Source: an uncultured Acidimicrobiales bacterium (GTDB lineage: Bacteria > Actinomycetota > Acidimicrobiia > Acidimicrobiales > SZUA-35). From it: a stretch of DNA of 64,000 bases. This document shows, one piece after another, positions 1-64,000 of this stretch; within the stretch, counting starts at the first letter, position 1, and the number at the start of each line of letters is the position of its first letter. The stretch is from positions 74,958-138,957 of the forward strand of contig CALAJQ010000009.1 in assembly GCA_937922785.1 (NCBI GenBank), in the 5' to 3' direction. Under the pieces are notes generated by a model. It searched no databases and was not told where the DNA came from. It saw only the letters and a list, made by a program, of their open reading frames with translations. The translations under genes were made by a program, and so were the position numbers.

Positions 1-1
1 C

Positions 2-310
2 TATGACACTGCAGTTGAAATTGCCCTGTTCTGCCTGGTAGCAGTAGTTGCTGCGCCGGTTGTGGAAGAGTTGTTTTATCGAGGTTTAGCCCTTAGAGGG
101 CTTACCAACCACATGCATCCGGCGCTTGCTGTAGTTGTCACGGCGTTTGTGTTTGCCGCTGTCCATCTCCAACTAGTTCAGCTTGTCGGGCTGTTCATGT
201 TCGGGCTGATAGCGGGGGCAGTTGTCTACTTCACTGGCCGAGTCGGGCTCTCCATAGCACTCCACGTTGGCTTCAATCTCACTGGGGTTGTCGGCCTGTT
301 CTGGCTGTAG
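2..310 (+). CDS. CPBP family intramembrane protease, C-terminal part
   Basis: Partial gene entering from the left edge; the frame is open from base 2, so the GTG at 62 is probably internal. The visible 102 residues carry VVEELFYRGL, the EExxxR motif of CPBP (CAAX-protease and bacteriocin-processing) intramembrane metalloproteases, followed by two or three hydrophobic segments with conserved histidines (FAAVHLQ near the middle and LHVGFN near the end) that match the later family motifs. Family members cleave membrane-embedded or prenylated substrates, but most bacterial ones have no known substrate. The N-terminal membrane spans lie outside the window. Confidence 0.85.
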   Translation, partial: YDTAVEIALFCLVAVVAAPVVEELFYRGLALRGLTNHMHPALAVVVTAFVFAAVHLQLVQLVGLFMFGLIAGAVVYFTGRVGLSIALHVGFNLTGVVGLFWL

Positions 311-404
311 TCAGGCTGGTCGATAGACCAAAAGGGGCCTAGGGCGGGCGGCTCATTGGCGTCGGTGTCACTTAGAGTGAACAGCGTTCGGCCGATTGAT
401 CCCT

Positions 405-602
405 ATGGCAGTTCAAGATGCGGATAGATGTCCGGCGTGCAAGAAAGATCTAGTTCGGGTGAAGATGCTGGTTGATGGGAACAACCTCGTCATGACCAGC
501 TGTGCGAATTGTGATATTCGTCAGTGGAGCCGAGCAGGTGAGCAAATTGACCTTAGTGAGGCGCTGGTGGAAGTGGGCGAACACTCAGGCCGCCGCCGCT
601 AG
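405..602 (+). CDS. small zinc-ribbon protein, hypothetical
   Basis: 65-aa protein with two Cys pairs (CPAC near the N-terminus and CANC about 26 residues later), the pattern of a treble-clef or rubredoxin-like zinc ribbon, ending in a short basic tail (RRR). The ATG at 405 is preferred over an in-frame TTG at 396; no clear ribosome-binding site is visible before either. It lies upstream of the mannose/glycan cluster but is separated from it by about 117 bp. No catalytic residues are visible; a role in RNA, DNA or protein binding is only a guess. Confidence 0.6.
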   Translation: MAVQDADRCPACKKDLVRVKMLVDGNNLVMTSCANCDIRQWSRAGEQIDLSEALVEVGEHSGRRR

Positions 603-719
603 CTGGAACAACAGCCTCTCAAGCTTGTCAGAATTGGCCGTCAGTGCCTGTTAACAAGTTGAGAAAACGCCCTGACATGACGCCAAACTGGCTGCAGTAG
701 GTGTCACCATGGTGTAGAT
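603..719. other. intergenic spacer with terminator-like inverted repeat
   Basis: The spacer between the zinc-ribbon gene and the large membrane protein holds an imperfect inverted repeat: ctcaagcttgt at 618-628 against acaagttgag at 654-663. It could form a long-loop hairpin that ends the upstream transcript. No gene is seen. The promoter of the following operon presumably lies here, but no convincing -35/-10 pair is visible. Confidence 0.3.
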
Positions 720-3548
720 ATGACTGATCTTGCCGTTTCGCGGCCACGGGCAGATCCAAAAAGATCAGCTGGGGCGAAGTCGGCCCGGCCTTCTGCAGCT
801 CGTTCTTCTTCAGAGGCGTCTAAGCAGCCCTTTTTTGAACGCATGTCACCTAGCGCGTGGGTCGGCTTGGCCGCAGCGGTTGCCTGTTCGCTATTTGTTT
901 TTATGCAGATGCGGCCTGACCTGCTGCTTTCAAACAACACGCCAGCCGGCGGAGACATGGGCGCCCACGTTTGGGGTCCTGCGTACATGCGAGACAACCT
1001 TCTTGGCCAAGGACGGCTAATCGGTTGGACCCCAGATTGGTACGCAGGTTTCCCGGCCTACCACTTCTATATGGTGGTGCCGGCCCTGGCCATAATTGCG
1101 GTCAACGCAGGACTGCACCCAATTATTGGTTTACCGCTGGCTGCGCTGGTGCTGATCGCCGGTTGGGTGTTCGCCCAGCGTTACCCCAGCTACAAAGCCC
1201 TTGTGTGGTCAGCGGCGGGCGTGCTGGCTGTTCTCCTTGTTGGGGTACCTTATGGAATTGCGTTCAAGCTCGTAGCGGTTTCGGGCGTAGTCATGTTCCC
1301 GTTAGCGGCTTGGTTTCTTGGCCGGCTGGCTGGTTCGCCTGAGCCTGTGCCTGGCGTTTTAGCGTTTGCTGCGGTCATCTTCTTGTTTGACCCCAACTTC
1401 ACGATCTATGGCGGAAACGTGCCCTCGACCTTGGCTGGGGAGTTCGCTTTCTCGATCAGCCTGTGTTTGGTCCTGGTTGCTTTGGCGCTGGTGTTTCGCG
1501 GAATGGACAATGACCGAGGTCGGGCCGGCGCCGCAGCGGTAATTGCTCTGGTCGCCTTGTGCCACGTAATCCCGCTGATCTTTTCGATCTTTGCTCTAGC
1601 TGTAGTGGTGTTCCTGGGTAAAGACATTCCCCGTTGGTGGACAGCATCGTTTGGCGCAGGGCTTGCGCTGGTTGCGGTTTCAGTAGGCGATCAGTACTCG
1701 ACCAGCATCAAAGTTGCGGCGGTTGCTGCTTTGGTTGCTGTAGCTGCGGCGGGCCTTTATGCGTCTAAGGCGATTCGGCAACGATCGCTTTGGCTAATGG
1801 CGGCAGGCCCATGTGCCGCATTGATCTCTGCCTTTTGGCTAGTGCCGTTCTACCTTCGCCGCGATTATTTCAATGACATGGGTTGGGAACGACTCGACGA
1901 AGTGGGCGACGCCCTACTCACAACCCCCATGCGGATTGCTTTGCCGATCGCCGCAGTCTCTGCAGTGCTGGCTTTTGCCAGCCGGGACCGAGTCGGAATG
2001 CTGTTTAGTGTCATGACAGTGGCCTCGGCCGCCGCAGTTGCGAACCTGGGCCAAGGCAAGCTTTGGAACGCCCGGCTGCTGCCCTTCTTCTATCTCTCGG
2101 TCTATCTGCTGGCTGCTGTTGGATTGGGCCTTGTTGTTCGTTTCGCAGCAATTGCGATCTCTGAGAATTTCGACGCGCCGGATCGTCGTATGACTATCGG
2201 GTCTGTGTCGCTTGGGTTGGCCGCACTTCTTGTGTCACTTTCGGTGCCGCTGCGAAACCTGCCTTTCGCTGAAACAACTGACGAAGGTGCTTACTCAATT
2301 CTTGGGTTTGAAACCGAGGCCAAGAGCTTTGTTCCAAGTTGGGTGGAGTGGAACTTCTCGGGTTATGAGAACAAACGCTCTTACCGGGAGTACTCATCAA
2401 TCGTTACAACGATGGCAGCGGTAGGCGAAGACGACGGATGCGGTCGGGCAATGTGGGAATATGACCGCAGCCTTGACCGCTACGGCACTCCGATGGCCCT
2501 CATGCTGTTGCCACATTGGACAGATGGCTGCATTAGTTCGATGGAGGGTTTGTATTTCGAAAGCTCAGCCTCCACGCCGTTCCATTTCCTAAACCAAAGT
2601 CTCCTTAGTGAGAACCCATCAAGGGCCCAACGAGATCTTCCGTACCGGGGCTTTAACTTGGACGCTGGAATTGCCCAACTCCAAACCACCGGAGTTCGTT
2701 ACTACATGGCCCAAAGCGACACGGCCATTGCTGCGGCCCGTGAACACGAGATGCTCACCGAGGTTGCTGAGTCTCAACCGTTCGTAATCTTCCAAGTGGC
2801 TGGCACCGAACTGGTCCAAGGCCTCAGCGTAGAACCCATCGTGACTACGGGCCCAACCCGTGAACAGATGGGTCCTCTGGCCTCACGGTTTGAAATTGGC
2901 TGGGAGTCTCAGGCAGTTGAGGCTTATAACTCTGCCTCAACCTGGCTGGCGCTTCCCGCCGAAGATGGTCCTGACCAATGGCAGCGCAGAGATGTGATGC
3001 TTGCTAGCGACGGCGTCCAGATTGAGCCAGCAACCGTCACCTCTATTGAGACATCAAACTCCAAGATCAGGTTCTCCGTCGATGAGATCGGCAAGCCAGT
3101 ACTGGTTAAAACTTCTTACTTCCCTAACTGGGGCGCATCAGGAGCTGATGGTCCGTACAGGGTCGGCCCCAACCTGATGGCTGTGGTTCCGACCTCTAGT
3201 GAAGTTGAACTGAGCTATGGCTACACCGGGGTCGAGTACCTTGCCTACTTGCTGACCTTCGCCGGTCTGGCCGGGCTGGCGCTATTGTCCTGGGCCGAGC
3301 GTCGCAAGTCTGACTTTGTGTTTGCTGCGATACCAGGCGAGCCAACTCGAGTTGATCCGACGGCAACCTTGGATCCTCTACAAACTCTTGATCCCGGTCC
3401 TGCTTTGGAAACAATCCCCGAATATCAGTCAGGTCCCCAGTATTCGCCAGACCCCGAGGTCGGCACAGCCGCCGAGGTTGAATCACCGCCAGACCTCACG
3501 CCGCCCGTCGAGCCTCTGTTTCAAGAGTTCCCGCCTGAACAGACCTAA
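720..3548 (+). CDS. large polytopic membrane protein, PTPS-related (GT-C-like)
   Basis: 942-aa protein. A Ser/Arg/Lys-rich N-terminus of about 40 residues precedes a first membrane span (about 45-63). An extracytoplasmic loop follows with GGDMGAH (D79, H83) and WTPDWYAGFPAYHFYMV, a signature of the '6-pyruvoyl-tetrahydropterin synthase-related' membrane family (the name is historical) and reminiscent of the acidic loop-1 motif of GT-C glycosyltransferases. Roughly ten further spans run to about residue 475, then a long extracytoplasmic domain, a last span near 845-865 and a Pro/Glu-rich cytoplasmic tail. It is 12 bp upstream of the GtrA-GT2 gene, so a polyprenyl-phosphate-sugar-dependent transferase acting outside the membrane is a reasonable inference. 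The actual reaction is unknown. Confidence 0.7.
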   Translation: MTDLAVSRPRADPKRSAGAKSARPSAARSSSEASKQPFFERMSPSAWVGLAAAVACSLFVFMQMRPDLLLSNNTPAGGDMGAHVWGPAYMRDNLLGQGRLIGWTPDWYAGFPAYHFYMVVPALAIIAVNAGLHPIIGLPLAALVLIAGWVFAQRYPSYKALVWSAAGVLAVLLVGVPYGIAFKLVAVSGVVMFPLAAWFLGRLAGSPEPVPGVLAFAAVIFLFDPNFTIYGGNVPSTLAGEFAFSISLCLVLVALALVFRGMDNDRGRAGAAAVIALVALCHVIPLIFSIFALAVVVFLGKDIPRWWTASFGAGLALVAVSVGDQYSTSIKVAAVAALVAVAAAGLYASKAIRQRSLWLMAAGPCAALISAFWLVPFYLRRDYFNDMGWERLDEVGDALLTTPMRIALPIAAVSAVLAFASRDRVGMLFSVMTVASAAAVANLGQGKLWNARLLPFFYLSVYLLAAVGLGLVVRFAAIAISENFDAPDRRMTIGSVSLGLAALLVSLSVPLRNLPFAETTDEGAYSILGFETEAKSFVPSWVEWNFSGYENKRSYREYSSIVTTMAAVGEDDGCGRAMWEYDRSLDRYGTPMALMLLPHWTDGCISSMEGLYFESSASTPFHFLNQSLLSENPSRAQRDLPYRGFNLDAGIAQLQTTGVRYYMAQSDTAIAAAREHEMLTEVAESQPFVIFQVAGTELVQGLSVEPIVTTGPTREQMGPLASRFEIGWESQAVEAYNSASTWLALPAEDGPDQWQRRDVMLASDGVQIEPATVTSIETSNSKIRFSVDEIGKPVLVKTSYFPNWGASGADGPYRVGPNLMAVVPTSSEVELSYGYTGVEYLAYLLTFAGLAGLALLSWAERRKSDFVFAAIPGEPTRVDPTATLDPLQTLDPGPALETIPEYQSGPQYSPDPEVGTAAEVESPPDLTPPVEPLFQEFPPEQT

Positions 3549-3560
3549 AGTAGGACGCTC

Positions 3561-4739
3561 ATGAGGAGCCGGCTGAGAGTTTTTGCGCTCGTTGGGCTGA
3601 TAGCCACAGCGCTTGACCTAGGCGTGTTCAGCGCGCTGGTCGACCGAGGTCTAATTGCGGCCGACATCGTAGCGCTGGCGATCGCAGCGGTTGCCTCCTA
3701 TGTCGGGAACCGGCTGTTTACCTTTAGGGGCAGCCCTAATGCTCGTTGGGTCAGAAACCCCGGACTTTTCGGCGCAACTGCTTTGCTGGCCGGATCGGTC
3801 GATCTTGTTCTGGTTGTTCTGTTAGTTGAAGGTGGATTCCTCGGGCCCATGCCCGCAAAGGTGCTAGCAATCGGCGTGGCAGCTTTCGTTCGGTGGGGCG
3901 CCTATCGCTGGATTCTGTTTGAGGAAGTTCGAACTGAGCTTTCGGCCCGGCGGCAACGGCCTCCATCCAGTGGCGACCTCCGCCTTAGTGTTGTGGTGCC
4001 TGCTTACAACGAGGCGGCTGCTATCGGCGTAACCATTGCGGCTCTGTATGAAGAACTGCAGTCTGCGGTGCAGCGAGATGACATGGAAATAGTGGTTGTT
4101 GACGACGGGTCAACTGACGGCACCGTCGCTGCAGCTATCCGGGCTGGTGCCCGAGTCATCAAACAGCCGAAGAACCGGGGCAAGGGTGCTGCGGTGCGGG
4201 CCGGAGTGCTGGACTCGCGCGGGCGCTCAGTGATCTTCACCGACGCCGACCTCGCTTATCCGCCTTCTCTGGTGGTCACGATCCTGGATGAGCTCGAAAG
4301 CGGCTGGGACGTCGTTGTTGGGTCTCGCAGGCATCAAGAGACCACAACTTTGGTGAAGGCCCGACGGCTACGAGAGCTTGGGGGCCGCATGGTCAACTGG
4401 CTAACTCATCTTGTGCTTCTTGGTCATTTCCGTGACACCCAATCTGGAATCAAAGGATTTAGAGGCGATATCGGGCGGGTCATATTCGAACGGGCACGGA
4501 TTGACGGGTTTGCCTTCGACGTCGAAATCTTCTTGATGAGCGAACAGGACCGACTCAGCCTTACAGAGGTCCCAGTGAAGGTTGAGAACAGGGCAGCGTC
4601 TTCGGTTCGCCTAATTGTCGACACCGCTCTCTTCTTTGGTGACCTTGTCAAAATCAGAAGAGCGGCAGGTTGGGGTTGGTACCAACCAACGGCAGCTCAA
4701 GAAGCGGTGATCCACAACTACAGCGAGATCCCTAGTTAG
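3561..4739 (+). CDS. GtrA-like membrane domain fused to family 2 glycosyltransferase
   Basis: 392-aa fusion. Residues 1-125 form four hydrophobic segments of the GtrA family (flippase-type helper of lipid-linked sugars; note SYVGNRLFTFRG at 46-57). Residues 140-370 are a GT-A family 2 transferase: VVVPAYNE at 144-151, VVDDGSTDGT at 179-188, and the metal-binding TDADLAYPP at 227-235. The GT half resembles dolichyl/polyprenyl-phosphate mannose synthases, which make polyprenyl-P-mannose from GDP-mannose. The usual order is GT2 with GtrA as a separate protein or at the C-terminus; here GtrA is N-terminal. Sits 9 bp before phosphomannomutase, consistent with mannose use. Substrate is inferred. 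Confidence 0.8.
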   Translation: MRSRLRVFALVGLIATALDLGVFSALVDRGLIAADIVALAIAAVASYVGNRLFTFRGSPNARWVRNPGLFGATALLAGSVDLVLVVLLVEGGFLGPMPAKVLAIGVAAFVRWGAYRWILFEEVRTELSARRQRPPSSGDLRLSVVVPAYNEAAAIGVTIAALYEELQSAVQRDDMEIVVVDDGSTDGTVAAAIRAGARVIKQPKNRGKGAAVRAGVLDSRGRSVIFTDADLAYPPSLVVTILDELESGWDVVVGSRRHQETTTLVKARRLRELGGRMVNWLTHLVLLGHFRDTQSGIKGFRGDIGRVIFERARIDGFAFDVEIFLMSEQDRLSLTEVPVKVENRAASSVRLIVDTALFFGDLVKIRRAAGWGWYQPTAAQEAVIHNYSEIPS

Positions 4740-4748
4740 CCTCTAGGA

Positions 4749-6101
4749 GTGCATGACCTAGATGTAATTGTTAAGGCTTACGACATTCGGGGGACCTATC
4801 CCGACCAGATCGATGCCGAAACCTGTAGAGCTCTTGGTGTTGGGTTTGGTGTCTATATCACCGAGCAAGAACCTGACACCACCGAGATTGTGATCGCTAG
4901 AGACATGCGCCCTTCGGGTCCGGAGCTGGTCGCCGCGTTCGCCGAAGGCGTGATGAGCCGAGGTCTAGACGTTCTGGACGTCGGGATGGCCAGTACAGAC
5001 CTGATCTACTTTGCTTCAGGATCGCTAAACCAACCTGGCGTGATGTTCACCGCGTCTCATAACCCTGCTGGTTACAACGGCATCAAGATGTGTCGGTCCG
5101 GTGCTGCCCCAATCGGCCAAGACACCGGTCTTGATCGCATCAAAGAGGTTGCCAACACCGGTGCAGATGACGCGGCCAAGCTGGGATCGCTAAAAACAGG
5201 CGACATGCTTCAAGGGTTCTCAGACCATGTCCGTAGTTTTGTGGACGTGTCAGAGCTTCGCCCACTAAAGGTTGTTGCCGATACAGCTAACGGCATGGGA
5301 GGTTTGGTGGTGCCGGCGGCTTTTGACGGTCTGCCCTTCGAGCTGGAAATGATGTTCGAAGAGCTGGACGGCACCTTTCCAAACCACCCAGCTGACCCAA
5401 TTCAGGTTGAGAACCTTGCATGGCTTCGCGAGCGAGTGGTCGAAAGCGGCGCCGACATAGGTCTTGCCTTTGACGGCGACGCCGATCGAGTGTTCCTAGT
5501 TGATGAGCTTGGCGAACCGGTAAGTGGTTCTTTGACTACGGCGCTGCTCGCCCGGGCAATGCTTGAAAAGAATCCTGGCGCAACTGTTGTCTACAATTTG
5601 ATCTGCTCCAAGGTTGTGCCAGAGATCGTGGCCGAGCACGGCGGAAAATCGATCCGCTCTCGGGTGGGGCACAGCTTCATAAAGCAGATCATGGCGGACG
5701 AAGACGCAGCCTTCGGCGGCGAGCATTCAGCCCACTACTACTTCGGAAACAACTGGCGGGCCGACTCAGGCCTGATTGCATCGATGATGGTTTTGGGTGA
5801 GTTGTCCAAGTTTGACGGAACCCTAAGCCAGCTGGTGGCGCCATTGCGTCGCTACGGGGCCTCGGGCGAAATTAACACTCGAGTGAGCGACGCAGCAGCG
5901 GTGATAGCTCACGTGGCCGATCACTATTCGGATCGCCAGACCGACACTTTGGACGGGCTAACTGTGGATTCGGGCGATTGGTGGTTCAACCTTCGAGCGT
6001 CAAACACCGAGCCTCTTCTGCGACTCAACCTGGAAGCTGCCGATGACGAGGCTGTGGCTGATCGGGTCGCCGAAGTCCAAGCTCTTATGGCCCAGATTTA
6101 G
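4749..6101 (+). CDS. manB: phosphomannomutase / phosphoglucomutase
   Basis: 450-aa alpha-D-phosphohexomutase interconverting hexose 6- and 1-phosphates, here probably mannose-6-P to mannose-1-P for GDP-mannose. Seen: KAYDIRG at 9-15, active-site serine loop TASHNPAGYNGIK (S103), metal-binding DGDADR at 242-247, sugar-binding GGEHS at 323-327, and the phosphate-binding RASNTEPLLRL near the C-terminus. Length is normal for the family. The start is GTG at 4749; an AGGAG at 4745-4749 overlaps it, which is too close to act as its ribosome-binding site, so translation may depend on coupling with the gene 9 bp upstream. Followed after 8 bp by manA. Confidence 0.92.
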   Translation: MHDLDVIVKAYDIRGTYPDQIDAETCRALGVGFGVYITEQEPDTTEIVIARDMRPSGPELVAAFAEGVMSRGLDVLDVGMASTDLIYFASGSLNQPGVMFTASHNPAGYNGIKMCRSGAAPIGQDTGLDRIKEVANTGADDAAKLGSLKTGDMLQGFSDHVRSFVDVSELRPLKVVADTANGMGGLVVPAAFDGLPFELEMMFEELDGTFPNHPADPIQVENLAWLRERVVESGADIGLAFDGDADRVFLVDELGEPVSGSLTTALLARAMLEKNPGATVVYNLICSKVVPEIVAEHGGKSIRSRVGHSFIKQIMADEDAAFGGEHSAHYYFGNNWRADSGLIASMMVLGELSKFDGTLSQLVAPLRRYGASGEINTRVSDAAAVIAHVADHYSDRQTDTLDGLTVDSGDWWFNLRASNTEPLLRLNLEAADDEAVADRVAEVQALMAQI

Positions 6102-6109
6102 CCAACGTC

Positions 6110-7306
6110 GTGCAACATCTACAAAGCCCGATAAAGGCCAACGCCTGGGGTGACACAGAGTCAATTCCACAATTGCTAGGGCAAGAACCCACTGGGAAGC
6201 CCGCGGCGGAGCTCTGGATGGGTGCCCACCCATCAGACCCGTCGATCGCCGGTGGGGTAGCGCTTAATGAAATAATCGCTGCGGACCCCGAGGCGAACCT
6301 GGGGCCCGAGGTCGCCCGCAGTTTCGGGGAGTTGCCGTTTTTGGCCAAGATACTGGCGGCCGCAAAACCTCTCAGTGTTCAAGCTCATCCAAACCTGAGT
6401 CAGGCCAAAGCTGGTTTCGCCCGTGAAAACGCCGCAGGAATCGCTCTTGATGCCCGAGAACGGACCTATCGCGATCCCAACCACAAGCCTGAGCTGATCT
6501 GCGCTCTAACGCCGTTTGACGCAAAGTGCGGTTTCCGTCGACTCAGTCAGACCCGCGAGCTGTTCGCCGACCTTGGCGGCGATGAACTTTCGCCGCTTCG
6601 AGAAATGCTTGGCAGCTCGGGCCCAGCGAATGAGGTACTGGCAACGACGCTGACATGGTTGCTTGAACTCTCTGCCGAGGCCGCCGGAACACTAAGTCAA
6701 GCGGTGGTGGCCCAAAGCGTGGCCGGGTCTTGGACTGGTGCGTGGTTTGCTCCAGACCTTGGCTGGGTGCCTGAGATAGCCAGTGAGTATCCCGGTGACA
6801 TTGGTTCAGTAGTCACCTTGTTACTCAACCACGTGACCCTTTCGCCTGGCCAAGCACTGTTCCTGGGCGCTGGCAACTTGCACTCGTACCTCAAGGGTGT
6901 TGCGGTTGAGATAATGGCCAACTCGGACAATGTCGTAAGGGGAGGACTGACTCCAAAACACATCGACGTGCCTGAATTGTTGGCTGTAGTGGACACAACC
7001 CCAATCGAGGTGCCCATTCAGATGGCGGGCCCCGGTAGCCATACATTCTCTGCTCCAGTTGCAGACTTTGGGTTAACTCGGGTTGTTCTGGGTGACAGCC
7101 GCTGGGTTGAACCAGACGGTCCGGAAATCGTATTTGCAACCGAAGGTGCGCCGATACTGACTGTTGATAAGACCGCTCAAGAAGTCACACTTGGAAAGGG
7201 CGACGCAGTGTTCGTGCCAGCTTCAGATGGTCCTTACCGGGTAAGCGGACTTGGTGTTTTGTGGAGAGCTACCGCAGGTCAAGCGGAGACTGACTCGACC
7301 GGTTAA
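6110..7306 (+). CDS. manA: mannose-6-phosphate isomerase, type I
   Basis: 398-aa cupin-fold zinc enzyme converting fructose-6-P and mannose-6-P. Zinc and substrate motifs are present: QAHP at 91-94, YRDPNHKPE at 120-128, and a later conserved segment around LGAGNLHSYLKGVAVEIMA with the family's zinc-ligand histidine and the GLTPKH helix. GTG start at 6110, 8 bp after manB; the reading frame has no better start. The C-terminal 90 residues form the second cupin-like lobe. Together with manB it supplies mannose-1-P from the fructose-6-P pool. Confidence 0.92.
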   Translation: MQHLQSPIKANAWGDTESIPQLLGQEPTGKPAAELWMGAHPSDPSIAGGVALNEIIAADPEANLGPEVARSFGELPFLAKILAAAKPLSVQAHPNLSQAKAGFARENAAGIALDARERTYRDPNHKPELICALTPFDAKCGFRRLSQTRELFADLGGDELSPLREMLGSSGPANEVLATTLTWLLELSAEAAGTLSQAVVAQSVAGSWTGAWFAPDLGWVPEIASEYPGDIGSVVTLLLNHVTLSPGQALFLGAGNLHSYLKGVAVEIMANSDNVVRGGLTPKHIDVPELLAVVDTTPIEVPIQMAGPGSHTFSAPVADFGLTRVVLGDSRWVEPDGPEIVFATEGAPILTVDKTAQEVTLGKGDAVFVPASDGPYRVSGLGVLWRATAGQAETDSTG

Positions 7307-7318
7307 CCTGACGGCCCT

Positions 7319-7540
7319 ATGGCGTTAGATCCCAAACTGCTCGAAATCCTGGCCTGCCCTCAAGACCGAGGCTCTCTGCTCTATTTCGAGTCAGAGTCCT
7401 CGCTTTACAACCCTCGGTTGAAGAGGCGTTATCGAATTGAGAATGACATCCCGGTCATGTTGATTGATGAGTCAGAAGGTGTTGATGACTCTGAACATGA
7501 CCGTCTGTTGGCAAAGGCCGAGGCGGACGGCATTTCATAA
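7319..7540 (+). CDS. Trm112-like / YcaR-like protein
   Basis: 73-aa protein opening with LLEILACPQDRGSL, the N-terminal motif of the Trm112 (UPF0434) family, and YRIENDIPVMLIDESE, its conserved central strand with I..IPVML. The first half holds a single CP pair where zinc-binding members have more Cys, so metal binding is doubtful. Trm112 proteins activate methyltransferases in eukaryotes and archaea; bacterial homologues are often found in sugar-nucleotide or manA/pmm clusters without a known role. It overlaps the next gene by 1 bp (TAATG), so the two are translationally coupled. Confidence 0.8.
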   Translation: MALDPKLLEILACPQDRGSLLYFESESSLYNPRLKRRYRIENDIPVMLIDESEGVDDSEHDRLLAKAEADGIS

Positions 7541-8574
7541 TGTCAGAACCACTTGACTCACTAAAAATGTGGGACGCCGTCATGGGTCTGCCTGAACAGA
7601 TGGAAGCAGCAGTTGCTGCTGTGGGTGGCATCGACGGCTTGCCCGACCCCAGCGTCATCGATCACGTGATGATCCTAGGTATGGGAGACTCGGGGTTCGG
7701 TGGTGACGTTGCGGCTGCCAGCGCCCGGCCTTTTTCTCCTGTTCCAATCGTGGTTTACAACGGTTACCTGCCTCCTTCATGGGTTGGGCCCTCCACACTT
7801 GTCATCGCGATCTCCCAAAGCGGTGGCACTGAAGAAACTCTGGAGTCTCTCGAGGCAGCGGTTGAAAGCGGAGCGTCGCTTGTTGCAGTGACAACCGGGG
7901 GAGAGCTTGAAAGCTTGGCCCGCCGAGCGGGTGCTCCTGTTGTGGGAGTGGAGGCCTGTTCAGACATCTCAACTGCGTGTCTGGGGTCAATGAGTGTTCC
8001 CGCGATGCTTACGCTTGAACAACTCGGATTTTTCTCGGGCGCAAGAAGCTGGGTGGCCGATGCCATCGAGCAGCTCAAGATCAGCCGTGATGTCTACAAC
8101 TCGCCATCTAACCCCGCCAAGGAATGGGCCGAGCGGATCGGTTCGACCATTCCCGTTGTTTACGGCGGCGGCGCTACCGGATCAACCGCAGCTAAGCGCT
8201 GGAAAGTTGCTTTGAATCAAAACGCCAAGCGGCCCGCCTTCTGGGCTCCGATGCCAGACCTTTGCCACAACGAGCTGTCAGGCTGGGCTGGGAATCCCGA
8301 GTTCACAAGCGATCTCTTCACCCAACTCCACCTCCGTCATGACAATGAACATCCACAGACCGCTAGGCGGTATGAGTTCATTGCGGAGGCGACCAGCAGC
8401 GCAATGAACGACATCATCTCGGTGGAGGCCGGGGGAGATGGACCCGTCGCACAGCTGTTTGATCTGGTGTTCAGCGCCGACGTTTTGTCGTTGGAACTGG
8501 CTTATGCCGACGGAACAGACCCCGGCCCTCGCCCGATGATTCAGAACATGAAGGACTGGCTAAAAACTCACTAG
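7540..8574 (+). CDS. SIS-domain phosphoglucose/phosphomannose isomerase
   Basis: 344-aa protein with two sugar-isomerase (SIS) halves. ISQSGGTEETLESLEA near residue 90 is the phosphate-binding SIS loop, and the second half carries PAFWAPMPDLCHNELSGW, typical of the bifunctional PGI/PMI C-terminal domain found in archaea and actinobacteria. Such enzymes isomerise glucose-6-P or mannose-6-P to fructose-6-P. In mycobacteria an equivalent gene sits between pmm and manA near ahcY, the same neighbourhood as here. Its presence next to a type I ManA is redundant on paper; it may serve the glucose-6-P branch. Coupled to the Trm112-like gene. Confidence 0.85.
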   Translation: MSEPLDSLKMWDAVMGLPEQMEAAVAAVGGIDGLPDPSVIDHVMILGMGDSGFGGDVAAASARPFSPVPIVVYNGYLPPSWVGPSTLVIAISQSGGTEETLESLEAAVESGASLVAVTTGGELESLARRAGAPVVGVEACSDISTACLGSMSVPAMLTLEQLGFFSGARSWVADAIEQLKISRDVYNSPSNPAKEWAERIGSTIPVVYGGGATGSTAAKRWKVALNQNAKRPAFWAPMPDLCHNELSGWAGNPEFTSDLFTQLHLRHDNEHPQTARRYEFIAEATSSAMNDIISVEAGGDGPVAQLFDLVFSADVLSLELAYADGTDPGPRPMIQNMKDWLKTH

Positions 8575-8619
8575 CTTCTCGATTGGCCGGGAGCCCTTCG
8601 TTCTGCCCATCATTAGCTC

Positions 8620-9519
8620 ATGAAGATCCGGATTGGCTACGGCCTCGGCACAACTAGCATCTCCAACGATCAGGACCGGTTTAGTGAACTGGTCGACAAC
8701 CTCGAACTGCTTGAGTTCGACTCGTTGTGGTTTTCAGACCGTCTAAGTGGCAATAGTCCCGAACCTATGGTGGCCATGGCTTATGCCGCAGGCCGAACCC
8801 GAAAGCTTAAGTTCGGAACGGCGGTCATAATCGTTCCGGGCCGAAACCCGGTGGTGCTGGCAAAGCAGATTGCCAGCCTTGACCAACTAAGCAATGGCCG
8901 AGTGCTTCCAGCCTTCGGGTTGGGTATAGCTGATGCCGGCGAACACCAGGCTTTTGGAGTTGACCCCAAAGATCGGGGACGTTGGTTTAATGAGGCCGTC
9001 CCACTGATGAAACGGTTGTGGACCGAAGACCGCGTAACCCACCACGGCAAACGATTCAGCATCGAAAACGTGACGGTGCGGCCAAAGCCGGTTCAGGAAC
9101 CGGTGGAGGTGTGGCTGGGCGGTAGAGCTCCGCTTGAACTAAAGCGGGTCGCAGTTCACGGTGACGGTTGGCTGCCAAGCTTTACCACGCCGGCACAAGC
9201 TTCAGCCGGCCGCGAAGTAATCGAGCAGTTGACCCTAGAACACGATCGTGAGATCGAAGATGAGCACTATGGCGTTCTGATCCCTTATCGGGCAGACAAT
9301 GAAGAACTAAGTGACCGGTTCCGTGCGCTGCTGGCTAAACGCGGGCACGAGGACTCCGCTGAGCAGGTGATTCCTGCCATGAGCGATCTGCCAAGGGCCC
9401 TGCAGAGCTTTATCGACGTTGGGTTCTCCAAGTTCGTCTTAGTGCCAGCAACTGAGCCTCAGGTTTGGGCTGACCACCTTGGTGACGTTGCCGATCTGGT
9501 TAAGCCTCTGGAGAACTAG
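8620..9519 (+). CDS. LLM-class (luciferase-like) F420-dependent oxidoreductase
   Basis: 299-aa TIM-barrel protein of the luciferase-like monooxygenase superfamily. The N-terminus MKIRIGYGLG, LEFDSLWFSDRLSG, the TRKLKFGTAVIIVPGRNPVVLAKQIASLD segment and the RVLPAFGLGI region follow the F420-binding actinobacterial subgroup rather than FMN-dependent luciferases (family assignment, no structure seen). Substrate unknown. It stands alone between the mannose cluster and ahcY, with 45 bp before it and 47 bp after it, so it may be its own transcription unit. Confidence 0.8.
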   Translation: MKIRIGYGLGTTSISNDQDRFSELVDNLELLEFDSLWFSDRLSGNSPEPMVAMAYAAGRTRKLKFGTAVIIVPGRNPVVLAKQIASLDQLSNGRVLPAFGLGIADAGEHQAFGVDPKDRGRWFNEAVPLMKRLWTEDRVTHHGKRFSIENVTVRPKPVQEPVEVWLGGRAPLELKRVAVHGDGWLPSFTTPAQASAGREVIEQLTLEHDREIEDEHYGVLIPYRADNEELSDRFRALLAKRGHEDSAEQVIPAMSDLPRALQSFIDVGFSKFVLVPATEPQVWADHLGDVADLVKPLEN

Positions 9520-9566
9520 TCCCTGGGGCGATGTCTGGCTAGATAGATGGGGTACTCTCGTAGCTC

Positions 9567-11033
9567 ATGTCTGAATCATCACGTCCAAGAACTGTCGCCG
9601 AAGGCGACTACAAAGTAGCCAACCTCGACCTCGCCGGAATGGGCCGCAAGCAGATGGAGCTTGCTGAACACGAGATGCCTGGGCTGATGGCTTTAAGAGC
9701 CGAATACTACGACGAGCAGCCTCTTGCCGGAGCCCGCATCATGGGCAGCCTTCACATGACAGTTCAGACCGCTGTTCTCATCGAAACCCTTACCGCACTT
9801 GGTGCCGACGTTCGATGGGTTTCGTGCAACATCTTCTCCACACAAGACGAAGCTGCCGCGGCGGTAGTCGTTGGACCGAACGGCACAGTCGACAACCCAA
9901 CCGGTGTTCCCGTTTATGCCTGGAAGGGCGAAACACTAGAAGAGTATTGGTGGTGCACTGAGCAGGCCCTCAAGTGGCCGGGCCATGACGGTTGCAACCT
10001 GATTCTTGACGATGGCGGCGACGCCACAATGTTGGTCTCAAAGGGTGCGCAGTGGGAAGCAACCGGCGAAATTCCTCCAGCTACCGACGACGATCCTGAA
10101 GAATGGCATGTCGTGATTGACCTGCTTAACAAGCTTGCGGCTGAAGACAACACTCTTTTCACTCGCATGATTGCTGGCATCCGTGGCGTCTCCGAAGAGA
10201 CCACCACTGGTGTTCATCGTCTTTATGAAATGCTTGAGAACGGCGAGTTGAAGTTCCCCGCAATCAACGTGAACGATGCGGTAACCAAGAGCAAGTTCGA
10301 CAACAAGTACGGAACTCGCCACAGTCTGCTTGACGGCATCAACCGCGGTACCGACGTAATGATCGGTGGCAAGGTTGCCATGGTGTTGGGCTTCGGCGAC
10401 GTCGGCAAGGGTTGCGCGGATGCACTTCGAGGCCAAGGCGCTCGGGTTGTAATTAGCGAGATCGACCCCATCTGCGCTCTTCAGGCTGCGATGGAAGGCT
10501 ACGAAGTAAACACCGTCGAGCAGATGCTGGGAGAAGCGGACATTTTCATTACTTCGACTGGCAACAAAGACATCATCACTGCGGAGATGATGAGTCGAAT
10601 GAAGCAGGGCGCAATTGTTGGCAACATCGGTCACTTTGACAACGAAATCGATATGGCCGGTCTGTTCAACGCTTCAGACATTCAGCGAATCAACATTAAG
10701 CCCCAGGTTGATGAGTTCCGTTGGCCAGACGGAAAGAGCATTCTTATCTTGTCTGAAGGTCGGCTTCTGAACTTAGGCAACGCAACCGGCCACCCAAGCT
10801 TTGTTATGAGTGCCAGCTTTACTAACCAGGTATTGGCCCAAATCGAGCTTCACAAGAACGCCGAAGACTACGGAATCAGCGTGACGACCTTGCCAAAGAT
10901 CCTGGACGAGAAGGTCGCTCGACTTCACCTCGATTCTCTAGGTGTGAAGCTAACCAAGCTCAGCCAGGAACAAGCCGACTACATCGGTGTTCCCGTTGAG
11001 GGCCCGTACAAGCCAGATCACTACCGCTACTAG
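9567..11033 (+). CDS. ahcY: adenosylhomocysteinase (SAH hydrolase)
   Basis: 488-aa cytoplasmic NAD-dependent enzyme splitting S-adenosylhomocysteine into adenosine and homocysteine and so relieving product inhibition of methyltransferases. Seen: N-terminal [23 protein letters not shown], the Rossmann loop [60 protein letters not shown] and the conserved C-terminus KPDHYRY. The approximately 40-residue insert after residue 150 seen in many actinobacterial and plant forms is present, giving the long size. ATG 9567. Its 3' end overlaps the oppositely oriented membrane protein gene by 4 bp. Only 47 bp precede it, too short for an SAH riboswitch. Confidence 0.95.
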
Positions 11034-11455
11034 AGCTCTAGTTGCAAAGGATGTTGCTGGCGGTATCTAAGGCTACGAATTAGGGGGGCGGCGATGAGCG
11101 CCCCTCCCAGAACGTGATGTGCAATCAGAACTGTGGCCGTCGAGGAATCGGCGGCCACAGTTGCTGGTGTCACTAGCGAGATCACCAAAGCAAGCGCGCA
11201 AACAGCGATGAATATCGGGACCGCTTTGCCTGCCCCTCGAACCACGAGCGCCGTTGCGGTTGCCGCCAGCGCTACAACAACAAGGCTTGTTATAACGGCG
11301 CGAAGACCCACAGCTTCAGCCCCGTCGACTTCATAACTGACTCCAAGTGCGTTGGCTCCAAGCCACAGGGCAGCGCCGCTCGCGATAGCCAAACTAAGAC
11401 CGATCGCTCCGGCCGCTAAGACAGCGATCATCTCAGGGTCGAGCTTGCGAGACAC
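11030..11455 (-). CDS. four-span membrane protein, DUF6069-like
   Basis: 141-aa very hydrophobic protein with four predicted spans (about 8-32, 48-70, 76-96, 104-126), an acidic patch after span 1 (YEVDGAEA), and a short basic C-terminus (RSLRYRQQ). The arrangement and the ...[16 protein letters not shown]... stretch fit the DUF6069 group of actinobacterial membrane proteins, an assignment from general resemblance only. No function is known. It converges on ahcY with a 4-bp 3' overlap and begins 28 bp downstream of comF, so it is probably the last gene of the comF unit. Confidence 0.6.
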
Positions 11456-11483
11456 AGCGCAATGTTAGGGCAAATTGCCAGTC

Positions 11484-12053
11484 TCAGGGAACGGCGGCCA
11501 CCGACAGTGCCCAGACCCGGGCTGCCCCCGCCTCAGTTAAGGCGGCGGTTCCCGCTGTAAGCGATGCGCCCGTTGTCATGACGTCATCTACCAGAACAAT
11601 CCGAGTCAAGCTGGTTGGCATGGCTTTCACATATGGACCCGAGAGTCGTCCGACTCGATCCTGACCAACTTGGGTTGGGCCCGCTTGGCGCTTAAGTAGC
11701 TGTCTGGCTGGCAATCCAACTGCCTGGGCGACTGTGGTGGCGATGATCTTGCCTTGGTCATATCCGCGTTTGCGTTTGCTCGCAGAGTTGGCGGGTACCC
11801 ACGTAACAACTTCGGCTGCTCTTGGCACTGCTGGGCTCAAGACCTGAGCCAAGTGTCGAAGTATGTCTCTACGACCCCGATTCTTGCCTGCAACTATCAG
11901 CGCAGCAGCTAGATCGTCATAGGAAATTGCTGCCTTGGCCCACTCTGCGCCAGGCACCGCGATCTCGGGCGCAGGAACCAGCCCTTGGGCACAGTCGCTA
12001 CACACGGTGCGCGCCGGGGTGCCACAGCCCGGGCAGTTGCGTTCGAAGAGCAT
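11484..12053 (-). CDS. comF: ComF-family phosphoribosyltransferase-like protein
   Basis: 189-aa protein with an N-terminal zinc finger (CPGC...CSDC in the first 22 residues), the KRKRGYDQGKIIA helix typical of ComF, and the PRPP-binding loop IVLVDDVMTTGASLTAG near residue 155. ComF proteins support DNA uptake in competent bacteria; in actinobacteria the gene usually lies beside hpf and secA, and it is only a few genes from them here. No other competence genes are visible. The start codon chosen gives the zinc finger immediately at the N-terminus, as in homologues. Confidence 0.88.
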   Translation of the reverse strand: MLFERNCPGCGTPARTVCSDCAQGLVPAPEIAVPGAEWAKAAISYDDLAAALIVAGKNRGRRDILRHLAQVLSPAVPRAAEVVTWVPANSASKRKRGYDQGKIIATTVAQAVGLPARQLLKRQAGPTQVGQDRVGRLSGPYVKAMPTSLTRIVLVDDVMTTGASLTAGTAALTEAGAARVWALSVAAVP

Positions 12054-12120
12054 GGAAACACCCTAGATATGGCCTATGACAACAAAGCACAGGTGCCTGC
12101 ACACCTGATTCTGACCGGGC

Positions 12121-13311
12121 TTAACTTTCGGCTGCGGCCATTACTCGTAGGAAGTTGTCGCCCCAGATTTTGCTGATCTCGCCGGCGTTGAAGCCGTGTT
12201 CCAACAGCGCCACCGTGAGGTTGAGTGACTTTGATGCATCAGCCAGACCACCGATTCGGCCGCCACCATGGTTGAAGTCGTTGCCGACTCCCACATGGTC
12301 GACTCCGACTCTGTCGACGATGTAGTCGATGTGGCGGATCATGTCGTCAATACTTCCCGATCCGATCACGCCCATAATTGCCGTCTGAAACTCAAGCTGA
12401 GTTTCAGCGTCAGGTAGTTCCCAGTAGAGCTCGTAGGGGTAGCTGTAATTTTCTGCCAGCCCGAACCGCTTGCGAATGTCGGCAATGGCGGTGATTGCCG
12501 CGGGCTTGGACACATCCACAAGCGAGGGCCCGAAGGCCGAAACGTGAATCACTCCGCCTACCTCGGCAATGGCGTCGATCTCGACGTCGGACAAGTTGCG
12601 GGTCACGTCAGACATCGCTCTCACGTTTGAATGGCTCGCAATCGGTGGCGATGTGGAAAGTTCTATGGTCTGAAGCGTGGCTGCAACCGACATTTGCGAC
12701 ACGTCTACAACTGCCTTCAGCTCATTGATCCGGCCGATGGCCTCTCGGCCTAGCGGTGAAAGGCCACCGTGTTCTTCGGTGACTTCGTAGGAAGCAGTCT
12801 TCATGTTGTAGATGGGCCGAGAGGAATCGCAGTAGTCGTTGTGTCCCATGTGAACCAGAGCAAAGACTCGAACGCCAGCGTCGTAGAAATAGTCCAGCAC
12901 ATTCAGGTCGCCTTCGAGCGATTGAGCGTTCTGAAACCCAAGCAGCACCGCAGTCTTGGCCGAGTTCTTGGCAGCAGCGATTTCGTCCACGGAGGTTGTG
13001 AGCACGAGGCTTTCGCTGTTGTCTCTAATGGTTGCCAGAACTGCCGCCAACTTCTCATCAGCCATTACTCGAGCTTTGGCGTCACTTGCCGGTCGGCGAG
13101 GGCCCCAATTGGAGGCAATGCACATAACAACAGCGCCTACCCCTCCCGCGGTGAGCTTTTCCGGCGAGATCATCGACAGGCCATCAGGACCAAGCAGCCC
13201 TTTGTTGGAGGACTCGATCACAACGTCAGCATGAGCGTCAAGGACGAGGCAATCGGCGTGGATTGCCTTTGCAGCGGCCATGGTCTGAGCACTGGGGTTG
13301 GTCTTAGGCAT
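12121..13311 (-). CDS. membrane-dipeptidase-like peptidase, M19 family
   Basis: 396-aa zinc dipeptidase of the renal dipeptidase (M19) family. Seen: first metal pair DAHADVV (family DxHxD), the bridging acidic residue region, SHSNVRAMSDVTRNLSD with the conserved HS and N, HVSAFGPS, and the C-terminal VGVGNDFNHGGG with the conserved D. The start is ATG at 13311: it gives MPKTNPSAQ and lies 10 bp after the old TAG stop that follows repeat copy 1. The frame stays open upstream to 13467, but that extension reads through the repeat and inserted DNA and is not part of the gene. Originally this gene probably followed the DUF2786 gene directly. Confidence 0.85.
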   Translation of the reverse strand: MPKTNPSAQTMAAAKAIHADCLVLDAHADVVIESSNKGLLGPDGLSMISPEKLTAGGVGAVVMCIASNWGPRRPASDAKARVMADEKLAAVLATIRDNSESLVLTTSVDEIAAAKNSAKTAVLLGFQNAQSLEGDLNVLDYFYDAGVRVFALVHMGHNDYCDSSRPIYNMKTASYEVTEEHGGLSPLGREAIGRINELKAVVDVSQMSVAATLQTIELSTSPPIASHSNVRAMSDVTRNLSDVEIDAIAEVGGVIHVSAFGPSLVDVSKPAAITAIADIRKRFGLAENYSYPYELYWELPDAETQLEFQTAIMGVIGSGSIDDMIRHIDYIVDRVGVDHVGVGNDFNHGGGRIGGLADASKSLNLTVALLEHGFNAGEISKIWGDNFLRVMAAAES

Positions 13312-13325
13312 CAAGCCGAAGCTAA

Positions 13326-13352
13326 CCAGTGACTCGAGTTTGCCCCAAATCG
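13326..13352. repeat. 27-bp direct repeat, copy 1 (att-like)
   Basis: Identical over 27 bp to 15432-15458. Contains the perfect 8-bp palindrome ACTCGAGT at 13332-13339. Read on the - strand it encodes DLGQTRVTG followed by TAG, matching the C-terminus of the DUF2786 protein. The inner side shows an extra 10-bp direct repeat caaatcgccg at 13346-13355 and 13362-13371, which might be recombinase arm sites or remnants. Confidence 0.8.
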
Positions 13353-13441
13353 CCGATGTCTCAAATCGCCGCTCCACCAGGGCGCCATTTTGGAGAGCCT
13401 CGCCGAGCATGACGTCCAGGGCACCTATTGTTGCGGATCTG

Positions 13442-15427
13442 ATGGACCACCAAATTCGTCTTGACATACAAGGTCTACGAGCGGTTGCGGTATTCCTTGT
13501 AGTGCTCTTCCATGCTGACGTTGGTGGCTTCGCCGGCGGTTTTATCGGAGTCGATGTCTTCTTCGTGATCTCTGGCTATGTGGTCACGGGATCCTTGCTC
13601 AGAAATCATCTGCCATTCGACGGAGCAGCCTTCGGAGCATTCGTGCGGCGCCGCGTCAGGAGGATTCTTCCGGCGCTTGCCGCGATGTTGGCGGTGACCG
13701 CAACGTTGTCAGTTCTTCTTCTGCCGGCATCTGCACAACGCACAGCTTGGCGGACCGGTGGATCTGCATCGCTGATCGTGGCGAACTGGTATCTAGCGAT
13801 CGAGCCGGCTTCGACTGGCTATTTCCTGTCCACAGCGGATCGCAACCCTTTTCTGCACACCTGGTCGCTATCGGTCGAGGAACAGTTCTACATAGGGTTG
13901 CCGATAGTTCTGTTATTGGTGGGCAAACGGGCCGCTCCGAAACAAGCCCGTCAGCGGTTTTTTTGGACGTTCGTCGGGTTAGGCGTATTGAGCTTCGGAC
14001 TGGCTGTCTTGGTTGTGGACATCGTGGGTCGGTTCACAGAGTGGACCTTCTATGCATCACCCTTCAGAGCGTGGGAGTTTCTCGCCGGGTGTTCCCTAGT
14101 TGCCTTGAGGCCAGGTCACAGGAGGTTCGCTTACGGCTGGATTCCGGGCCTCGGACTAATAGTGGCCTCTGCTGTGACACTTAGCGCCGACAGCGCTGTG
14201 CCTGGGGTGATCACCCTGGCTCCTGTCTTGGGCACGATGTTGATCTTGCAGTCGGTGCCGCAGGCGCGACTTCTCAGTTGGGGGCCTCTGGTTTGGATTG
14301 GTGACCGCTCCTACGGCTGGTACCTGTGGCATTGGCCAGCGATCGTGTTTGCGCAACTGTGGTGGCCTACCAACAGCTGGGCTGCCGTCGGGGCTGCCTT
14401 TTGTGCCTTGGTTCCTGCGGCCTTGTCCTATCGGTGGTTGGAGAATCCGATACGCCGCCGCGAACGGATGACCAATGACTTGCGGCTCGTTGCGGCATGC
14501 ATAGCTGTTCCAATGGCTGCCGTCGTCCTACTAGGAGGCGCAGAGGCAGTGGTGTCAGGCGATTCTCGTGTGGAAAGCTACGAGGCGGCGGCAGAACTGC
14601 CAGGTAGCTATCGCTTGGGTTGCCATACCGCATCTCTGGCTGACCTACCTGACGCGTGCAATTTCGGCGCCGTTTCAGGAGCCGGCCCCAGGATCTTACT
14701 GAGCGGCGATAGTAACGCTGCCCAAATCGATGACGCAGTAATCGAGGCCGGAACCAGCCTCGGGGCAACCGTCACGGTGGTTACCAAATCAAGCTGCCCG
14801 GCGGTGGCCATGGCCATCCATAATCGGCCTAGCGCGGCTGGCAGTTGTTACGAGTGGGCCAGTATCAATAGAGATCTCCTCGCTCAGACCGCATTCGATG
14901 TCATCGTGGTTGCCTCAGCGAGCGACCTAGTCATTTTGCAGAACACTGCAGAAGACGAGCGGCCTGTATCACTTACCCCAGACAGCCCTCAGGTCATAGA
15001 TCCTGCTGGAGTAGCTGAGATTTATCGTCTTGCACTGACGGAATTCGCCGAGAGCGCAGGACCGACCGGGGCGCACATTGTTATTGTTCACCCCATTCCC
15101 CGTCCACTACAAAGCGGCCGCTGGAAGATGGAGGACTGCCCAGTCGGGAAGGTCCTCTTTAGCGAAAGTGCTTGTGCGGTACCCTTCACCGACAATTGGG
15201 AAGCACTTAGAGAGCTGGCAGTGACCGTGGAAGATGAGGTCGCGGATCGGTTCGCCTGGGTCTCAACGGTTGATTTGGCGCCAGCACTTTGTCCTGGCAT
15301 CTGTTCGATGCGAAACGGCCAGGGTGATTGGCTGTGGCGAGACTCCAACCACCTCGGCGACGGAGCCTCTGAAACAGTTCAGCCTGTGTTCGTAGACGTT
15401 TTCGAGTCACTGCTTAGCCGGCAGTGA
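13442..15427 (+). CDS. OafA-type O-acyltransferase with C-terminal SGNH domain
   Basis: 661-aa two-domain envelope enzyme. Residues 1-370 are a ten-span acyltransferase-3 domain beginning RLDIQGLRAVAVFLVVLFHADV, with the conserved catalytic-type histidine H24, GVDVFFVISGY, and SVEEQFYIGLP. The C-terminal part is a periplasmic SGNH hydrolase-like domain with GDSNAAQ and the DxxH motif (D634, H637 in WRDSNHLGDG). Such proteins transfer acetyl or other acyl groups onto surface polysaccharides or peptidoglycan. The start ATG 13442 opens directly with the family's first helix; earlier in-frame ATGs would add a tail read from the flanking DNA. Its stop TGA directly abuts the stop of the DUF2786 gene. 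It is the only gene inside the repeat-bounded segment. Confidence 0.9.
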   Translation: MDHQIRLDIQGLRAVAVFLVVLFHADVGGFAGGFIGVDVFFVISGYVVTGSLLRNHLPFDGAAFGAFVRRRVRRILPALAAMLAVTATLSVLLLPASAQRTAWRTGGSASLIVANWYLAIEPASTGYFLSTADRNPFLHTWSLSVEEQFYIGLPIVLLLVGKRAAPKQARQRFFWTFVGLGVLSFGLAVLVVDIVGRFTEWTFYASPFRAWEFLAGCSLVALRPGHRRFAYGWIPGLGLIVASAVTLSADSAVPGVITLAPVLGTMLILQSVPQARLLSWGPLVWIGDRSYGWYLWHWPAIVFAQLWWPTNSWAAVGAAFCALVPAALSYRWLENPIRRRERMTNDLRLVAACIAVPMAAVVLLGGAEAVVSGDSRVESYEAAAELPGSYRLGCHTASLADLPDACNFGAVSGAGPRILLSGDSNAAQIDDAVIEAGTSLGATVTVVTKSSCPAVAMAIHNRPSAAGSCYEWASINRDLLAQTAFDVIVVASASDLVILQNTAEDERPVSLTPDSPQVIDPAGVAEIYRLALTEFAESAGPTGAHIVIVHPIPRPLQSGRWKMEDCPVGKVLFSESACAVPFTDNWEALRELAVTVEDEVADRFAWVSTVDLAPALCPGICSMRNGQGDWLWRDSNHLGDGASETVQPVFVDVFESLLSRQ

Positions 15428-16069
15428 TTACCCAGTGACTCGAGTTTGCCCCAAATCGACGTTTGCGGCGGCGGCTTCACCTGAGGTGAGATCGTCACCA
15501 TAAACAGCAGTACGAGGAGCTCGCTTGACGTTGAGCTCCGAATACATGGCTTCTGATGCTTCTGTGTTGGTCGGAACCAGCGCATTGGTTTCCGCAGCCG
15601 CGGTGGCCTGGGCCTCGAAGAGCCGAGAATGGACCGTGTGAGCAAACCCTAGGGAGTAGCTCATGCGGGATCGAGGTTTGTCAGCGACAAGAGCCAAACG
15701 AAGTTGGGGAAGTAGATGGTTGACCAGCGTCATCGTCAGGTCGAGGTCGGTTGGGCGGCCGAACAGGTAAACAAAACCTTCGCCCCGGCTTGTGTTGCCA
15801 GCCCCGGTGCAACGGTTAAGCGAGGCCACGCATTGATGCAGGCTTACCACACCGCGAGTCGCATTGCCCCAACCGCTGATTGCCACTATTCGCTGTTCGA
15901 TGGGCCCAGACTCTTCGAACTCAGATGACTCAATCTGGTACCGCGTCATCAACTGTTGGGCTTTGGCCTCATAACTTTCGCGCTCGGCCTGGTGCTCACT
16001 GCTGTTGGCTTTGGCCAGGAGCCCGTGGACCCGCCGAATGATTGTTTCTCTGTCCATAAGTTTCGCCAT
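15428..16069 (-). CDS. DUF2786 domain protein
   Basis: 213-aa protein. Residues 5-50 (RETIIRRVHGLLAKANSSEHQAERESYEAKAQQLMTRY, interrupted here for length) form the helical DUF2786 repeat, with the LLAKA and A..LM.RY signatures. The remaining 160 residues are less conserved, with a histidine-containing centre (VSLHQCVASLNRC, FVYLFGRPTDL). DUF2786 proteins are common in actinobacteria and their phages and have no firm function. ATG 16069 is used because the further upstream start would run through the region shared with the divergent hpf promoter. The last nine codons plus stop lie in repeat copy 2, so the gene end has been rebuilt by the insertion. Confidence 0.75.
   Translation of the reverse strand: MAKLMDRETIIRRVHGLLAKANSSEHQAERESYEAKAQQLMTRYQIESSEFEESGPIEQRIVAISGWGNATRGVVSLHQCVASLNRCTGAGNTSRGEGFVYLFGRPTDLDLTMTLVNHLLPQLRLALVADKPRSRMSYSLGFAHTVHSRLFEAQATAAAETNALVPTNTEASEAMYSELNVKRAPRTAVYGDDLTSGEAAAANVDLGQTRVTG
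15432..15458. repeat. 27-bp direct repeat, copy 2 (3' end of DUF2786 gene)
   Basis: Perfect match to copy 1, with the palindrome ACTCGAGT at 15438-15445. On the - strand the copy forms the final codons of the DUF2786 gene and is followed by GGG TAA, whereas copy 1 is followed by GGT TAG, so the identity ends exactly within the last Gly codon. Confidence 0.8.
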
Positions 16070-16178
16070 GACTCCAGTGTGGCGAGAGCCTATGACACCA
16101 ATCCTGACTAGCGCCACAGCGTTCAATCTGCCTAGTATCTCGTTCAACAACAAAGCTACTACCCAAGGAGTTCCCTCT

Positions 16179-16745
16179 ATGGAAGTATCGGTCAGCGGTC
16201 GTCATACCACCGTCTCTGAGTCGCTCAAGCGCCAGGCGGAAGAAAAGATTGGAAGGCTGGATCGATATCTGAAGGGGATGGAACGAGCAGACGTTCATTT
16301 CTGGGAAGAGAACAACCCGAGGATAGGTAACAAGGAAATATGTGAAGTGACCATGGAAGGCCATGGCCACCACATTCGCTGCAAAGTGAGCGCCCCTGAC
16401 GGCTTCACCGCCATTGACTTGGCCGTCGACAAGCTGGAGCGCCAGCTGCGCAAGCTCAAGACCAAGGTGCAAAAGAAGAAGCGGGCTCGGGTTCGCCCCG
16501 AGCTTCCAACCGAGCTTGTGCCCGACTCGCTAATCAAAAACCCCGACGATCTTCCCGAGCCTGTGTACAGCATTGTCAAGGCGAAGCGGTTTAAGTACAA
16601 GCCCATGGATAGGGGAGAGGCAGCGCTTCAGATGGATCTTCTGAACCACGACTTCTACCTGTTCATAGATTCCGAAACTGAGCTGGCATCGGTGGTGTAC
16701 CAGCGAGACGACGGCGACGTGGGGCTTATCTCGCTCGAGCCATAG
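16179..16745 (+). CDS. hpf: long-form ribosome hibernation promoting factor
   Basis: 188-aa protein. The N-terminal domain (about 1-105: MEVSVSGRHTTVSESLKRQAEEKIGRLDRY) is the RaiA/YfiA ribosome-binding fold with a basic C-terminal helix (KLKTKVQKKKRARVR). The C-terminal domain (about 130-188: VKAKRFKYKPMDRGEAALQMDLLNHDFYLFIDSET) is the dimerisation module that makes 100S ribosomes. ATG 16179 follows aaggag at 16165-16170 with good spacing; an in-frame ATG at 16005 would add an unrelated tail and overlap the divergent gene. Located next to secA as in other actinobacteria. Confidence 0.93.
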   Translation: MEVSVSGRHTTVSESLKRQAEEKIGRLDRYLKGMERADVHFWEENNPRIGNKEICEVTMEGHGHHIRCKVSAPDGFTAIDLAVDKLERQLRKLKTKVQKKKRARVRPELPTELVPDSLIKNPDDLPEPVYSIVKAKRFKYKPMDRGEAALQMDLLNHDFYLFIDSETELASVVYQRDDGDVGLISLEP

Positions 16746-16814
16746 TTTGTACCCAGTGTGAAGTCTGTCTGGTGGCCTGATCCAGACGATAATCGCCGGT
16801 AGGATCTGGCCGAG

Positions 16815-19598
16815 ATGAATATTTTTCACAAGATCCTAAAAGCTGGCGACGGTAAGCGTCTAAAGGCGATCAGTGCGGTTGTAGATCCTGTCGCCGCGCT
16901 CGAAAATGAGATTTCGGCCCTCTCCGATAGTGCGCTGCAAGCCAAAACTGGTGAGTTTCGTTCGCGGTTAGATCAAGGAGCCGATCTTGATTCGATCATG
17001 TTCGAGGCCTTTGCAGTAACTCGCGAGGCCGCCAAGCGAGTCATCGGGCAACGTCACTATGACGTCCAGATAATGGGCGGCGCAGCCATGCATTGGGGGT
17101 GGGTTGCCGAAATGAAGACTGGTGAGGGCAAGACCTTGGTCTCGACTCTGCCGGTCTATCTGAACGCCCTGGCGGGCAAAGGCGTCCACGCCATCACCGT
17201 GAATGAATACTTGGCCTCCCGCGACGCAGAGTGGATGGGCGAAATTCACCGCTTTCTCGGCTTGACGGTTGGCCTGGTTGTTCCCAGCGGTTCAACCGAC
17301 TCTGCCTTCAAACGCGCGCAGTACGCCGCTGACGTTACCTACGGCACAAACAACGAGTTTGGCTTCGACTACCTGCGTGACAACATGGCAAGGTCGCTCG
17401 AAGCGATGACCCAGCGAGGTCACAACTATGCAATTGTCGACGAGATCGACTCGATTCTCATCGACGAGGCCCGGACGCCACTGATCATTTCGGGCAAGGT
17501 CGCAGGCGCTGCTGACCTGTATTACAAGTTTGCCGATGTTGCCAAAAGGTTGGTTAGAGACGACCACTATGAGGTTGACGAGGAAAAGCGAATCGTTGCG
17601 ATCATGGACGAAGGCGTAACTCGGGTTGAAGAACTTCTGGACATCACCAACCTGTACGACGGCGTTCAGGGCGACTTGGTTCACCAACTCAACTCCGCTT
17701 TGCGAGCGAAAGAGTTGTTCAAGAAGGACAAGGACTATCTCGTCGCTAACGATGAAGTAAAGATCGTTGATGAGTTCACCGGCCGTGTTCTTGACGGACG
17801 TCGTTGGAGTGACGGTTTACATCAGGCGGTGGAAGCCAAAGAAAAGGTCCGTATCAAGGAAGAGCAGCAGACAATGGCCACGGTCACTCTGCAGAACTAC
17901 TTCCGCATGTACGACAAGTTGTCGGGCATGACCGGAACCGCTTTGGGCGATGCCGCCGAACTTGAGAACACCTACGGTCTTGCGGTTGTTCAGATCCCAA
18001 CGAACAGGCCGTTAGCAAGAATTGACCAGGCCGACTACATCTACAAAACCGAGATGGCAAAGTTTGATGCGGTTGCTGAAGACCTTGAAGAGCGAGTAGC
18101 CAATGGGCAACCTGTTCTTGTTGGTACAGCGTCGGTGGCAAAGTCTGAACTGTTGTCTCACCTGCTTGACAACCGATCGGTTAAGCATGAGGTGCTAAAC
18201 GCAAAGGCCCACTTCCGTGAGGCCGACATCGTGGCCCAGGCGGGTCAGCCCGGGGCTGTCACTGTGGCTACCAACATGGCCGGACGAGGTGTGGACATCA
18301 TCCTTGGCGGCAACGCGGAGAAGCTGGCCGAGCGTGACTTGGCGGCCGAAGGCCTAGAGCCTGATTCTGAAGAGGCCGAGGCTTACCTCCAAAAGCGTCT
18401 CGACCACTGGACAACGATCTGTGAAGAACAGGGCCAACAAGTTAAAGACGCCGGCGGTCTTTATGTTCTTGCCACAGAACGTCACGAGTCTCGCCGAATC
18501 GATGATCAGCTCCGCGGTCGCGCTGGGCGTCAGGGCGAACCGGGTGAAAGTCGGTTTTACCTAAGCCTTGAAGATGACCTCATGCGCATCTTTGCGTCGG
18601 GCGCCATGAGCTGGGTAATGGACAAAGCCATGCCCGACGATGTGCCGATCGAATCCAAAGCTGTGACCAAAAGCGTCGAGCGTGCTCAGCAGACGGTTGA
18701 GCAGCGAAACGCCGAGATCCGCAAGAACGTTCTCAAGTACGACGAAGTCTTTAACCAACAGCGCCAGATCGTCTACGCCCGCCGCATGCAGCTGCTTTCC
18801 CAAGGCGACCTTGAGGAAGACACCGAGGCCGCAATCGATCAGCTGGCCAACGACATTGTTGCCGCCTACACCCAGGACGAACTCGATGACACTTGGGATC
18901 TTGATGGGTTACACACAGAGCTGAACACCTTTTGGGGCACCAAACTTGAGGTGAAAGACCTTGAACAGGCGGGGAACCTTCGCGAGCTGTCAGCCATGAT
19001 TGCCGAGGACGGGCACGAGCATTACGCCGCCAAGGAGGATGAGGTCGGCACTGAAATGATGCGTAAGGTCGAGAGGCAAATCATGTTGCAGCTGACCGAC
19101 CAGCGGTGGCGAGAGCACCTCACCGACATGGACGCTCTACGCGACGGCATCAGCTTGCGGGCGATGGGTCAGAAAGACCCGTTGACCGAGTGGCAGCGCG
19201 AGGGGTTTGACCTCTTCTCAGACATGATGTCTGGCATCAACCAGGACTATGTCCGCTATGTGATGCACGTGCAAGTTACGGCTCCAGAACCAGCGCCTGC
19301 TGCCCCCTCGATCACTGCCGATTCTGCTGCGGCCAAAGCTAGTTCAAGCTCTGGCAGTTCAAGCTCAAGCGCTCGACCGGCAACCGGCAAGCCCAAACGC
19401 GTTGCACAACCGGTCGCTACCGAACTGACTGCTGGCCGCGCCGACACCTCAGCCATAACAGGGGGAGCCTCTGCTCAGCCTGAACCAGAGGAGCCTGCAA
19501 ACAAGACCGTCGTGAAAGACGAGTGGGATAAAACACCGCGGAACGCTCCCTGTCCGTGTGGAAGCGGCAAAAAGTTCAAGCAGTGCCACGCTAGATAG
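16815..19598 (+). CDS. secA: preprotein translocase ATPase SecA
   Basis: 927-aa motor of Sec protein export. Walker A KTGEGKTL at 101-108, Walker B/DEAD region VDEIDSILIDEAR near 206-218, GMTGTA, the second nucleotide domain with NMAGRGVDI, QLRGRAGRQG, and a long helical scaffold. After residue 815 a Ser/Ala/Pro-rich linker leads to a C-terminal SEC-C zinc motif (CPCGSGKKFKQCH). The complete domain set marks it as the housekeeping SecA1 type. It begins 69 bp after hpf and ends 14 bp before prfB, so the three may share transcripts. Confidence 0.97.
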   Translation: MNIFHKILKAGDGKRLKAISAVVDPVAALENEISALSDSALQAKTGEFRSRLDQGADLDSIMFEAFAVTREAAKRVIGQRHYDVQIMGGAAMHWGWVAEMKTGEGKTLVSTLPVYLNALAGKGVHAITVNEYLASRDAEWMGEIHRFLGLTVGLVVPSGSTDSAFKRAQYAADVTYGTNNEFGFDYLRDNMARSLEAMTQRGHNYAIVDEIDSILIDEARTPLIISGKVAGAADLYYKFADVAKRLVRDDHYEVDEEKRIVAIMDEGVTRVEELLDITNLYDGVQGDLVHQLNSALRAKELFKKDKDYLVANDEVKIVDEFTGRVLDGRRWSDGLHQAVEAKEKVRIKEEQQTMATVTLQNYFRMYDKLSGMTGTALGDAAELENTYGLAVVQIPTNRPLARIDQADYIYKTEMAKFDAVAEDLEERVANGQPVLVGTASVAKSELLSHLLDNRSVKHEVLNAKAHFREADIVAQAGQPGAVTVATNMAGRGVDIILGGNAEKLAERDLAAEGLEPDSEEAEAYLQKRLDHWTTICEEQGQQVKDAGGLYVLATERHESRRIDDQLRGRAGRQGEPGESRFYLSLEDDLMRIFASGAMSWVMDKAMPDDVPIESKAVTKSVERAQQTVEQRNAEIRKNVLKYDEVFNQQRQIVYARRMQLLSQGDLEEDTEAAIDQLANDIVAAYTQDELDDTWDLDGLHTELNTFWGTKLEVKDLEQAGNLRELSAMIAEDGHEHYAAKEDEVGTEMMRKVERQIMLQLTDQRWREHLTDMDALRDGISLRAMGQKDPLTEWQREGFDLFSDMMSGINQDYVRYVMHVQVTAPEPAPAAPSITADSAAAKASSSSGSSSSSARPATGKPKRVAQPVATELTAGRADTSAITGGASAQPEPEEPANKTVVKDEWDKTPRNAPCPCGSGKKFKQCHAR

Positions 19599-19612
19599 AG
19601 TCTCTAGCCACC

Positions 19613-20719
19613 ATGGCCGATCTCACTGAAGCGCTAGGCGCCCTGCGAACTGAACTTGCCGAAGCCGAGGAATACCTTCGCGTGCCTGAACTTCGCGCCC
19701 GCCTGCCTCAGCTGGAGACCGAGATGGGGCGACCCGACCTGTGGGATGACGCCGAGCGGGCTAAAGGTGTGCAGACTGAGTACAGAGCGGTCAAGGACGA
19801 CCTCGAGCTGTATGACCATCTGGACACTTCGATCTCTGATGTTGAGACTCTTTGGGAGCTTGGCAAAGAAGAAGGCGACGAAGCATCGGTGGTTGAAGCT
19901 GAAAAGATGATTGAAGATCTCGCCGCTGAGTTTTCTCGGCTAGAGCTTCGGGCCTTGTTCACCGGCACCTACGACGAAGGTGATGCCCTTTGTGAAATCC
20001 ATTCCGGTGCTGGCGGCACCGACTCACAAGACTGGGCCGAGATGATGTTCAAGATGTACAAGCGTTGGGCTGATGCCAAAGGCTTTACTTGCACCATCGA
20101 AGACTGGAGTGAAGGCCAGGAGGCCGGTATCACTGCGGCTACCTTCACTATCTCTGGCCGTTACGCGTACGGAATGCTTCAGGCCGAACGGGGCGTGCAT
20201 CGTCTCGTTCGAATCTCCCCGTTTGACTCCCAAGCTCGGCGTCACACAGCGTTTTCCTCCTTTAGCGTGTGGCCCGTTATCGAAGACGCAGCGAATCAGG
20301 TGGACATCGATGACAAGGATCTCCGAGTTGATGTGTTCCGGTCATCAGGAGCTGGCGGTCAGCACGTCAACACCACCGATTCCGCCGTCCGAATTACTCA
20401 CCTGCCAACTGGCATCGTTGTGAGCTGTCAGCAGGAACGTTCCCAACACCAAAACAAAGATCGCTGTATGCAGCAACTGGCATCAAAGCTGGTTGATCTT
20501 GAGCATCAAAAGCGTGAAGAGAAACTGGCCGAAGAAGCGGGCGCCTCAAAGAGCACCGAATGGGGCTCGCAGATTCGTTCCTATGTCCTGCAGCCATATC
20601 AACAGGTAAAAGACGAGAGAAGTGGGTTCACTTCAGGCAACCCAGACGCAGTGCTCGGAGCTGGCGCTGTTGATGAATTCATGGAGGCGTGGTTGAGATG
20701 GCGTCGAGCTGGCGCTTAG
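19613..20719 (+). CDS. prfB: peptide chain release factor 2
   Basis: 368-aa class I release factor reading UAA and UGA. The codon-recognition tripeptide SPF is at 202-204, and the catalytic GGQ at 248-250 in RSSGAGGQHVNTTDSAVR. The N-terminal helical domain is complete. The reading frame is continuous from ATG 19613, so the autoregulatory +1 programmed frameshift known from many other prfB genes is absent. Position after secA and before ftsE follows the actinobacterial order. Confidence 0.96.
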   Translation: MADLTEALGALRTELAEAEEYLRVPELRARLPQLETEMGRPDLWDDAERAKGVQTEYRAVKDDLELYDHLDTSISDVETLWELGKEEGDEASVVEAEKMIEDLAAEFSRLELRALFTGTYDEGDALCEIHSGAGGTDSQDWAEMMFKMYKRWADAKGFTCTIEDWSEGQEAGITAATFTISGRYAYGMLQAERGVHRLVRISPFDSQARRHTAFSSFSVWPVIEDAANQVDIDDKDLRVDVFRSSGAGGQHVNTTDSAVRITHLPTGIVVSCQQERSQHQNKDRCMQQLASKLVDLEHQKREEKLAEEAGASKSTEWGSQIRSYVLQPYQQVKDERSGFTSGNPDAVLGAGAVDEFMEAWLRWRRAGA

Positions 20720-20801
20720 TAGCCCGTCTCCTGAACTATCCTGACTCGCTGGCGCCAAAAAGCCTGTGTAATAGCGGCCAAGATGCGCTTAGAGGTTCTT
20801 C

Positions 20802-21479
20802 ATGATCAAGCTTGAAAACGTAACCAAGGAATACCAAGGGTCAAATATCGCGCTGCGCGATGCCAGCGCCGATATTGCAAAAGGCGAGTTTGTGTTCTTG
20901 GTGGGACCTTCAGGCTCGGGCAAGTCAACCTTCTTGCGGCTATTGAACAAGCAGGAAGAGCCCGATGAGGGCCGAATTTTTGTAGCTGGCAAAGACATTG
21001 GGGAATTGAGCAACTGGAAGGTTCCAATGTTGCGCCGCAACATCGGTTGTGTCTTTCAGGACTTCAAGCTGCTTCCAAGCCGGACAGTTGCAGAAAACGT
21101 CAGCTTTGCCCTTGAGGTGATCGGTCGGCCTCGGCACGTGATTAAGTCTCAAGTGCCGGCGATCTGTGAATTGGTTGGCCTTGGAGATAAGACCGAGAAG
21201 TATCCTGACCAGCTTTCTGGCGGCGAGCAGCAACGAGTGTCGATCGCCCGAGCATTCGTTAACCGGCCCCTGATTCTTCTTGCGGATGAGCCAACTGGAA
21301 ACCTTGATCCACAAACAGCGAACGGCATCATGCGGCTTTTGGACAGGATCAACAAGACGGGCACCACGGTAGTGATGGCCACTCACGACCGAGGCATTGT
21401 TGACACGATGCGTCGCCGGGTTATCGAGCTGTCTAACGGTTCGATCGTTCGAGATCAAAGCCGCGGTGTGTATGAGTAG
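20802..21479 (+). CDS. ftsE: cell division ATP-binding protein FtsE
   Basis: 225-aa ABC ATPase that with FtsX signals to peptidoglycan hydrolases at the septum. Walker A GPSGSGKS at 35-42, Q-loop region VFQDFKLLP, signature LSGGEQQR, Walker [15 protein letters not shown], and the switch histidine in MATHDRG. The ATG at 20802 opens the normal MIKLENV start. Eighty-two bases separate it from prfB. Downstream it is separated from ftsX by an unusual set of 15-bp tandem repeats that begins inside its stop codon region. Confidence 0.96.
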
Positions 21480-21565
21480 ATCCCTAGTAAGTAGATCCCT
21501 AGTAAGTAGAGCGCCAACAAATAGAGCGCGAGTAAGTGGAGCCTTAGACAGAAGAGCGGAACGCT
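21476..21565 (+). repeat. 15-bp imperfect tandem repeat between ftsE and ftsX
   Basis: Six 15-base units in register: two identical gtagatccctagtaa copies (21476-21490, 21491-21505), then gtagagcgccaacaa, atagagcgcgagtaa, gtggagccttagaca and a final degenerate gaagagcggaacgct just before the ftsX ATG at 21567. The first unit overlaps the ftsE stop. Divergence increases toward ftsX. The units carry several stop codons and purine-rich GAGCG stretches, and the last contains the likely ftsX ribosome-binding site. Confidence 0.85.
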
Positions 21566-21566
21566 A

Positions 21567-22460
21567 ATGGCTATCAGAATGGACTACGTTGCCCGCGAGA
21601 CCGGCAACAACCTGATCCGAAATCCATCGTTAACCATCGCCACTGTCCTCACAGTGGCCGTGAGTTTGGCCCTCTTGGGCGCAGCGTTGGTTATCCAACA
21701 AGGAGTAAGTGGTCTAAACGGCAGCTTCGAAGATGATGTCGAGTTCATTGTGTGGATGGTGAACGATGCCGACCAAGAGCAGGTTGCCTCGGTCGACTCG
21801 GCGTTGGCTTCAAGTCCGGGCGTGAAGGACCATAGGTTTGTCAACCAGGCCGAGACTTACGCCGAATTCGAGAGTTTCTGGAAAGAATCACCAGAGGTAC
21901 TCGATACGGTCTCGCCTGGAGACTTGCCGACCTCGTTCCGGGTGGTGCCTGAAATCCCAGACTTGGCCGTTGTGGAAAGCCTTGGGGCCGAGTTTGAGGG
22001 CCAACCGGGTGTGCTCAAGGTGGACTTCGCGGCCGACTACATCAAGCGGTTGAATCAGTTCTCATCAGCGGCGTCGCTGACTATGAGCATCGCGGCGTTC
22101 GCCTCAGCTCTGGCGTCTTCGTTGTTGATGTACAACACGATCAGGACCGCTCTGTTCGCTCGCAGGCGAGAAGTAGAAGTGATGCGGCTGGTCGGAGCAA
22201 CCAACTGGTTCATCCGAATTCCGTTCATGCTGGAAGGTCTTATTCAGGGCCTAGTGGGAGCCATGTTCTCAGCTATTGGCGTTTGGGCACTGGCTCGAAC
22301 AATTAGGGACGTCATTTTCAAGAGCGGTTTCGGTCTGTTCGATAGTTTTGCCCTGACCAACAGCCAGCTCTTGCCAATAGCGATCATCTTGCTTGTTTCA
22401 GGTGCTGCTATCGGCGCGCTTGGTTCGGGCGTTGCGGTAACTCGTTACCTAGACGCCTAA
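21567..22460 (+). CDS. ftsX: cell division protein FtsX
   Basis: 297-aa FtsX-type permease: cytoplasmic N-terminus, first span about 20-43 (LTIATVLTVAVSLALLGAALVI), an extracytoplasmic domain of about 120 residues, then three spans with the FtsX motif RREVEVMRLVGATNWFIRIPFMLEG between spans 2 and 3. It partners FtsE to gate septal peptidoglycan hydrolases. Its 3' end overlaps the oppositely oriented azlD gene by 12 bp. Confidence 0.95.
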   Translation: MAIRMDYVARETGNNLIRNPSLTIATVLTVAVSLALLGAALVIQQGVSGLNGSFEDDVEFIVWMVNDADQEQVASVDSALASSPGVKDHRFVNQAETYAEFESFWKESPEVLDTVSPGDLPTSFRVVPEIPDLAVVESLGAEFEGQPGVLKVDFAADYIKRLNQFSSAASLTMSIAAFASALASSLLMYNTIRTALFARRREVEVMRLVGATNWFIRIPFMLEGLIQGLVGAMFSAIGVWALARTIRDVIFKSGFGLFDSFALTNSQLLPIAIILLVSGAAIGALGSGVAVTRYLDA

Positions 22461-22757
22461 GGCTCGTAAGCCTGCCGTTGTTGCTGCGGCGATTAGTACG
22501 ACTGGCCCAAACGATGCGCCGCGCCACACCGCCAGCGCTCCCACCAAAACGCCGCCAAGACGAGCGTCAACTGTGAGCTGACCTTCTGAGTCGGTGAACG
22601 TTTGAATCACGATTAGGCCAGCCAGCAGCGCTGGAGGAAGCAGACGGGCCAGCGCGATTGTGCGATCAGATGTGATCAAGCGGCCCAGGCCAAGCGTGCC
22701 GGCAACTTTGAAGCCGAACGACCCCGCCGCTATCAACAATAGAACTGACCAGCTCAT
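22449..22757 (-). CDS. azlD: AzlD-family branched-chain amino acid export subunit
   Basis: 102-aa protein with four membrane spans, starting MSWSVLLLIAAGSFGFKVAG. Composition, length and the LPPALLAGLIVIQTF segment match AzlD, the small partner of the AzlCD branched-chain amino acid exporter. The start ATG 22757 lies 7 bp downstream of the azlC stop, so the two are coupled. The frame is open further upstream within azlC, but the extension has no AzlD features. Confidence 0.85.
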   Translation of the reverse strand: MSWSVLLLIAAGSFGFKVAGTLGLGRLITSDRTIALARLLPPALLAGLIVIQTFTDSEGQLTVDARLGGVLVGALAVWRGASFGPVVLIAAATTAGLRALGV

Positions 22758-22764
22758 CTGTGTC

Positions 22765-23493
22765 TCACGATCTTGTCTCGGGGTTGACGGCTTCTTCAGG
22801 ATCAGGGGGTGGCCCGGCCACCAGCAGCGCAACCACAGCGCCACTAGCGGCGAGAAGGATCGGTAGTCCGGGTTCGGTGAACGGAATGGCAACAGCCGCA
22901 ACGACCGCGCCGACCGTTGCAGCCAACAAGCCTGGTCGATGTTTCAGCCCCGGCGCCATGAGCGCTATGAAACCTGCCGGAAAGGCGCCGTCCAGACCGA
23001 ATGTTGCCGGGTCGCCCATTGCGTTGCCTCCGACTGCCCCCAGCAACGTGCTGAGATTCCAAAAGAAGAAAACTGATAGACCACCCGCCCAAAAGGCCGG
23101 TTCGCGATCTTGTGGTTTTGTCTGTCCCACCGCCAAGGCCGTGGATTCGTCAATTGTCAAATGGGCGCCAAGCACTCGCTTAGGTAGCGACCCGCGCACA
23201 AACTGGCTGACCGTCATGCCGTACAGACCGTTGCGGGCGGCCAGCAGCAGAGCGGAACCAGCGGCACTGATGGGGGAGCCGCCAGCGCCCAGCACCCCTA
23301 CGGCTGCGTACTGAGAGGCACCGGTAAACACCAACAAAGACATCACACAGGTCTGAGCAACGGAAAGACCGCTAGCCACTGACAACACACCAAATCCGGC
23401 GCCGAAGAGCCCGGTGGCAGCGCCGATCACGATGCCGTCGCGCACGTAGCCGCTTCTGAGATGGTTTAGGTTGGCATCTGAAGGTCGGGTCAC
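22765..23493 (-). CDS. azlC: AzlC-family branched-chain amino acid export permease
   Basis: 242-aa large subunit of an AzlCD exporter. After a short polar start it shows IVIGAATGLFGAGFGVLSVASGLSVAQTCVMSLLVFTGASQYAAVGVLGAGG, the family's most conserved N-terminal stretch (quoted in parts), with SQYA and later RNGLYGM. About seven spans. GTG at 23493 is chosen; frames further upstream overlap the divergent enoyl-CoA hydratase start. Family members export valine, leucine, isoleucine or analogues; the actual substrate here is not shown. Confidence 0.85.
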   Translation of the reverse strand: MTRPSDANLNHLRSGYVRDGIVIGAATGLFGAGFGVLSVASGLSVAQTCVMSLLVFTGASQYAAVGVLGAGGSPISAAGSALLLAARNGLYGMTVSQFVRGSLPKRVLGAHLTIDESTALAVGQTKPQDREPAFWAGGLSVFFFWNLSTLLGAVGGNAMGDPATFGLDGAFPAGFIALMAPGLKHRPGLLAATVGAVVAAVAIPFTEPGLPILLAASGAVVALLVAGPPPDPEEAVNPETRS

Positions 23494-23553
23494 TTGTCTC
23501 CGAGTGCTTGGTGGAATGGCGTCGACGCCGTTTGAGAGGCTAAACCAGCAGGT

Positions 23554-24411
23554 GTGGACTACGAGCAGATTAAATATACGGTCAACGGGCACATCGGGAC
23601 GATCACCCTCAATCGACCCGACCGCCTTAACGCTTTCACCCGGGAGATGGGCGCTGAGATAATAAGTGCATTCGACGAGGTCGACGCCGATGACAACGTC
23701 CGAGTTGTGGTTGTTACCGGTGAAGGTAGGGGATTCTGCGCCGGCGCCGACCTTGCCGCGGCCGGCGAGGACACCTTCAACGCTGCTGCCCGAGGCCGAG
23801 ATCCGGACAAGGTGAATCGAGATGGGGGAGGTTTGGTATCGCTTCGAATTTTCAACTCAACCACCCCCGTCATCGGAGCGATAAATGGCCCAGCCGTGGG
23901 CGTCGGTATAACGATGACCCTGCCCATGGACATCCGGCTTGCTTCTGCGAGTGCGCGTATTGGTTTTGTTTTCAACCGTCGGGGCTTGGTTCCCGAGGCG
24001 GCGTCGTCATGGTTCCTGCCCCGTCTAGTAGGCATCTCAAAGGCGCTTGAATGGTGTTACAGCGGCCGCGTGTTCGGTGCGCCCGAAGCGGCTGATGCTG
24101 GGCTAGTAACAACAGTTCCAGATGATGAGATTCTCGATCGCGCGTATGAGATGGCTGGCGAAATTGCCACCTACGCATCGCCAGTCTCAGCGGCCCTGAC
24201 CAGGCAAATGCTGTGGCGAGGACTTACCTTTGACCATCCGATGCAAGCGCACAAGGTCGATAGCCGGGCTATCCAGGCTCTTGGTGAGCTGGCAGATGTG
24301 AAAGAGGGCGTCAGCAGCTTCTTGGAAAAACGGGCGCCAGAGTGGACACTAAACCCCACCGAAGACACTCCAGAAATCTTCCCCGAGTGGGAGGAACCGA
24401 CCTTCCGTTAG
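23554..24411 (+). CDS. enoyl-CoA hydratase/isomerase family protein
   Basis: 285-aa crotonase-fold enzyme. GHIGTITLNRPDRLNAFT opens the fold, GFCAGADLAAAG is the oxyanion-hole motif, GPAVGVGITMTLPMDIRLAS the second oxyanion strand, and RRGLVPEAASSWFLPRLVG carries the glutamate usually needed for hydration (PEAASS). The substrate is an acyl-CoA but its chain is not predictable. GTG start at 23554, divergent from azlC across 60 bp. No other beta-oxidation gene is adjacent. Confidence 0.88.
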   Translation: MDYEQIKYTVNGHIGTITLNRPDRLNAFTREMGAEIISAFDEVDADDNVRVVVVTGEGRGFCAGADLAAAGEDTFNAAARGRDPDKVNRDGGGLVSLRIFNSTTPVIGAINGPAVGVGITMTLPMDIRLASASARIGFVFNRRGLVPEAASSWFLPRLVGISKALEWCYSGRVFGAPEAADAGLVTTVPDDEILDRAYEMAGEIATYASPVSAALTRQMLWRGLTFDHPMQAHKVDSRAIQALGELADVKEGVSSFLEKRAPEWTLNPTEDTPEIFPEWEEPTFR

Positions 24412-24502
24412 GCCCCGTTACGATTCAAGTCTTATCGCGGCTGATGCCGCCCTTCTCATTGCGGTTAGCACCGCCGGAAAATTCCAAAATAAGGAACCCC
24501 GG

Positions 24503-24730
24503 ATGTGCGATAAATCGGAATTTGTGGAGGCGTTTGTTAGGCGCCATTACAGCACCGAACTACTTGATGTTGATGCTAATTGCATTAGGTTGATTAATGG
24601 TACGGAAATATTCACATACAGCCTTTATGTGGAGCTGGACAGAACTTGCGATGCTCAATGGGCCTCCGTAGTCGAACATTGGTTTTCCATGTTGGATCTA
24701 ATACGTGCGCGGATCGCCGATACCGGCTGA
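24503..24730 (+). CDS. small orphan protein, hypothetical
   Basis: 75-aa acidic soluble protein starting MCDKSEFVEAFVRRHYSTELLDVDANCIRL. It is markedly more AT-rich than its neighbours and has no family I recognise. A purine-rich aaggaa lies about 10 bp before the ATG at 24503, which supports translation. No membrane span or signal peptide. It could be recently acquired. A terminator-like hairpin follows at 24780. It might also be a non-coding open frame; the coding call is moderate. Confidence 0.45.
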   Translation: MCDKSEFVEAFVRRHYSTELLDVDANCIRLINGTEIFTYSLYVELDRTCDAQWASVVEHWFSMLDLIRARIADTG

Positions 24731-24779
24731 CCAGTAATGCAAGCTTTGGCCGCTGGTAGATGTAGCCTCTTTGTCGGGT

Positions 24780-24811
24780 GCAGGTGGGAAGCGTCGCCCC
24801 TTCTCACCTGC
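24780..24811 (+). terminator. intrinsic-terminator-like hairpin
   Basis: gcaggtgggaag at 24780-24791 pairs with cttctcacctgc at 24800-24811: 12 pairs with one G-U, loop of 8. It is followed by gcctttagt, only weakly T-rich. It sits 50 bp after the small orphan gene and before the Popeye-like gene, fitting the end of the upstream transcript. Confidence 0.55.
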
Positions 24812-24855
24812 GCCTTTAGTCAACTAGCCCGAGGTGGAGTATCCTCGGATCGCTG

Positions 24856-25506
24856 TTGGCACATGGGGGACATGCTTTGGATGGCGATGACGTAGTACTG
24901 AACTTCACCTACTTCTTGTATGTGGTCGCACCTCTGGTGAAAGACGAATTGTGGCTACGAGTGCTGTTGATGTGCAGCAGCTGCGGCTTTGCTTTGTGGG
25001 CAGTGCTGATCGAAAACAACTACACGCTTGTTTGGAATCTGTTGTTCTTGCTTGTGAGCCTTCGGAGCATCTATCGAATCGTCACCGAACGTCGGCCTCA
25101 TGTTCTTAGCGAAGCGCAAGAGCGTGTACGTAGCCGTCTGTTCCCAGAGATGTCTGGCCGAGACTTTCAGAAGTTCTGGGACCTCGGAGAAGACCATCAC
25201 GCAGTCGGTGAACAGCTAACTGTTCTTGGGGAGCCAGTGAACGATTTCTGGGTGTTTGTGGACGGTGAGATTTATGTGGACTTGTCGCACGGACGCGTCA
25301 ATCTCAAACCAGTGGACACCATTGGCGGAGTGTCCTACATCATGGGGGAACAAGAGCTGGCGACCGCATCGGTTTTTGCCGTAAATGCCCACCTGAGAGT
25401 GTGGGGCAAGGTTCGTTTGCGGGCACTTGCCCATACCCACCCTGAGCTGAACGCTCCCTTCTTGAGCGGCCTAGGCCGAGGCTTGGCCAACAAGATGCAG
25501 CACTAG
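24856..25506 (+). CDS. Popeye-domain-like membrane protein
   Basis: 216-aa protein with three membrane spans (about 13-27, 33-52, 56-74), then ERRPHVLSEAQERVRSRLFPEMSGRDFQKF at 78-107 and a beta-rich cyclic-nucleotide-binding-like fold (about 110-216). The order of a short polar N-terminus, three spans, an RRP motif, a K/RLF helix and a cNMP-like domain ending VWGKVRLRAL...LARGLANKMQ-type helix matches POPDC (Popeye) proteins, cAMP effectors best known from animals. The animal phosphate-binding motifs are not clearly conserved, so ligand binding is uncertain. TTG start at 24856; the next in-frame option is TTG 24877. No cyclase is visible nearby. Confidence 0.65.
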   Translation: MAHGGHALDGDDVVLNFTYFLYVVAPLVKDELWLRVLLMCSSCGFALWAVLIENNYTLVWNLLFLLVSLRSIYRIVTERRPHVLSEAQERVRSRLFPEMSGRDFQKFWDLGEDHHAVGEQLTVLGEPVNDFWVFVDGEIYVDLSHGRVNLKPVDTIGGVSYIMGEQELATASVFAVNAHLRVWGKVRLRALAHTHPELNAPFLSGLGRGLANKMQH

Positions 25507-25544
25507 CGATTCGATGAAGCCGAACTGCAAGGTGTTGCTGTAAC

Positions 25545-25778
25545 GTGCGTTCCATGGAAACTGAGAAACTTCCGCTTCGCCAGGCGTTCTTTGGCCTGAT
25601 CTTTGCCGCACTGTTTGTGGTAGCGGGCGCAATTGCGGTCTCGGCCTCATATGGCAACGAGGGCGGAGACCCCTATGGCACTGGCCATTCTGAAGACGGC
25701 GATCATTCAGAAAAAGATGATGACCATTCAGAGGACGGCGAAAGTCACGATGAAGACGGCGAAGACGGCGACAGCTAG
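25545..25778 (+). CDS. single-span membrane protein with acidic His/Asp tail
   Basis: 77-aa protein: short charged N-terminus, one membrane span (about 14-35, AFFGLIFAALFVVAGAIAVSAS), and a tail of about 40 residues made almost only of Gly, Asp, Glu, His and Ser, with repeated HSED/HDED-type units. The GTG at 25545 has an AAGGTG about 10 bp upstream; an in-frame ATG at 25554 is the alternative. The tail would face outside and could bind divalent metals (inference from composition). No family recognised. It follows the Popeye-like gene by 38 bp and may be cotranscribed with it. Confidence 0.55.
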   Translation: MRSMETEKLPLRQAFFGLIFAALFVVAGAIAVSASYGNEGGDPYGTGHSEDGDHSEKDDDHSEDGESHDEDGEDGDS

Positions 25779-25823
25779 CTCGTTTGGGCCAGCTAAGAAG
25801 TAGGGTCAGGAGTCAACAGGGCG

Positions 25824-26426
25824 ATGGTCGATGAAACGGTCATTCGAGACACAGCTTTGGTTTGCGCGGAGTTTCTACGTGGGTTCACCGACCGGGACTG
25901 GGGCGTCGAGGTGCCCGGCATGGACATGTCGATCGCTGCGGTCGTGGCCCACATCGCAGACGGTTGCCTTTGGTACGCCATTGATTTGTCTGCGGAGGGA
26001 AAGAGTCTGCAAGCTGCCGAGCACGGGGTGAAGGTTGACACGACGAGCACCGACCTGGTCGACACGCTTGAGACCTATGCAAACGTGGTTGCTTCAGTTG
26101 TCGGCGCAGCTTCGAGTTCGGCAAGGGGGTTCCACCCACTGGGCAATGCCGACCGGTCTGGTTTCGCTGCGATGGCGTGCGACGAGATGCTCATTCACAC
26201 CAACGATGCAGCTAGCGGTCTCGGGGTCGATTTCGTTCCGCCTCAAAGGCTTGCAGATCAAGTGCTACGCCGATTGTTCCCGTGGGTCGACCGGTCTGGC
26301 GATTCTTGGAGCGATCTTCTCTGGGCTAACGGGCGGATAGCTCACCAGGGAAAGGACCGGTTGACCAACTGGGCGTGGCATTGCGCCCCGCTTGAAGATT
26401 GGAATGGCGAGATCGCACAACGCTAG
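25824..26426 (+). CDS. DinB-like / maleylpyruvate isomerase N-domain protein
   Basis: 200-aa protein of the DinB/MDMPI four-helix superfamily, whose actinobacterial members are often mycothiol-dependent metalloenzymes. VVAHIADGCLWYA (about 40-52) and MLIHTNDAASGLG (about 130-142) hold the histidines expected of the metal triad. RLFPWVDRSGDSWSDLLWANGRI resembles the C-terminal helix of actinobacterial members. Substrate unknown; detoxification or thiol transfer are family-level possibilities. ATG 25824, 46 bp after the acidic protein gene, same strand. Confidence 0.7.
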   Translation: MVDETVIRDTALVCAEFLRGFTDRDWGVEVPGMDMSIAAVVAHIADGCLWYAIDLSAEGKSLQAAEHGVKVDTTSTDLVDTLETYANVVASVVGAASSSARGFHPLGNADRSGFAAMACDEMLIHTNDAASGLGVDFVPPQRLADQVLRRLFPWVDRSGDSWSDLLWANGRIAHQGKDRLTNWAWHCAPLEDWNGEIAQR

Positions 26427-26449
26427 TCACCTCGAACTCCAGCAAGCCG

Positions 26450-26992
26450 CTAGGTGGTTCGTGTCTCGATCATGTTGTTGGTTGCATCGATCACTGTCTT
26501 GGCCACTTCGTCTGGCGTGGCGTTAGTCGTGTTCACGACAATGTCGGCTGAGCGAACCAGCCAGTCTCGGGCTTGTTGGTATTTGGCAATGTGGTCGAGT
26601 CGCCAGTCTTTTGCCTCGAGCTCGACTTCGTCACTTTCGATTCGACTGCGGAGCTCCTGCTCGTCGCAGTCGAGGACGACGTGAAACACCGGCAGCTCTC
26701 TTTCTTCGAGCCCGGCACGCAGCTCTGCCCAGTAGCTCTCGGAAAGCACAGTCTGCACGGCTACCAACGCGGAACAGTTGCTGAAGCGGAATATCTCGTC
26801 CACCACAGCAGGGACTAACGCCCGCCAAGGGGGTAGGTCTTGAAAGTCGTCGAAGTCGAAGTCTCTCAGATTGCCGGCGAGCAGGTAGCCGACGTGTTCA
26901 GGGTCGAAGCTTCGCCACCCGGGTGTTTCGGCGACGAGCCCAGCAGTCGTAGTTTTCCCGACTCCGAAGGTGCCATTTATCCAAACGATCAC
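26450..26992 (-). CDS. P-loop nucleotide/small-molecule kinase-like protein
   Basis: 180-aa AAA/adenylate-kinase-like protein. The Walker A INGTFGVGKTTTA starts at residue 5, and the DPEHVGYLL segment and the C-terminal VNTTNATPDEVAKTVI pattern resemble small kinases related to gluconate or chloramphenicol kinases and tunicamycin-resistance ATPases. Specific substrate unknown. Codons are richer in G/C-ending choices than the surrounding core genes (by eye), fitting acquired DNA. A truncated frame on the same strand begins 24 bp upstream. Confidence 0.7.
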   Translation of the reverse strand: MIVWINGTFGVGKTTTAGLVAETPGWRSFDPEHVGYLLAGNLRDFDFDDFQDLPPWRALVPAVVDEIFRFSNCSALVAVQTVLSESYWAELRAGLEERELPVFHVVLDCDEQELRSRIESDEVELEAKDWRLDHIAKYQQARDWLVRSADIVVNTTNATPDEVAKTVIDATNNMIETRTT

Positions 26993-27016
26993 GATCTGAT
27001 CCTAGATGTTCTCGGT

Positions 27017-27165
27017 TTATACGAATTCCACCATGCGTTCGGCCAAATCGAACTTGGGTTCAAGTTCCGCCGGTTGCACATAAAAATCACGGAGCAGATC
27101 GCCAAGCTCGGGCTCCGCATTGGCGAATAAGTCAAGGAACGCTTTGCTTGAAGGAACGCGATGGC
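27017..27165 (-). pseudogene. possible C-terminal gene remnant
   Basis: On the - strand, directly upstream of the kinase gene, an open frame encodes a protein-like tail (SSKAFLDLFANAEPELGDLL then RDFYVQPAELEPKFDLAERM) ending 24 bp before the kinase start. It reads like the C-terminus of a longer soluble protein but has no room for an N-terminus, because the opposite strand from 27161 encodes a methyltransferase fragment. Family not recognised. It may be chance coding; the right boundary is approximate. Confidence 0.3.
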
Positions 27166-27373
27166 CACGGACATCAAACCAGTGCTCGGTCGACGCCTGC
27201 ACGAGTTCGACAAGAGCGATCCCTGCGGTGCCCGGATCGCGTTGCGACAGAGCCCGGTCATGTCGATCATCGCTGGGATCGTCCGCTCGGCGAGGGTTCA
27301 ACGAATCCTCGACCTTGGATCAGGGCTCGGGTACTCGACCCTGTGGCTAGCTGACGCTGCTGGCCCCGCTTGA
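27161..27373 (+). pseudogene. truncated SAM-dependent O-methyltransferase
   Basis: A 70-codon frame encodes the start of a class I methyltransferase: RLHEFDKSDPCGARIALRQS, then VQRILDLGSGLGYSTLWLAD, which is motif I (SAM-binding GxGxG) of the caffeoyl-CoA-type O-methyltransferases. It stops at 27373 immediately after this motif, while intact members need about 200 residues. No continuation is found in the other frames before the RidA-like gene. A broken, non-functional gene is the simplest reading. Confidence 0.65.
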
Positions 27374-27447
27374 CAAGTTCACCGCCACACCGCATCGGTT
27401 AGGGTGGCGGCGGCGACAGTCAGCCCCGTACCAGTGGAGGAAACGCA

Positions 27448-27885
27448 ATGGACCGTGTTAACCACCAGCCGCCGGATATGTGGGGCGGACCACCCGGCCA
27501 AGATGGCTTCCCGTTCCATCAAGCCGTTGTCGAACCAGCGGGTCGACGAGTCCACGTCACCGGCCAGGTGGCTTGGGATGCCGACATGAACATCGTGGGT
27601 GGCCACGATCCTGCTGCCCAGACCCATGCGACGCTGGACAATATCGCTCAAGTGCTCGATGGGCTTGGCGGATCACTCGATGACATTGTCAATATGACGA
27701 CGTACTACGTGAACCAAGACGACTACCCCGCCATCACCGAAGTTCGGGCAGCGCGTCTCGCTAACGAATTCGGCCCGGCCACAACCGGCATCCGCGTCGC
27801 TGGCTTGGTCGTGCCCGGGTTGCTCGTCGAGATCGCCGTCATCGCGGTTATTCCTGAAGCTCGATTCCAGGCGCCGGATCGCTAG
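27448..27885 (+). CDS. RidA/YjgF-family protein
   Basis: 145-aa protein with the Rid fold: VHVTGQVAWDADMNIVGG, QTHATLDNIAQVLDGLGGSLDDIVNMTTYYVNQ, and the C-terminal strand LLVEIAVIAVIPEA. Classical RidA uses an arginine in a P-x-R-S/T motif to deaminate reactive enamine/imine intermediates; the matching place here reads PATTGIRVAGL, with Thr at the Arg position and an Arg four residues on. It may therefore belong to an imine-deaminase-inactive Rid subgroup. Preceded by ggagga at 27436-27441. Last gene before the tmRNA region. Confidence 0.82.
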   Translation: MDRVNHQPPDMWGGPPGQDGFPFHQAVVEPAGRRVHVTGQVAWDADMNIVGGHDPAAQTHATLDNIAQVLDGLGGSLDDIVNMTTYYVNQDDYPAITEVRAARLANEFGPATTGIRVAGLVVPGLLVEIAVIAVIPEARFQAPDR

Positions 27886-28254
27886 CCGTCGTTCGAACGT
27901 AATCCCAAAAGGGCCGGTACCTCGTGCTGTCCAGGACTGTTGACAGGCGTAGGCTCCCAGTCCGGATCAAGTTGCACTCTGCGTTATTCGGAAAGCCCAA
28001 AAACCAAACTTGACGAATCGCGCTGGTGCTCCGCCCACCGACCTCACTCGATAATCGCAGCCTCAGAACACTCAGGGCCGCGCCACAGAACCGGCGAAGT
28101 GGAACGCAATTTCTGTTCCGATAGTCGCCCATAATCACGCGGCTTCAACGCTGGATGCCAGCGCGCTGTGAGTTTGAGCGGTTTGGGTTGGTCTTGCCTA
28201 GAACCCTCAACCAGGAATACAACTCAGAGTGATATGGAAACCACAACCAGTGAG
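27886..28254. other. 369-bp gap without a recognised gene
   Basis: Between the RidA-like gene and the 3' end of tmRNA. Both strands have only short frames with unlikely composition. No tRNA, no repeat of the tmRNA 3' end (which would mark an integrated element) and no clear hairpin terminator were found. Probably decayed DNA at the edge of the accessory stretch. Confidence 0.5.
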
Positions 28255-28640
28255 TGGAGCTGGGGGGAATCGAACCCCCGTCCGATGAGGAGTCACCGCC
28301 CTCGCTACGACCATTCCCGAGGTTCGAGCTTATGGCTGCTCATGGGCCGGGTCCCGGGGAACTAGGTTCCCTGCCACCTAGTCTTTCCGAGGCGTCAGCG
28401 GTCTTTGCCAGCTGTCAGTGTTCTCTCACACCGTCCACCACTGCTTCTGTTACCGGGCTGCAGTGATCAGGCCCTGCGTGGCCTCGCGGCTCGCAATTTT
28501 CCTCTAGTACCTAATTAAAATTAGGCGGCTAGAGCGAAGTCAGCTTTGTTGCCATCTTCGTTGATGCCCTGTTTAGCGAGTCTGAGCAACTCGGGTCGCA
28601 CGGACGACTTCCCGTCTCAACGTCGAAACCGATCAGCCCC
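28255..28640 (-). ncRNA. ssrA: transfer-messenger RNA (tmRNA)
   Basis: On the - strand the RNA begins GGGGCTGATCGGTTTCGACG (from 28640) and ends in a tRNA-like T-arm, GGGGGTTCGATTCCCCCC, and acceptor CAGCTCC plus A (28255). The 5' GGGGCTG pairs with the 3' CAGCTCC including one G-U pair. CCA is not encoded. Length of 386 nt is normal. The tag frame lies at 28577-28521: reading from an Ala codon it gives AKQGINEDGNKADFALAA and TAA, ending in the degradation signal ALAA. The resume codon is inferred from the frame and could be placed differently. Works with SmpB, encoded 124 bp upstream on the same strand. Confidence 0.95.
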
Positions 28641-28649
28641 GTGTTGGAC

Positions 28650-28672
28650 AGTTAGAAACTGTGCATCTAACT
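28650..28672 (-). promoter_or_regulatory. inverted repeat in the ssrA promoter region
   Basis: agttaga at 28650-28656 and tctaact at 28666-28672 are exact inverted 7-mers spaced by 9 bp, lying 10 to 32 bp upstream of the tmRNA 5' end, where the -10 element should be. It could be a regulator site or simply an accidental palindrome in AT-rich promoter DNA. Confidence 0.3.
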
Positions 28673-28764
28673 ATTCAGTTTTGTGTGTTACTACATGCCA
28701 GCAATCAAGCCGGCCGCTGGCCAAATAGGGCCAGTCCGGTAGTGTATCTGACCAGGGCTTCGCC

Positions 28765-29241
28765 TTAGCGTCGGTTTCTTTCAGCCAAGTCTCGACGGGC
28801 GTCGCGATCTGCGTCACGTTTTGCAATCATTTGGCGCTTGTCCACTGTTTTTCGCCCTCGCCCGACTCCAATTTCGAGCTTGGCCCGGCCCTCTTTAAAG
28901 TAGATCGACATGGGAACAAGGCTGACTTGTTCGATATTGACTGTTTGTTCTAGGCGATCCAACTCATAGCGGTGCATTAGCAACTTGCGGGTTCGCTCTC
29001 GGTCAACCATTCCTTGGGTTCCAGAACGCGAATAAGGGGAAATGTGAAGTCCGACCACATACAGTTGACCGTCTTCAAACCGGGCATAGGTGTCTGCTAG
29101 CTGGACTTTTGACTCCCTGAGGGCCTTAACTTCGGAACCTCGAAGCACCATCCCTGCCTCGATGGTTTCGGTGATGTCATAGTCACGCCGGGCTTTGCGG
29201 TTAGTAGCCACCATCTTGATGCCTGTTGCTGATTTGGCCAT
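28765..29241 (-). CDS. smpB: SsrA-binding protein SmpB
   Basis: 158-aa partner of tmRNA in rescuing stalled ribosomes. NRKARRDYDITETIEAGMVL and GSEVKALRESKVQLADTYARF form the OB-fold core, HISPYSRSGTQGMVDRERTRKLLMH the conserved centre, and a basic C-terminal tail (GRKTVDKRQMIAKRDADRDARRDLAERNRR, split here) enters the mRNA channel. Encoded immediately upstream of ssrA on the - strand, as in many bacteria. Confidence 0.96.
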   Translation of the reverse strand: MAKSATGIKMVATNRKARRDYDITETIEAGMVLRGSEVKALRESKVQLADTYARFEDGQLYVVGLHISPYSRSGTQGMVDRERTRKLLMHRYELDRLEQTVNIEQVSLVPMSIYFKEGRAKLEIGVGRGRKTVDKRQMIAKRDADRDARRDLAERNRR

Positions 29242-29329
29242 TATTTAAGGTTATCTGGGAACACAGGAGCAGGGGTTGGCGTTTCCTATGATGTAAGTTC
29301 GGTTTAGAACCCCAGGAGGTTGCCGAAAT

Positions 29330-30034
29330 ATGGCATATTCACAAACCCAGACCATGAACCCGGTCATCAACGAGCTAGAGGATGTTCGTGCTGACTTTGT
29401 AGTCAAGGTCTACCAGCACGTGTTGCTAGCAGTGGGCGCATTTGTTGCGTTCGAAACGATTCTTTTCATGACAGGAATCGCCGAAGCATTCGGTGAGTTC
29501 GTATTCGGCGGCGGAGGCATAACCTGGCTGCTGATTCTTGGCGGCTTTATGGTCGGCCAGTTCATCGTTAGCCAGTCGGTATCGAACATGGACAACCCAA
29601 GCGTTCAGTACGGCGGCCTCTTCGGATCAGCTGCGCTGTACTCGGTCCTGTTTGCTCCCATGCTCTGGTACGCCTTCCGAGACGGATCACAGAACGTCGT
29701 GATGGCAGCGGTCGTAACCGCCGCCGGTTTCGCCGGCCTGACGGTGATCGGCTTTGTCACCCGCCGCGACCTCAGCTTCATGCGGCCACTAATCATGTGG
29801 GCCAGCTTTGCGGCCATGGGCGCAATTGTGATCTCACTGTTCACTAGTGCTCAGCTTGGTGTTTGGTTCAGCGTTGCGATGATCGCTCTTTCGGGCGCTT
29901 CGATTCTTTACCAGACACAGAACATCGTGCGCCGCTACCCAGCTTGGGCCCACGTTGCTGCGGCTGTCGGCCTGTTCAGTTCACTAATGACGATGTTCTA
30001 CTACGTGCTTCGCCTGTTCATGAACCGCAACTAG
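29330..30034 (+). CDS. Bax inhibitor-1 / YccA family membrane protein
   Basis: 234-aa protein with seven hydrophobic spans of the BI-1/TMBIM family. NELEDVRADFVVKVYQHVLLAVGAFVAFE opens the fold, and the middle spans and LYQTQNIVRRYPAWAHVAAAVGLF near the C-terminus follow bacterial YccA/YetJ members, which are pH-sensitive calcium leak channels or modulators of FtsH in studied cases. aggagg at 29314-29319 gives a strong ribosome-binding site, spacing 10. Transcribed away from smpB; ends in a nested hairpin region shared with the next convergent gene. Confidence 0.9.
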   Translation: MAYSQTQTMNPVINELEDVRADFVVKVYQHVLLAVGAFVAFETILFMTGIAEAFGEFVFGGGGITWLLILGGFMVGQFIVSQSVSNMDNPSVQYGGLFGSAALYSVLFAPMLWYAFRDGSQNVVMAAVVTAAGFAGLTVIGFVTRRDLSFMRPLIMWASFAAMGAIVISLFTSAQLGVWFSVAMIALSGASILYQTQNIVRRYPAWAHVAAAVGLFSSLMTMFYYVLRLFMNRN

Positions 30035-30045
30035 ACAAATATTCT

Positions 30046-30162
30046 GGCCGCATAAAGCGTCGCCAAACGGAACTCTGGCCGCATAGCCCGTCATAAACGA
30101 CGGGGTGTGCGGCCAAAACCGTTTTGAGGGTCGAGGTATGCGGCCAAAACCTTTTTGAGGGT
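30046..30162. terminator. nested inverted and direct repeats, bidirectional terminator-like
   Basis: Inner hairpin: ggccgca (30077-30083) and tgcggcc (30108-30114) enclose cccgtc (30087-30092) and gacggg (30099-30104), with a 6-nt loop. Outer pair: ggccgcata (30046-30054) and tatgcggcc (30137-30145). The right arms are parts of a 24-bp direct repeat (30108-30131 and 30139-30162) with one mismatch. It lies between convergent genes and could terminate both. Confidence 0.6.
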
Positions 30163-30173
30163 TGGGCTCCGGG

Positions 30174-31379
30174 TTAGCTCTGGCCGAAGGCGATTGCCTC
30201 ATCCCACGAAGCTTCGTCGGCAAGCAACCTCCGAAACTGCATCACATGACGGGGCCGGTTCATGCCAAAGACTCCGGTCAACTTGTTGTCTCTGCCGAAG
30301 ATGGCGGCGAAACGGCGCTCTTCGATACTGCCGTCCACAATCATCATCTCGTCGCCTGGTTTGGTGCGTCCGGCTAGCTGAATCTTTCGGTCGTACTGGT
30401 CGCTCCAGAACCATGGGATCGGGGCAAACGGTTCTGGGGTCTCTGCAGCGACCAGGCGCTTCGCTGCGTAGGTTCCCTGGTCAATTGCGTTGTCCCAGTG
30501 CTCAACGCGCATCAGCTCGCCGAAGCGCTGGTTGGGCCAACGGGCCACATCTCCAGCGGCGGCAATACCCGGCGCAGCCAGACAGGTCTGGTCACAAACC
30601 ACGCCATTGTCTAGTTCAAGACCGGACCCTTCAAGCCATTCGGTATTAGGGATGGCTCCGATTCCAACCACAACAACTTCACACTCAATGGTTGATCCGT
30701 CGTCAAGAATCACACCGGTTACGCGGTCGCTGCCCAGGATGTCTGAAACTCCTACGTTTAGTCTCAGATCAACTCCGTGCTCGCGGTGAACTTCACCACA
30801 GACCAAGCCGATCTCAACACCGAGGCCCCGGATCATTGGCGCTTCAGCTGGGTCGATCATGGTGACCTCGAGTCCCCGCTGGCGAGCGGTTGCGGCCACC
30901 TCGGCTCCAATAAAGCCAGCGCCCACAATAACCACGCGGTTTGGTCCTGCCGCTAAATCGGCCTCCAGACCGATTGCGTCATCAAGAGTCCTCAACACAT
31001 GCAAACCCGGTCGGTCTGCCACACCTAGTTTGCGAGCCCGAGCACCCGTGGCTATCAGCACAGCGTCAGAACTAACGGTGGTTCCGTTTTCAAGAGTCAC
31101 GCTACGTTCGGCAACGTCCAATCCAGTTGCCCTAGTTCCCAGATGAAGGTCAAGTTCAAGCGCGTCGAATTTGTCCGGCGCGCTAAGGCTGATCCGCTCG
31201 TGGTCCCACTCGCCAGCTAGGAACTGTTTCGATAGCGGGGGCCGGTCATATGGAAGGTGCGGCTCGGCCCCGATCAACGAGATACGGCCGTCAAACTCAG
31301 AGCGTCGGAGTGACTCGGCTGCTCTAAGACCGGCCAAGGATGCGCCGACGATTGTAAGTGACCTAACTGGCGCGCTCAC
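30174..31379 (-). CDS. ferredoxin reductase, FAD/NAD(P)H type
   Basis: 401-aa FAD-dependent pyridine nucleotide-disulfide-fold reductase. LTIVGASLAGLRAAESLR is the FAD dinucleotide motif, PYDRPPLSKQFL the class signature, VVIVGAGFIGAEVAATARQRG the NAD(P)H motif, IAAAGDVARWPN the second FAD contact, and residues 320-401 form the reductase C-terminal domain. It matches rhodocoxin/putidaredoxin reductases feeding P450 or Rieske oxygenases. It overlaps the ferredoxin gene by 4 bp (ATGA), so the two are a functional pair. No oxygenase is next to them. Confidence 0.9.
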   Translation of the reverse strand: MSAPVRSLTIVGASLAGLRAAESLRRSEFDGRISLIGAEPHLPYDRPPLSKQFLAGEWDHERISLSAPDKFDALELDLHLGTRATGLDVAERSVTLENGTTVSSDAVLIATGARARKLGVADRPGLHVLRTLDDAIGLEADLAAGPNRVVIVGAGFIGAEVAATARQRGLEVTMIDPAEAPMIRGLGVEIGLVCGEVHREHGVDLRLNVGVSDILGSDRVTGVILDDGSTIECEVVVVGIGAIPNTEWLEGSGLELDNGVVCDQTCLAAPGIAAAGDVARWPNQRFGELMRVEHWDNAIDQGTYAAKRLVAAETPEPFAPIPWFWSDQYDRKIQLAGRTKPGDEMMIVDGSIEERRFAAIFGRDNKLTGVFGMNRPRHVMQFRRLLADEASWDEAIAFGQS

Positions 31380-31603
31380 CCTTCAGATGGCAGATCAACC
31401 AGGCTAATTGCCTGCTTGGGGCAGCGTGAGACAGCGTCTTCAACTGTCGCTCGCTGTTCAGCGCTTGGGGTCTCGTTTAACACATAGAGGAAGTCGTCAT
31501 CGCGGACTTCAAATACCTCAGGTGCAATGTCCATGCAGATTGCATTGCTTTCGCAAAGGTCGAAGTTGACCTCCACCTTGTATCCGGCTGATTCGTTGCT
31601 CAC
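31376..31603 (-). CDS. [3Fe-4S]-type ferredoxin
   Basis: 75-aa single-cluster ferredoxin. CESNAICMDIAPEVFEV gives C-x5-C with Ala-Ile between, and CPKQAISL supplies the last Cys before Pro, so three ligands are visible with a non-Cys residue at the place of the second ligand, the pattern of [3Fe-4S] ferredoxins that serve cytochromes P450 in actinobacteria. Acidic overall. It overlaps the reductase gene downstream by 4 bp. Confidence 0.9.
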   Translation of the reverse strand: MSNESAGYKVEVNFDLCESNAICMDIAPEVFEVRDDDFLYVLNETPSAEQRATVEDAVSRCPKQAISLVDLPSEG

Positions 31604-31695
31604 TTAACTCTCCTGATTTTGTGCCCACGCATGTGCTTCGGCGACCCATTCTGACCCAACTTTTCCTCCGATGCCACACGCCATAGCCTCGGCGT

Positions 31696-32991
31696 GTGAG
31701 AGTTACCGCCGACATTGTCCTCGAAGTGACCCAGACCGCCGTCGTCGCCCATTCCGATGGCGTGGTTGACTTCGAAGGCGGGAAAGTCACATGGGTTGGC
31801 CCGGCGGCCGATGCGGACCCGGCCGGTGAATCGGAGAGTCGGCACTTAGGTGGCCTGATAATGCCCGGGCTTGTTAACGCTCACGCTCACACCCCGATGA
31901 CCCTGCTCCGCTCGGTTGGCGACGGCTTAGATCTGCATCGTTGGCTAACCGAAGCCATCTGGCCGTTAGAACGCCAAATGACTGTCGACGATGTCTATTG
32001 GGGAATGATGTTGGGATCGTCTGAGATGTTGCTCAGCGGAGTTACTACTTCTCATGAGATGTACTTGTTTGATGGGGCGCTGATAAGCGCAGCCAACGAC
32101 ACTGGCGCCCGGCTCGTCGCCACTCCCGGCGTAGTGCAGGCGCTCCACGGTTCTGGCATCGATCGGCGCATCAGTGAAATTTCGGATCTGCACAAGGCCC
32201 ACAACGACCCTACGGGCCGGATTTCGGTTGGCTTTGGCCCGCACTCACCGTATGACTTGGAGCCTTCGCAAGTGGCCGAACTGGCCGATCAGGCCAAGGC
32301 GTTAGACGCGGTCTTGCATGTTCATCTTGAAGAGACTGAGTCTGAACGTAATCAGATTCTGAGCCAACACAACAAGACTGCAACCCAACTCTTAGCCGAC
32401 GTCGGAGCACTCGAGGCCCGGGTGGTGGCAGCCCATGGCGTGTGGCTGGATGAGAACGACATGAAGCTGCTGGGTCACGCCAATGCCTCTGTTGCCCATT
32501 GCCCGCAAAGCAACCTGAAGCTTGGTTCTGGTTTTGCCGATATCGCAGGGATGGCAGCGGCGGGCATCAACGTTTGCATCGGCACTGACGGGCCAGCTAG
32601 CAACGACAACCTGGATCTATGGGACGAATTGACGTTGGCGCCGACGCTAGCGCGTGGGTTAAGGCGTAATCCAGCAGCAGTTGGCACAACCGAGGCGGTC
32701 CTCATGGCAACAACAAATGGCGGCGCAGCACTTGGTCAACCCGACGTCGGTACCTTGACCGCAGGGTCACGGGCTGACCTCATTCGGCTGTCGTTAGACC
32801 ATCCCAAGTTTTGGCCAGGCGTAGATGCAGATTCAGTGATCAGCCATTTGGTATTTGGCGCAAGCGGGTATGACGTTACCGATGTCTGGGTTAACGGAAA
32901 GCAGGTGGTTAGCGGATCACAGCTGACCACGGTTGATCTCGACCAGGTAAAGTCTGAGGCCCGCAGCCGAGCGCAAAGGCTTCGGCTTTAG
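31696..32991 (+). CDS. mtaD: amidohydrolase, MTA/SAH deaminase type
   Basis: 431-aa metal-dependent amidohydrolase. IMPGLVNAHAHTP gives the first HxH pair (H63, H65), VLHVHLEETESE the third ligand, AHGVWLDENDMKLLG the fourth and GTDGPASNDNLDLWDEL the catalytic Asp with the substrate-site NN typical of 5-methylthioadenosine / S-adenosylhomocysteine deaminases. It would turn SAH or MTA into inosyl products, a side route to AhcY. GTG start at 31696, divergent from the ferredoxin gene across 92 bp. Annotation as the SAH/MTA class is by motif; guanine or other deaminases are less likely. Confidence 0.82.
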   Translation: MRVTADIVLEVTQTAVVAHSDGVVDFEGGKVTWVGPAADADPAGESESRHLGGLIMPGLVNAHAHTPMTLLRSVGDGLDLHRWLTEAIWPLERQMTVDDVYWGMMLGSSEMLLSGVTTSHEMYLFDGALISAANDTGARLVATPGVVQALHGSGIDRRISEISDLHKAHNDPTGRISVGFGPHSPYDLEPSQVAELADQAKALDAVLHVHLEETESERNQILSQHNKTATQLLADVGALEARVVAAHGVWLDENDMKLLGHANASVAHCPQSNLKLGSGFADIAGMAAAGINVCIGTDGPASNDNLDLWDELTLAPTLARGLRRNPAAVGTTEAVLMATTNGGAALGQPDVGTLTAGSRADLIRLSLDHPKFWPGVDADSVISHLVFGASGYDVTDVWVNGKQVVSGSQLTTVDLDQVKSEARSRAQRLRL

Positions 32992-33011
32992 TTGGTGCTG
33001 GGCCGAGACCT

Positions 33012-33692
33012 CTAGGGCAGTCTGATGTTGGTGGCTGGCTCGGGGTCTGACTTGTAGTCAGTGAACTTCTCTAGCACTGCAGCCATTTGATCTGATGAAA
33101 GCAGCACCGGTTCTCCGATTGTTCGGGCTCGGAGGTATTGCTCACACAATGATTCAACTTCGATCGCCAACGCCAGAGCGGCTTCTACAGTCTCACCAAT
33201 TGCGATCTGCCCGTGGTTTGCCAACAGGACGGCCTTACGGCCAACAAGTCCGTCAATTACGTTCGAGGCAAGCTCGGGTGTTCCGAACGTTGCATAATCA
33301 GCACATCGAATTGTGTCGCCGCCGGCCATTGCCACCATGTAGTGAAACGGTGGAACTCCCATTCTCAAAGTAGCCAACGCGGTTGCGGCAGGGGAGTGCA
33401 GATGGATAACTGCCTTGGCATCGGGGCGGGCAGCGAAGATGGCGTGATGGAAGTGCCACTCAGAGCTTGGTCGCCTGGACCCGTAGGGCTGACCTTCTGA
33501 GCCGACGTAGACAATATCGCCCGGTGTCATCGAGGTGTAGGGCATCGCCGAAGGAGTAATGAGCATGCCTTCGTCCCAACGAACGCTGGCGTTTCCTGAC
33601 GTACCCTGGTTGATTCCGGAGCGGTTCGCTTCCAGGCAGGCTCTAATCAGAGATTGGCGATATTCACGTTCTTTCGGGCGAATTACGTTCAT
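33012..33692 (-). CDS. class II aldolase/adducin family protein
   Basis: 226-aa zinc aldolase/epimerase-fold protein. GINQGTSGNASVRWDEGMLITPSAMPY is the phosphate-binding region, SSEWHFHHAIF the catalytic Glu area, HLHSPAATALA and LLANHGQIAIG the zinc-binding histidines. Family members act on fuculose-1-P, ribulose-5-P or methylthioribulose-1-P; the last would fit the neighbouring MTA deaminase but is not shown. ATG 33692 is preferred; a GTG at 33743 would add 17 residues. Ends 21 bp from the convergent deaminase gene. Confidence 0.82.
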   Translation of the reverse strand: MNVIRPKEREYRQSLIRACLEANRSGINQGTSGNASVRWDEGMLITPSAMPYTSMTPGDIVYVGSEGQPYGSRRPSSEWHFHHAIFAARPDAKAVIHLHSPAATALATLRMGVPPFHYMVAMAGGDTIRCADYATFGTPELASNVIDGLVGRKAVLLANHGQIAIGETVEAALALAIEVESLCEQYLRARTIGEPVLLSSDQMAAVLEKFTDYKSDPEPATNIRLP

Positions 33693-33837
33693 TTTTTGCT
33701 TCACTTTCTGGCCTGGCGGGAGGGCTTGTGTGGCGAAGGTCACAGTAGTCGGACCCTAGCTCTTGGTGGTGCCACTCGGATAGATCAGACCTACCCATAG
33801 AATCAGTTTTCAAGCAGTGCTGAGACTGGAAAGGTCA

Positions 33838-34650
33838 ATGGTGCCTGACAATCCCCCGATCAAGATGATCGCCACTGACATCGACGGCACGATGTTGAAC
33901 AGTGACGGTCTTCTAGCTGATGAAGTTCGAGACTCGCTTCACCGGGCCCAAGACGCAGGAATCATGGTGGTCCCCACGACGGGCCGGCCGAAAATGATCT
34001 CGAACGACGTCATCGACTCTTCTCAGCTTCACAACTACTGGATATTCGCCAACGGCGCCTTGACGTGGCACTTTGGCCGCGCCGAGGCCGTTCGCAGTCA
34101 CTGGATGGATGTTGAGTTCTCCCAACAACTGATTCGAACTTTGACAGACGGTCTGCCCAACGTCGGGCTGGCCGTGGAGTTCGCAGATTCTGTGGCCTAC
34201 CAACAGGGTTTTGAGCTGATCGTTCCAACAACACCAGGCGTGGCACCAATTACCGATATGGCCGCAGCCGTATCAGAACCTGTTCAGAAGATCCTGGTGT
34301 TTGATTCTTCGCTGCACATTGACGAACTGTTTGACCGGGTGGGTGAGCTTGTTGGCGATGACGCCGTGCCTTCACACTCGGGGTTGCCCTTCATTGAACT
34401 CTCTGGAGATTCGGTCACTAAAGGTCTCGCAGTGGCTGATCTTGCTAGTGACTACGGCATTACTCAGGCCGAAGTTGCGACCTTTGGTGACAACCACAAT
34501 GACGTCTCAATGCTGGAGTGGTCGGGTCGGAGCTATGCGATGGGCAACGGATCTGACAGTGCCAAAGCAGCAGCCAAAGTGGTAATCGATACGAACGACA
34601 ATCACGGTTTGGCCCAACAGGTTGATGCCCTTGTGGCCGAGTGGAGGTGA
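33838..34650 (+). CDS. HAD hydrolase, Cof type
   Basis: 270-aa HAD phosphatase of subclass IIB. MIATDIDGTMLNSDG is motif I (DxDxT), VVPTTGRP motif II, TKGLAVADLASDYG contains the motif III lysine, and ATFGDNHNDVSMLEWSG motif IV. The central insert is the Cof-type cap that selects sugar phosphates or phospholipid-like substrates. The start is set at ATG 33838 just after ggaaagg; GTG 33817 or GTG 33841 are alternatives. Substrate unknown. Confidence 0.85.
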   Translation: MVPDNPPIKMIATDIDGTMLNSDGLLADEVRDSLHRAQDAGIMVVPTTGRPKMISNDVIDSSQLHNYWIFANGALTWHFGRAEAVRSHWMDVEFSQQLIRTLTDGLPNVGLAVEFADSVAYQQGFELIVPTTPGVAPITDMAAAVSEPVQKILVFDSSLHIDELFDRVGELVGDDAVPSHSGLPFIELSGDSVTKGLAVADLASDYGITQAEVATFGDNHNDVSMLEWSGRSYAMGNGSDSAKAAAKVVIDTNDNHGLAQQVDALVAEWR

Positions 34651-34671
34651 CCGACGGTCAGGTCAATCGAT

Positions 34672-35415
34672 CTAGCTGACCAGTGAGTCGGCAATAGCTC
34701 GAATGCCCGCCACCGAGTTGAACAGGCCCGTGTGGGAGGTGTTTACCTCGACACATCTTGCGGCTGGTTCAACTGACAAACGCCAGTCAACAATTCCGTC
34801 AGTAGTCGAGTACACGCTTATCAGCTCGATGTTTGACGGGAACGGCACGTAACGCAGATCGTCGATTTCTTGTTCTCGGACTTGGTCCACGTATCCAAAC
34901 GCGCCGGCCCTCCAGGCCTTGTCAAGAGCTTCCGCGGGCAGCTTTACGATGAAGAAGCTTGGATACTTGATCGTTAGAGGTGTGCCAACGGCAATCAGTC
35001 TGTCAATCCGTTCGGGTTGGCGTACCGAAACAACCCGGCCGAATTGCCCTCCTCGAGAATGCCCGATGATTATCGCTTTACGGTCACTGGAGGCCCCTAA
35101 AGCGTCGAGTCCAGCCTCAGCAGCATCAACAGCTTCATAGGAGGGTCCCATGTTGCGGCCCACGTCGGCAATATGGACGTCCCAGCCCGCTACACCGAGC
35201 ACATGCGCTAACGGATCGGCGGTGGCTCTGCCACTGAAGAAACCAGGAATGATCAGGATCGGGCGGCCGTGTCCGAGGGGCACTGAATCGCCGTGCCAGA
35301 TCGGGTCCTTCTTTAATTGGCGAAGTTCGAGCGGGCGACGAGCCTCACGCCAGACGGGTCTCTTGACCCACGCATCGAACCCTGAAGGCGGCGTAGGCAT
35401 TCCCGATCGACTCAC
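34672..35415 (-). CDS. alpha/beta-hydrolase fold protein
   Basis: 247-aa hydrolase. PILIIPGFFSGRAT begins the fold with the oxyanion loop, IIGHSRGGQ is the nucleophile elbow with Ser, TTDGIVDW carries the likely Asp, and NTSHTGLF the catalytic His. No signal peptide, so cytoplasmic. Similar proteins are annotated as lipases or esterases without substrate. It converges with the HAD gene (21 bp between the ends) and diverges from thymidine kinase across 38 bp. Confidence 0.8.
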   Translation of the reverse strand: MSRSGMPTPPSGFDAWVKRPVWREARRPLELRQLKKDPIWHGDSVPLGHGRPILIIPGFFSGRATADPLAHVLGVAGWDVHIADVGRNMGPSYEAVDAAEAGLDALGASSDRKAIIIGHSRGGQFGRVVSVRQPERIDRLIAVGTPLTIKYPSFFIVKLPAEALDKAWRAGAFGYVDQVREQEIDDLRYVPFPSNIELISVYSTTDGIVDWRLSVEPAARCVEVNTSHTGLFNSVAGIRAIADSLVS

Positions 35416-35453
35416 AGCCCAAAATCTAGCCGAATAGCTGGTAGAACGGGACC

Positions 35454-36074
35454 GTGGCGAAGCTCAGATTCTTTTTTGGGACGATGGGGTCCGGTAAGTC
35501 AACCCAGGCCCTTCAAGTTCATCACAACCTGACTGCTCGCGGCCTCAGCTGCATTCTGTTTACCCAACTTGATCGCCAGGAAGGCACAGTTTCGTCTCGG
35601 CTTGGCGTCTCCGCACCCGCCCGCCACCTTGGTCCTGGCACTGACGTGTTTCGCATCCTGGCAATGGAGCACACGACCCCCGTGGGAGTTGATGCTGTTA
35701 TCTGCGACGAGGCGCAGTTCTACAGCGACGCCCAAGTTGATCAGCTGGCACGAGTGGTGGATGAACTGGGCATCGAGGTGTACGCCTACGGATTGCTCAC
35801 TAGCTTTCAGGGCGAGCTTTTTCCTGGTTCGAAGCGCCTTTTAGAACTGGCCGACATCAGGGTCGAGCTTCAGGTCGAGGCGCGCTGCTGGTGTGGCGAG
35901 CGGGCAACCCAGAACGCTCGCATGGTTGATGGCCGACAGGTCTATGACGGAGAGCTCAAAGTGGTGGGCGATACCGATACTGGACACCAAGCAGTTGTTA
36001 CCTATGACTTGCTTTGTCGTAGGCACTGGATGGCAGGTAAGGCAAACTCCCAGCAGGACGCCCTTTTTGACTAG
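35454..36074 (+). CDS. tdk: thymidine kinase
   Basis: 206-aa type II thymidine kinase of the salvage path, phosphorylating thymidine with ATP. P-loop FGTMGSGKST at 8-17, catalytic CDEAQFY near 84-90, lasso-domain GLLTSFQGELFPGSKRLLELAD, and the C-terminal structural zinc site formed by CWCGE and CRRHW. Length normal. GTG start at 35454. Confidence 0.95.
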   Translation: MAKLRFFFGTMGSGKSTQALQVHHNLTARGLSCILFTQLDRQEGTVSSRLGVSAPARHLGPGTDVFRILAMEHTTPVGVDAVICDEAQFYSDAQVDQLARVVDELGIEVYAYGLLTSFQGELFPGSKRLLELADIRVELQVEARCWCGERATQNARMVDGRQVYDGELKVVGDTDTGHQAVVTYDLLCRRHWMAGKANSQQDALFD

Positions 36075-36123
36075 TGTGGCGAATGTCGGTTGGTGAGTTT
36101 GTCATGAATGGAGATGGATAGAA

Positions 36124-36423
36124 GTGATTGTAGTAGCACTATTGATTGGGCTAGCAGTCGGGTGGTACGTCGGCTGGCGACTAGCGACGCGGTCTTCACA
36201 GAAACTGATCTCGGCCCAGGACGCACAGAATGCGGTGCTGCTTCGAGAGCGTCGCGAGTCTCGCGCCGAGGCTGACCGTCTAAAGAACGAACAAGAACGG
36301 CAACTGCGGATGTTGGAGAGAGCCGAAAAGGCAATCGCCAACGCAAAAGCCAAGCGAGACAGTCAAGCTCAGCTGATTATTGATCTGACAGAGGGCGCTA
36401 GCTCCGAGGCGACTGCTGCCTAA
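36124..36423 (+). CDS. single-span coiled-coil protein, hypothetical
   Basis: 99-aa protein with an N-terminal span (2-17, VVALLIGLAVGWYVGW) and a long charged helix (about 28-85) rich in Arg, Glu, Ala and Gln with coiled-coil character. GTG start at 36124. It sits between tdk and a CoA transferase, 3 bp before the latter. No family recognised; the architecture resembles small DUF-type envelope or division-linked coiled-coil proteins, but no function can be given. Confidence 0.55.
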   Translation: MIVVALLIGLAVGWYVGWRLATRSSQKLISAQDAQNAVLLRERRESRAEADRLKNEQERQLRMLERAEKAIANAKAKRDSQAQLIIDLTEGASSEATAA

Positions 36424-36426
36424 GAG

Positions 36427-37776
36427 ATGCCATTTACCAGAGCGGCGTCAACCGCCGGGCTAGCGGTAGCGAGCACGACACGAGACGTCAGATTGGAGGG
36501 CCAGGACCCAGTTCTAGCTTCGCGGTTTGAGTTGGGACTCATCGCTGCGACTGCGCTCCTCGAGTTAGGAGACGCCGCCGCCGATCTGGCTGACGCTGGT
36601 GGCGGCGCAACTGGGACTGTTCAAACATCGGTTCTTCAGGGTGCCCATCGACTTATCTCGTTTGGCCTTCAGAAGCTAAACGGTCAGGCGGTTCCTCGAA
36701 CCAATCAAGGCAACCCGTTTGTCCGGGCCTATCAGTGTGCTGATGACCGTTGGATTTACCTGCACGGCGGGTTTGATCACCTGACTGTCGGGCTGGCCAC
36801 ATTGTTGGATGTCAGCGCCGAAGCCGGCCTGGCCGAAGTTGGCCAAGCTGTGAAGGCCTGGAAATCATCAGATCTTGAGGCAGCGATTGCTCGTGAGCGA
36901 CTCTGCGGAGCTCTAATCCGGACGCCGGGCGAATGGCGAGCGCACCCTCAGGGCCAGGCTCTAGCAGAGCTGCCACTTGTGCGACGCACTCAACTAGCCG
37001 GTGACCGAATCGCTTGGGAGCCACATCCTGTGCAACCGCTGGCTGGGTTGCGAGTGTTAGATCTAACCCGCGTCTTGGCTGGTCCAACCTGTGGCAAATA
37101 TCTGGCGGCTCTAGGTGCTGACGTGTTACACGTCAGAGGCTCTGAGCTGCCGTCTGTACCTTCGTTTGTTCTTGATACCGGTCTTGGTAAGAGGCAGGCC
37201 TGGTGTGATTTCAACGACCCAAGCGAACTGGCACAGCTGACCGAGCTGGCAATGCGGTCCCACGTAATCGTTACCGGATATCGGCCGGGTGTTGTGGACC
37301 GGTTTGGTTTGGGGTCGGGGCAGCTTCGAGCAAACGGTTGGAACGGTGTGTACGGGTCGATCTCTTGTTATGGCCCTGAGGGCCCTTGGGCGAACCGGGC
37401 AGGATGGGAACAGTTGGCCCAAGCCGCTACAGGGATGCAATCAATCGAAGGCGGAATCTCCGCCCCTGCCGTGACGCCCGCGGCGGCCACCGACTACACA
37501 ACCGGCCTGGCCATGGCGGGAGCGGTGTGTCGTGCTTTGGCAACGCCAAACCCAACTGATCTTCATGGATCACTTTGTCAGACCGCTAGCTGGATTCTGC
37601 GCCAAGGCGCCATCTGTGATCCGCAGGCAGCAAGCGGCGGCGATCCGTCGATGGCGGAGGTTCAAGCAGAATTCGGAACGTTAACTCACCTAGATCCAGG
37701 GTTCACTGTAGAGGGTCTTCAAATTGGCTGGAGCAGGCCACCGCGCCCGCTGGGCTCAGGCCAGATGCGCTGGTAG
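36427..37776 (+). CDS. family III CoA transferase (CaiB/BaiF), fused halves
   Basis: 449-aa protein. Residues about 195-400 contain LAGLRVLDLTRVLAGPTCGKYLAALGADVLHV and GWNGVYGSISCYGPEGPWANRAGWEQLAQAATGMQ, the N-terminal half of CaiB-type CoA transferases. The part before it (about 75-190: GNPFVRAYQCADDRWIYLHGG and HPQGQALAELPLV) looks like the usual C-terminal half. So the normal domain order is swapped, or two partial units are fused. The catalytic Asp region is not clearly identifiable. Members move CoA between carboxylic acids; substrate unknown. Ends overlapping ung by 21 bp on the opposite strand. Confidence 0.75.
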   Translation: MPFTRAASTAGLAVASTTRDVRLEGQDPVLASRFELGLIAATALLELGDAAADLADAGGGATGTVQTSVLQGAHRLISFGLQKLNGQAVPRTNQGNPFVRAYQCADDRWIYLHGGFDHLTVGLATLLDVSAEAGLAEVGQAVKAWKSSDLEAAIARERLCGALIRTPGEWRAHPQGQALAELPLVRRTQLAGDRIAWEPHPVQPLAGLRVLDLTRVLAGPTCGKYLAALGADVLHVRGSELPSVPSFVLDTGLGKRQAWCDFNDPSELAQLTELAMRSHVIVTGYRPGVVDRFGLGSGQLRANGWNGVYGSISCYGPEGPWANRAGWEQLAQAATGMQSIEGGISAPAVTPAAATDYTTGLAMAGAVCRALATPNPTDLHGSLCQTASWILRQGAICDPQAASGGDPSMAEVQAEFGTLTHLDPGFTVEGLQIGWSRPPRPLGSGQMRW

Positions 37777-38430
37777 CTGCCAATCAATCGGATCAAGACC
37801 GCTTTCGGTTAATAGTTGGTTGGTTTTTGAGAACGGCTTTGAGCCAAAGAATCCACGGTGGGCCGACAGTGGCGAGGGATGCACCGACGCCACAACGTGG
37901 TGTCTGTTGGTGTCAATAAACGAGCGCTTCTTGCCTGCGGCGGACCCCCAAAGGATGAACACGACCGGTTCGCTCTTGGTGTTCACCGCCTTAATCACCT
38001 CATCGGTGAAGGTCTCCCAACCCTGGCGTTGATGAGACCCAGCTTGGCCGGCACGGACTGTGAGCGTGGTGTTCAACAACAATACTCCCTGACTAGCCCA
38101 GTGAATTAGGGAGCCGTGCTTGGCGGGCGGTATACCAAGGTCAGATTCAAGTTCTTTGAAGATGTTCTTCAGAGAAGGTGGAGGGGGAGTTGGCGGTTTC
38201 ACCGAGAAGCACAGGCCGTGGGCCTGCCCGGGTCCGTGGTACGGGTCTTGCCCAAGTAGCAGAACCTTTACGTCTCGATACGGCGTGAGATGCAGTGCCG
38301 CAAACTCATCTTCGGCGGCAGGGAATACTTGGTATTGAGAGCGTTCGGCCGCAACAAACTGGCGTAGCTGGGGCCAGTACGGCTTTGAAAACTCTGAACG
38401 AAGAATCGGATTCCAGTCGGTGTCTGCCAC
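37756..38430 (-). CDS. ung: uracil-DNA glycosylase, family 1
   Basis: 224-aa DNA repair enzyme removing uracil from DNA. VLLLGQDPYHGPGQAHGLCFSV holds the water-activating Asp and QDPYH loop; LLLNTTLTVRAGQAGSH follows; VASVHPSPLSAHRGFFGSKPFS is the second catalytic loop with the His. Length is standard. Converges with the CoA transferase gene (21-bp overlap) and diverges from the NagZ-type gene. Confidence 0.96.
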   Translation of the reverse strand: MADTDWNPILRSEFSKPYWPQLRQFVAAERSQYQVFPAAEDEFAALHLTPYRDVKVLLLGQDPYHGPGQAHGLCFSVKPPTPPPPSLKNIFKELESDLGIPPAKHGSLIHWASQGVLLLNTTLTVRAGQAGSHQRQGWETFTDEVIKAVNTKSEPVVFILWGSAAGKKRSFIDTNRHHVVASVHPSPLSAHRGFFGSKPFSKTNQLLTESGLDPIDWQLPAHLA

Positions 38431-38526
38431 AACAACGCGACCTTATCGCTCTAGCCTTCACAGATCCGCTTTCTAAACTCACACTCACACTCGGTCTCTG
38501 TATCGGCGCTTGTTATTGGTTTTCTG

Positions 38527-39723
38527 ATGCTCTTGCTTGGGGCCTGCACCGATGGCCAGGCCGCGTCAACTTCGGTTGCACCAACTGAGCAGCTCACAAC
38601 CACGGTGGCTCCGACAACTTCAGAATCAACAACAACGACCGAGCCCACAACAACAACGACGGCCGACCCAATCTTGGTTCAACTGGATGAGTTGTCGGAT
38701 CAGGAGAAGATCGGGCAGTTGTTGATGCCAGTAGTTGCCGGAACTTCGGCATTGGGAGTAACTACCGAACAAGGCCAATTCAACGTGGCATTGGCCGGGT
38801 TTGAGACTCCGGTTGAAATCGTTGAGGCCTTCCACCTTGGCGGCATCATGTTTCTTGGTCCCAATGTAGAGAGCCCGGAACAAGTCCGGCTGTTCGCCGA
38901 GCAGCTAAACGAATCGGTGCACGCCCGTGGAGGGATTCCGTTGCTGATCTCTGCAGATCAGGAAGGCGGCCGAGTGCGCCGGATTCGGGGTGAGGGGGTA
39001 ACCGTGGTGGACTCGGCCCGATCCTTTTCCGGTGACGTTGAGGCCATACAGCAGGCGGGTCGTATCACTGCCGAAGAGCTTGGGGCTTTGGGGATCAACA
39101 TGATCCTGGCTCCGGTGGCTGATGTCGTCAGCGGAAACGCCGGAGTAATCGGTGACCGATCTTACTCAGATGACCCACTCGTGGTGGCCCAGGCAGCAGC
39201 GGCATCCTCGGTTGGAATTCAAAGTGGCGGCGGCCTTTCAGTGGTTAAGCACTGGCCTGGTCACGGCGACACTTCGGTGGACTCTCACAAGTCGCTGCCG
39301 GAGATCTTGGCCAGCCCTGAGCTTTGGCGAGAGCGAGACGCAAGTCCATTTGCAGCAGTTTTTGAATCCGGCGTCGACGCTGTGATGGTTGGTCACTTGG
39401 CGTTTCCTCAGCTGGACCCATCAGGTCGCCCAGCCACAGTGTCACCGGTGCTTGTTAACGATCTGCTCAGAGAGTCCTACGGTTTCGAAGGCGTGGTGAT
39501 GACAGATGCGATGGACATGGGGGCCGTCTCAGATTACGAGCGCGGTGAACTTGCCGTCTTAGCGATTGAGGCTGGCATCGACATTTTGCTGGTGCCGCCT
39601 GATCTGATCGCAGCCCATGATGCGCTGACAGCAGCGGTAGAGAGCGGCAGGATCTCAGCCGAGCGACTCGATGCATCGGTTGAACGGATCTTGCGAGCGA
39701 AAGCGGCTCTGAACGAACGCTAG
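38527..39723 (+). CDS. beta-N-acetylhexosaminidase-like lipoprotein, GH3
   Basis: 398 residues from ATG 38527. Lipobox LLGAC at once, a Thr/Ser-rich linker (about 15-45), then a GH3 domain: ISADQEGGRVRRI, KHWPGHGDTSVDSHKSLPEI (the NagZ His/Asp loop) and GVVMTDAMDMGAV with the nucleophile Asp. Such enzymes trim N-acetylglucosamine from peptidoglycan fragments. The ATG leaves only six residues before the Cys; the same frame is open upstream to 38455 and encodes a proper hydrophobic core (SALVIGFLMLLLGAC), but contains no ATG, GTG or TTG. The true start may be a rare codon such as ATC 38464 or ATT 38515. Confidence 0.85.
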   Translation: MLLLGACTDGQAASTSVAPTEQLTTTVAPTTSESTTTTEPTTTTTADPILVQLDELSDQEKIGQLLMPVVAGTSALGVTTEQGQFNVALAGFETPVEIVEAFHLGGIMFLGPNVESPEQVRLFAEQLNESVHARGGIPLLISADQEGGRVRRIRGEGVTVVDSARSFSGDVEAIQQAGRITAEELGALGINMILAPVADVVSGNAGVIGDRSYSDDPLVVAQAAAASSVGIQSGGGLSVVKHWPGHGDTSVDSHKSLPEILASPELWRERDASPFAAVFESGVDAVMVGHLAFPQLDPSGRPATVSPVLVNDLLRESYGFEGVVMTDAMDMGAVSDYERGELAVLAIEAGIDILLVPPDLIAAHDALTAAVESGRISAERLDASVERILRAKAALNER

Positions 39724-39736
39724 GCATGGTGCCCAG

Positions 39737-40468
39737 CTAGGCGTTTTCATACACCGGCGCCGCAGTCACCACGTAGTTTGACTCGTACCGACCGAGGTTG
39801 CGATTGAACTCTCCACCGCAGGTGATCAGATGAAGAGCTGGGGCACCGCTTTGCCTGAACAGCTCGGCCGAGGGCAGCGTGTCACGGCTGAAGTCCGTTC
39901 CGCGTATGGTCCTGTAGTTCGCGACCGAGCCATCAGAGAGGTGCACTTCGATTGCGGACCCGCCCTCAAGTTCGGTCAGGTCCCAAAAGACGCCTTCGGC
40001 TCCACCCAGGTCGACATGGCCAGCAAGTACCGTCGCCCCGGCTTCGCCCGGTGTTGAACCGAACTTGTACCACCCGGCTTCTGTACGACCTGGTACGGCA
40101 ACGGTAGATTCGCCTGCGTTGGTGCTGTCGGCGCCCGAGGTGTCTGGCTCGAGGCCCACTGCCTCGATCTTGGCGTCAACACCAATTGATGCAATGACAA
40201 GCCTGACCGGATATGGCGCGTGGACCGTTTCGAGCGGATCTGATGGCCGAACGTCGACGTCGCGGGCTGAGGACACAACACTGGCTTGCACCCGAGTGGA
40301 TGGCTCGAGCTGCTCGAGGTCTTCACGCAGTGCATAGCCGCTCTCGCCTTGGCTGTTCGACCAGAGAAGCTGAGGCGCTATCAGCGCAGACATCCCGATG
40401 GTGCCGATGCAAAGGCCACCCACAAGCGCAGCCAAGTAGATGGCTAAGGAGTTCTTCGTCTCTGCCAC
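39737..40468 (-). CDS. class F sortase
   Basis: 243-aa membrane-anchored transpeptidase. One N-terminal span (about 8-32) and a linker precede the sortase barrel: VRLVIASIGVDAKIEAVGL, TVLAGHVDLG with the catalytic His, LHLITCGGEF with the catalytic Cys, and GRYESNYVVTA with the Arg. Length and the short N-terminal anchor fit actinobacterial class F, which attach LPxTG-like proteins to the wall. Its start lies inside the 3' end of the upstream 666-aa surface protein gene (25-bp overlap), so it is translationally coupled to its probable substrate. Confidence 0.92.
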   Translation of the reverse strand: MAETKNSLAIYLAALVGGLCIGTIGMSALIAPQLLWSNSQGESGYALREDLEQLEPSTRVQASVVSSARDVDVRPSDPLETVHAPYPVRLVIASIGVDAKIEAVGLEPDTSGADSTNAGESTVAVPGRTEAGWYKFGSTPGEAGATVLAGHVDLGGAEGVFWDLTELEGGSAIEVHLSDGSVANYRTIRGTDFSRDTLPSAELFRQSGAPALHLITCGGEFNRNLGRYESNYVVTAAPVYENA

Positions 40469-42444
40469 GTTGCTCCAGCTACGCCGCTAAGGGTGATTAG
40501 CCCAACAAGTATCAAGGCGATCCCTAACGTGGAGATAGCCGACACATCCTTTAAGCCGCTATCGCCAGTTGGTACTTCGCCCGGAGCAGTGTCTAGCCCA
40601 TCGAATCTCTGCACGATCGCAACTACCTCGCCATCAGAGCCCGTTGCTGCAGAAACAGTTGTAGAGCTTCCTTCTGAGGCGTCGACGCTGGCAGCAAGAA
40701 CTTCGTTGCCGTCAGCATCTAGCAGCACCACGTCGTGCTGGCCCGCGCTTAGCTCAACCTCGATATCTTCACCGTTGCTAATAGGGGATCCCGCAGGCTC
40801 TCCGTCGATCAATACTTGAACGGGACCGGCCGCTGCGATGTGGCGCAGGCTGAGTCTTGATTTTCCGGCGGGAACCGGGAGTCGATTGTCTGCGAAAGCG
40901 CTGATAGTCGGCTGGCCGTCGGCATCCAAGTGGGCCGACACTGAAGTGGCCTGGTCAGCAGTGAGATCAAGGTCAGATGTCAGCGCTGGCTCATCGTCTC
41001 GGTCTTCGGCATTGGCTGGAGGATCGTCCACCGCGGCAAAGACTTGAACTTCTTGATTGCCCGCCATTAGTTCCACCGGACCGGCGATGGTTTCAGGGGC
41101 GAAACCGCCAACCAATAGTTGGCCGTTTGAATAGACATCGAAACTGGCATCAGGAATGCCGTGCACAAGTTCCACCGGAGACTCTCCAACATCAATTGCA
41201 GGTGCTTCGGTTGTTGTTGGAGCCTCTGTCGTGGCAGGTGCTTCGGTTGTTGTAGGTGCTTCGGTTGTTGTTGGAGCCTCTGTCGTGGCAGGTGCTTCGG
41301 TTGTTGTTGGAGCCTCTGTCGTGGCAGGTGCTTCGGTTGTTGTAGGTGCTTCGGTTGTTGTTGGAGCCTCTGTCGTGGCAGGTGCTTCGCTAGTTGTGGG
41401 CGCTTCGGTTGTTGCCGAGGCAGAGCTTGTTGTGGTCTGGGCGCCATCGTCATTGTCATCGCCCGAGCCGATTAGAAGTGCGCCGGCAACCACAAGCGCA
41501 CCGACTCCCAGAATCCCAATCAGTGCACCCCAGCCTGCTCTTTTGTCTGACAGCTCTTCCTGGGCTGCGGCTGACCATTTCGGTTCTACCACCGGTTGTG
41601 CGTCGGGCACGATCGCTACGCCCGCAGGATCAGGCGCAGGCTTGGAGTCAGTCAGGTCGATGAAGGTGTCGTCAGAAAAGAGCCCGACCGAAACCGGAAG
41701 TCCGGCTGGCACGCCACTCATGGCAGAGGCCCCGAAATCCGCCAGGTCATAACTGGTCATGGTCGGCCCTGCTGCTGCGGCCAACTCTCGTGAGAACTCT
41801 GCAGCGGTTCGGTGGCGCTGCATGTAATCAGGGTCAGTGGCCTTAGCTACCACCGCTCCTAGGGCTGCTGGGCTGGCGCCCTTGGCCGAGGCTAAGGAGC
41901 GCTCAAGCAGCTTGCCGAGGGAGTAGACGTCGGAGCGAACGCCGGGAGTCTCACCAGCCAAGACTTCAGGTGCTACCCAGTCGGCGAGGTCTTCGTTGGC
42001 CGCGCCACCGCGCCCGAGACCCATGCCGCCGACAGCAACTGTTTCTGAGATGATCGAGACCGACTGGGGCGAGATTCCGCCGTGCCGAAGGCCAAGAAGG
42101 TGGCCCTTGTCTACCGCTTTGGAGGTTGCCGCAACTAGCCCTGCAGCATCTTCCCACTTGAGGTTGCGACTCATCGCTAGGCGCTGGCGCAGTGTTGGGC
42201 TGAAGGTCTGGAGCTGTGCCAGCTGGAGGTGGCCCTGATCAATGTCGGCGCTAAGTGTTGGCACCAAACCGTCGACCTCTGTGGTCTTCAGGAGTCTTTC
42301 GACGTGTCGCTCATCCCAAGTTATGGGAGCCTTTACAACCTCTACTGGGTAGGCCCCAAGAGTAGAAGAGAATCGGTCGTACCCAAACCAATCTTCCATC
42401 GGCTTCTGATCTGAGAATGTGTTGGTGTCGCCGTTGCCCGCCAA
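40444..42444 (-). CDS. pseudokinase - TM - Thr/Pro stalk - DUF4397 - sorting-signal protein
   Basis: 666 aa. Residues 20-225: protein-kinase-like fold with subdomain VIII APE (158-160), DVYSLG (172-177) and an R-rich end, but the catalytic loop is HGGISPQSV (121-129, no Asp) and the DFG site reads GGMGLG (139-144), so a pseudokinase. Span about 304-326. Residues 346-416: TTEAP-type repeats. Residues about 424-610: DUF4397-like beta domains (VELVHGIPDASFDVYSNG). C-terminus: VPTG at 624-627, a span about 636-658, then RRR, the layout of a cell-wall sorting signal. TTG start at 42444 after ggagg, spacing 8. Overlaps the class F sortase gene. Predicted to span the membrane and be wall-linked. Confidence 0.8.
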   Translation of the reverse strand: MAGNGDTNTFSDQKPMEDWFGYDRFSSTLGAYPVEVVKAPITWDERHVERLLKTTEVDGLVPTLSADIDQGHLQLAQLQTFSPTLRQRLAMSRNLKWEDAAGLVAATSKAVDKGHLLGLRHGGISPQSVSIISETVAVGGMGLGRGGAANEDLADWVAPEVLAGETPGVRSDVYSLGKLLERSLASAKGASPAALGAVVAKATDPDYMQRHRTAAEFSRELAAAAGPTMTSYDLADFGASAMSGVPAGLPVSVGLFSDDTFIDLTDSKPAPDPAGVAIVPDAQPVVEPKWSAAAQEELSDKRAGWGALIGILGVGALVVAGALLIGSGDDNDDGAQTTTSSASATTEAPTTSEAPATTEAPTTTEAPTTTEAPATTEAPTTTEAPATTEAPTTTEAPTTTEAPATTEAPTTTEAPAIDVGESPVELVHGIPDASFDVYSNGQLLVGGFAPETIAGPVELMAGNQEVQVFAAVDDPPANAEDRDDEPALTSDLDLTADQATSVSAHLDADGQPTISAFADNRLPVPAGKSRLSLRHIAAAGPVQVLIDGEPAGSPISNGEDIEVELSAGQHDVVLLDADGNEVLAASVDASEGSSTTVSAATGSDGEVVAIVQRFDGLDTAPGEVPTGDSGLKDVSAISTLGIALILVGLITLSGVAGATWQRRRTP
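41197..41409 (-). repeat. 15-bp tandem repeats coding a Thr/Glu/Ala/Pro stalk
   Basis: About fourteen 15-base units encode TTEAP variants (APTTTE/APATTE). Units with gcctctgtcgtggca and ggtgcttcggttgtt alternate in a higher-order pattern, so recent expansion and length variation between strains are likely. Inside the pseudokinase/DUF4397 gene. Confidence 0.9.
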
Positions 42445-42552
42445 GGCTGCTTCCTCCGCAGTCGAGTGTGCAAAACCTATCTAACTTTGAGGCGAATTAC
42501 CCGACAAGCTGTAACACCGACAAGCTGGAACGCAACTATCTCCTAACGCACA

Positions 42553-42590
42553 CAACCCCGTTTGGTCGACAACAAGACCAAACGGGGTTG
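42553..42590 (-). terminator. 15-bp perfect hairpin after acyltransferase gene
   Basis: caaccccgtttggtc (42553-42567) and gaccaaacggggttg (42576-42590) form a perfect 15-bp stem with an 8-nt loop. On the - strand it lies 25 bp downstream of the acyltransferase stop and 109 bp upstream of the pseudokinase gene start. No T-run follows on either side, so it may act as a Rho-assisted or hairpin-only terminator. Confidence 0.6.
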
Positions 42591-42614
42591 CTTGAAACTT
42601 GGCTCTACTTGGCG

Positions 42615-43955
42615 CTACTTGGCGTTAAGCGGCTTCGGGGTGGTCGGAGTCTTGATGACGCCTACCCACAGAGCGGTTACCACAACACATCCGATTGTTG
42701 CTGCTGTGATGTTTCCGCCAGCCCAAGCCTTGATTGCCCCGCTCAGTGCCAAGGCTGTGAAGAGCATCGACGCTGGGCCGCCATTCCAAGGTGTCCTTGG
42801 TGCTAGTAGTGACTTGCGCTCTACTGCAGAAACCTTAGAAACAATGCCAACAAGGATTACTGTTGATGCCAGCATCAGAGGAGCCTTCTGGAACCACCAG
42901 TCGGCAGATCCCACTGCTGCAGTTGGCAACCAACCCATTGCGTAGAACACAGCGCTGGCTGCTACTGCAGCAGTCATGTGCCAGAGGTAGACCGACATTG
43001 CGATTGCGTTTGCACCAACAACGACACTCCAAGCCTTTGCTGACTTGGTCAAGTAGTTGCTAATTGCTGGGGCGAAGACCAAGGCAGTTGCTGAGTATGC
43101 GAGGCCAAAGAGCATCAGGGCTAGCGATGGAGGGTAAGTAGGGGAGTGAACAATGCCGTCGAAGTGAACCATGGCCATTGGGTATGGTCCGACGGTTACT
43201 GCGGCCGCAGCTGCTGCCCAAGCAACACCAGCGAATGCAACGAGGTTCTTGCCAGTAGGAAGCATTCCATCTCTCCAGGCAAAGCCAGCTACTTGGAATA
43301 GCAGCCATCCAAGAACCCAGTTGAGGTGGCGGATGTTGGTGAGCGTTCCAAGAATGCCGTCAACTTCAACAAATCGAAGTGCTTCGAGCGCCAAGTAGAG
43401 GCCGATTCCGCCGCCAAGAACTAGCTTCGGCGACTTCCGGAAGGCAGGAAGAACATAAGGGGCCACTGCGGTATCGATTGCATAGTTGGAAAGGAACCAC
43501 AGTGGGATTGCTGCCGCAACTGCGCCGATACCAACGAGGTTTCCAACGCCTAATGCGAATCCGACTGCGATGATTGCAAGCCATGATCCGGCAAGTACGG
43601 CGGCCGGAGCGGTCATGCGGCGTAGGCGGGCGATAACCCAATCTTGTGGCCGGCCGTCTCGGGCGTTGTGGGAGTCAAGCGACATGGCGCTGGAGAAACC
43701 GCCAACTACAAAGAACAGTGGCATTACCTGGAAGAGCCAGCTCATCCAGCTGAGATCGACGTTGTATTCAAGAGCGTTGCCGCCAAATACTTCGCCGTTT
43801 GCGTCAAGACCGATAACGATCGCTGCCCAGTGGCCGAAGGCCACACATAACATCGCAGCGGCTCGGTAGAAGTCAACCGCTCGGTTGCGGTCCGACTTGG
43901 CTGCTGCGGCCATGTCGGAGAGTTTCGGACTAAGGGAGGTGGGGGTTGTTGTCAT
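42615..43955 (-). CDS. acyltransferase-3 family membrane protein
   Basis: 446-aa polytopic protein: NRAVDFYRAAAMLCVAFGHWAA carries the catalytic-type H (FGHW) of acyltransferase 3, WLFQVMPLFFVVGGFSSAM the next conserved span, and ten to twelve spans in total. Unlike the 13-kb acyltransferase it has no SGNH domain. Such proteins O-acylate membrane or surface glycans; substrate unknown. Codon choice is regular, with heavy gct/gca use. It precedes the sortase locus on the same strand but is separated by a terminator-like hairpin, so probably a separate unit. Confidence 0.82.
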   Translation of the reverse strand: MTTTPTSLSPKLSDMAAAAKSDRNRAVDFYRAAAMLCVAFGHWAAIVIGLDANGEVFGGNALEYNVDLSWMSWLFQVMPLFFVVGGFSSAMSLDSHNARDGRPQDWVIARLRRMTAPAAVLAGSWLAIIAVGFALGVGNLVGIGAVAAAIPLWFLSNYAIDTAVAPYVLPAFRKSPKLVLGGGIGLYLALEALRFVEVDGILGTLTNIRHLNWVLGWLLFQVAGFAWRDGMLPTGKNLVAFAGVAWAAAAAAVTVGPYPMAMVHFDGIVHSPTYPPSLALMLFGLAYSATALVFAPAISNYLTKSAKAWSVVVGANAIAMSVYLWHMTAAVAASAVFYAMGWLPTAAVGSADWWFQKAPLMLASTVILVGIVSKVSAVERKSLLAPRTPWNGGPASMLFTALALSGAIKAWAGGNITAATIGCVVVTALWVGVIKTPTTPKPLNAK

Positions 43956-43991
43956 GTACTAATTAAGCCATTCGAGAGGGCTTGGCGGACC

Positions 43992-44006
43992 TGGGGGATT
44001 CCCCCA
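43992..44006 (-). promoter_or_regulatory. 15-bp palindrome upstream of acyltransferase
   Basis: tgggggattccccca is a near-perfect palindrome with a single central base, 37 to 51 bp upstream of the acyltransferase ATG at 43955. The position suits an operator or an extended -35 overlap. Regulator unknown. Confidence 0.3.
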
Positions 44007-44251
44007 AAAGCCCTTAGGGGATCGGCAGCTTGAGTTGGGGGCTGGGTAGGTCACGCGGCCCATTTCGAGGCCAAAGCCGCGTCGATGCGCCCAATATGTC
44101 GAAGGATTCAAGCGGCGTTGGGTTGGGATGGCGGACCTACCCCAGCGCCGCACATAGGGGGTCAAGTCTCAAACCTGGCTAACTCGTGTTTTTGTGGATA
44201 ACTAGTTCTGCAGACAACAAATCTCGGCTCGTGTTACATTCAATCCCGCCC

Positions 44252-44959
44252 ATGGCTGACCGTTCTGTTTCCTCGCTTCCTGCTGATCTCCGAGCTGTCA
44301 TCTTTGACAAAGACGGGACCCTGGTGGACTTCCACGACACGTGGGATGCCGCACTTGGACGAACGCTTGAAAAGGTGCTTGGTCATGACCAAGCCGCGCA
44401 AGCGGCGGTTGCAGAAGGACTCGGATTCAACCTCGAGACTGGTGTAATCGCCGACGGTGCCCCGTTTGTGGCCGATAGCGCCGAAACGCTGTTCTCTATT
44501 ATTGAGCCCCACGCTGATGTTCATCTCTTTGAGTCAACACTTATTGCTGAAGGAGCGAATTCGGCTCGCCCCCTCCACGGCGCAACCGAGACCATCAAAG
44601 CTTTACGCACCCTCGGATTGAAGATTGGGGTCGCCACCAATGACGCAGAATCGTCCGCCATCGCCCAGCTGAACGGGCTGGGATGGAACGGGTTGTTTGA
44701 CGCCATCGTTGGATACGACAGCGGGTATCGGCCTAAGCCGAGCCCCAATATGATCCTCGGCTGTTGTGAGCAGCTCGGAGTTCAGGCCAATGAAGCTGTC
44801 ATGGTTGGCGACACTGCAACCGACATGAGGGCCGCCAGTGCCGCCGGAGTGACACCTATCGCAATAGGAGAAGATTCCGCTGCGGTATCTCTGTGTGACT
44901 ACCGCCTCGTCGAGCTGGCTGACCTAACAAAGCTGATTGGTTCCCAGCTAAAGCGCTGA
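44252..44959 (+). CDS. HAD hydrolase, phosphoglycolate-phosphatase-like
   Basis: 235-aa HAD subclass IA phosphatase. VIFDKDGTLVDF (motif I), GVATNDAESS (motif II), GYDSGYRPKPSP (motif III Lys) and MVGDTATDMRAASAAG (motif IV). The helical cap lies between motifs I and II. ATG 44252 gives the normal short N-terminus; GTG 44186 would add 22 residues without family features. Candidate substrates are phosphoglycolate or sugar phosphates. Confidence 0.85.
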   Translation: MADRSVSSLPADLRAVIFDKDGTLVDFHDTWDAALGRTLEKVLGHDQAAQAAVAEGLGFNLETGVIADGAPFVADSAETLFSIIEPHADVHLFESTLIAEGANSARPLHGATETIKALRTLGLKIGVATNDAESSAIAQLNGLGWNGLFDAIVGYDSGYRPKPSPNMILGCCEQLGVQANEAVMVGDTATDMRAASAAGVTPIAIGEDSAAVSLCDYRLVELADLTKLIGSQLKR

Positions 44960-44976
44960 GCCACTAAGTTCGGCTC

Positions 44977-45825
44977 ATGAGCGAGCCCACATCCCAGACC
45001 GACAAGAGTCTTGTCCTGGATGATCTAGATGAGAAGTTCCAGGCGTTTCAGGAGCTCCGCAAAAGTGATTCTGCGGCAGCAGCAAACATCCTGGACACCT
45101 TGGGAGCTCAAGACGATGTAGATAAAGACATAGTGCTTGAGCTTTCGTCTCGCCGTCCGCTTGGGCATCCTGAGCGTTTCCCCGAAGCCCATGCCCTGGC
45201 GGTCCGCGCTCTGGAGGTACTTGACCGGAACGGGGCCCGCGGAGTTCAGATCGCCGGGCTAGGTCCGCTTAATCCGGTTGCCGCCTTCGGCGTTCAGCAA
45301 GTGGCGCACTTCATTGTGCGCAGCTATCAGTCAACTGTTTCAGATCAGATGCTTCGTCTCTATGAGCGGCGCGAAGCTAATTGCGCAACCGATGACCCCG
45401 ACCAGTGGATGCTTACCAGGGCTCGGATTCACATGCAGCGAATCGCCCCGGGCTTCAAACGAAGTCTGTTAGGGGTGCCCGCCTTCTTGCTTGGTGGCGC
45501 AGTGATCTCCGGCGTTGCCCGGGTGGTTCAGTCATTGATTACCTCGGCTCTGGCCTCTTGGTACACACGCTTGGGTGCCGTAGTGATCATGGCCCTGATC
45601 ATCGGTGTCACTGCCTGGATCGTTCTTAGAGGAGCCGCGGTGTCTCGCCGTCGGATTAGTTTGACCATGGACACCCCGCTTGAGGCTCTTTGGGAGACTG
45701 TTGGTCGCTGCGGTAAGCCGCCCAAGGATCCGTCGAGAGTGATTGCGTTGATTGCAATCGGACTGGCGTTGCTTCCTTGGGTCTTGTTGCCGCTTGGCCT
45801 CGGCATTGGTTGGCTCACACGTTAG
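44977..45825 (+). CDS. two- to three-span membrane protein, hypothetical
   Basis: 282-aa protein. About 155 soluble, helical, charged residues (DLDEKFQAFQELRKSD..., RRPLGHPERFPEAHALAVRALEVLDRNG) precede spans near 165-185 and 196-219 and a final one at about 255-278. The soluble part has no catalytic motif I recognise. Begins 17 bp after the HAD gene and ends 9 bp before a zinc-ribbon protein, forming a tight small operon. Function unknown. Confidence 0.65.
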   Translation: MSEPTSQTDKSLVLDDLDEKFQAFQELRKSDSAAAANILDTLGAQDDVDKDIVLELSSRRPLGHPERFPEAHALAVRALEVLDRNGARGVQIAGLGPLNPVAAFGVQQVAHFIVRSYQSTVSDQMLRLYERREANCATDDPDQWMLTRARIHMQRIAPGFKRSLLGVPAFLLGGAVISGVARVVQSLITSALASWYTRLGAVVIMALIIGVTAWIVLRGAAVSRRRISLTMDTPLEALWETVGRCGKPPKDPSRVIALIAIGLALLPWVLLPLGLGIGWLTR

Positions 45826-45834
45826 CGTCGGACC

Positions 45835-46026
45835 GTGGCTGAAGAAGTTCTAGATTTTGATTGTCCCCGCTGTTCGAACTCTGTTTCGGACCGTTACTAC
45901 GGACCGTGTGAAGCCTGCCGGGAGCAACTGAGAGCCACCATGAAGCGGACAGGTGAAGCCGCCGAAGCCGCCGAATATGAGCCGAAGATGAATGTCGTGC
46001 CAAACGCAGTTGCCTCCAAGGAATAG
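45835..46026 (+). CDS. small zinc-ribbon protein, hypothetical
   Basis: 63-aa protein with CPRC and CEAC pairs 15 residues apart, a zinc-ribbon pattern, followed by an Ala/Glu-rich helical tail. GTG start at 45835. Cotranscription with the upstream membrane protein and the downstream amidase is likely from the 9- and 15-bp gaps. No known role. Confidence 0.6.
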   Translation: MAEEVLDFDCPRCSNSVSDRYYGPCEACREQLRATMKRTGEAAEAAEYEPKMNVVPNAVASKE

Positions 46027-46041
46027 GTCAGCGAATAGTCG

Positions 46042-46923
46042 ATGAATGCCGTCGAAGTTGCGCCCGGATTAGCAATCTTTCCGAGATCGGAATGGGCAGC
46101 CAAGCCGCCGACTGGACCACTGGAAAGCGAAGCATTGGAAGATGTGCGCTTTTTGCTGGTGCATCACACGGCATCTTCCAACGACTACGGCATCGACAGC
46201 GTGGCCCAAACGCTGCGAGGCTTCTATGACTTCCACACTGGAGCGGAGAAACAGTGGCCAGACATTGCTTACAACTTCCTGGTTGACCGCTTCGGCCGAG
46301 TCTTTGAAGCACGGCAGGGGAGTATTGAATCTCCTATTAAAGGAAGCGCGACCGGCGGCAGCCAAGGTTTTGGGATGTTGTGTTCGTTTGTGGGCAATCA
46401 CGCCGAACAGCCACCAAGCCCAGAAGCAGCCAAAGCCATGGGGAATCTGCTGGGTTGGCTGGCGGCGAAGTACAGCATCGACATAGCCGAAGGCGTTAGC
46501 ACCGAGTTCGCTTCAAGAGGATCGAATCGCTGGCCTGCGGGCACAACGGTTACTGCCCGAACCATCTCGGGTCACCGTGAGATGAGCCAAACCACTTGCC
46601 CTGGTGATTTTGGCTTCGCTGCAATCGACTCCGAAATCGCGCCGAGGGCCCGAGCATTTCTTGCCGAGCTTCAGCCCCCAGAAACCACTACAACCGAACC
46701 TCCCGAGACCACAACCACTGCACTGGATTCGACCCCGACCACAACAAGCAGCACAACCAGCGCTGAGGTTGCGGCCGACACATCCAGCACAACATCTGGC
46801 GGTTCCAGTCAGGAAGTCACGGTGGAGGCAGAACCGAGTGCGATTCCGACCAGCTGGTTGTTGCCAGCAGCTGCGATGGCCGCGGTAGCTGGGGCGATCG
46901 GTATCCGGCGACGCCGAATCTGA
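46042..46923 (+). CDS. peptidoglycan-recognition amidase with C-terminal membrane anchor
   Basis: 293-aa N-acetylmuramoyl-L-alanine amidase of the amidase_2/PGRP fold. IFPRSEWAAKPP opens the fold, LLVHHTASSND holds the first zinc His, DIAYNFLVDRFGRVFEARQG the Tyr and substrate strand, and ISGHREMSQTTCPG the second His and Cys. Residues about 212-260 are Thr/Ser/Glu-rich linker; 267-288 a span followed by RRRR. No N-terminal signal peptide is present: an in-frame TAG at 46036 rules out extension. How the domain reaches the wall is therefore unclear. Confidence 0.85.
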   Translation: MNAVEVAPGLAIFPRSEWAAKPPTGPLESEALEDVRFLLVHHTASSNDYGIDSVAQTLRGFYDFHTGAEKQWPDIAYNFLVDRFGRVFEARQGSIESPIKGSATGGSQGFGMLCSFVGNHAEQPPSPEAAKAMGNLLGWLAAKYSIDIAEGVSTEFASRGSNRWPAGTTVTARTISGHREMSQTTCPGDFGFAAIDSEIAPRARAFLAELQPPETTTTEPPETTTTALDSTPTTTSSTTSAEVAADTSSTTSGGSSQEVTVEAEPSAIPTSWLLPAAAMAAVAGAIGIRRRRI

Positions 46924-46938
46924 ACGGAGAATCGGCCA

Positions 46939-47055
46939 TTGACTGACATCTCGACGCGCTTCTCTCCTGTTTTGTTCTCGACCTTCCTAGGAGTACCGCA
47001 GCTGGTCAGTGATCTAACTGAACTATTTGGACCCGGGCTGGCCAGTCACATCTAG
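46939..47055 (+). CDS. possible 38-aa small protein
   Basis: TTG start at 46939 with ggaga about 8 bp upstream, encoding MTDISTRFSPVLFSTFLGVP and then QLVSDLTELFGPGLASHI. It fills the gap between the amidase and exonuclease III, overlapping the convergent xth end by 4 bp. Amphipathic rather than membrane-like. Nothing supports function beyond the open frame and ribosome-binding site. Confidence 0.25.
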   Translation: MTDISTRFSPVLFSTFLGVPQLVSDLTELFGPGLASHI

Positions 47056-47792
47056 GTAGTCAGATCTAACCAGAGCGGCGCGTGATCGCTAGTTGCATCG
47101 GCCGACCTTTCAACAACATCAACAATGGCATGAGCGGTACGGCTCGCTATCTGTGGAGTTGTCAGGATGTAGTCAAGGCGCCAGCCGCGGTTTCGGTTGA
47201 AGCTGTCGTGGGCGTAGTTCCACCATGAATAGAGGCCAGCAACTTCGCCATGGCTTTCACGAAATACATCAACCAGCCCAAGGCCGAGCAGACGGGCCAG
47301 GGCTGAGCGCTCTTCGTTGGTAAACAGGTTCCGCTTTCGGTATCGATCTGGAGCCCAAACATCAAGATCTGCCCGCGCGATGTTTAGGTCCCCGGCAACA
47401 ATCAACTGAGGATGATTAACAAGGTGGCTGCTTACCTCATTCGTAAAAGCTTGTAGCCATTCAAGCTTTGCTGCGTGTTGTGGTGTGCCAGCCTTTCGGC
47501 CATTGGGAACATAGACAGCAAGCACCGGGCCCGCCGAGGTGTCAGCGATGAGGGCTCGACCATCGCCCATGACGTCTACAACGTTTGAAATAGGCTCTCG
47601 GCTGGCGATTGCAACATGGTTGGTCTGGGTTAGGTCATAACCGGTTTGGGCGAACATTGCCCGCCCGAAGACACCCGAGGTGTCCCTCAGTTCTTGAAGA
47701 GCAACCACGTCAGGTTCACGCTGTTTCAACCATGTGTCGACCCGTTCGGATCGTGCCCGAATACCGTTGATGTTCCAAGACGCAACACGCAC
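47052..47792 (-). CDS. xth: exodeoxyribonuclease III
   Basis: 246-aa AP endonuclease/3'-exonuclease of the EEP fold. VASWNINGIRARSE (metal-binding Asn), VALQELRDT (catalytic Glu), VYVPNGRKAG, VAGDLNIARADLD and RLDYILTTP plus ATSDHAPLWLDL (Asp-His pair) are all present. Base-excision repair role. Its start diverges from aroA across 33 bp. Confidence 0.93.
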   Translation of the reverse strand: MRVASWNINGIRARSERVDTWLKQREPDVVALQELRDTSGVFGRAMFAQTGYDLTQTNHVAIASREPISNVVDVMGDGRALIADTSAGPVLAVYVPNGRKAGTPQHAAKLEWLQAFTNEVSSHLVNHPQLIVAGDLNIARADLDVWAPDRYRKRNLFTNEERSALARLLGLGLVDVFRESHGEVAGLYSWWNYAHDSFNRNRGWRLDYILTTPQIASRTAHAIVDVVERSADATSDHAPLWLDLTT

Positions 47793-47825
47793 TTTCTGAG
47801 CCTAGGGTCGGCTAGGTTGGCATGC

Positions 47826-49103
47826 GTGAATTACCCCGGATCTGAGCCAATCGAGATTGTGCCGCTCGAGAACAAGCCCGATCTAACAATCGCAATTCCC
47901 GGTTCCAAGAGTCATACGAACCGGGCTCTTATCTGTGCTGCAATGGCAGACGGGCGATCTGGGCTAGAGGGTGCGCTCTTCGCAGATGACACCGAAGCCT
48001 TGTTGTCGGCGCTGTTGACGCTGGGCTTGCGCGTGTATGCCGACTCTGCCAACTCAACGGTGACGGTCTTTGGCTGTGCGGGCAAGGTGCCGGAAGGTCC
48101 TGCTGAAGTCGACGTGCGAATGTCGGGCACCACCAGTCGGTTCGTCATACCAATGCTCGCTTTGGGTCCAGGTCCTTACCGAGTTGACGGTCACCCGGCC
48201 TTGCGGGACCGCCCGTTCGAGGATCTCACCGTCGCCCTGCGCGAGCTTGGTGCCACGATCGATTCTGACTCGCTTCCAATGGAAATCACCGGTAGAGGAC
48301 TTAAGGGCGGGAAGGTTTCAGTTCCCGGTTCGGTCAGCTCCCAGTTCCTGTCCGGCCTGCTGCTAAGCGCCCCATATATGCGAGGTGGTCTAGTTGTAGA
48401 AGTGACCGGGTCGTTAGTGTCCAAGCCTTACATCGACCTGACAATTGCGACGATGGCCCAGTTCGGCGTGGCTGTGAAGAATCACGAGTATGTGAGGTTC
48501 GAAGTCTCGCCGGGTGAATACTCTGCAAGTCGGGTGCCAATTGAACCTGACGCAAGTGCGGCTTCGTACTTTTTTGCCGCTGCTGCGATAACCGGCGGCC
48601 GCGTCCGCGTGAACGGCCTTGGCACCAACACCGTCCAGGGTGATTTGGCGTTTGTCGACATTCTTGAAGAGATGGGCGCAGAAGTAGTCAGAGGCGCCGA
48701 CTACACCGAAGTAGCGGGCACCGGATCCTTGCAAGGTGTCAAGGTGGATATGGCAAACGTGTCCGACACCGCCCAGACCTTGGCCATCGTTGCAACCTTT
48801 GCGTCCAGCCCAACGGTGATTGACGGCATCGGCTTCATTCGGCGAAAAGAGACTGACCGGATTGGTGCTGTGGTAACCGAGCTGACGCTTTTGGGAATCA
48901 GCGCCACCGAGAACGACGACGGCATGACCATTTATCCGGGTGTGCCCCAGCCCGGCATGGTGCAAACCTATGACGATCATCGGATGGCTATGAGCTTCGC
49001 TCTGCTTGGTCTTAAGCATCCAGGCATCACAATTGAGAACCCCAATTGCGTCGCAAAGACTTTCCCCAATTTCTTCGAGACGCTGGAGATGCTGGCGCGC
49101 TAG
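47826..49103 (+). CDS. aroA: 3-phosphoshikimate 1-carboxyvinyltransferase (EPSP synthase)
   Basis: 425-aa shikimate-pathway enzyme joining PEP and shikimate-3-P. IPGSKSHTNRALICAAMADG is the N-terminal motif, VDVRMSGTTSRFVIPML the PEP-binding loop, PGSVSSQFLSGLLL, EPDASAASYFFAAAAITGG, ETDRIGAVVTEL and TYDDHRMAMSFALLGL the later ones. GTG 47826 is chosen because it starts right before the first strand; the open frame reaches back to 47646 but that part overlaps the divergent exonuclease gene. Ala/Gly at the inhibitor-contact loop is not assessed. Confidence 0.95.
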   Translation: MNYPGSEPIEIVPLENKPDLTIAIPGSKSHTNRALICAAMADGRSGLEGALFADDTEALLSALLTLGLRVYADSANSTVTVFGCAGKVPEGPAEVDVRMSGTTSRFVIPMLALGPGPYRVDGHPALRDRPFEDLTVALRELGATIDSDSLPMEITGRGLKGGKVSVPGSVSSQFLSGLLLSAPYMRGGLVVEVTGSLVSKPYIDLTIATMAQFGVAVKNHEYVRFEVSPGEYSASRVPIEPDASAASYFFAAAAITGGRVRVNGLGTNTVQGDLAFVDILEEMGAEVVRGADYTEVAGTGSLQGVKVDMANVSDTAQTLAIVATFASSPTVIDGIGFIRRKETDRIGAVVTELTLLGISATENDDGMTIYPGVPQPGMVQTYDDHRMAMSFALLGLKHPGITIENPNCVAKTFPNFFETLEMLAR

Positions 49104-49112
49104 TTTGATGTT

Positions 49113-50156
49113 GTGCGAGCAGCATTACTTTCAGGTCCAAAGAACGTCGAGGTTCAAGACGTTGATGAGCCAGAGCTGATGGCTGGGTCTCTGTTGGTGG
49201 AGATCATCTACTGCGGCGTCGGTGGCTCAGACTCTGAAGCCTACGAATCAGGCTTGCTAGCCGCTCCCGCCTGGTTTGGTCATGAATGGGTCGGTCGGGT
49301 GCTTGAGGTTGGACCCGGAATCTCGGGTCACTTTCCGGGCGAACGGGTTGTAGGAGCCGTGTCGCCGCCGTGTGGAAGCTGCGACCAATGCCGTGCTGGA
49401 CTTGGCCAGTGGTGTAAATCGTCGCTAGAGATGATTCTTGGCGCCGACCCGTTGGCGTCGCCTCATGGAGCGTTCGCCGAACGGATCCGGGTGGACGCTC
49501 GGCGCGTTACTCGTATCCCCGAAGGCGTCGACAACCGAGACGCTGCACTTGCTGAACCAGCGTCAGTGGCTGCTCACGCGGTTGTTCGGTCAAACATGGC
49601 GTTGGGCGATCTAGTAGTAGTCGTAGGCGCTGGAGCGATTGGCTGTTTGCTTGTTCAGCTTGCTCGGTTAAACGGGGCTGCTCACGTTGTTGTTGTCGAG
49701 CCGGATCCGTTTCGACGTGAGCTTGCGTGTGATCTTGGAGCTACGGCGGCATTTGGGCCAGGGCCAGAAGCGGTTCAGTGGTTGGCAAAGCACGGGCACT
49801 GCCTCGGTGGTGACGTCGTGTTCTCAGCGTCGGGAGACCCCGAAGCTTTGACTTCGGCAGTGCAAGCAGCTCGACTGGGTGGCACGGTGGTGGCGGTTGG
49901 CGTGTCGGGCGATTCAGGTTCTCTTGCTTCGGCTGATCTGATTGAACGCGAAATAACTCTCCGGGCTTCGCGTGGTTATGGCATCGCTGATGTGCACCGG
50001 GCTCTAGAACTGATGGCCGGTGACCGGCTTCGGGTGAGCGGTTTGATTCAATCGGAAACGCTTGGTCTCGACGATCTTGCCCAGCACTTTGCGGCTACTG
50101 CGAAGAGCCAACCCGGACCACCCAAACACCTGGTTGCGCCCACACAAGCTAAGTAG
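49113..50156 (+). CDS. zinc-containing alcohol dehydrogenase family protein
   Basis: 347-aa MDR-family NAD(P) dehydrogenase, threonine/sorbitol-dehydrogenase-like. IIYCGVGGSDSEAYESG is the catalytic zinc loop with GHEWVGRV the His/Glu, PPCGSCDQCRAGLGQWC gives the four structural-zinc cysteines, and VVVVGAGAIGCLLVQLARL the Rossmann motif. Substrate is a secondary alcohol or sugar alcohol of unknown identity. GTG start 49113, 9 bp after aroA. Its 3' end overlaps otsA by 8 bp in the convergent direction. Confidence 0.88.
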   Translation: MRAALLSGPKNVEVQDVDEPELMAGSLLVEIIYCGVGGSDSEAYESGLLAAPAWFGHEWVGRVLEVGPGISGHFPGERVVGAVSPPCGSCDQCRAGLGQWCKSSLEMILGADPLASPHGAFAERIRVDARRVTRIPEGVDNRDAALAEPASVAAHAVVRSNMALGDLVVVVGAGAIGCLLVQLARLNGAAHVVVVEPDPFRRELACDLGATAAFGPGPEAVQWLAKHGHCLGGDVVFSASGDPEALTSAVQAARLGGTVVAVGVSGDSGSLASADLIEREITLRASRGYGIADVHRALELMAGDRLRVSGLIQSETLGLDDLAQHFAATAKSQPGPPKHLVAPTQAK

Positions 50157-51552
50157 CGTCCAACGCTGCCAAGAAAGAGCGAGCCCAAGTTACCGCGTCG
50201 TTGTGGCGCACAGTGGCCTGAAGGGCCCGCATTCGATGGCGGCCTTCAGCCGGATCCATATTTACAGCCGACATGATCGCGGCCTTTAAGCCATTCAGGT
50301 CATAGGGGTTGACGATCACCGCGTCAGTCAGTTCAGTGGCAGCACCGGCGAACTCGCTAAGCACTAGCACTCCGCTTTCATCAGGACGACTGGCCACGTA
50401 CTCCTTGGCTACAAGGTTCATTCCATCGCGAAACGGAGTCACCAACATCACATCTGCAGCCCGGTACAAAGCGAGAAGGTCTTCGAAAGGCCGGCTTTGA
50501 TGGAGATAATGGACCACTGGAAATCCGAGACGGCCGTGTGCGCCGTTTATTGCACCGACCAAGCGTTCCACCCGTTCCCGAAGATCGACGTACGCGTTGA
50601 CCTTGTCTCGCGACGGTTCGGCAACCTGAATCATCGTGGCGTCGTGGCTGCTTAGTTTCCCTTCAGCAAGAAGCTCCCCGAAGGCTCGGAGCCTCACGTC
50701 GATGCCTTTGGTGTAGTCGAGGCGATCCACTCCCAGCATGACTACTCGCGGATTGCCGAGCTGGGCTCTCAAGTCCGAAGCGCCGGTTGTAACTCCATGT
50801 TGCTTAGCTTTGTAAGCCACAGTTTCCTCGTCGATGCCGATTGGGAAAGCGCGTACTTCTATTGATCGACCATCGGCAGACAGCGCCCACTTTCCCTCCG
50901 AGCTGGCCAGACCTAGGCCAACTGCCAGCCGCGAGAAGTTCTCTGCATCATCGGGGGTTTGAAATCCGACGACGTCGTTATCTAGTAAGGCACTAGTGAT
51001 CTCGGTGCGCCATGGCAGCTGGTTGAACAACTCTGGCGGAGGAAATGGGATGTGGAGGAAGAACCCGACCCGAAGGTCCGGTCTGGTTTCACGCAGGAGT
51101 CCGGCAACTAGCTGAAGTTGATAGTCATGGATCCACACCCGAGCGTTGGGTGCTGCGGCGTCGGCGACAGCTTCAGCGAACCTGCGATTGATTAGCTTGT
51201 AGCCGTCCCACCAAGTTCGGTGGAATTCCGGTGCCCGAACCTTGTCGTGGTAGAGCGGCCAGAAGGTGCCGTTCGACATTCCGTCATAGTGCAGTTCTTT
51301 CTCGTCCTCGGTGAGGGCAACCGGGATGAGTTCCATGTTGTCGTGACGGAAGCGCTCGGTCATCTCTACACCGATGTGGCCAGTCCAACCAACCCAGGCC
51401 ACATCGTCATAGCTGGCCAACGACGGCGTCAGCGCTGCGACCAGGCCACCGGGGCTCACTCCCCAAACAAAATCAGCGGCGTTATCGGGGTCGGGGATCT
51501 GCTTGACCGGAAGCCGATTTGCCACCACGACGAGCTGGGCGCCAGGTTTCAT
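50149..51552 (-). CDS. otsA: alpha,alpha-trehalose-phosphate synthase
   Basis: 467-aa GT20 glycosyltransferase making trehalose-6-P from UDP-glucose and glucose-6-[10 protein letters not shown] and [11 protein letters not shown] open the fold; [46 protein letters not shown] (shown in parts in homologues) and [17 protein letters not shown] are donor-site motifs; [17 protein letters not shown] is the C-terminal lobe. No otsB phosphatase lies beside it; two HAD phosphatases at 33.8 and 44.3 kb are unlinked candidates. Confidence 0.94.
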
Positions 51553-51587
51553 GTAGTTACATTATCCCCCATAGGCGAACTAACACA

Positions 51588-51995
51588 TTAGCCGCCATGG
51601 GCCAACAACGAGCCAAAGAACAACATGGCGATACCTAGCACTGCGCCAAGTCCGCCAGTTACTCCCTTGACCATTTTGGACGTTGTGCCAGCATGAGCGG
51701 CCGCCGAAGCACCGGCGGCAATCACGAGCAGGAATTTGATGCCAAGCGTTACGTTGTATTTGGTCGACAGGTCGGTGCCAAGCGCAAGAACATTCCAGAT
51801 GCCGGTAACCATCGCCAACACAAAAGCTGGCCAAGCGACCTTGGCGAAGCCTTGGGCTGCGGCCTTTGTCGCCTCCGGGCCAATCTTGCGTAACCCAGGC
51901 ACGATGCCAGCCAAAACGAACTGACCGCCGACCCAGATGCCGGCGGCCAGAACATGTATAAACAGTCTTATTGTGTCAAGCGATGGAGAAAGCAC
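51588..51995 (-). CDS. CopD-like four-span membrane protein
   Basis: 135-aa protein with four spans. LFIHVLAAGIWVGGQFVLAGIVPGL shows the His-xx-xx-W/GG pattern of the copper-resistance D (CopD/PcoD) domain family. Family members handle copper or heme in the membrane; the remaining domains of full CopD are missing. Upstream of otsA (35 bp) on the same strand, and 47 bp downstream of the DUF937 gene. Confidence 0.7.
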   Translation of the reverse strand: MLSPSLDTIRLFIHVLAAGIWVGGQFVLAGIVPGLRKIGPEATKAAAQGFAKVAWPAFVLAMVTGIWNVLALGTDLSTKYNVTLGIKFLLVIAAGASAAAHAGTTSKMVKGVTGGLGAVLGIAMLFFGSLLAHGG

Positions 51996-52042
51996 AGGGT
52001 TTTATACCCGTTTAGCTTTAGGCCCGCTCAACTAGACAGTGA

Positions 52043-52654
52043 CTAACCGCCGGAAAGCATCTTTCCGAGCATTCCACCTAGACCCGAGCTTTGGCCTCCG
52101 CCGCCACCGGTGAGAGCGCCCATGATGTCGCCGAGGTCTACACCGTCGCCGTCATCGTCGAGCATTGCGGCCATTGCCTTGCCAAGCATGCCGCCTGGCT
52201 GTTCGACTACTTCACGCTCTTGGCGAAGCATCGAACCGATGTCGGCAGCGCCAAGGTTCTGCTGCTTCTTCTGGCGAGACAAGTAGCCCATGACGATTGG
52301 TGCCAGGATTGGCAGCAGCTTCATTACTGAGCCCATGTCCAGTCCTGATCCCTTGGCAACCTGCTGAGCCACAGGCTCTTGGCGTCCGCCGAGGACGTGG
52401 CCAAGGATTCCAGAGCCGCCAAGTAGGCCAGCTAGCTGACCCATTACGCCGTCGCCGTGATCATCCAATGCGCTGGCTAGTGATTCAGCGCCTTGAGGCT
52501 GACTGGCGTTGCGGGCCAGGCCTCCGATTAGGGCCGGCAGTGCTAAGCCGATGGCCTTCGAGGTAGCGCTCTGGTCAGAACCTAGCGAGCCAGCGATCTT
52601 GCTGACGCCTCCAGGGCCGAGCTGAGAGAGAAGATCTTCAAGCATGTTGGACAT
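52043..52654 (-). CDS. DUF937 domain protein
   Basis: 203-aa soluble protein. LLSQLGPGGVSKIAGSLGSDQSATSKAIGLALPALIGGLARNAS is the DUF937 helical repeat, with a second similar part near 75-125 (LAGLLGGSGILGHVLGG...). Two Asp-rich loops (DDHGDGVM, DDDGDGVDLGDIM) resemble EF-hand-like calcium sites. A Gly-rich tail ends the protein. Function unknown in bacteria. ATG 52654 preceded by an AAGGAAC-type site on the - strand. Confidence 0.82.
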   Translation of the reverse strand: MSNMLEDLLSQLGPGGVSKIAGSLGSDQSATSKAIGLALPALIGGLARNASQPQGAESLASALDDHGDGVMGQLAGLLGGSGILGHVLGGRQEPVAQQVAKGSGLDMGSVMKLLPILAPIVMGYLSRQKKQQNLGAADIGSMLRQEREVVEQPGGMLGKAMAAMLDDDGDGVDLGDIMGALTGGGGGQSSGLGGMLGKMLSGG

Positions 52655-52865
52655 AATGTTCCTTTCGTTGACATCAACCTAGCCCCTAGTTCGGTCCGAA
52701 GCATCTGAAACGGGCTGGTCAGGCTGTTTCAGGCTTCAATCGTGGGCCTTCTTGGAAAGCTCTCGGAGCTAGTACCGCTAATTCTCTGGGGTGATCCACC
52801 TATGAGCGTTTGGCCGGTCTATTCTGGCGCCCGGGTGGAGTTGGCATCCCTGAGGTTCTACTTCA
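52655..52865. other. 211-bp divergent intergenic region
   Basis: Separates the DUF937 gene and the RND-like gene, so it should hold both promoters. No clear repeat, RNA structure or gene is seen. Confidence 0.4.
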
Positions 52866-55349
52866 ATGTCAACCCCAAATAATCGCCAGGTTTCAGGTTC
52901 GGTCCGTAGCGGCTCGAACCCAGCTTTTGTGCGCCGCTTCGCACTGTTGCTCCTGTCGTCGACGTTGGTCCTGCTGTTAACCGGAACCGCGGTTGCTTCT
53001 ATCGATTCTGAGCCCCAGACGCTGAACACTTGGGTTGACGGCGGCTGGGTAGACGGTGAACTTCCCGACGCGACTGTGCTGCTTAAGCGAGTCTCATCGG
53101 CAGATCCCGCGATTGCGGGCGAAGTAATTCCTGCGTTGGAAGCTCTTAGCGAGGTCGACGCAACTTTGGTTGACACCTTGGCCAACGGAGATGTTGCGGT
53201 CCATCTTTTAACCTCGGTTGATCAGGTTGAGTTGAATTTGGACGCGATTCAGGTTGCGGCCGAAACCGCAATGCCCGAAGCCGAAGTTGTGATCACCGGT
53301 CGGGCTGCCGTTGACCGCCAGCTCCTGCAAACAATCAACAACAACACGTTGTTGGCGATGATTCCGGTGCTGATCATGATCGCCATTTTGGTGACGTTGG
53401 CCTATGGCTGGAAGCTTGGACTAAGCGCCTCGGCAGTAGTTGCTCTCAGCAGCGGGCTGGGTGGCGTGATTGGCGCCCGGGCCGCAGGAGACTTTGACGG
53501 ATCGCTTGGATCTACTGCTCTACCGGTTGTACTTGTTTCGCTTCTTGTATCGGCGGTCTTTGCATTCCGTCTGCTGGTCTGGTTTAAACACCCTGAGGGA
53601 GACAACCAGGCCGACGAGATTCGCCGCTCGGTGGCCCACCTTCTTCCAGACGCTGTTGTCTTAAGTGCGGGGCTGATCGTAACGGCGGTTTTCCTCGAGG
53701 TGCTTGGCGCCGGACGCACTCCCGCATCGGGAGTTGCTATTGGCACCGTCGTGGCCACGATCGTTACGCTCGCACTATTCCCAGCGATCCTGGCAACCCA
53801 GCCGCGAGTTTCGGCGCTGGGCGAGTACGGCATGTTCAAACTCGACATCCCTGATGGTCGAGATCTGCCACTTGCGGTTCTGGCTGGTCTTGCTTGCTTT
53901 CTTCTAGGGCTCGGCTTGTTTGCCAGCCGAATCCCCAGCGACCAACTCCTTGATGAGGCAGCCCTGGCTACTGGTGCCTCTGCTGGGTCTCAGCAACTAA
54001 TGCAACTTGGTGGCGATCCAACTTCGTCAATCGTGGTAGCCGTGCCGGCTGCAGTCGATGAAGCTGACTTGGATCTGTGGGCCCAATCGGTCTCCAAGAT
54101 TCCAAACGTCGGTTGGGTTGAGACAGCAACTGGTCGCTATGCGGCCGGAGAGCCCGCTACTACTCGCGCCGCAGACGATGCATTCCGCAACGACGAAGGT
54201 TTCCTGGTGCTCGTCGCCCCAACTGTTCCAGCTCGCTCGGTTGATGCTCAAGCGGTGGTTGACATGATTGGCCGTGTCGATGGCCTAGGCCAAGAGGTTG
54301 TGCTTTCGGGAGTCCCAGTGTCAGCCGCAGCAGACGCCAACGACGCCGCAACCCATCTTTGGCTATTGGTTGCAGCGCTATCAATAGCCGGGGGAATCGG
54401 AGTTCTTGTCCTCGTTGGTGATCTCACTTTGGCTGTAGTGAGTACCGCCCTGCGGCTTCTGACCTCGGCTGCACTGATCGGCGTTTACCACCTCGTGACC
54501 GATTCACCAAGCGCCATAGAGCTACACATCGCAGCGCTGGTCGTGGCAGTCGGAGTGGGCTTGTTCGAGCTTGGGCTGTTGCGTCGCATCACCACGGAGG
54601 TCTCTACCTCACCTGACCCATCAGCAATTGTGACCGACGCACTTCGTACGGAAGGCCGCGCCGCATTGGGTGGGCTAGCCCTAGTTGTTATCGCTGGCCT
54701 GGGATTCTTAGCTAGCGACCTCGTAATGGTGCGGCGAATGGGCATTGCCTTGGCCGTAGGCATCATCCTTGAGTTGCTGCTGGCAACATGGACGTTGCGG
54801 CCCGTAGTTTTGGGCGACCGGGCCATTCGTCTGCTGAATTCTCCAACTCCTACAGCCAGGGGGTTGATCGGGGCCCGATCATCTGACAAATTGGGCCGTA
54901 TCGATCCTGAATGGCGGAGAGTCGTGTCGGGGCTGCTGCGGGCTGAGTTTGGTTTCCAAACCGATCCATCCCATGCTGAGTTGGCCACTGTCTTTGTAGA
55001 GGGAACCCCTCTGTTCGGAGAGCTGTCCGCCCACAATGTCAGACTTCGTGAAAGTGGCCTCAGGGTCGCAGGCGAAGGACCGAAGTTATTGAAGGTGAAG
55101 GCTGTGAACGACGGTTCGCCGGTAACGCTGGCAATAACAGTGGATCACCCACCTCGCCAGCTGCTCGACCGTGACGGAAAATTGCTTGGTGTTCGGCCAG
55201 CTGAACGGCGCGACGGCATGTTGTGGCTCTCTCAAGACCCCTCCGGCCGCTACCGGATCGCCGAAGCTGTGGACATGGGCTCAACCCCAGGACATGGCGA
55301 CAGCCTCGAGATCAAAGCTGGCGGAGCCCACACCGAAGCTTCGGTTTAA
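52866..55349 (+). CDS. RND/MMPL-superfamily-like membrane protein
   Basis: 827-aa protein with a signal-anchor span (about 24-44), an extracytoplasmic region of about 110 residues (45-155), a block of spans from about 160 to 320, a second extracytoplasmic region (about 370-500), a second block of spans (about 505-655) and a soluble C-terminal domain (about 690-827). The twofold layout and GRAAVDRQLLQTINNNTLLAMIPVLIMIAILVTLAYG (in parts) resemble SSD-type MMPL/RND transporters; the proton-relay residues are not obvious. The C-terminal domain is not recognised. Substrate unknown, possibly lipids or proteins at the envelope. Confidence 0.7.
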   Translation: MSTPNNRQVSGSVRSGSNPAFVRRFALLLLSSTLVLLLTGTAVASIDSEPQTLNTWVDGGWVDGELPDATVLLKRVSSADPAIAGEVIPALEALSEVDATLVDTLANGDVAVHLLTSVDQVELNLDAIQVAAETAMPEAEVVITGRAAVDRQLLQTINNNTLLAMIPVLIMIAILVTLAYGWKLGLSASAVVALSSGLGGVIGARAAGDFDGSLGSTALPVVLVSLLVSAVFAFRLLVWFKHPEGDNQADEIRRSVAHLLPDAVVLSAGLIVTAVFLEVLGAGRTPASGVAIGTVVATIVTLALFPAILATQPRVSALGEYGMFKLDIPDGRDLPLAVLAGLACFLLGLGLFASRIPSDQLLDEAALATGASAGSQQLMQLGGDPTSSIVVAVPAAVDEADLDLWAQSVSKIPNVGWVETATGRYAAGEPATTRAADDAFRNDEGFLVLVAPTVPARSVDAQAVVDMIGRVDGLGQEVVLSGVPVSAAADANDAATHLWLLVAALSIAGGIGVLVLVGDLTLAVVSTALRLLTSAALIGVYHLVTDSPSAIELHIAALVVAVGVGLFELGLLRRITTEVSTSPDPSAIVTDALRTEGRAALGGLALVVIAGLGFLASDLVMVRRMGIALAVGIILELLLATWTLRPVVLGDRAIRLLNSPTPTARGLIGARSSDKLGRIDPEWRRVVSGLLRAEFGFQTDPSHAELATVFVEGTPLFGELSAHNVRLRESGLRVAGEGPKLLKVKAVNDGSPVTLAITVDHPPRQLLDRDGKLLGVRPAERRDGMLWLSQDPSGRYRIAEAVDMGSTPGHGDSLEIKAGGAHTEASV

Positions 55350-55428
55350 GATTTCACGTTCTCCGCTGGCCGCTCCCGACTGGCCTCGATTGATCGGTCT
55401 TGATTGTTCGAGCCGTTAGTGTGGTCGA

Positions 55429-56805
55429 ATGGAAATCGCTGAGTCAGTTTTGGATCTCATCGGAAACACTCCGATGGTCAAACTCCGTCGAGTCGGAGCT
55501 GACATTGCGTGTCCGATTGTTGCCAAAGTAGAGGCCACAAACCCGGGCGGGTCATCGAAGGATCGCCCGGCGGTAACCATGATCGACGCCGCTGAAAAGG
55601 CAGGTCTGCTAAAGCCTGGGGGAACAATTGTTGAACCAACCAGTGGCAACACCGGAGTAGGGCTGGCCATCGTTGCGGCTCAGCGAGGCTACAAATGCAT
55701 CTTCGTTGTCACTTCAAAGGTCGGCAAAGAAAAGGTCGACCTTCTTAGGGCATATGGAGCCGAAGTTGTTGTGTGCGACGTCGCGGTCGCTCCCGAAGAT
55801 CCCGCAAGCTATTACTCAACTGCAGAGCGTTTGGTTAAGGAGACTCCTAACGCTTTCCGGCCTAACCAATATGACAATCAGGCCAACCCCCAAGCGCACT
55901 ATGAAACCACTGGTCCTGAGATTTGGCGCCAGACCGACGGCAAGATCACACACTTTGTGGCGGGGGCTGGCACCGGGGGAACTCTTAGTGGCGTCGCCAG
56001 GTACTTAAAGGAACAGAACCCCGACATTCAGATCATTGCCGCCGACCCAGATGGTTCGGTTTATAGCGGGGGATCGGGTCGTCCATATTTGGTGGAAGGA
56101 GTGGGCGAAGACTTTTGGCCGAGCACCTATGACCCCTCCCTGGTTGACCGAGTAATCCCAATCTCAGACCGTGACTCATTCATGATGGCTCGTCGGGTTA
56201 CTGAAGAAGAAGGCCTCCTGATAGGCGGATCCTGTGGCACCGCGGTTGCGGCAGCGGTGAAGGTTGCCGAAGAGCTAACTGCAGATGATCTGGTGGTGGT
56301 TCTTTCTCCCGACTCAGGACGCGGATACTTGTCAACTGTCTTTAACGAGTCCTGGATGCTTAACTTCGGCTTTGTCGAAGCTGAGGGACCTCGAGTTTCC
56401 GAAGTGCTCGACAGCCGTGAGACGGATCGGCCACCGTTGGTCTACGTCCAGCCTGGAGACACAGTTCGCGACGCAGTCCTTCTTATGCACAAGCATTCTG
56501 TTTCCCAGCTCCCCGTCGGCAAGGGTGAGATGCCGTTAGCGGCTGCTGAAGTCTCAGGCTCAATAGATGAGTTGCGCATTATGGAAGCTGCATTTGGCAA
56601 CCCAGAAGTCTTTGATCTTCCGGTCGAGCAGGTCATGAGTGACAAGCTGCCCACAATCGGAATAGGCCAGGCAGTCGCTACTGCCGTTGAGCTTCTGGAC
56701 AATGCTCCAGCGCTTTTGGTGCTTGATGGCGGACGACCCCGTACAGTGCTGGCCCGAGCAGATCTACTTTCTTTCCTTTCACTCGATCCAAAAGCTAAGG
56801 CTTAA
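55429..56805 (+). CDS. cbs: cystathionine beta-synthase
   Basis: 458-aa PLP enzyme condensing homocysteine and serine (or acting as an O-acetylserine/O-phosphoserine sulfhydrylase in relatives). PLP lysine K44 in GGSSKDRPAV, TSGNTGVGLA at 71-80, AGAGTGGTLSGVARYL, and GGSCGTAVAA. Residues about 335-455 are two CBS domains (PPLVYVQPGDTVRDAVLLMHKHSVSQLPV and VFDLPVEQVMSDKLPTIGIGQAVATAVELL, in parts), the adenosyl-compound-sensing regulatory module. With ahcY it draws homocysteine to cysteine. Starts an operon of three genes. Confidence 0.92.
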   Translation: MEIAESVLDLIGNTPMVKLRRVGADIACPIVAKVEATNPGGSSKDRPAVTMIDAAEKAGLLKPGGTIVEPTSGNTGVGLAIVAAQRGYKCIFVVTSKVGKEKVDLLRAYGAEVVVCDVAVAPEDPASYYSTAERLVKETPNAFRPNQYDNQANPQAHYETTGPEIWRQTDGKITHFVAGAGTGGTLSGVARYLKEQNPDIQIIAADPDGSVYSGGSGRPYLVEGVGEDFWPSTYDPSLVDRVIPISDRDSFMMARRVTEEEGLLIGGSCGTAVAAAVKVAEELTADDLVVVLSPDSGRGYLSTVFNESWMLNFGFVEAEGPRVSEVLDSRETDRPPLVYVQPGDTVRDAVLLMHKHSVSQLPVGKGEMPLAAAEVSGSIDELRIMEAAFGNPEVFDLPVEQVMSDKLPTIGIGQAVATAVELLDNAPALLVLDGGRPRTVLARADLLSFLSLDPKAKA

Positions 56806-56807
56806 CA

Positions 56808-57971
56808 ATGGCAGAAGAACAGTCCAGCCCAGCGTGGGGATTCAACACCCGCGCAATTCACGTTGGCCAAGAACCCGAACCAGTTACTGGCGCAGTCACC
56901 GTGCCAGTTTTCCAAACCTCAACTTTTGCCCAAGAAGCCGTCGGCAAACACAAGGGCTATGAATATGCCCGCACTGGCAACCCAACCCGAACGGCCCTTG
57001 AGCGCGCCTTGGCATCGCTAGAAGGCGCAGCGTTTGGAGTTGACTTCGCTTCTGGTCTTGCGGCAGAGGACGCAATCTTGCGTCTTCTAAGCCCTGGTGA
57101 TCACGTGGTCATGGGCAACGACGCTTATGGAGGCACGTTCCGATTGATCTCCCAGGTTTTTGGCAAAGCTGGGATCACATGGAGCGCACATGACCTGACC
57201 GATCCTGCTTCGTTGGCCGCCGCCTGGCCCGAGAAGACCAAGCTGGTCTGGGCCGAGACTCCAACCAACCCTTTGCTCACAGTCATCGATATTGCTGAGG
57301 TGGCCAAAGTGACTCACGCCAACAACGCAAAGCTGGTGGCCGACAACACGTTTGCAACCCCCTACTTGCAACAACCTCTGGCCCATGGTGCTGACATCGT
57401 CGTGCACTCGACCACCAAATACATTGGTGGTCACTCAGACGTCGTTGGCGGGTTTGTTGCCACCAACGATGCCGAGGTTGATGCCCACCTTCGCTTCATC
57501 CAGAACGCGGTTGGGGCTGTGCCCGGACCATGGGATTGCTACCTGACTCTTCGCGGTGTCAAGACGCTGGGTGTTCGTATGGACCGCCATCTGTCGAACG
57601 CTGCGGCTGTGGTCGAACTTTTGACTCGTCATGACGCAGTCTCAACCGTTCTGTATCCAGGTCTACCTGGTCACCCAGGACACGCCGTGGCTGACAAGCA
57701 GATGAGCGGCTATGGCGGCATGGTTAGTTTTCGTGCCGCTGGCGGGCGCGACGCTGCAATCAAGATCACCGAAGGTACAAAGCTGTTCACCTTGGCCGAG
57801 TCACTTGGCGCAGTTGAGAGCCTCATTGAACACCCAGGCGTCATGACCCACGCTTCGGCTGCTGGGTCACCGCTTGAAGTCCCGGCCGACCTGGTGCGTT
57901 TGTCTGTGGGGATCGAAGACAAGGCGGATCTGATCGCCGATCTGAGACAGGCACTGAACTCAGTTGCCTAA
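56808..57971 (+). CDS. metB: cystathionine gamma-synthase / gamma-lyase
   Basis: 387-aa PLP enzyme of the Cys/Met metabolism family. YEYARTGNPTRTALE at 51-65, GLAAEDAILRLLSPGDHVV, WAETPTNPLL, DNTFATPYLQQPL, and the PLP lysine K204 in STTKYIGGHSD. The 3 bp gap to cbs and the pair cbs-metB point to reverse transsulfuration (lyase direction), but synthase and lyase cannot be separated by motif. Followed by a hydroxyacid dehydrogenase gene overlapping by 8 bp. Confidence 0.9.
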   Translation: MAEEQSSPAWGFNTRAIHVGQEPEPVTGAVTVPVFQTSTFAQEAVGKHKGYEYARTGNPTRTALERALASLEGAAFGVDFASGLAAEDAILRLLSPGDHVVMGNDAYGGTFRLISQVFGKAGITWSAHDLTDPASLAAAWPEKTKLVWAETPTNPLLTVIDIAEVAKVTHANNAKLVADNTFATPYLQQPLAHGADIVVHSTTKYIGGHSDVVGGFVATNDAEVDAHLRFIQNAVGAVPGPWDCYLTLRGVKTLGVRMDRHLSNAAAVVELLTRHDAVSTVLYPGLPGHPGHAVADKQMSGYGGMVSFRAAGGRDAAIKITEGTKLFTLAESLGAVESLIEHPGVMTHASAAGSPLEVPADLVRLSVGIEDKADLIADLRQALNSVA

Positions 57972-58881
57972 AGGCTTAATCGCCGTTGAGCCCAAATCGG
58001 GTCGCTATGAGTCGCTCGAGGCCGCCGTTGTTGCCGGTGGTGGGCAAGTGGTGCCCCCCGCTGATGCCGAGGCGCTTGTTTGGGCTGACCCTGCAGTTTC
58101 GGAAACGATGGGCCCGACAATTGCGTCGAGCCCTCACCTTGAATGGGTCGCTTTGCCGTTTGCTGGCATTGAGAATTTTGGTGAGTACTTGGATAACGAT
58201 CGCGTTTGGACTGCGGCCAAAGGTGTCTATGCAAAACCGGTGGCTGAGCACGTGCTTGCACTTGGTTTGGCTGGTCTTCGCGAGGTTGTCACTTATTCTC
58301 GCGAAACCATGTGGTCGTCCCAGAAAGGTCGCAATCTGCTGGGAGGCAATGTTGTTGTCTTCGGCGCTGGTGGTATCACAGCGGAGCTGATCCCGATGCT
58401 GGCCGCCCTTGACTGCGAGATCACTGTTGTGCGCCGTAAGACCGACCCGGTGCCAGGGGCGAGTCGGGTAGTTGCTTTGCATGACCGGCTTAGCGTGTTG
58501 GGTGACGCTGATCTGGTTGTTCTGGCTTTGGCGTTGACACCCGAAACCACGGGTGTGATCGGAGCAGTCGAGTTGGCAGCAATGGCACCCCATGCTTGGC
58601 TGGTGAATGTGGCCCGCGGCGCCCACGTCGATACCGATGCGCTAGTGGCTGCGCTCAAGGCCGATGAAATCGGGGGAGCGGCGCTGGACGTTACCGACCC
58701 AGAACCCCTGCCCGACGGGCACCCCCTTTGGACCGAGCCCAGGGCCGTGATTACACCCCACGTTGGCAACACACCAGAAATGGGAATACCGCTGCTGGCT
58801 GACCGAATTCAAGCAAACGTAGAGCTATTCATCGGTGGTCACGGGCTGCTGGGTGTAGTTGACGTCGAAGCCGGCTACTAG
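57964..58881 (+). CDS. D-2-hydroxyacid dehydrogenase family protein
   Basis: 305-aa NAD-dependent oxidoreductase. VVVFGAGGITAELIPML is a shortened Rossmann loop, NVARGAHVDTDAL holds the catalytic Arg, ALDVTDPEPLPDGHPLW the Glu, and ITPHVGNTPEM the His, so the triad is complete. The N-terminal substrate domain is short. TTG start at 57964, overlapping metB by 8 bp. It could reduce the 2-oxobutyrate released by cystathionine lyase or other 2-oxoacids; that link is inference from position only. Confidence 0.83.
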   Translation: MPKGLIAVEPKSGRYESLEAAVVAGGGQVVPPADAEALVWADPAVSETMGPTIASSPHLEWVALPFAGIENFGEYLDNDRVWTAAKGVYAKPVAEHVLALGLAGLREVVTYSRETMWSSQKGRNLLGGNVVVFGAGGITAELIPMLAALDCEITVVRRKTDPVPGASRVVALHDRLSVLGDADLVVLALALTPETTGVIGAVELAAMAPHAWLVNVARGAHVDTDALVAALKADEIGGAALDVTDPEPLPDGHPLWTEPRAVITPHVGNTPEMGIPLLADRIQANVELFIGGHGLLGVVDVEAGY

Positions 58882-58957
58882 AACTCCAAACACAGGCCAA
58901 TAAGTTGACCCGTTTTTTGTTCGGCGAGATCGCCCAGTCGAACATTCACCTAGAGGT

Positions 58958-58971
58958 ACTGTGATGACAGT
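58958..58971 (+). promoter_or_regulatory. operator-like inverted repeat upstream of acyl-CoA ligase operon
   Basis: actgt gatg acagt at 58958-58971, nested in ggtact (58955-58960) and agtacc (58975-58980). It lies about 90-110 bp before the ligase ATG, in the 183-bp gap. A 10-codon leader-like frame starts at 58964. Candidate site for a TetR- or GntR-type regulator; none is encoded nearby. Confidence 0.35.
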
Positions 58972-59064
58972 TTTAGTACCGGGACCAAATCTCTAAGCGA
59001 CCAAAATTGACTTTGACCAGGTCGACCAGTTGCGCTTAGGGTCATCAATTAAGAAGGGGGAGAT

Positions 59065-60942
59065 ATGGCAGTAACTACAACCGCTCATAGTGATGCCAGC
59101 ACAAAGGCTGGATATCCGACCGTTGCCTCGCGAGCTAGGGGGTGGGCCTTGGCGGCCCCGAACCAGTTGGCTCTTCGTGATAAAGACCTTGGAATTTGGC
59201 ACGAACGCACATGGGGTGACATCTGGGATCTGGTTCTGGACGCAGCGCACGGTCTCCTAGCCCTAGGCGTTGACGTAGGTGACCGAGTTTCGATTCAGGC
59301 TGAAGACATTCCTGAATGGGTCATATTGGATCTTGCCACTGTGGCAATCCGAGGTATCAACGTTGGCCTTTATCCCACCAACCCAAGTGCAGAAGTTACC
59401 TACGCGCTAAATGACAGTGGCGCCAAGGTTCACCTGGCTGAAGATCAGGAACAGGTCGACAAGGTCCTAGACCTGCCCCGAGATTCCTACCCGACGGTTA
59501 GCAAGGTCATCTACGTGGAGCCTCGCGGCGTACGAAGCTATGAAGACGATCGGCTCATCTTCTGGGACGACTTCATTGCAATGGGGCGTGAGCATCGCAA
59601 CGCCAACGCAAACGCTGTCGAGAACCGCATGGGTCAAGCTGAGGCCGCCGATGTGATGACCTTGGTCTACACATCCGGCACCACCGGCCCGCCCAAGGGT
59701 GCCATGATCACCAATGCGAACTGTCAGTTCGCTATCGAACTCTTTGGCTCAACTCCGGAACGGATGCCCGATGGCAACGTTCCCAATCACAAAGACTCAG
59801 CCCTCACCTACCTTCCTCTTTGTCATATTGCCGAGCGCATCTTCTCGACTTGGTCATTTGTTGGCAACGGAGTGGTGCTGCACTTTGGTGAGAGTGTCGA
59901 AACTGTATTGTCCGACCTTCGTGAGGTCCAGCCAACGCTGTTCTTCGCTGTTCCCCGTATTTGGGAAAAGCTGCACGCCGCAGTGGTCATCAAAGGATCA
60001 GACTCGAGCCCGGTAAAGAAGCTCTTGTTTAACCAGGCAATGAAGACGGCCAGTTGGATTGGTAAGGAACGCGCCGCCAATGCAGGCGACTGGACAGTAC
60101 CAACTCGCATCGCGTACGGCATTGGTTATGTCACTGTGTTCCGTGCACTTCGAGAACGCCTCGGACTTCGGCGGGTTCGCTACGGCGGCACCGGAGCGGC
60201 ACCAATTGCCCCTGAAGTAATTGAGTTCTTCATGGGCCTCGGCTTAAACATCTACGAGCTTTACGGCATGACCGAAAACACCGCTATTGCCACAGCGAAC
60301 CTCAAAGGTCGCGTAAAGGTTGGAACCGTCGGTGAGCCATTTGATCAGATCAAAGATGGTCTTCGAATTGACGAGACCACCGGCGAGATTCAGGTCAAGC
60401 ATGATGGCGTGTTTGCTGGGTATTGGGGCAAGCCCGAAAAGACCGCTGAGACTTTCACCTCCGATGGTTGGCTGATGACCGGCGACGTTGGCGAGTGGGT
60501 CGATGGCACCCACGTGCGAATCATCGACCGCATCAAGCACATCATCATCACATCGGGAGGCAAGAACATCTCGCCTTCAGAAATTGAAAACACCTTGAAG
60601 GTCTCACCCTTTGTGAACGAAGCAATGGTGATTGGTGACGGGCGCAAATATCTGACCGCCCTCATCGGCATTGAACTCGACACAGTCGGCAACTGGGCCC
60701 AGAAGCAGGGCCTTGGATACACGACCTACCGCGATCTAAGCGAGAAGCCAGAAGTAATCGCTTTGATCAAAAAAGAGGTTGATCGGACAAACGAGAAGTT
60801 TGCCCGAGTCGAGGGAATAAAGAAGTTCCACTTGCTCCCCAAAGAGCTGGATCATGAAGATGGAGAGACCACCGCAACGATGAAACTCAAGCGAAGCTCG
60901 ATGGAAGAAATATTCTCTGACCTTGTGGAGTCCATGTACTAA
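59065..60942 (+). CDS. long-chain fatty acid-CoA ligase family (AMP-forming)
   Basis: 625-aa AMP-binding synthetase. LVYTSGTTGPPKGAMITNANC near residue 200 is the P-loop (A3), GTGAAPIAPEVIEFF and YELYGMTENTA follow, TGDVGEWVDGTHVRIIDRIKHIIITSGGKNISPSEIEN is the hinge/A8 area, and the C-terminal lysine lies near TATMKLKRSSM. Chemistry: carboxylate plus ATP and CoA to acyl-CoA. Strong site gggggag before ATG 59065. It overlaps livH by 1 bp (TAATG), so an acid imported by this transporter may be its substrate. Confidence 0.9.
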   Translation: MAVTTTAHSDASTKAGYPTVASRARGWALAAPNQLALRDKDLGIWHERTWGDIWDLVLDAAHGLLALGVDVGDRVSIQAEDIPEWVILDLATVAIRGINVGLYPTNPSAEVTYALNDSGAKVHLAEDQEQVDKVLDLPRDSYPTVSKVIYVEPRGVRSYEDDRLIFWDDFIAMGREHRNANANAVENRMGQAEAADVMTLVYTSGTTGPPKGAMITNANCQFAIELFGSTPERMPDGNVPNHKDSALTYLPLCHIAERIFSTWSFVGNGVVLHFGESVETVLSDLREVQPTLFFAVPRIWEKLHAAVVIKGSDSSPVKKLLFNQAMKTASWIGKERAANAGDWTVPTRIAYGIGYVTVFRALRERLGLRRVRYGGTGAAPIAPEVIEFFMGLGLNIYELYGMTENTAIATANLKGRVKVGTVGEPFDQIKDGLRIDETTGEIQVKHDGVFAGYWGKPEKTAETFTSDGWLMTGDVGEWVDGTHVRIIDRIKHIIITSGGKNISPSEIENTLKVSPFVNEAMVIGDGRKYLTALIGIELDTVGNWAQKQGLGYTTYRDLSEKPEVIALIKKEVDRTNEKFARVEGIKKFHLLPKELDHEDGETTATMKLKRSSMEEIFSDLVESMY

Positions 60943-61952
60943 TGCCTGCCCTTGATTCAGTTGTGATAGCCAGTGGGCTATCAACCTTTGTTCAAACCCT
61001 CACCAAGTCGATAGCCCTCGGTTGCATCTATGCGATGTTGGGCCTCAGCTTCGTGTTGATCTTCAAAGGAACCCAAGTTCTGAACTTCGCCGCCGGTGCC
61101 ATCTCGATGGCTGGCGCGCTGTTCATGTCAATCATGATCGCTGACGCCGGTTGGCCATTCTTGCCATGGAGCAACCCGTTTGCCCCTGACGGGGGCCGGG
61201 CCAGTATTCCGCTCTGGATATTGCACCTGATGTTCGCCCTGATCTTGGCGGCGCTGATGGGCATGATCATCGAACGCCTGGCGATCCGGCCGATGGTTGG
61301 TCAGCCGTTGTTTGCAATGGCAGTGGTAACCCTCGGTTTGGAAATTGCTATTCGTCCATTCAACCTTGATGCGTCAGCGGGCCAGGCTCGCAGTATCGGT
61401 GTTCCTTGGGGAAATGGAACCTGGACAGCTGACTGGCTAGATGGAGCAGTGATTCCCAAGAGCTACCTTGCCGCGATCATCGCGGCATCGATAGCGTTCG
61501 CGGCAGTCTACTTTTTCTATCGGTCGCGCTTTGGTGTGGCGATGCGAGCTGTTGCGTTCGATCAAGAAGCGGCAATGGCCCAGGGCATCAACGTTGGCCG
61601 AGTCTTCTCGGTGGCGTGGGCACTTGGAGCCGCTTTGGCTGTGCTGGCCGCGATCTTCTTTGCAATGACGCCTTGGCCACCTAACGGCGCTGTGAGTCTC
61701 GAGATCCATCCGATCTGGGTGTTCCGAGTCTTGCCCGTAATCATCTTGGGTGGCTTGGATTCGGTCGTTGGCGCAGTTTATGGAGGCCTGATCATCGCTT
61801 CGTTTGAGATCTTCGCCGGCCAGTATCTGTCGCAGTGGACCTCAATCCTCGGCCCGGGCTATTCAACGATTGTTCCTTACCTAGCCATGCTCGGCGTGTT
61901 GTTGGTTAAGCCATACGGCTTGTTCGGCACCGCAGAAATCCGGAGGGTCTGA
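60942..61952 (+). CDS. livH: branched-chain amino acid-type ABC permease (LivH)
   Basis: 336-aa inner-membrane permease. LTKSIALGCIYAMLGLSFVLIFKGTQVLNFAAGAISMAGALF is the LivH signature opening (given in parts), MRAVAFDQEAAMAQGINVGRVFSVAWALGAALAVLAA the cytoplasmic coupling loop, and eight spans are present. Known family members import branched-chain amino acids, amides, urea or other small organic acids. Translationally coupled to the ligase, and 1 bp from livM. Confidence 0.93.
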   Translation: MPALDSVVIASGLSTFVQTLTKSIALGCIYAMLGLSFVLIFKGTQVLNFAAGAISMAGALFMSIMIADAGWPFLPWSNPFAPDGGRASIPLWILHLMFALILAALMGMIIERLAIRPMVGQPLFAMAVVTLGLEIAIRPFNLDASAGQARSIGVPWGNGTWTADWLDGAVIPKSYLAAIIAASIAFAAVYFFYRSRFGVAMRAVAFDQEAAMAQGINVGRVFSVAWALGAALAVLAAIFFAMTPWPPNGAVSLEIHPIWVFRVLPVIILGGLDSVVGAVYGGLIIASFEIFAGQYLSQWTSILGPGYSTIVPYLAMLGVLLVKPYGLFGTAEIRRV

Positions 61953-61953
61953 T

Positions 61954-63270
61954 ATGGCATTCGGAAGACCGTTACTGCGAACTTCTTATGAAGAGGACGC
62001 CGCAATATTGCCAACCGCCTTTCAGAAGGCTGGCGTTGGGTTCCTGATTCTTAGCCTTTGCTTGATGGCGCTGGATGCTCCCATATTCGGAGCGATCCCT
62101 CGGTACTTCCTAGGCAACACTTGGCTTGTTCCGGTTGGAATCACCCTTTGTTTTGCAATCGGGGCGCTCGGCATCAACATCTTGGTTGGTGTCACCGGTC
62201 AGGTTTCGCTTGGCCACGCCTTCTTCATGGGCACTGGCGCTTACACCGCTGTGATGCTTGGTGGGAACCTCGGAGACCAAGAGAGCTGGAAGGCCTGTGT
62301 TCCGTTCCACGACAACCTTGGGCTTTTGGAACGCCAAGGTGAATGTGGGCTCGGTTTGCCGATTTGGATTTGGCTACCGGCCGCAGGTTTGGTTGCCGCA
62401 CTTATTGGCATCATCGTTTCACCAGCGGCGGTAAAGGTGCGAGGGCTTTACCTCGCCATCGTTACCGTTGGGTTGGTCTTTATCGGTCTTCACCTGGGTC
62501 GGATGTTGCCCGAGTGGGCTGGTGACTTTGAATCAGGTCGACGGTGGCCCAAGCTCGACATTCGGTTGTGGAAAGAAGAGACTCCGCTCATCGAAATGTC
62601 CGAAGACGGCAAGTGGTTCGGGTTAATCAACTTGACCGAGGAACAAAAGCAGTTCTTCTTCTTGTTGGCAATCGTGATTGTCATGACTCTCTTGGCCAAG
62701 AACTTGGTTCGCAGTCGAACCGGGCGGGCTCTTCAGGCCATTCGTGACCGGGACGTGGCCGCCGAGGTCATGGGTGTTCCCGAGTTCAAGTACAAGCGCC
62801 TCGGCTTTGCGATCAGTTCGTTCTATGCCGGAATCGCTGGTGCCTTGTTTGCCTCTTTCACAGGAAGAGTCTCACCGATTGACTTTGGGCTGTTGTTATC
62901 AGTTGACTTCATCGCAATCTTGCTAATCGGCGGAGCAGGCACCATTGCCGGCACACTTCTTGGCACAGTCTTTGTTGAGCTGCTTCCAAACGTTGTGGAG
63001 CGCTTGACTGAATGGTTGGCCGATCAAATCAGTACTGGTGGAGTCACCGGAACAATCGCTGACTTCTTGTTAACTACCGGAGCTGCGGGCGACTTTGGCC
63101 CGATTTCGATTGCTCCGACTGCACCGGGTTGGCCGATGAGTGTGTTCTTCTGGAACCTGGTGATTTATGGCGTTCTGATTGTTGTGTTCTTGATCTTTGA
63201 GCCCCTTGGGTTGTTCGGAATATGGATCAAGTTCCGCAACTATTGGAAGGGGTGGCCGTTCAGCTACTAG
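61954..63270 (+). CDS. livM: branched-chain amino acid-type ABC permease (LivM), long form
   Basis: 438-aa second permease. INILVGVTGQVSLGHAFFMGTGAYTAVML is the conserved opening, RTGRALQAIRDRDVAAEVMGVPEFKYKRLGFAISSFYAGIAGAL the coupling region, and GGAGTIAGTLLGTVFVELLP the end. It is longer than usual LivM (about 300-360) because of two extra extracytoplasmic stretches: about residues 108-130 (ESWKACVPFHDNLGLLERQG, with Cys pair) and about 190-230 (SGRRWPKLDIRLWKEETPLIEM). These loops could change docking of the binding protein. Confidence 0.9.
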   Translation: MAFGRPLLRTSYEEDAAILPTAFQKAGVGFLILSLCLMALDAPIFGAIPRYFLGNTWLVPVGITLCFAIGALGINILVGVTGQVSLGHAFFMGTGAYTAVMLGGNLGDQESWKACVPFHDNLGLLERQGECGLGLPIWIWLPAAGLVAALIGIIVSPAAVKVRGLYLAIVTVGLVFIGLHLGRMLPEWAGDFESGRRWPKLDIRLWKEETPLIEMSEDGKWFGLINLTEEQKQFFFLLAIVIVMTLLAKNLVRSRTGRALQAIRDRDVAAEVMGVPEFKYKRLGFAISSFYAGIAGALFASFTGRVSPIDFGLLLSVDFIAILLIGGAGTIAGTLLGTVFVELLPNVVERLTEWLADQISTGGVTGTIADFLLTTGAAGDFGPISIAPTAPGWPMSVFFWNLVIYGVLIVVFLIFEPLGLFGIWIKFRNYWKGWPFSY

Positions 63271-63376
63271 CTGATCGGTAAGAATGTTGCTCGGACGTAA
63301 GGTTTGAAGAAAATGCAGATCTATTGCTGACTCGGGTCAGCGGCAGAAATATAAACAACGGGGAGGACCCTAAGAA

Positions 63377-64000
63377 ATGAAACTCAAGAAAATTCTGGCG
63401 ATGCTATTCGCCCTGAGCCTTGTGGCTGCGGCCTGTGGTGGTGACAGCGACGATGGTGACAGTGGAGCTGAAACCACTGAAGCCATGGAAGACGGTGAAA
63501 CCACCGAAGCCATGGAAGACGACGACGACGGCGGAGCCATGGAAGATCCAGCCGAACTCGCAACCGACTCTGGTGTAACTGACGAAGTAATTCGTCTTGG
63601 CATCAACGCTGACCTTTCCGGTCCTTTTGCTTCACTTGTTGCAGAAATCGTTGAAGCTCAGACTGTTTACTGGGAAGTTGTCAACGAGAACGGCGGCATT
63701 GCTGGCCGTATGATCGAACTTGAAATCCTCGACAGTGGTTATGCCACTGACAAGGGCATCGAGAACTATCAACAGCTCGCCCAAGAAGGCGAAGAAGGCG
63801 TACTGATGATTTCAGAGAACACCGGTTCTCCAATCACCGCCGCCATCGCTGAGGATGCCGAAGACGACGACATGCTTGTTATCCCACTGAGCTGGGCGTC
63901 ACTATGGCCAGCTAACCCAAACATTTTGGGTAAGCAGTCCACCTACTGCGCCGAGTCAATCAACGGTGTTGCATGGTTGGCTGACCGTGTTGTAGCTGAC
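63377..64000 (+). CDS. livK: ABC transporter solute-binding lipoprotein, N-terminal part
   Basis: Runs off the right edge after 208 codons. MKLKKILAMLFALSLVAAAC is a type II signal peptide with lipobox VAAAC (Cys 20). An acidic low-complexity linker with repeated TTEAMED units spans about 21-60. From about residue 65 (VTDEVIRLGINADLSGPF) it is the periplasmic-binding-protein type I fold used by Liv systems. ggggagga about 10 bp upstream is a good ribosome-binding site, and 106 bp separate it from livM. ATPase subunits would lie beyond the window. Confidence 0.9.
   Translation, partial: MKLKKILAMLFALSLVAAACGGDSDDGDSGAETTEAMEDGETTEAMEDDDDGGAMEDPAELATDSGVTDEVIRLGINADLSGPFASLVAEIVEAQTVYWEVVNENGGIAGRMIELEILDSGYATDKGIENYQQLAQEGEEGVLMISENTGSPITAAIAEDAEDDDMLVIPLSWASLWPANPNILGKQSTYCAESINGVAWLADRVVAD

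Follow-up and report, generated by a model that had tools for sequence, protein, structure and literature searches.

A pseudokinase with a DUF4397 ectodomain and a C-terminal sorting signal is encoded beside a class F-type sortase in a family of Acidimicrobiales

Sortase substrates usually carry a cleaved signal peptide. The locus studied here raises the question of whether a sortase substrate may instead retain a kinase-like domain in the cytoplasm, so that one polypeptide chain would reach from the cell interior to the wall. It lies in a window of 64,000 nucleotides from an uncultured Acidimicrobiales bacterium (contig CALAJQ010000009.1, positions 74,958 to 138,957); coordinates below are those of the window, and all features are on the minus strand. 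A protein of 666 aa is encoded from a TTG start (40444..42444), and a GGAGG resembling a ribosome-binding site can be read from the sequence 8 nt ahead of the TTG (42453..42457). The gene of a class F-type sortase of 243 aa with an N-terminal hydrophobic stretch (39737..40468) overlaps the 3' end of the 666-aa gene by 25 bp, an overlap already given by a sequence-only reading of this DNA and borne out by the coordinates of the open reading frames. In the pairs of 27 relatives the overlap was exactly 4 bp in 20, and the others lay anywhere between an overlap of 56 bp and a gap of 45 bp. No promoter-like site was found between 39600 and 42800 (0.8 expected by chance), and the single terminator-like site in the same interval lies inside the gene (2.8 expected by chance).

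The sequence-only reading had ordered the protein as kinase fold, membrane span, stalk, ectodomain, VPTG motif, second span and RRR tail, and each of these parts could be located. It had further proposed a search for the same domain order near class F sortases. The loci of 30 relatives were read and three genes cut by contig ends were dropped; together with the window and the diverged locus L153, the remaining 27 relatives gave 29 complete genes, and the order recurred in all of them. A chance or artefactual frame is ruled out by this recurrence of frame and domain order.

A conserved kinase fold stripped of its catalytic residues

The pseudokinase domain occupies residues ~17-228 (41761..42396), as delimited by a PDB profile, a predicted model and an alignment with PknA. 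Standard family models recognize it poorly: the 666-aa protein matched Pfam Pkinase below threshold (E 0.16) and an NCBIfam PknB-type model below cut-off (E 3.3e-6), and of 27 aligned copies only 10 matched PF00069 at E 0.01, a set that does not include the fragment of the window. A 27-row profile compared with the PDB retrieved PknB-type kinases at E 1.3e-13 (Staphylococcus aureus and mycobacterial PknB structures). The AlphaFold2 model, for which the alignment input consisted of 15 homologues from MAGs, was two-lobed (pLDDT 80.6, pTM 0.83). Its best Foldseek match had an E of 6.7e-9, with TM-scores of 0.5-0.65, and VIA-align superposed it on PknA with Z 20.3 and rmsd 3.0 over 214 residues. 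Structure prediction, to which the sequence-only reading had exposed its claim of a kinase fold, thus returned a kinase.

At the place of HRD the protein reads HGG (residues 121-123; 42076..42084), and at the place of DFG it reads GMG (residues 140-142; 42019..42027). In the 31-copy alignment, the first site has H and G in 31/31 copies each, followed by A, S or G, and the second has Gly142 in 31/31; the Asp of HRD and the Asp of DFG are each present in 0/31. Also invariant are H121, APE, D172 (Asp172) and R210 (Arg210), and the stretch of the beta-3 Lys holds no Lys conserved across the aligned copies. From Gly142 to APE there are 15 residues in the 666-aa protein versus 25 in PknB, the latter counted by eye on the profile alignment, and the activation segment is ~10 residues shorter than that of PknB. 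Two further and more diverged copies, G005 and G015, were compared by eye; they have HGA and likewise lack DFG. Since both Asp residues are missing we refer to the domain as a pseudokinase, and since they are missing throughout the aligned copies, lost catalysis characterizes the family as a whole; profile, model and alignment together agree with the earlier description of a kinase fold without the catalytic-loop Asp and the DFG Asp. An active Ser/Thr kinase is ruled out by the same two residues.

The pseudokinase domain is under purifying selection. Its dN/dS was 0.017-0.191 in 12 pairs, three of them drawn from the same three close loci, and these ratios are rough because the dS of the kinase part exceeded 1 in 8/12 pairs. 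Among the 11 usable pairs (the L051/L057 ectodomain value was discarded, L057 being cut at a contig end), dN/dS was lower in the pseudokinase than in the ectodomain in 9. Identity was highest in the pseudokinase, of the three parts compared, in 8/11 pairs, by which a degenerating domain is ruled out. Immediately after the kinase fold, column counts delimit a conserved segment (residues 230-241; 41722..41757), in which position 232 is Y or F and position 234 is P or L in 31/31 copies. This segment is a possible docking or phosphorylation site, and the first place to look for one.

The pseudokinase was found in 33 of the 39 genomes of the window's taxonomic family, the six genomes without a match being G003, G008, G011, G013, G017 and G025. 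Close homologues of residues 1-330, with an E of at most 1e-23, occurred in 31 of 99 genomes, the window's included, all belonging to this family; weaker matches elsewhere are presumably ordinary kinases. With six or fewer candidates scored per genome, 395 genomes of the class yielded nothing outside the family closer than E 1.2e-22, and 396 genomes of the phylum yielded at E 1e-22 only the window and one other match (5.1e-23), which we tentatively take for an ordinary kinase. A wider distribution beyond the family was therefore not found within these class and phylum searches. Beside other class F-type sortases there were no kinase-like genes in 36 loci, of which three places are counted twice and 30 are covered by only ~1.5 kb of flank. 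No gene besides these two recurred in more than 17 of 31 loci (flanks of ~5 kb or less; the neighbour clusters include antisense frames, with gene names assigned by eye), so that the neighbourhood points to no partner. L050 alone has a kinase-like frame (E 2.8e-7) on the downstream side of its fusion gene, ~4.5 kb away.

Membrane spans, ectodomain and sorting signal

A membrane span follows the pseudokinase in 31/31 copies, at a distance bridged by a predicted cytoplasmic linker of 30-289 aa. In the 666-aa protein, hydropathy places this first span at residues 307-325 (41470..41526) and a second one at residues 634-652 (40489..40545). With the span picked by hydropathy alone, ignoring charge, Lys and Arg were in excess before the first span compared with after it in 30/31 copies (12 residues on each side; means 2.6 and 0.3); L058, in which a different Ala-rich stretch scores equally well, is the one exception. 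There being more Lys and Arg ahead of the first span, the N-terminus should lie inside. The cytoplasmic N-terminus and two spans of the sequence-only reading thus gain support from the charge rule and from hydropathy. The usual cleavable signal peptide was not found, and a domain of ~230 aa precedes the first span.

Outside the predicted first span, a Thr/Glu/Ala/Pro-rich stretch (residues 326-417; 41194..41469) corresponds by sequence to the TTEAP-type stalk described earlier. In the 28 complete copies the stalk measures 50-212 aa and the distance from span to sorting motif 252-417 aa. It is followed by a DUF4397 domain (residues 424-544; 40813..41175), which matched PF14344 with E 8.6e-18 and 65.5 bits against a cut-off of 30.6, and by a second Ig-like beta domain (residues ~528-614; 40603..40863), placed from model blocks with pLDDT 85-97. 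The latter falls below the DUF4397 model and matched BiPBP_C below cut-off. To speak of DUF4397-like domains in the plural, as the sequence-only reading did, was therefore slightly generous: one unit is a DUF4397 domain by Pfam, the second Ig-like domain is not. The ectodomain model has 15 strands in blocks with pLDDT 78-97, which we read as two Ig-like domains. Among solved folds, those of PepT1 and PepT2 came nearest with their extracellular domains, at Foldseek E values of 6.4e-7 to 1e-5 and TM-scores of 0.3-0.5 of the query.

The C-terminus carries a VPTG sorting motif (residues 624-627; 40564..40575), placed by the family alignment, ahead of the second span and an RRR tail read from the sequence (residues 662-664; 40453..40461), which confirms the signal as first described. 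At the motif place, [VI]P[TS]G occurred in 26 of 28 copies versus 1.1% in composition-matched shuffles; the two deviating motifs were VDSG and IPAG. The motif of L035 is VPTG. Conservation of the distance to the last span had been suggested as a check, and this distance was 10-15 residues in the 28 complete copies. At least two Lys or Arg lay within the last 14 residues in 28/28 copies, and motif, span and basic tail closed the protein in 29/29 complete genes, so that homologues lacking them, which would have spoken against the earlier reading, were not among these genes.

In all 29 complete genes a class F-type sortase directly follows; that of L058 is cut by a contig end. The class F family NF033748 (NCBIfam) was the best family for the window's sortase (E 8.8e-36), although its 122.9 bits are below the curated cut-off of 166, and was matched by 26/26 sortase members. 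His151 and Cys217 are invariant and Arg226 is present in at least 90% of 26 rows; we take these three to be the catalytic residues. The window's genome contains two sortases at E 0.001. A signal profile built from 28 rows, the window's protein among them, matched only the 666-aa protein in that genome (E 1.5e-17; next 0.31). Being the sole match, the adjacent protein is likely the main substrate of the sortase, in a search that would miss a substrate with a different signal; no second such signal spoke for a sortase that partners other proteins only, the counter-case raised with the sequence-only reading. The window's sortase is itself divergent, with an end branch of 1.9 and thus a long branch of unsure place on the tree; by path its nearest row is L188 (secreted-type, 2.96), followed by L049 (fusion-type, 3.0). 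This divergence counts against a cognate, wall-anchoring pair.

The earlier reading had named DUF4397 proteins beside class F sortases as a known pairing, and this pairing does occur in the class. Of 17 further class F-type sortase loci (L156-L172; chosen loci, with DUF4397-type called by our profile), 11 had a DUF4397-type protein directly upstream, two of them in the window's family, and in several others the protein was of a different kind but also had an xTG-like end. Many more class F-type sortases in the class likewise have partners with xTG motif, span and basic tail. Among 20 more DUF4397 regions in the family, 16 encode a secreted DUF4397 protein together with a sortase of its own, L186 supplies the part that the fusion gene of G010 was lacking, and L187, L191 and L194 are without a clean pair. 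The secreted pairs of Acidimicrobiia resemble the fusion in having the same ectodomain (profile matches down to E 1.8e-63), a C-terminal xTG signal and the sortase directly downstream. They differ in that a signal peptide stands in place of pseudokinase and signal anchor, and in that the genes are mostly 5-93 bp apart, compared with the 4-bp overlap of the fusion.

Position 2 of the motif was Pro in 30/31 fusion substrates (two of which are C-terminal fragments) versus 0/18 secreted paralogues of the family, all 18 of which had N, D, H or Q. Secreted forms outside the family (n = 9) had Pro in 5 and Asn in 4, hence the contrast holds inside the family only. It is as expected of cognate substrate-sortase pairs. 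On the sortase tree, fusion and secreted substrates were split by one change (shuffled mean 19.6) with modest support (81/46); on the ectodomain tree, fused and secreted forms were also one change apart and fell on two sides of one branch (SH-aLRT 100), and the window's ectodomain was nearest to the fusion types. Fused and secreted forms thus co-exist in the family as separate substrate-sortase pairs with differing motifs. In the simplest history, duplication of a secreted substrate along with its sortase was followed by a swap of the signal peptide for a pseudokinase with a signal anchor, and the specificities then diverged, the direction of change presumably being from secreted to fused.

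A proposed role at the meeting place of wall and membrane

The account that we favour, and hold to be somewhat probable from sequence, is a two-gene system in which the sortase would process the membrane-spanning pseudokinase into a peptidoglycan-tied, membrane-held scaffold. The N-terminal pseudokinase would remain cytoplasmic, held by the signal-anchor span, and a flexible stalk with two Ig-like domains would stand outside. The class F-type sortase would cleave within [VI]P[TS]G, where the analogy with LPXTG makes the bond between T/S and G the most likely one, and would attach the C-terminus so exposed to a precursor of peptidoglycan. One end of the product would then be tied to the wall, and its other end to the membrane. 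We infer this cleavage site, a covalent link to the wall in a protein that keeps its first span, and the following output: the non-catalytic kinase fold would provide a docking scaffold that a true Ser/Thr kinase pathway probably phosphorylates or reads, as with MviN, and the protein would mark or monitor the place where wall and membrane meet. Counting against this explanation are the two deviating motifs and the six family genomes without the gene, as well as the neighbourhood without a partner and the usual signal-peptide layout of sortase substrates.

The sequence-only reading had gone further and suggested a sensor of wall tension or integrity. Such a protein would be a covalent trans-envelope strut: as wall and membrane separate or stretch, the span would be pulled and the cytoplasmic scaffold altered, a direct readout of wall state. 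We regard this as possible but doubtful, and as less probable than the scaffold, because a stalk so long and variable suggests slack, which speaks for position marking as much as for force sensing. If it were true, the strut would be a kind of bacterial receptor undescribed in the open-access literature surveyed, and class F sortases would gain a signalling role.

It seems unlikely that the protein is a two-span membrane protein free of the wall, with a sortase that acts elsewhere or only trims the tail. The two deviating motifs and the divergent sortase of the window would suit such a protein, but the sortase adjoins every complete gene, the motif lies 10-15 residues ahead of the last span, motif type tracks sortase lineage, and the signal profile matches no other protein of the genome.

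Less likely again is a signal-peptide-like cleavage of the first span, or a secreted short form made from an internal start, either of which would part a wall-anchored ectodomain from the pseudokinase. An A-x-A near the end of the first span was found in 11/31 fusions, the window included, as against 23/27 secreted proteins under the same rule (24/27 with a wider stretch), and no first span begins before residue 289. Of the 31 genes, 6 have an in-frame start close to the span that is accompanied by an SD-like stretch, but internal starts lack conservation and in the window none is so accompanied. Most improbable, in our judgement, is that the sortase links the protein to some other surface protein or sets it free, with cleavage, through loss of the second span, serving as a signal and leaving no lasting strut: overlapping genes for substrate and enzyme would suit coupled processing, and the physiological roles of class F sortases are called unknown in passages of PMC13251363, but related secreted DUF4397 proteins have a plain wall-anchored layout and no sign of a regulated step was found.

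The same passages report that deletion of all four class F sortases of Actinoplanes missouriensis left the phenotype unchanged (PMC13251363), so that class F systems can be dispensable. With the scaffold that we favour, class F sortases would gain a concrete substrate and role, and the secreted and pseudokinase-fused ectodomains, each with its own sortase and motif, would offer a natural within-genome comparison.

Comparison with known systems

Among the titles and abstract openings listed from the open-access literature, we found neither a pseudokinase as a sortase substrate nor a precedent for a sortase substrate that keeps a cytoplasmic domain; the name DUF4397 occurs there in three papers. 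The closest functional counterpart is the MviN (MurJ) pseudokinase of the ActPs3 family in Mycobacterium tuberculosis, which, according to passages of PMC12599244, is a phosphorylation target of PknB that recruits FhaA and holds back peptidoglycan synthesis. As described there, it shares with the present domain its actinobacterial origin, the loss of all catalytic motifs, a shortened activation loop and a span after the kinase domain; those passages mention no sortase (PMC12599244). Unlike MviN, the present protein has no flippase fusion and carries a DUF4397 ectodomain and a sorting signal instead; the two clear MurJ open frames of the window's genome are only 565 and 533 aa long. Kinship with MviN at family level may or may not lie behind the shared features: no MviN entry was recognised among the 50 structural matches listed, which does not speak against it.

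By sequence profile, PknB/StkP-type PASTA kinases are the closest relatives, and by fold they rank among the closest; they have the same succession of cytoplasmic kinase fold, span and extracellular beta domains. Unlike them, the present protein lacks catalytic residues and PASTA domains, and ends in a sorting signal served by its own sortase. MapZ of Streptococcus pneumoniae likewise combines a cytoplasmic, phospho-regulated part, one span and a wall-facing outer part; it has no kinase fold and binds the wall non-covalently, as do the known Gram-positive wall-sensing proteins such as the PASTA kinases. By the account that we favour, the conserved gene pair described here should instead encode a covalent link from peptidoglycan to a cytoplasmic signalling fold.

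Variation among relatives

In the diverged copy of the pseudokinase fusion gene from genome G015 (L153, positions 5243-8323, plus strand), the linker between the pseudokinase and the membrane span is long and made of acidic repeats, for example DLPDADLDID. At locus L187, from genome G013, a DUF4397 frame and a class F-type sortase frame overlap by approximately 77 bp; the final 50 residues shown of this DUF4397 frame contain no motif of the usual type, and no pseudokinase match was found in genome G013.

Further sortase and DUF4397 genes in the same genome

The genome from which the window derives encodes a second sortase of 412 aa on contig C3 (L111, positions 1054-2292, plus strand), with additional hydrophobic segments C-terminal to the sortase domain. 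On contig C12, a 619-aa protein (L065, positions 6501-8360, minus strand) combines three DUF4397 stretches with two DUF4214 stretches; a sorting signal was not found at its end, nor was a sortase frame found within the surrounding 15-kb locus.

Other genes in the window

Convergent with the window sortase gene lies a gene for a Glycoside hydrolase family 3 protein (38527-39723, plus strand), which has a lipobox-like start (LGAC). A frame resembling it occupies the equivalent position at L036, L050, L052 and L061; with the window, this makes 5 of the 31 pseudokinase-fusion neighbourhoods compared. The window further encodes an Amidase_2 protein (46042-46923, plus strand) with an anchor-like C-terminus, in which IPTS is followed by a hydrophobic span and RRRR. 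This C-terminus resembles an anchor signal of a different type.
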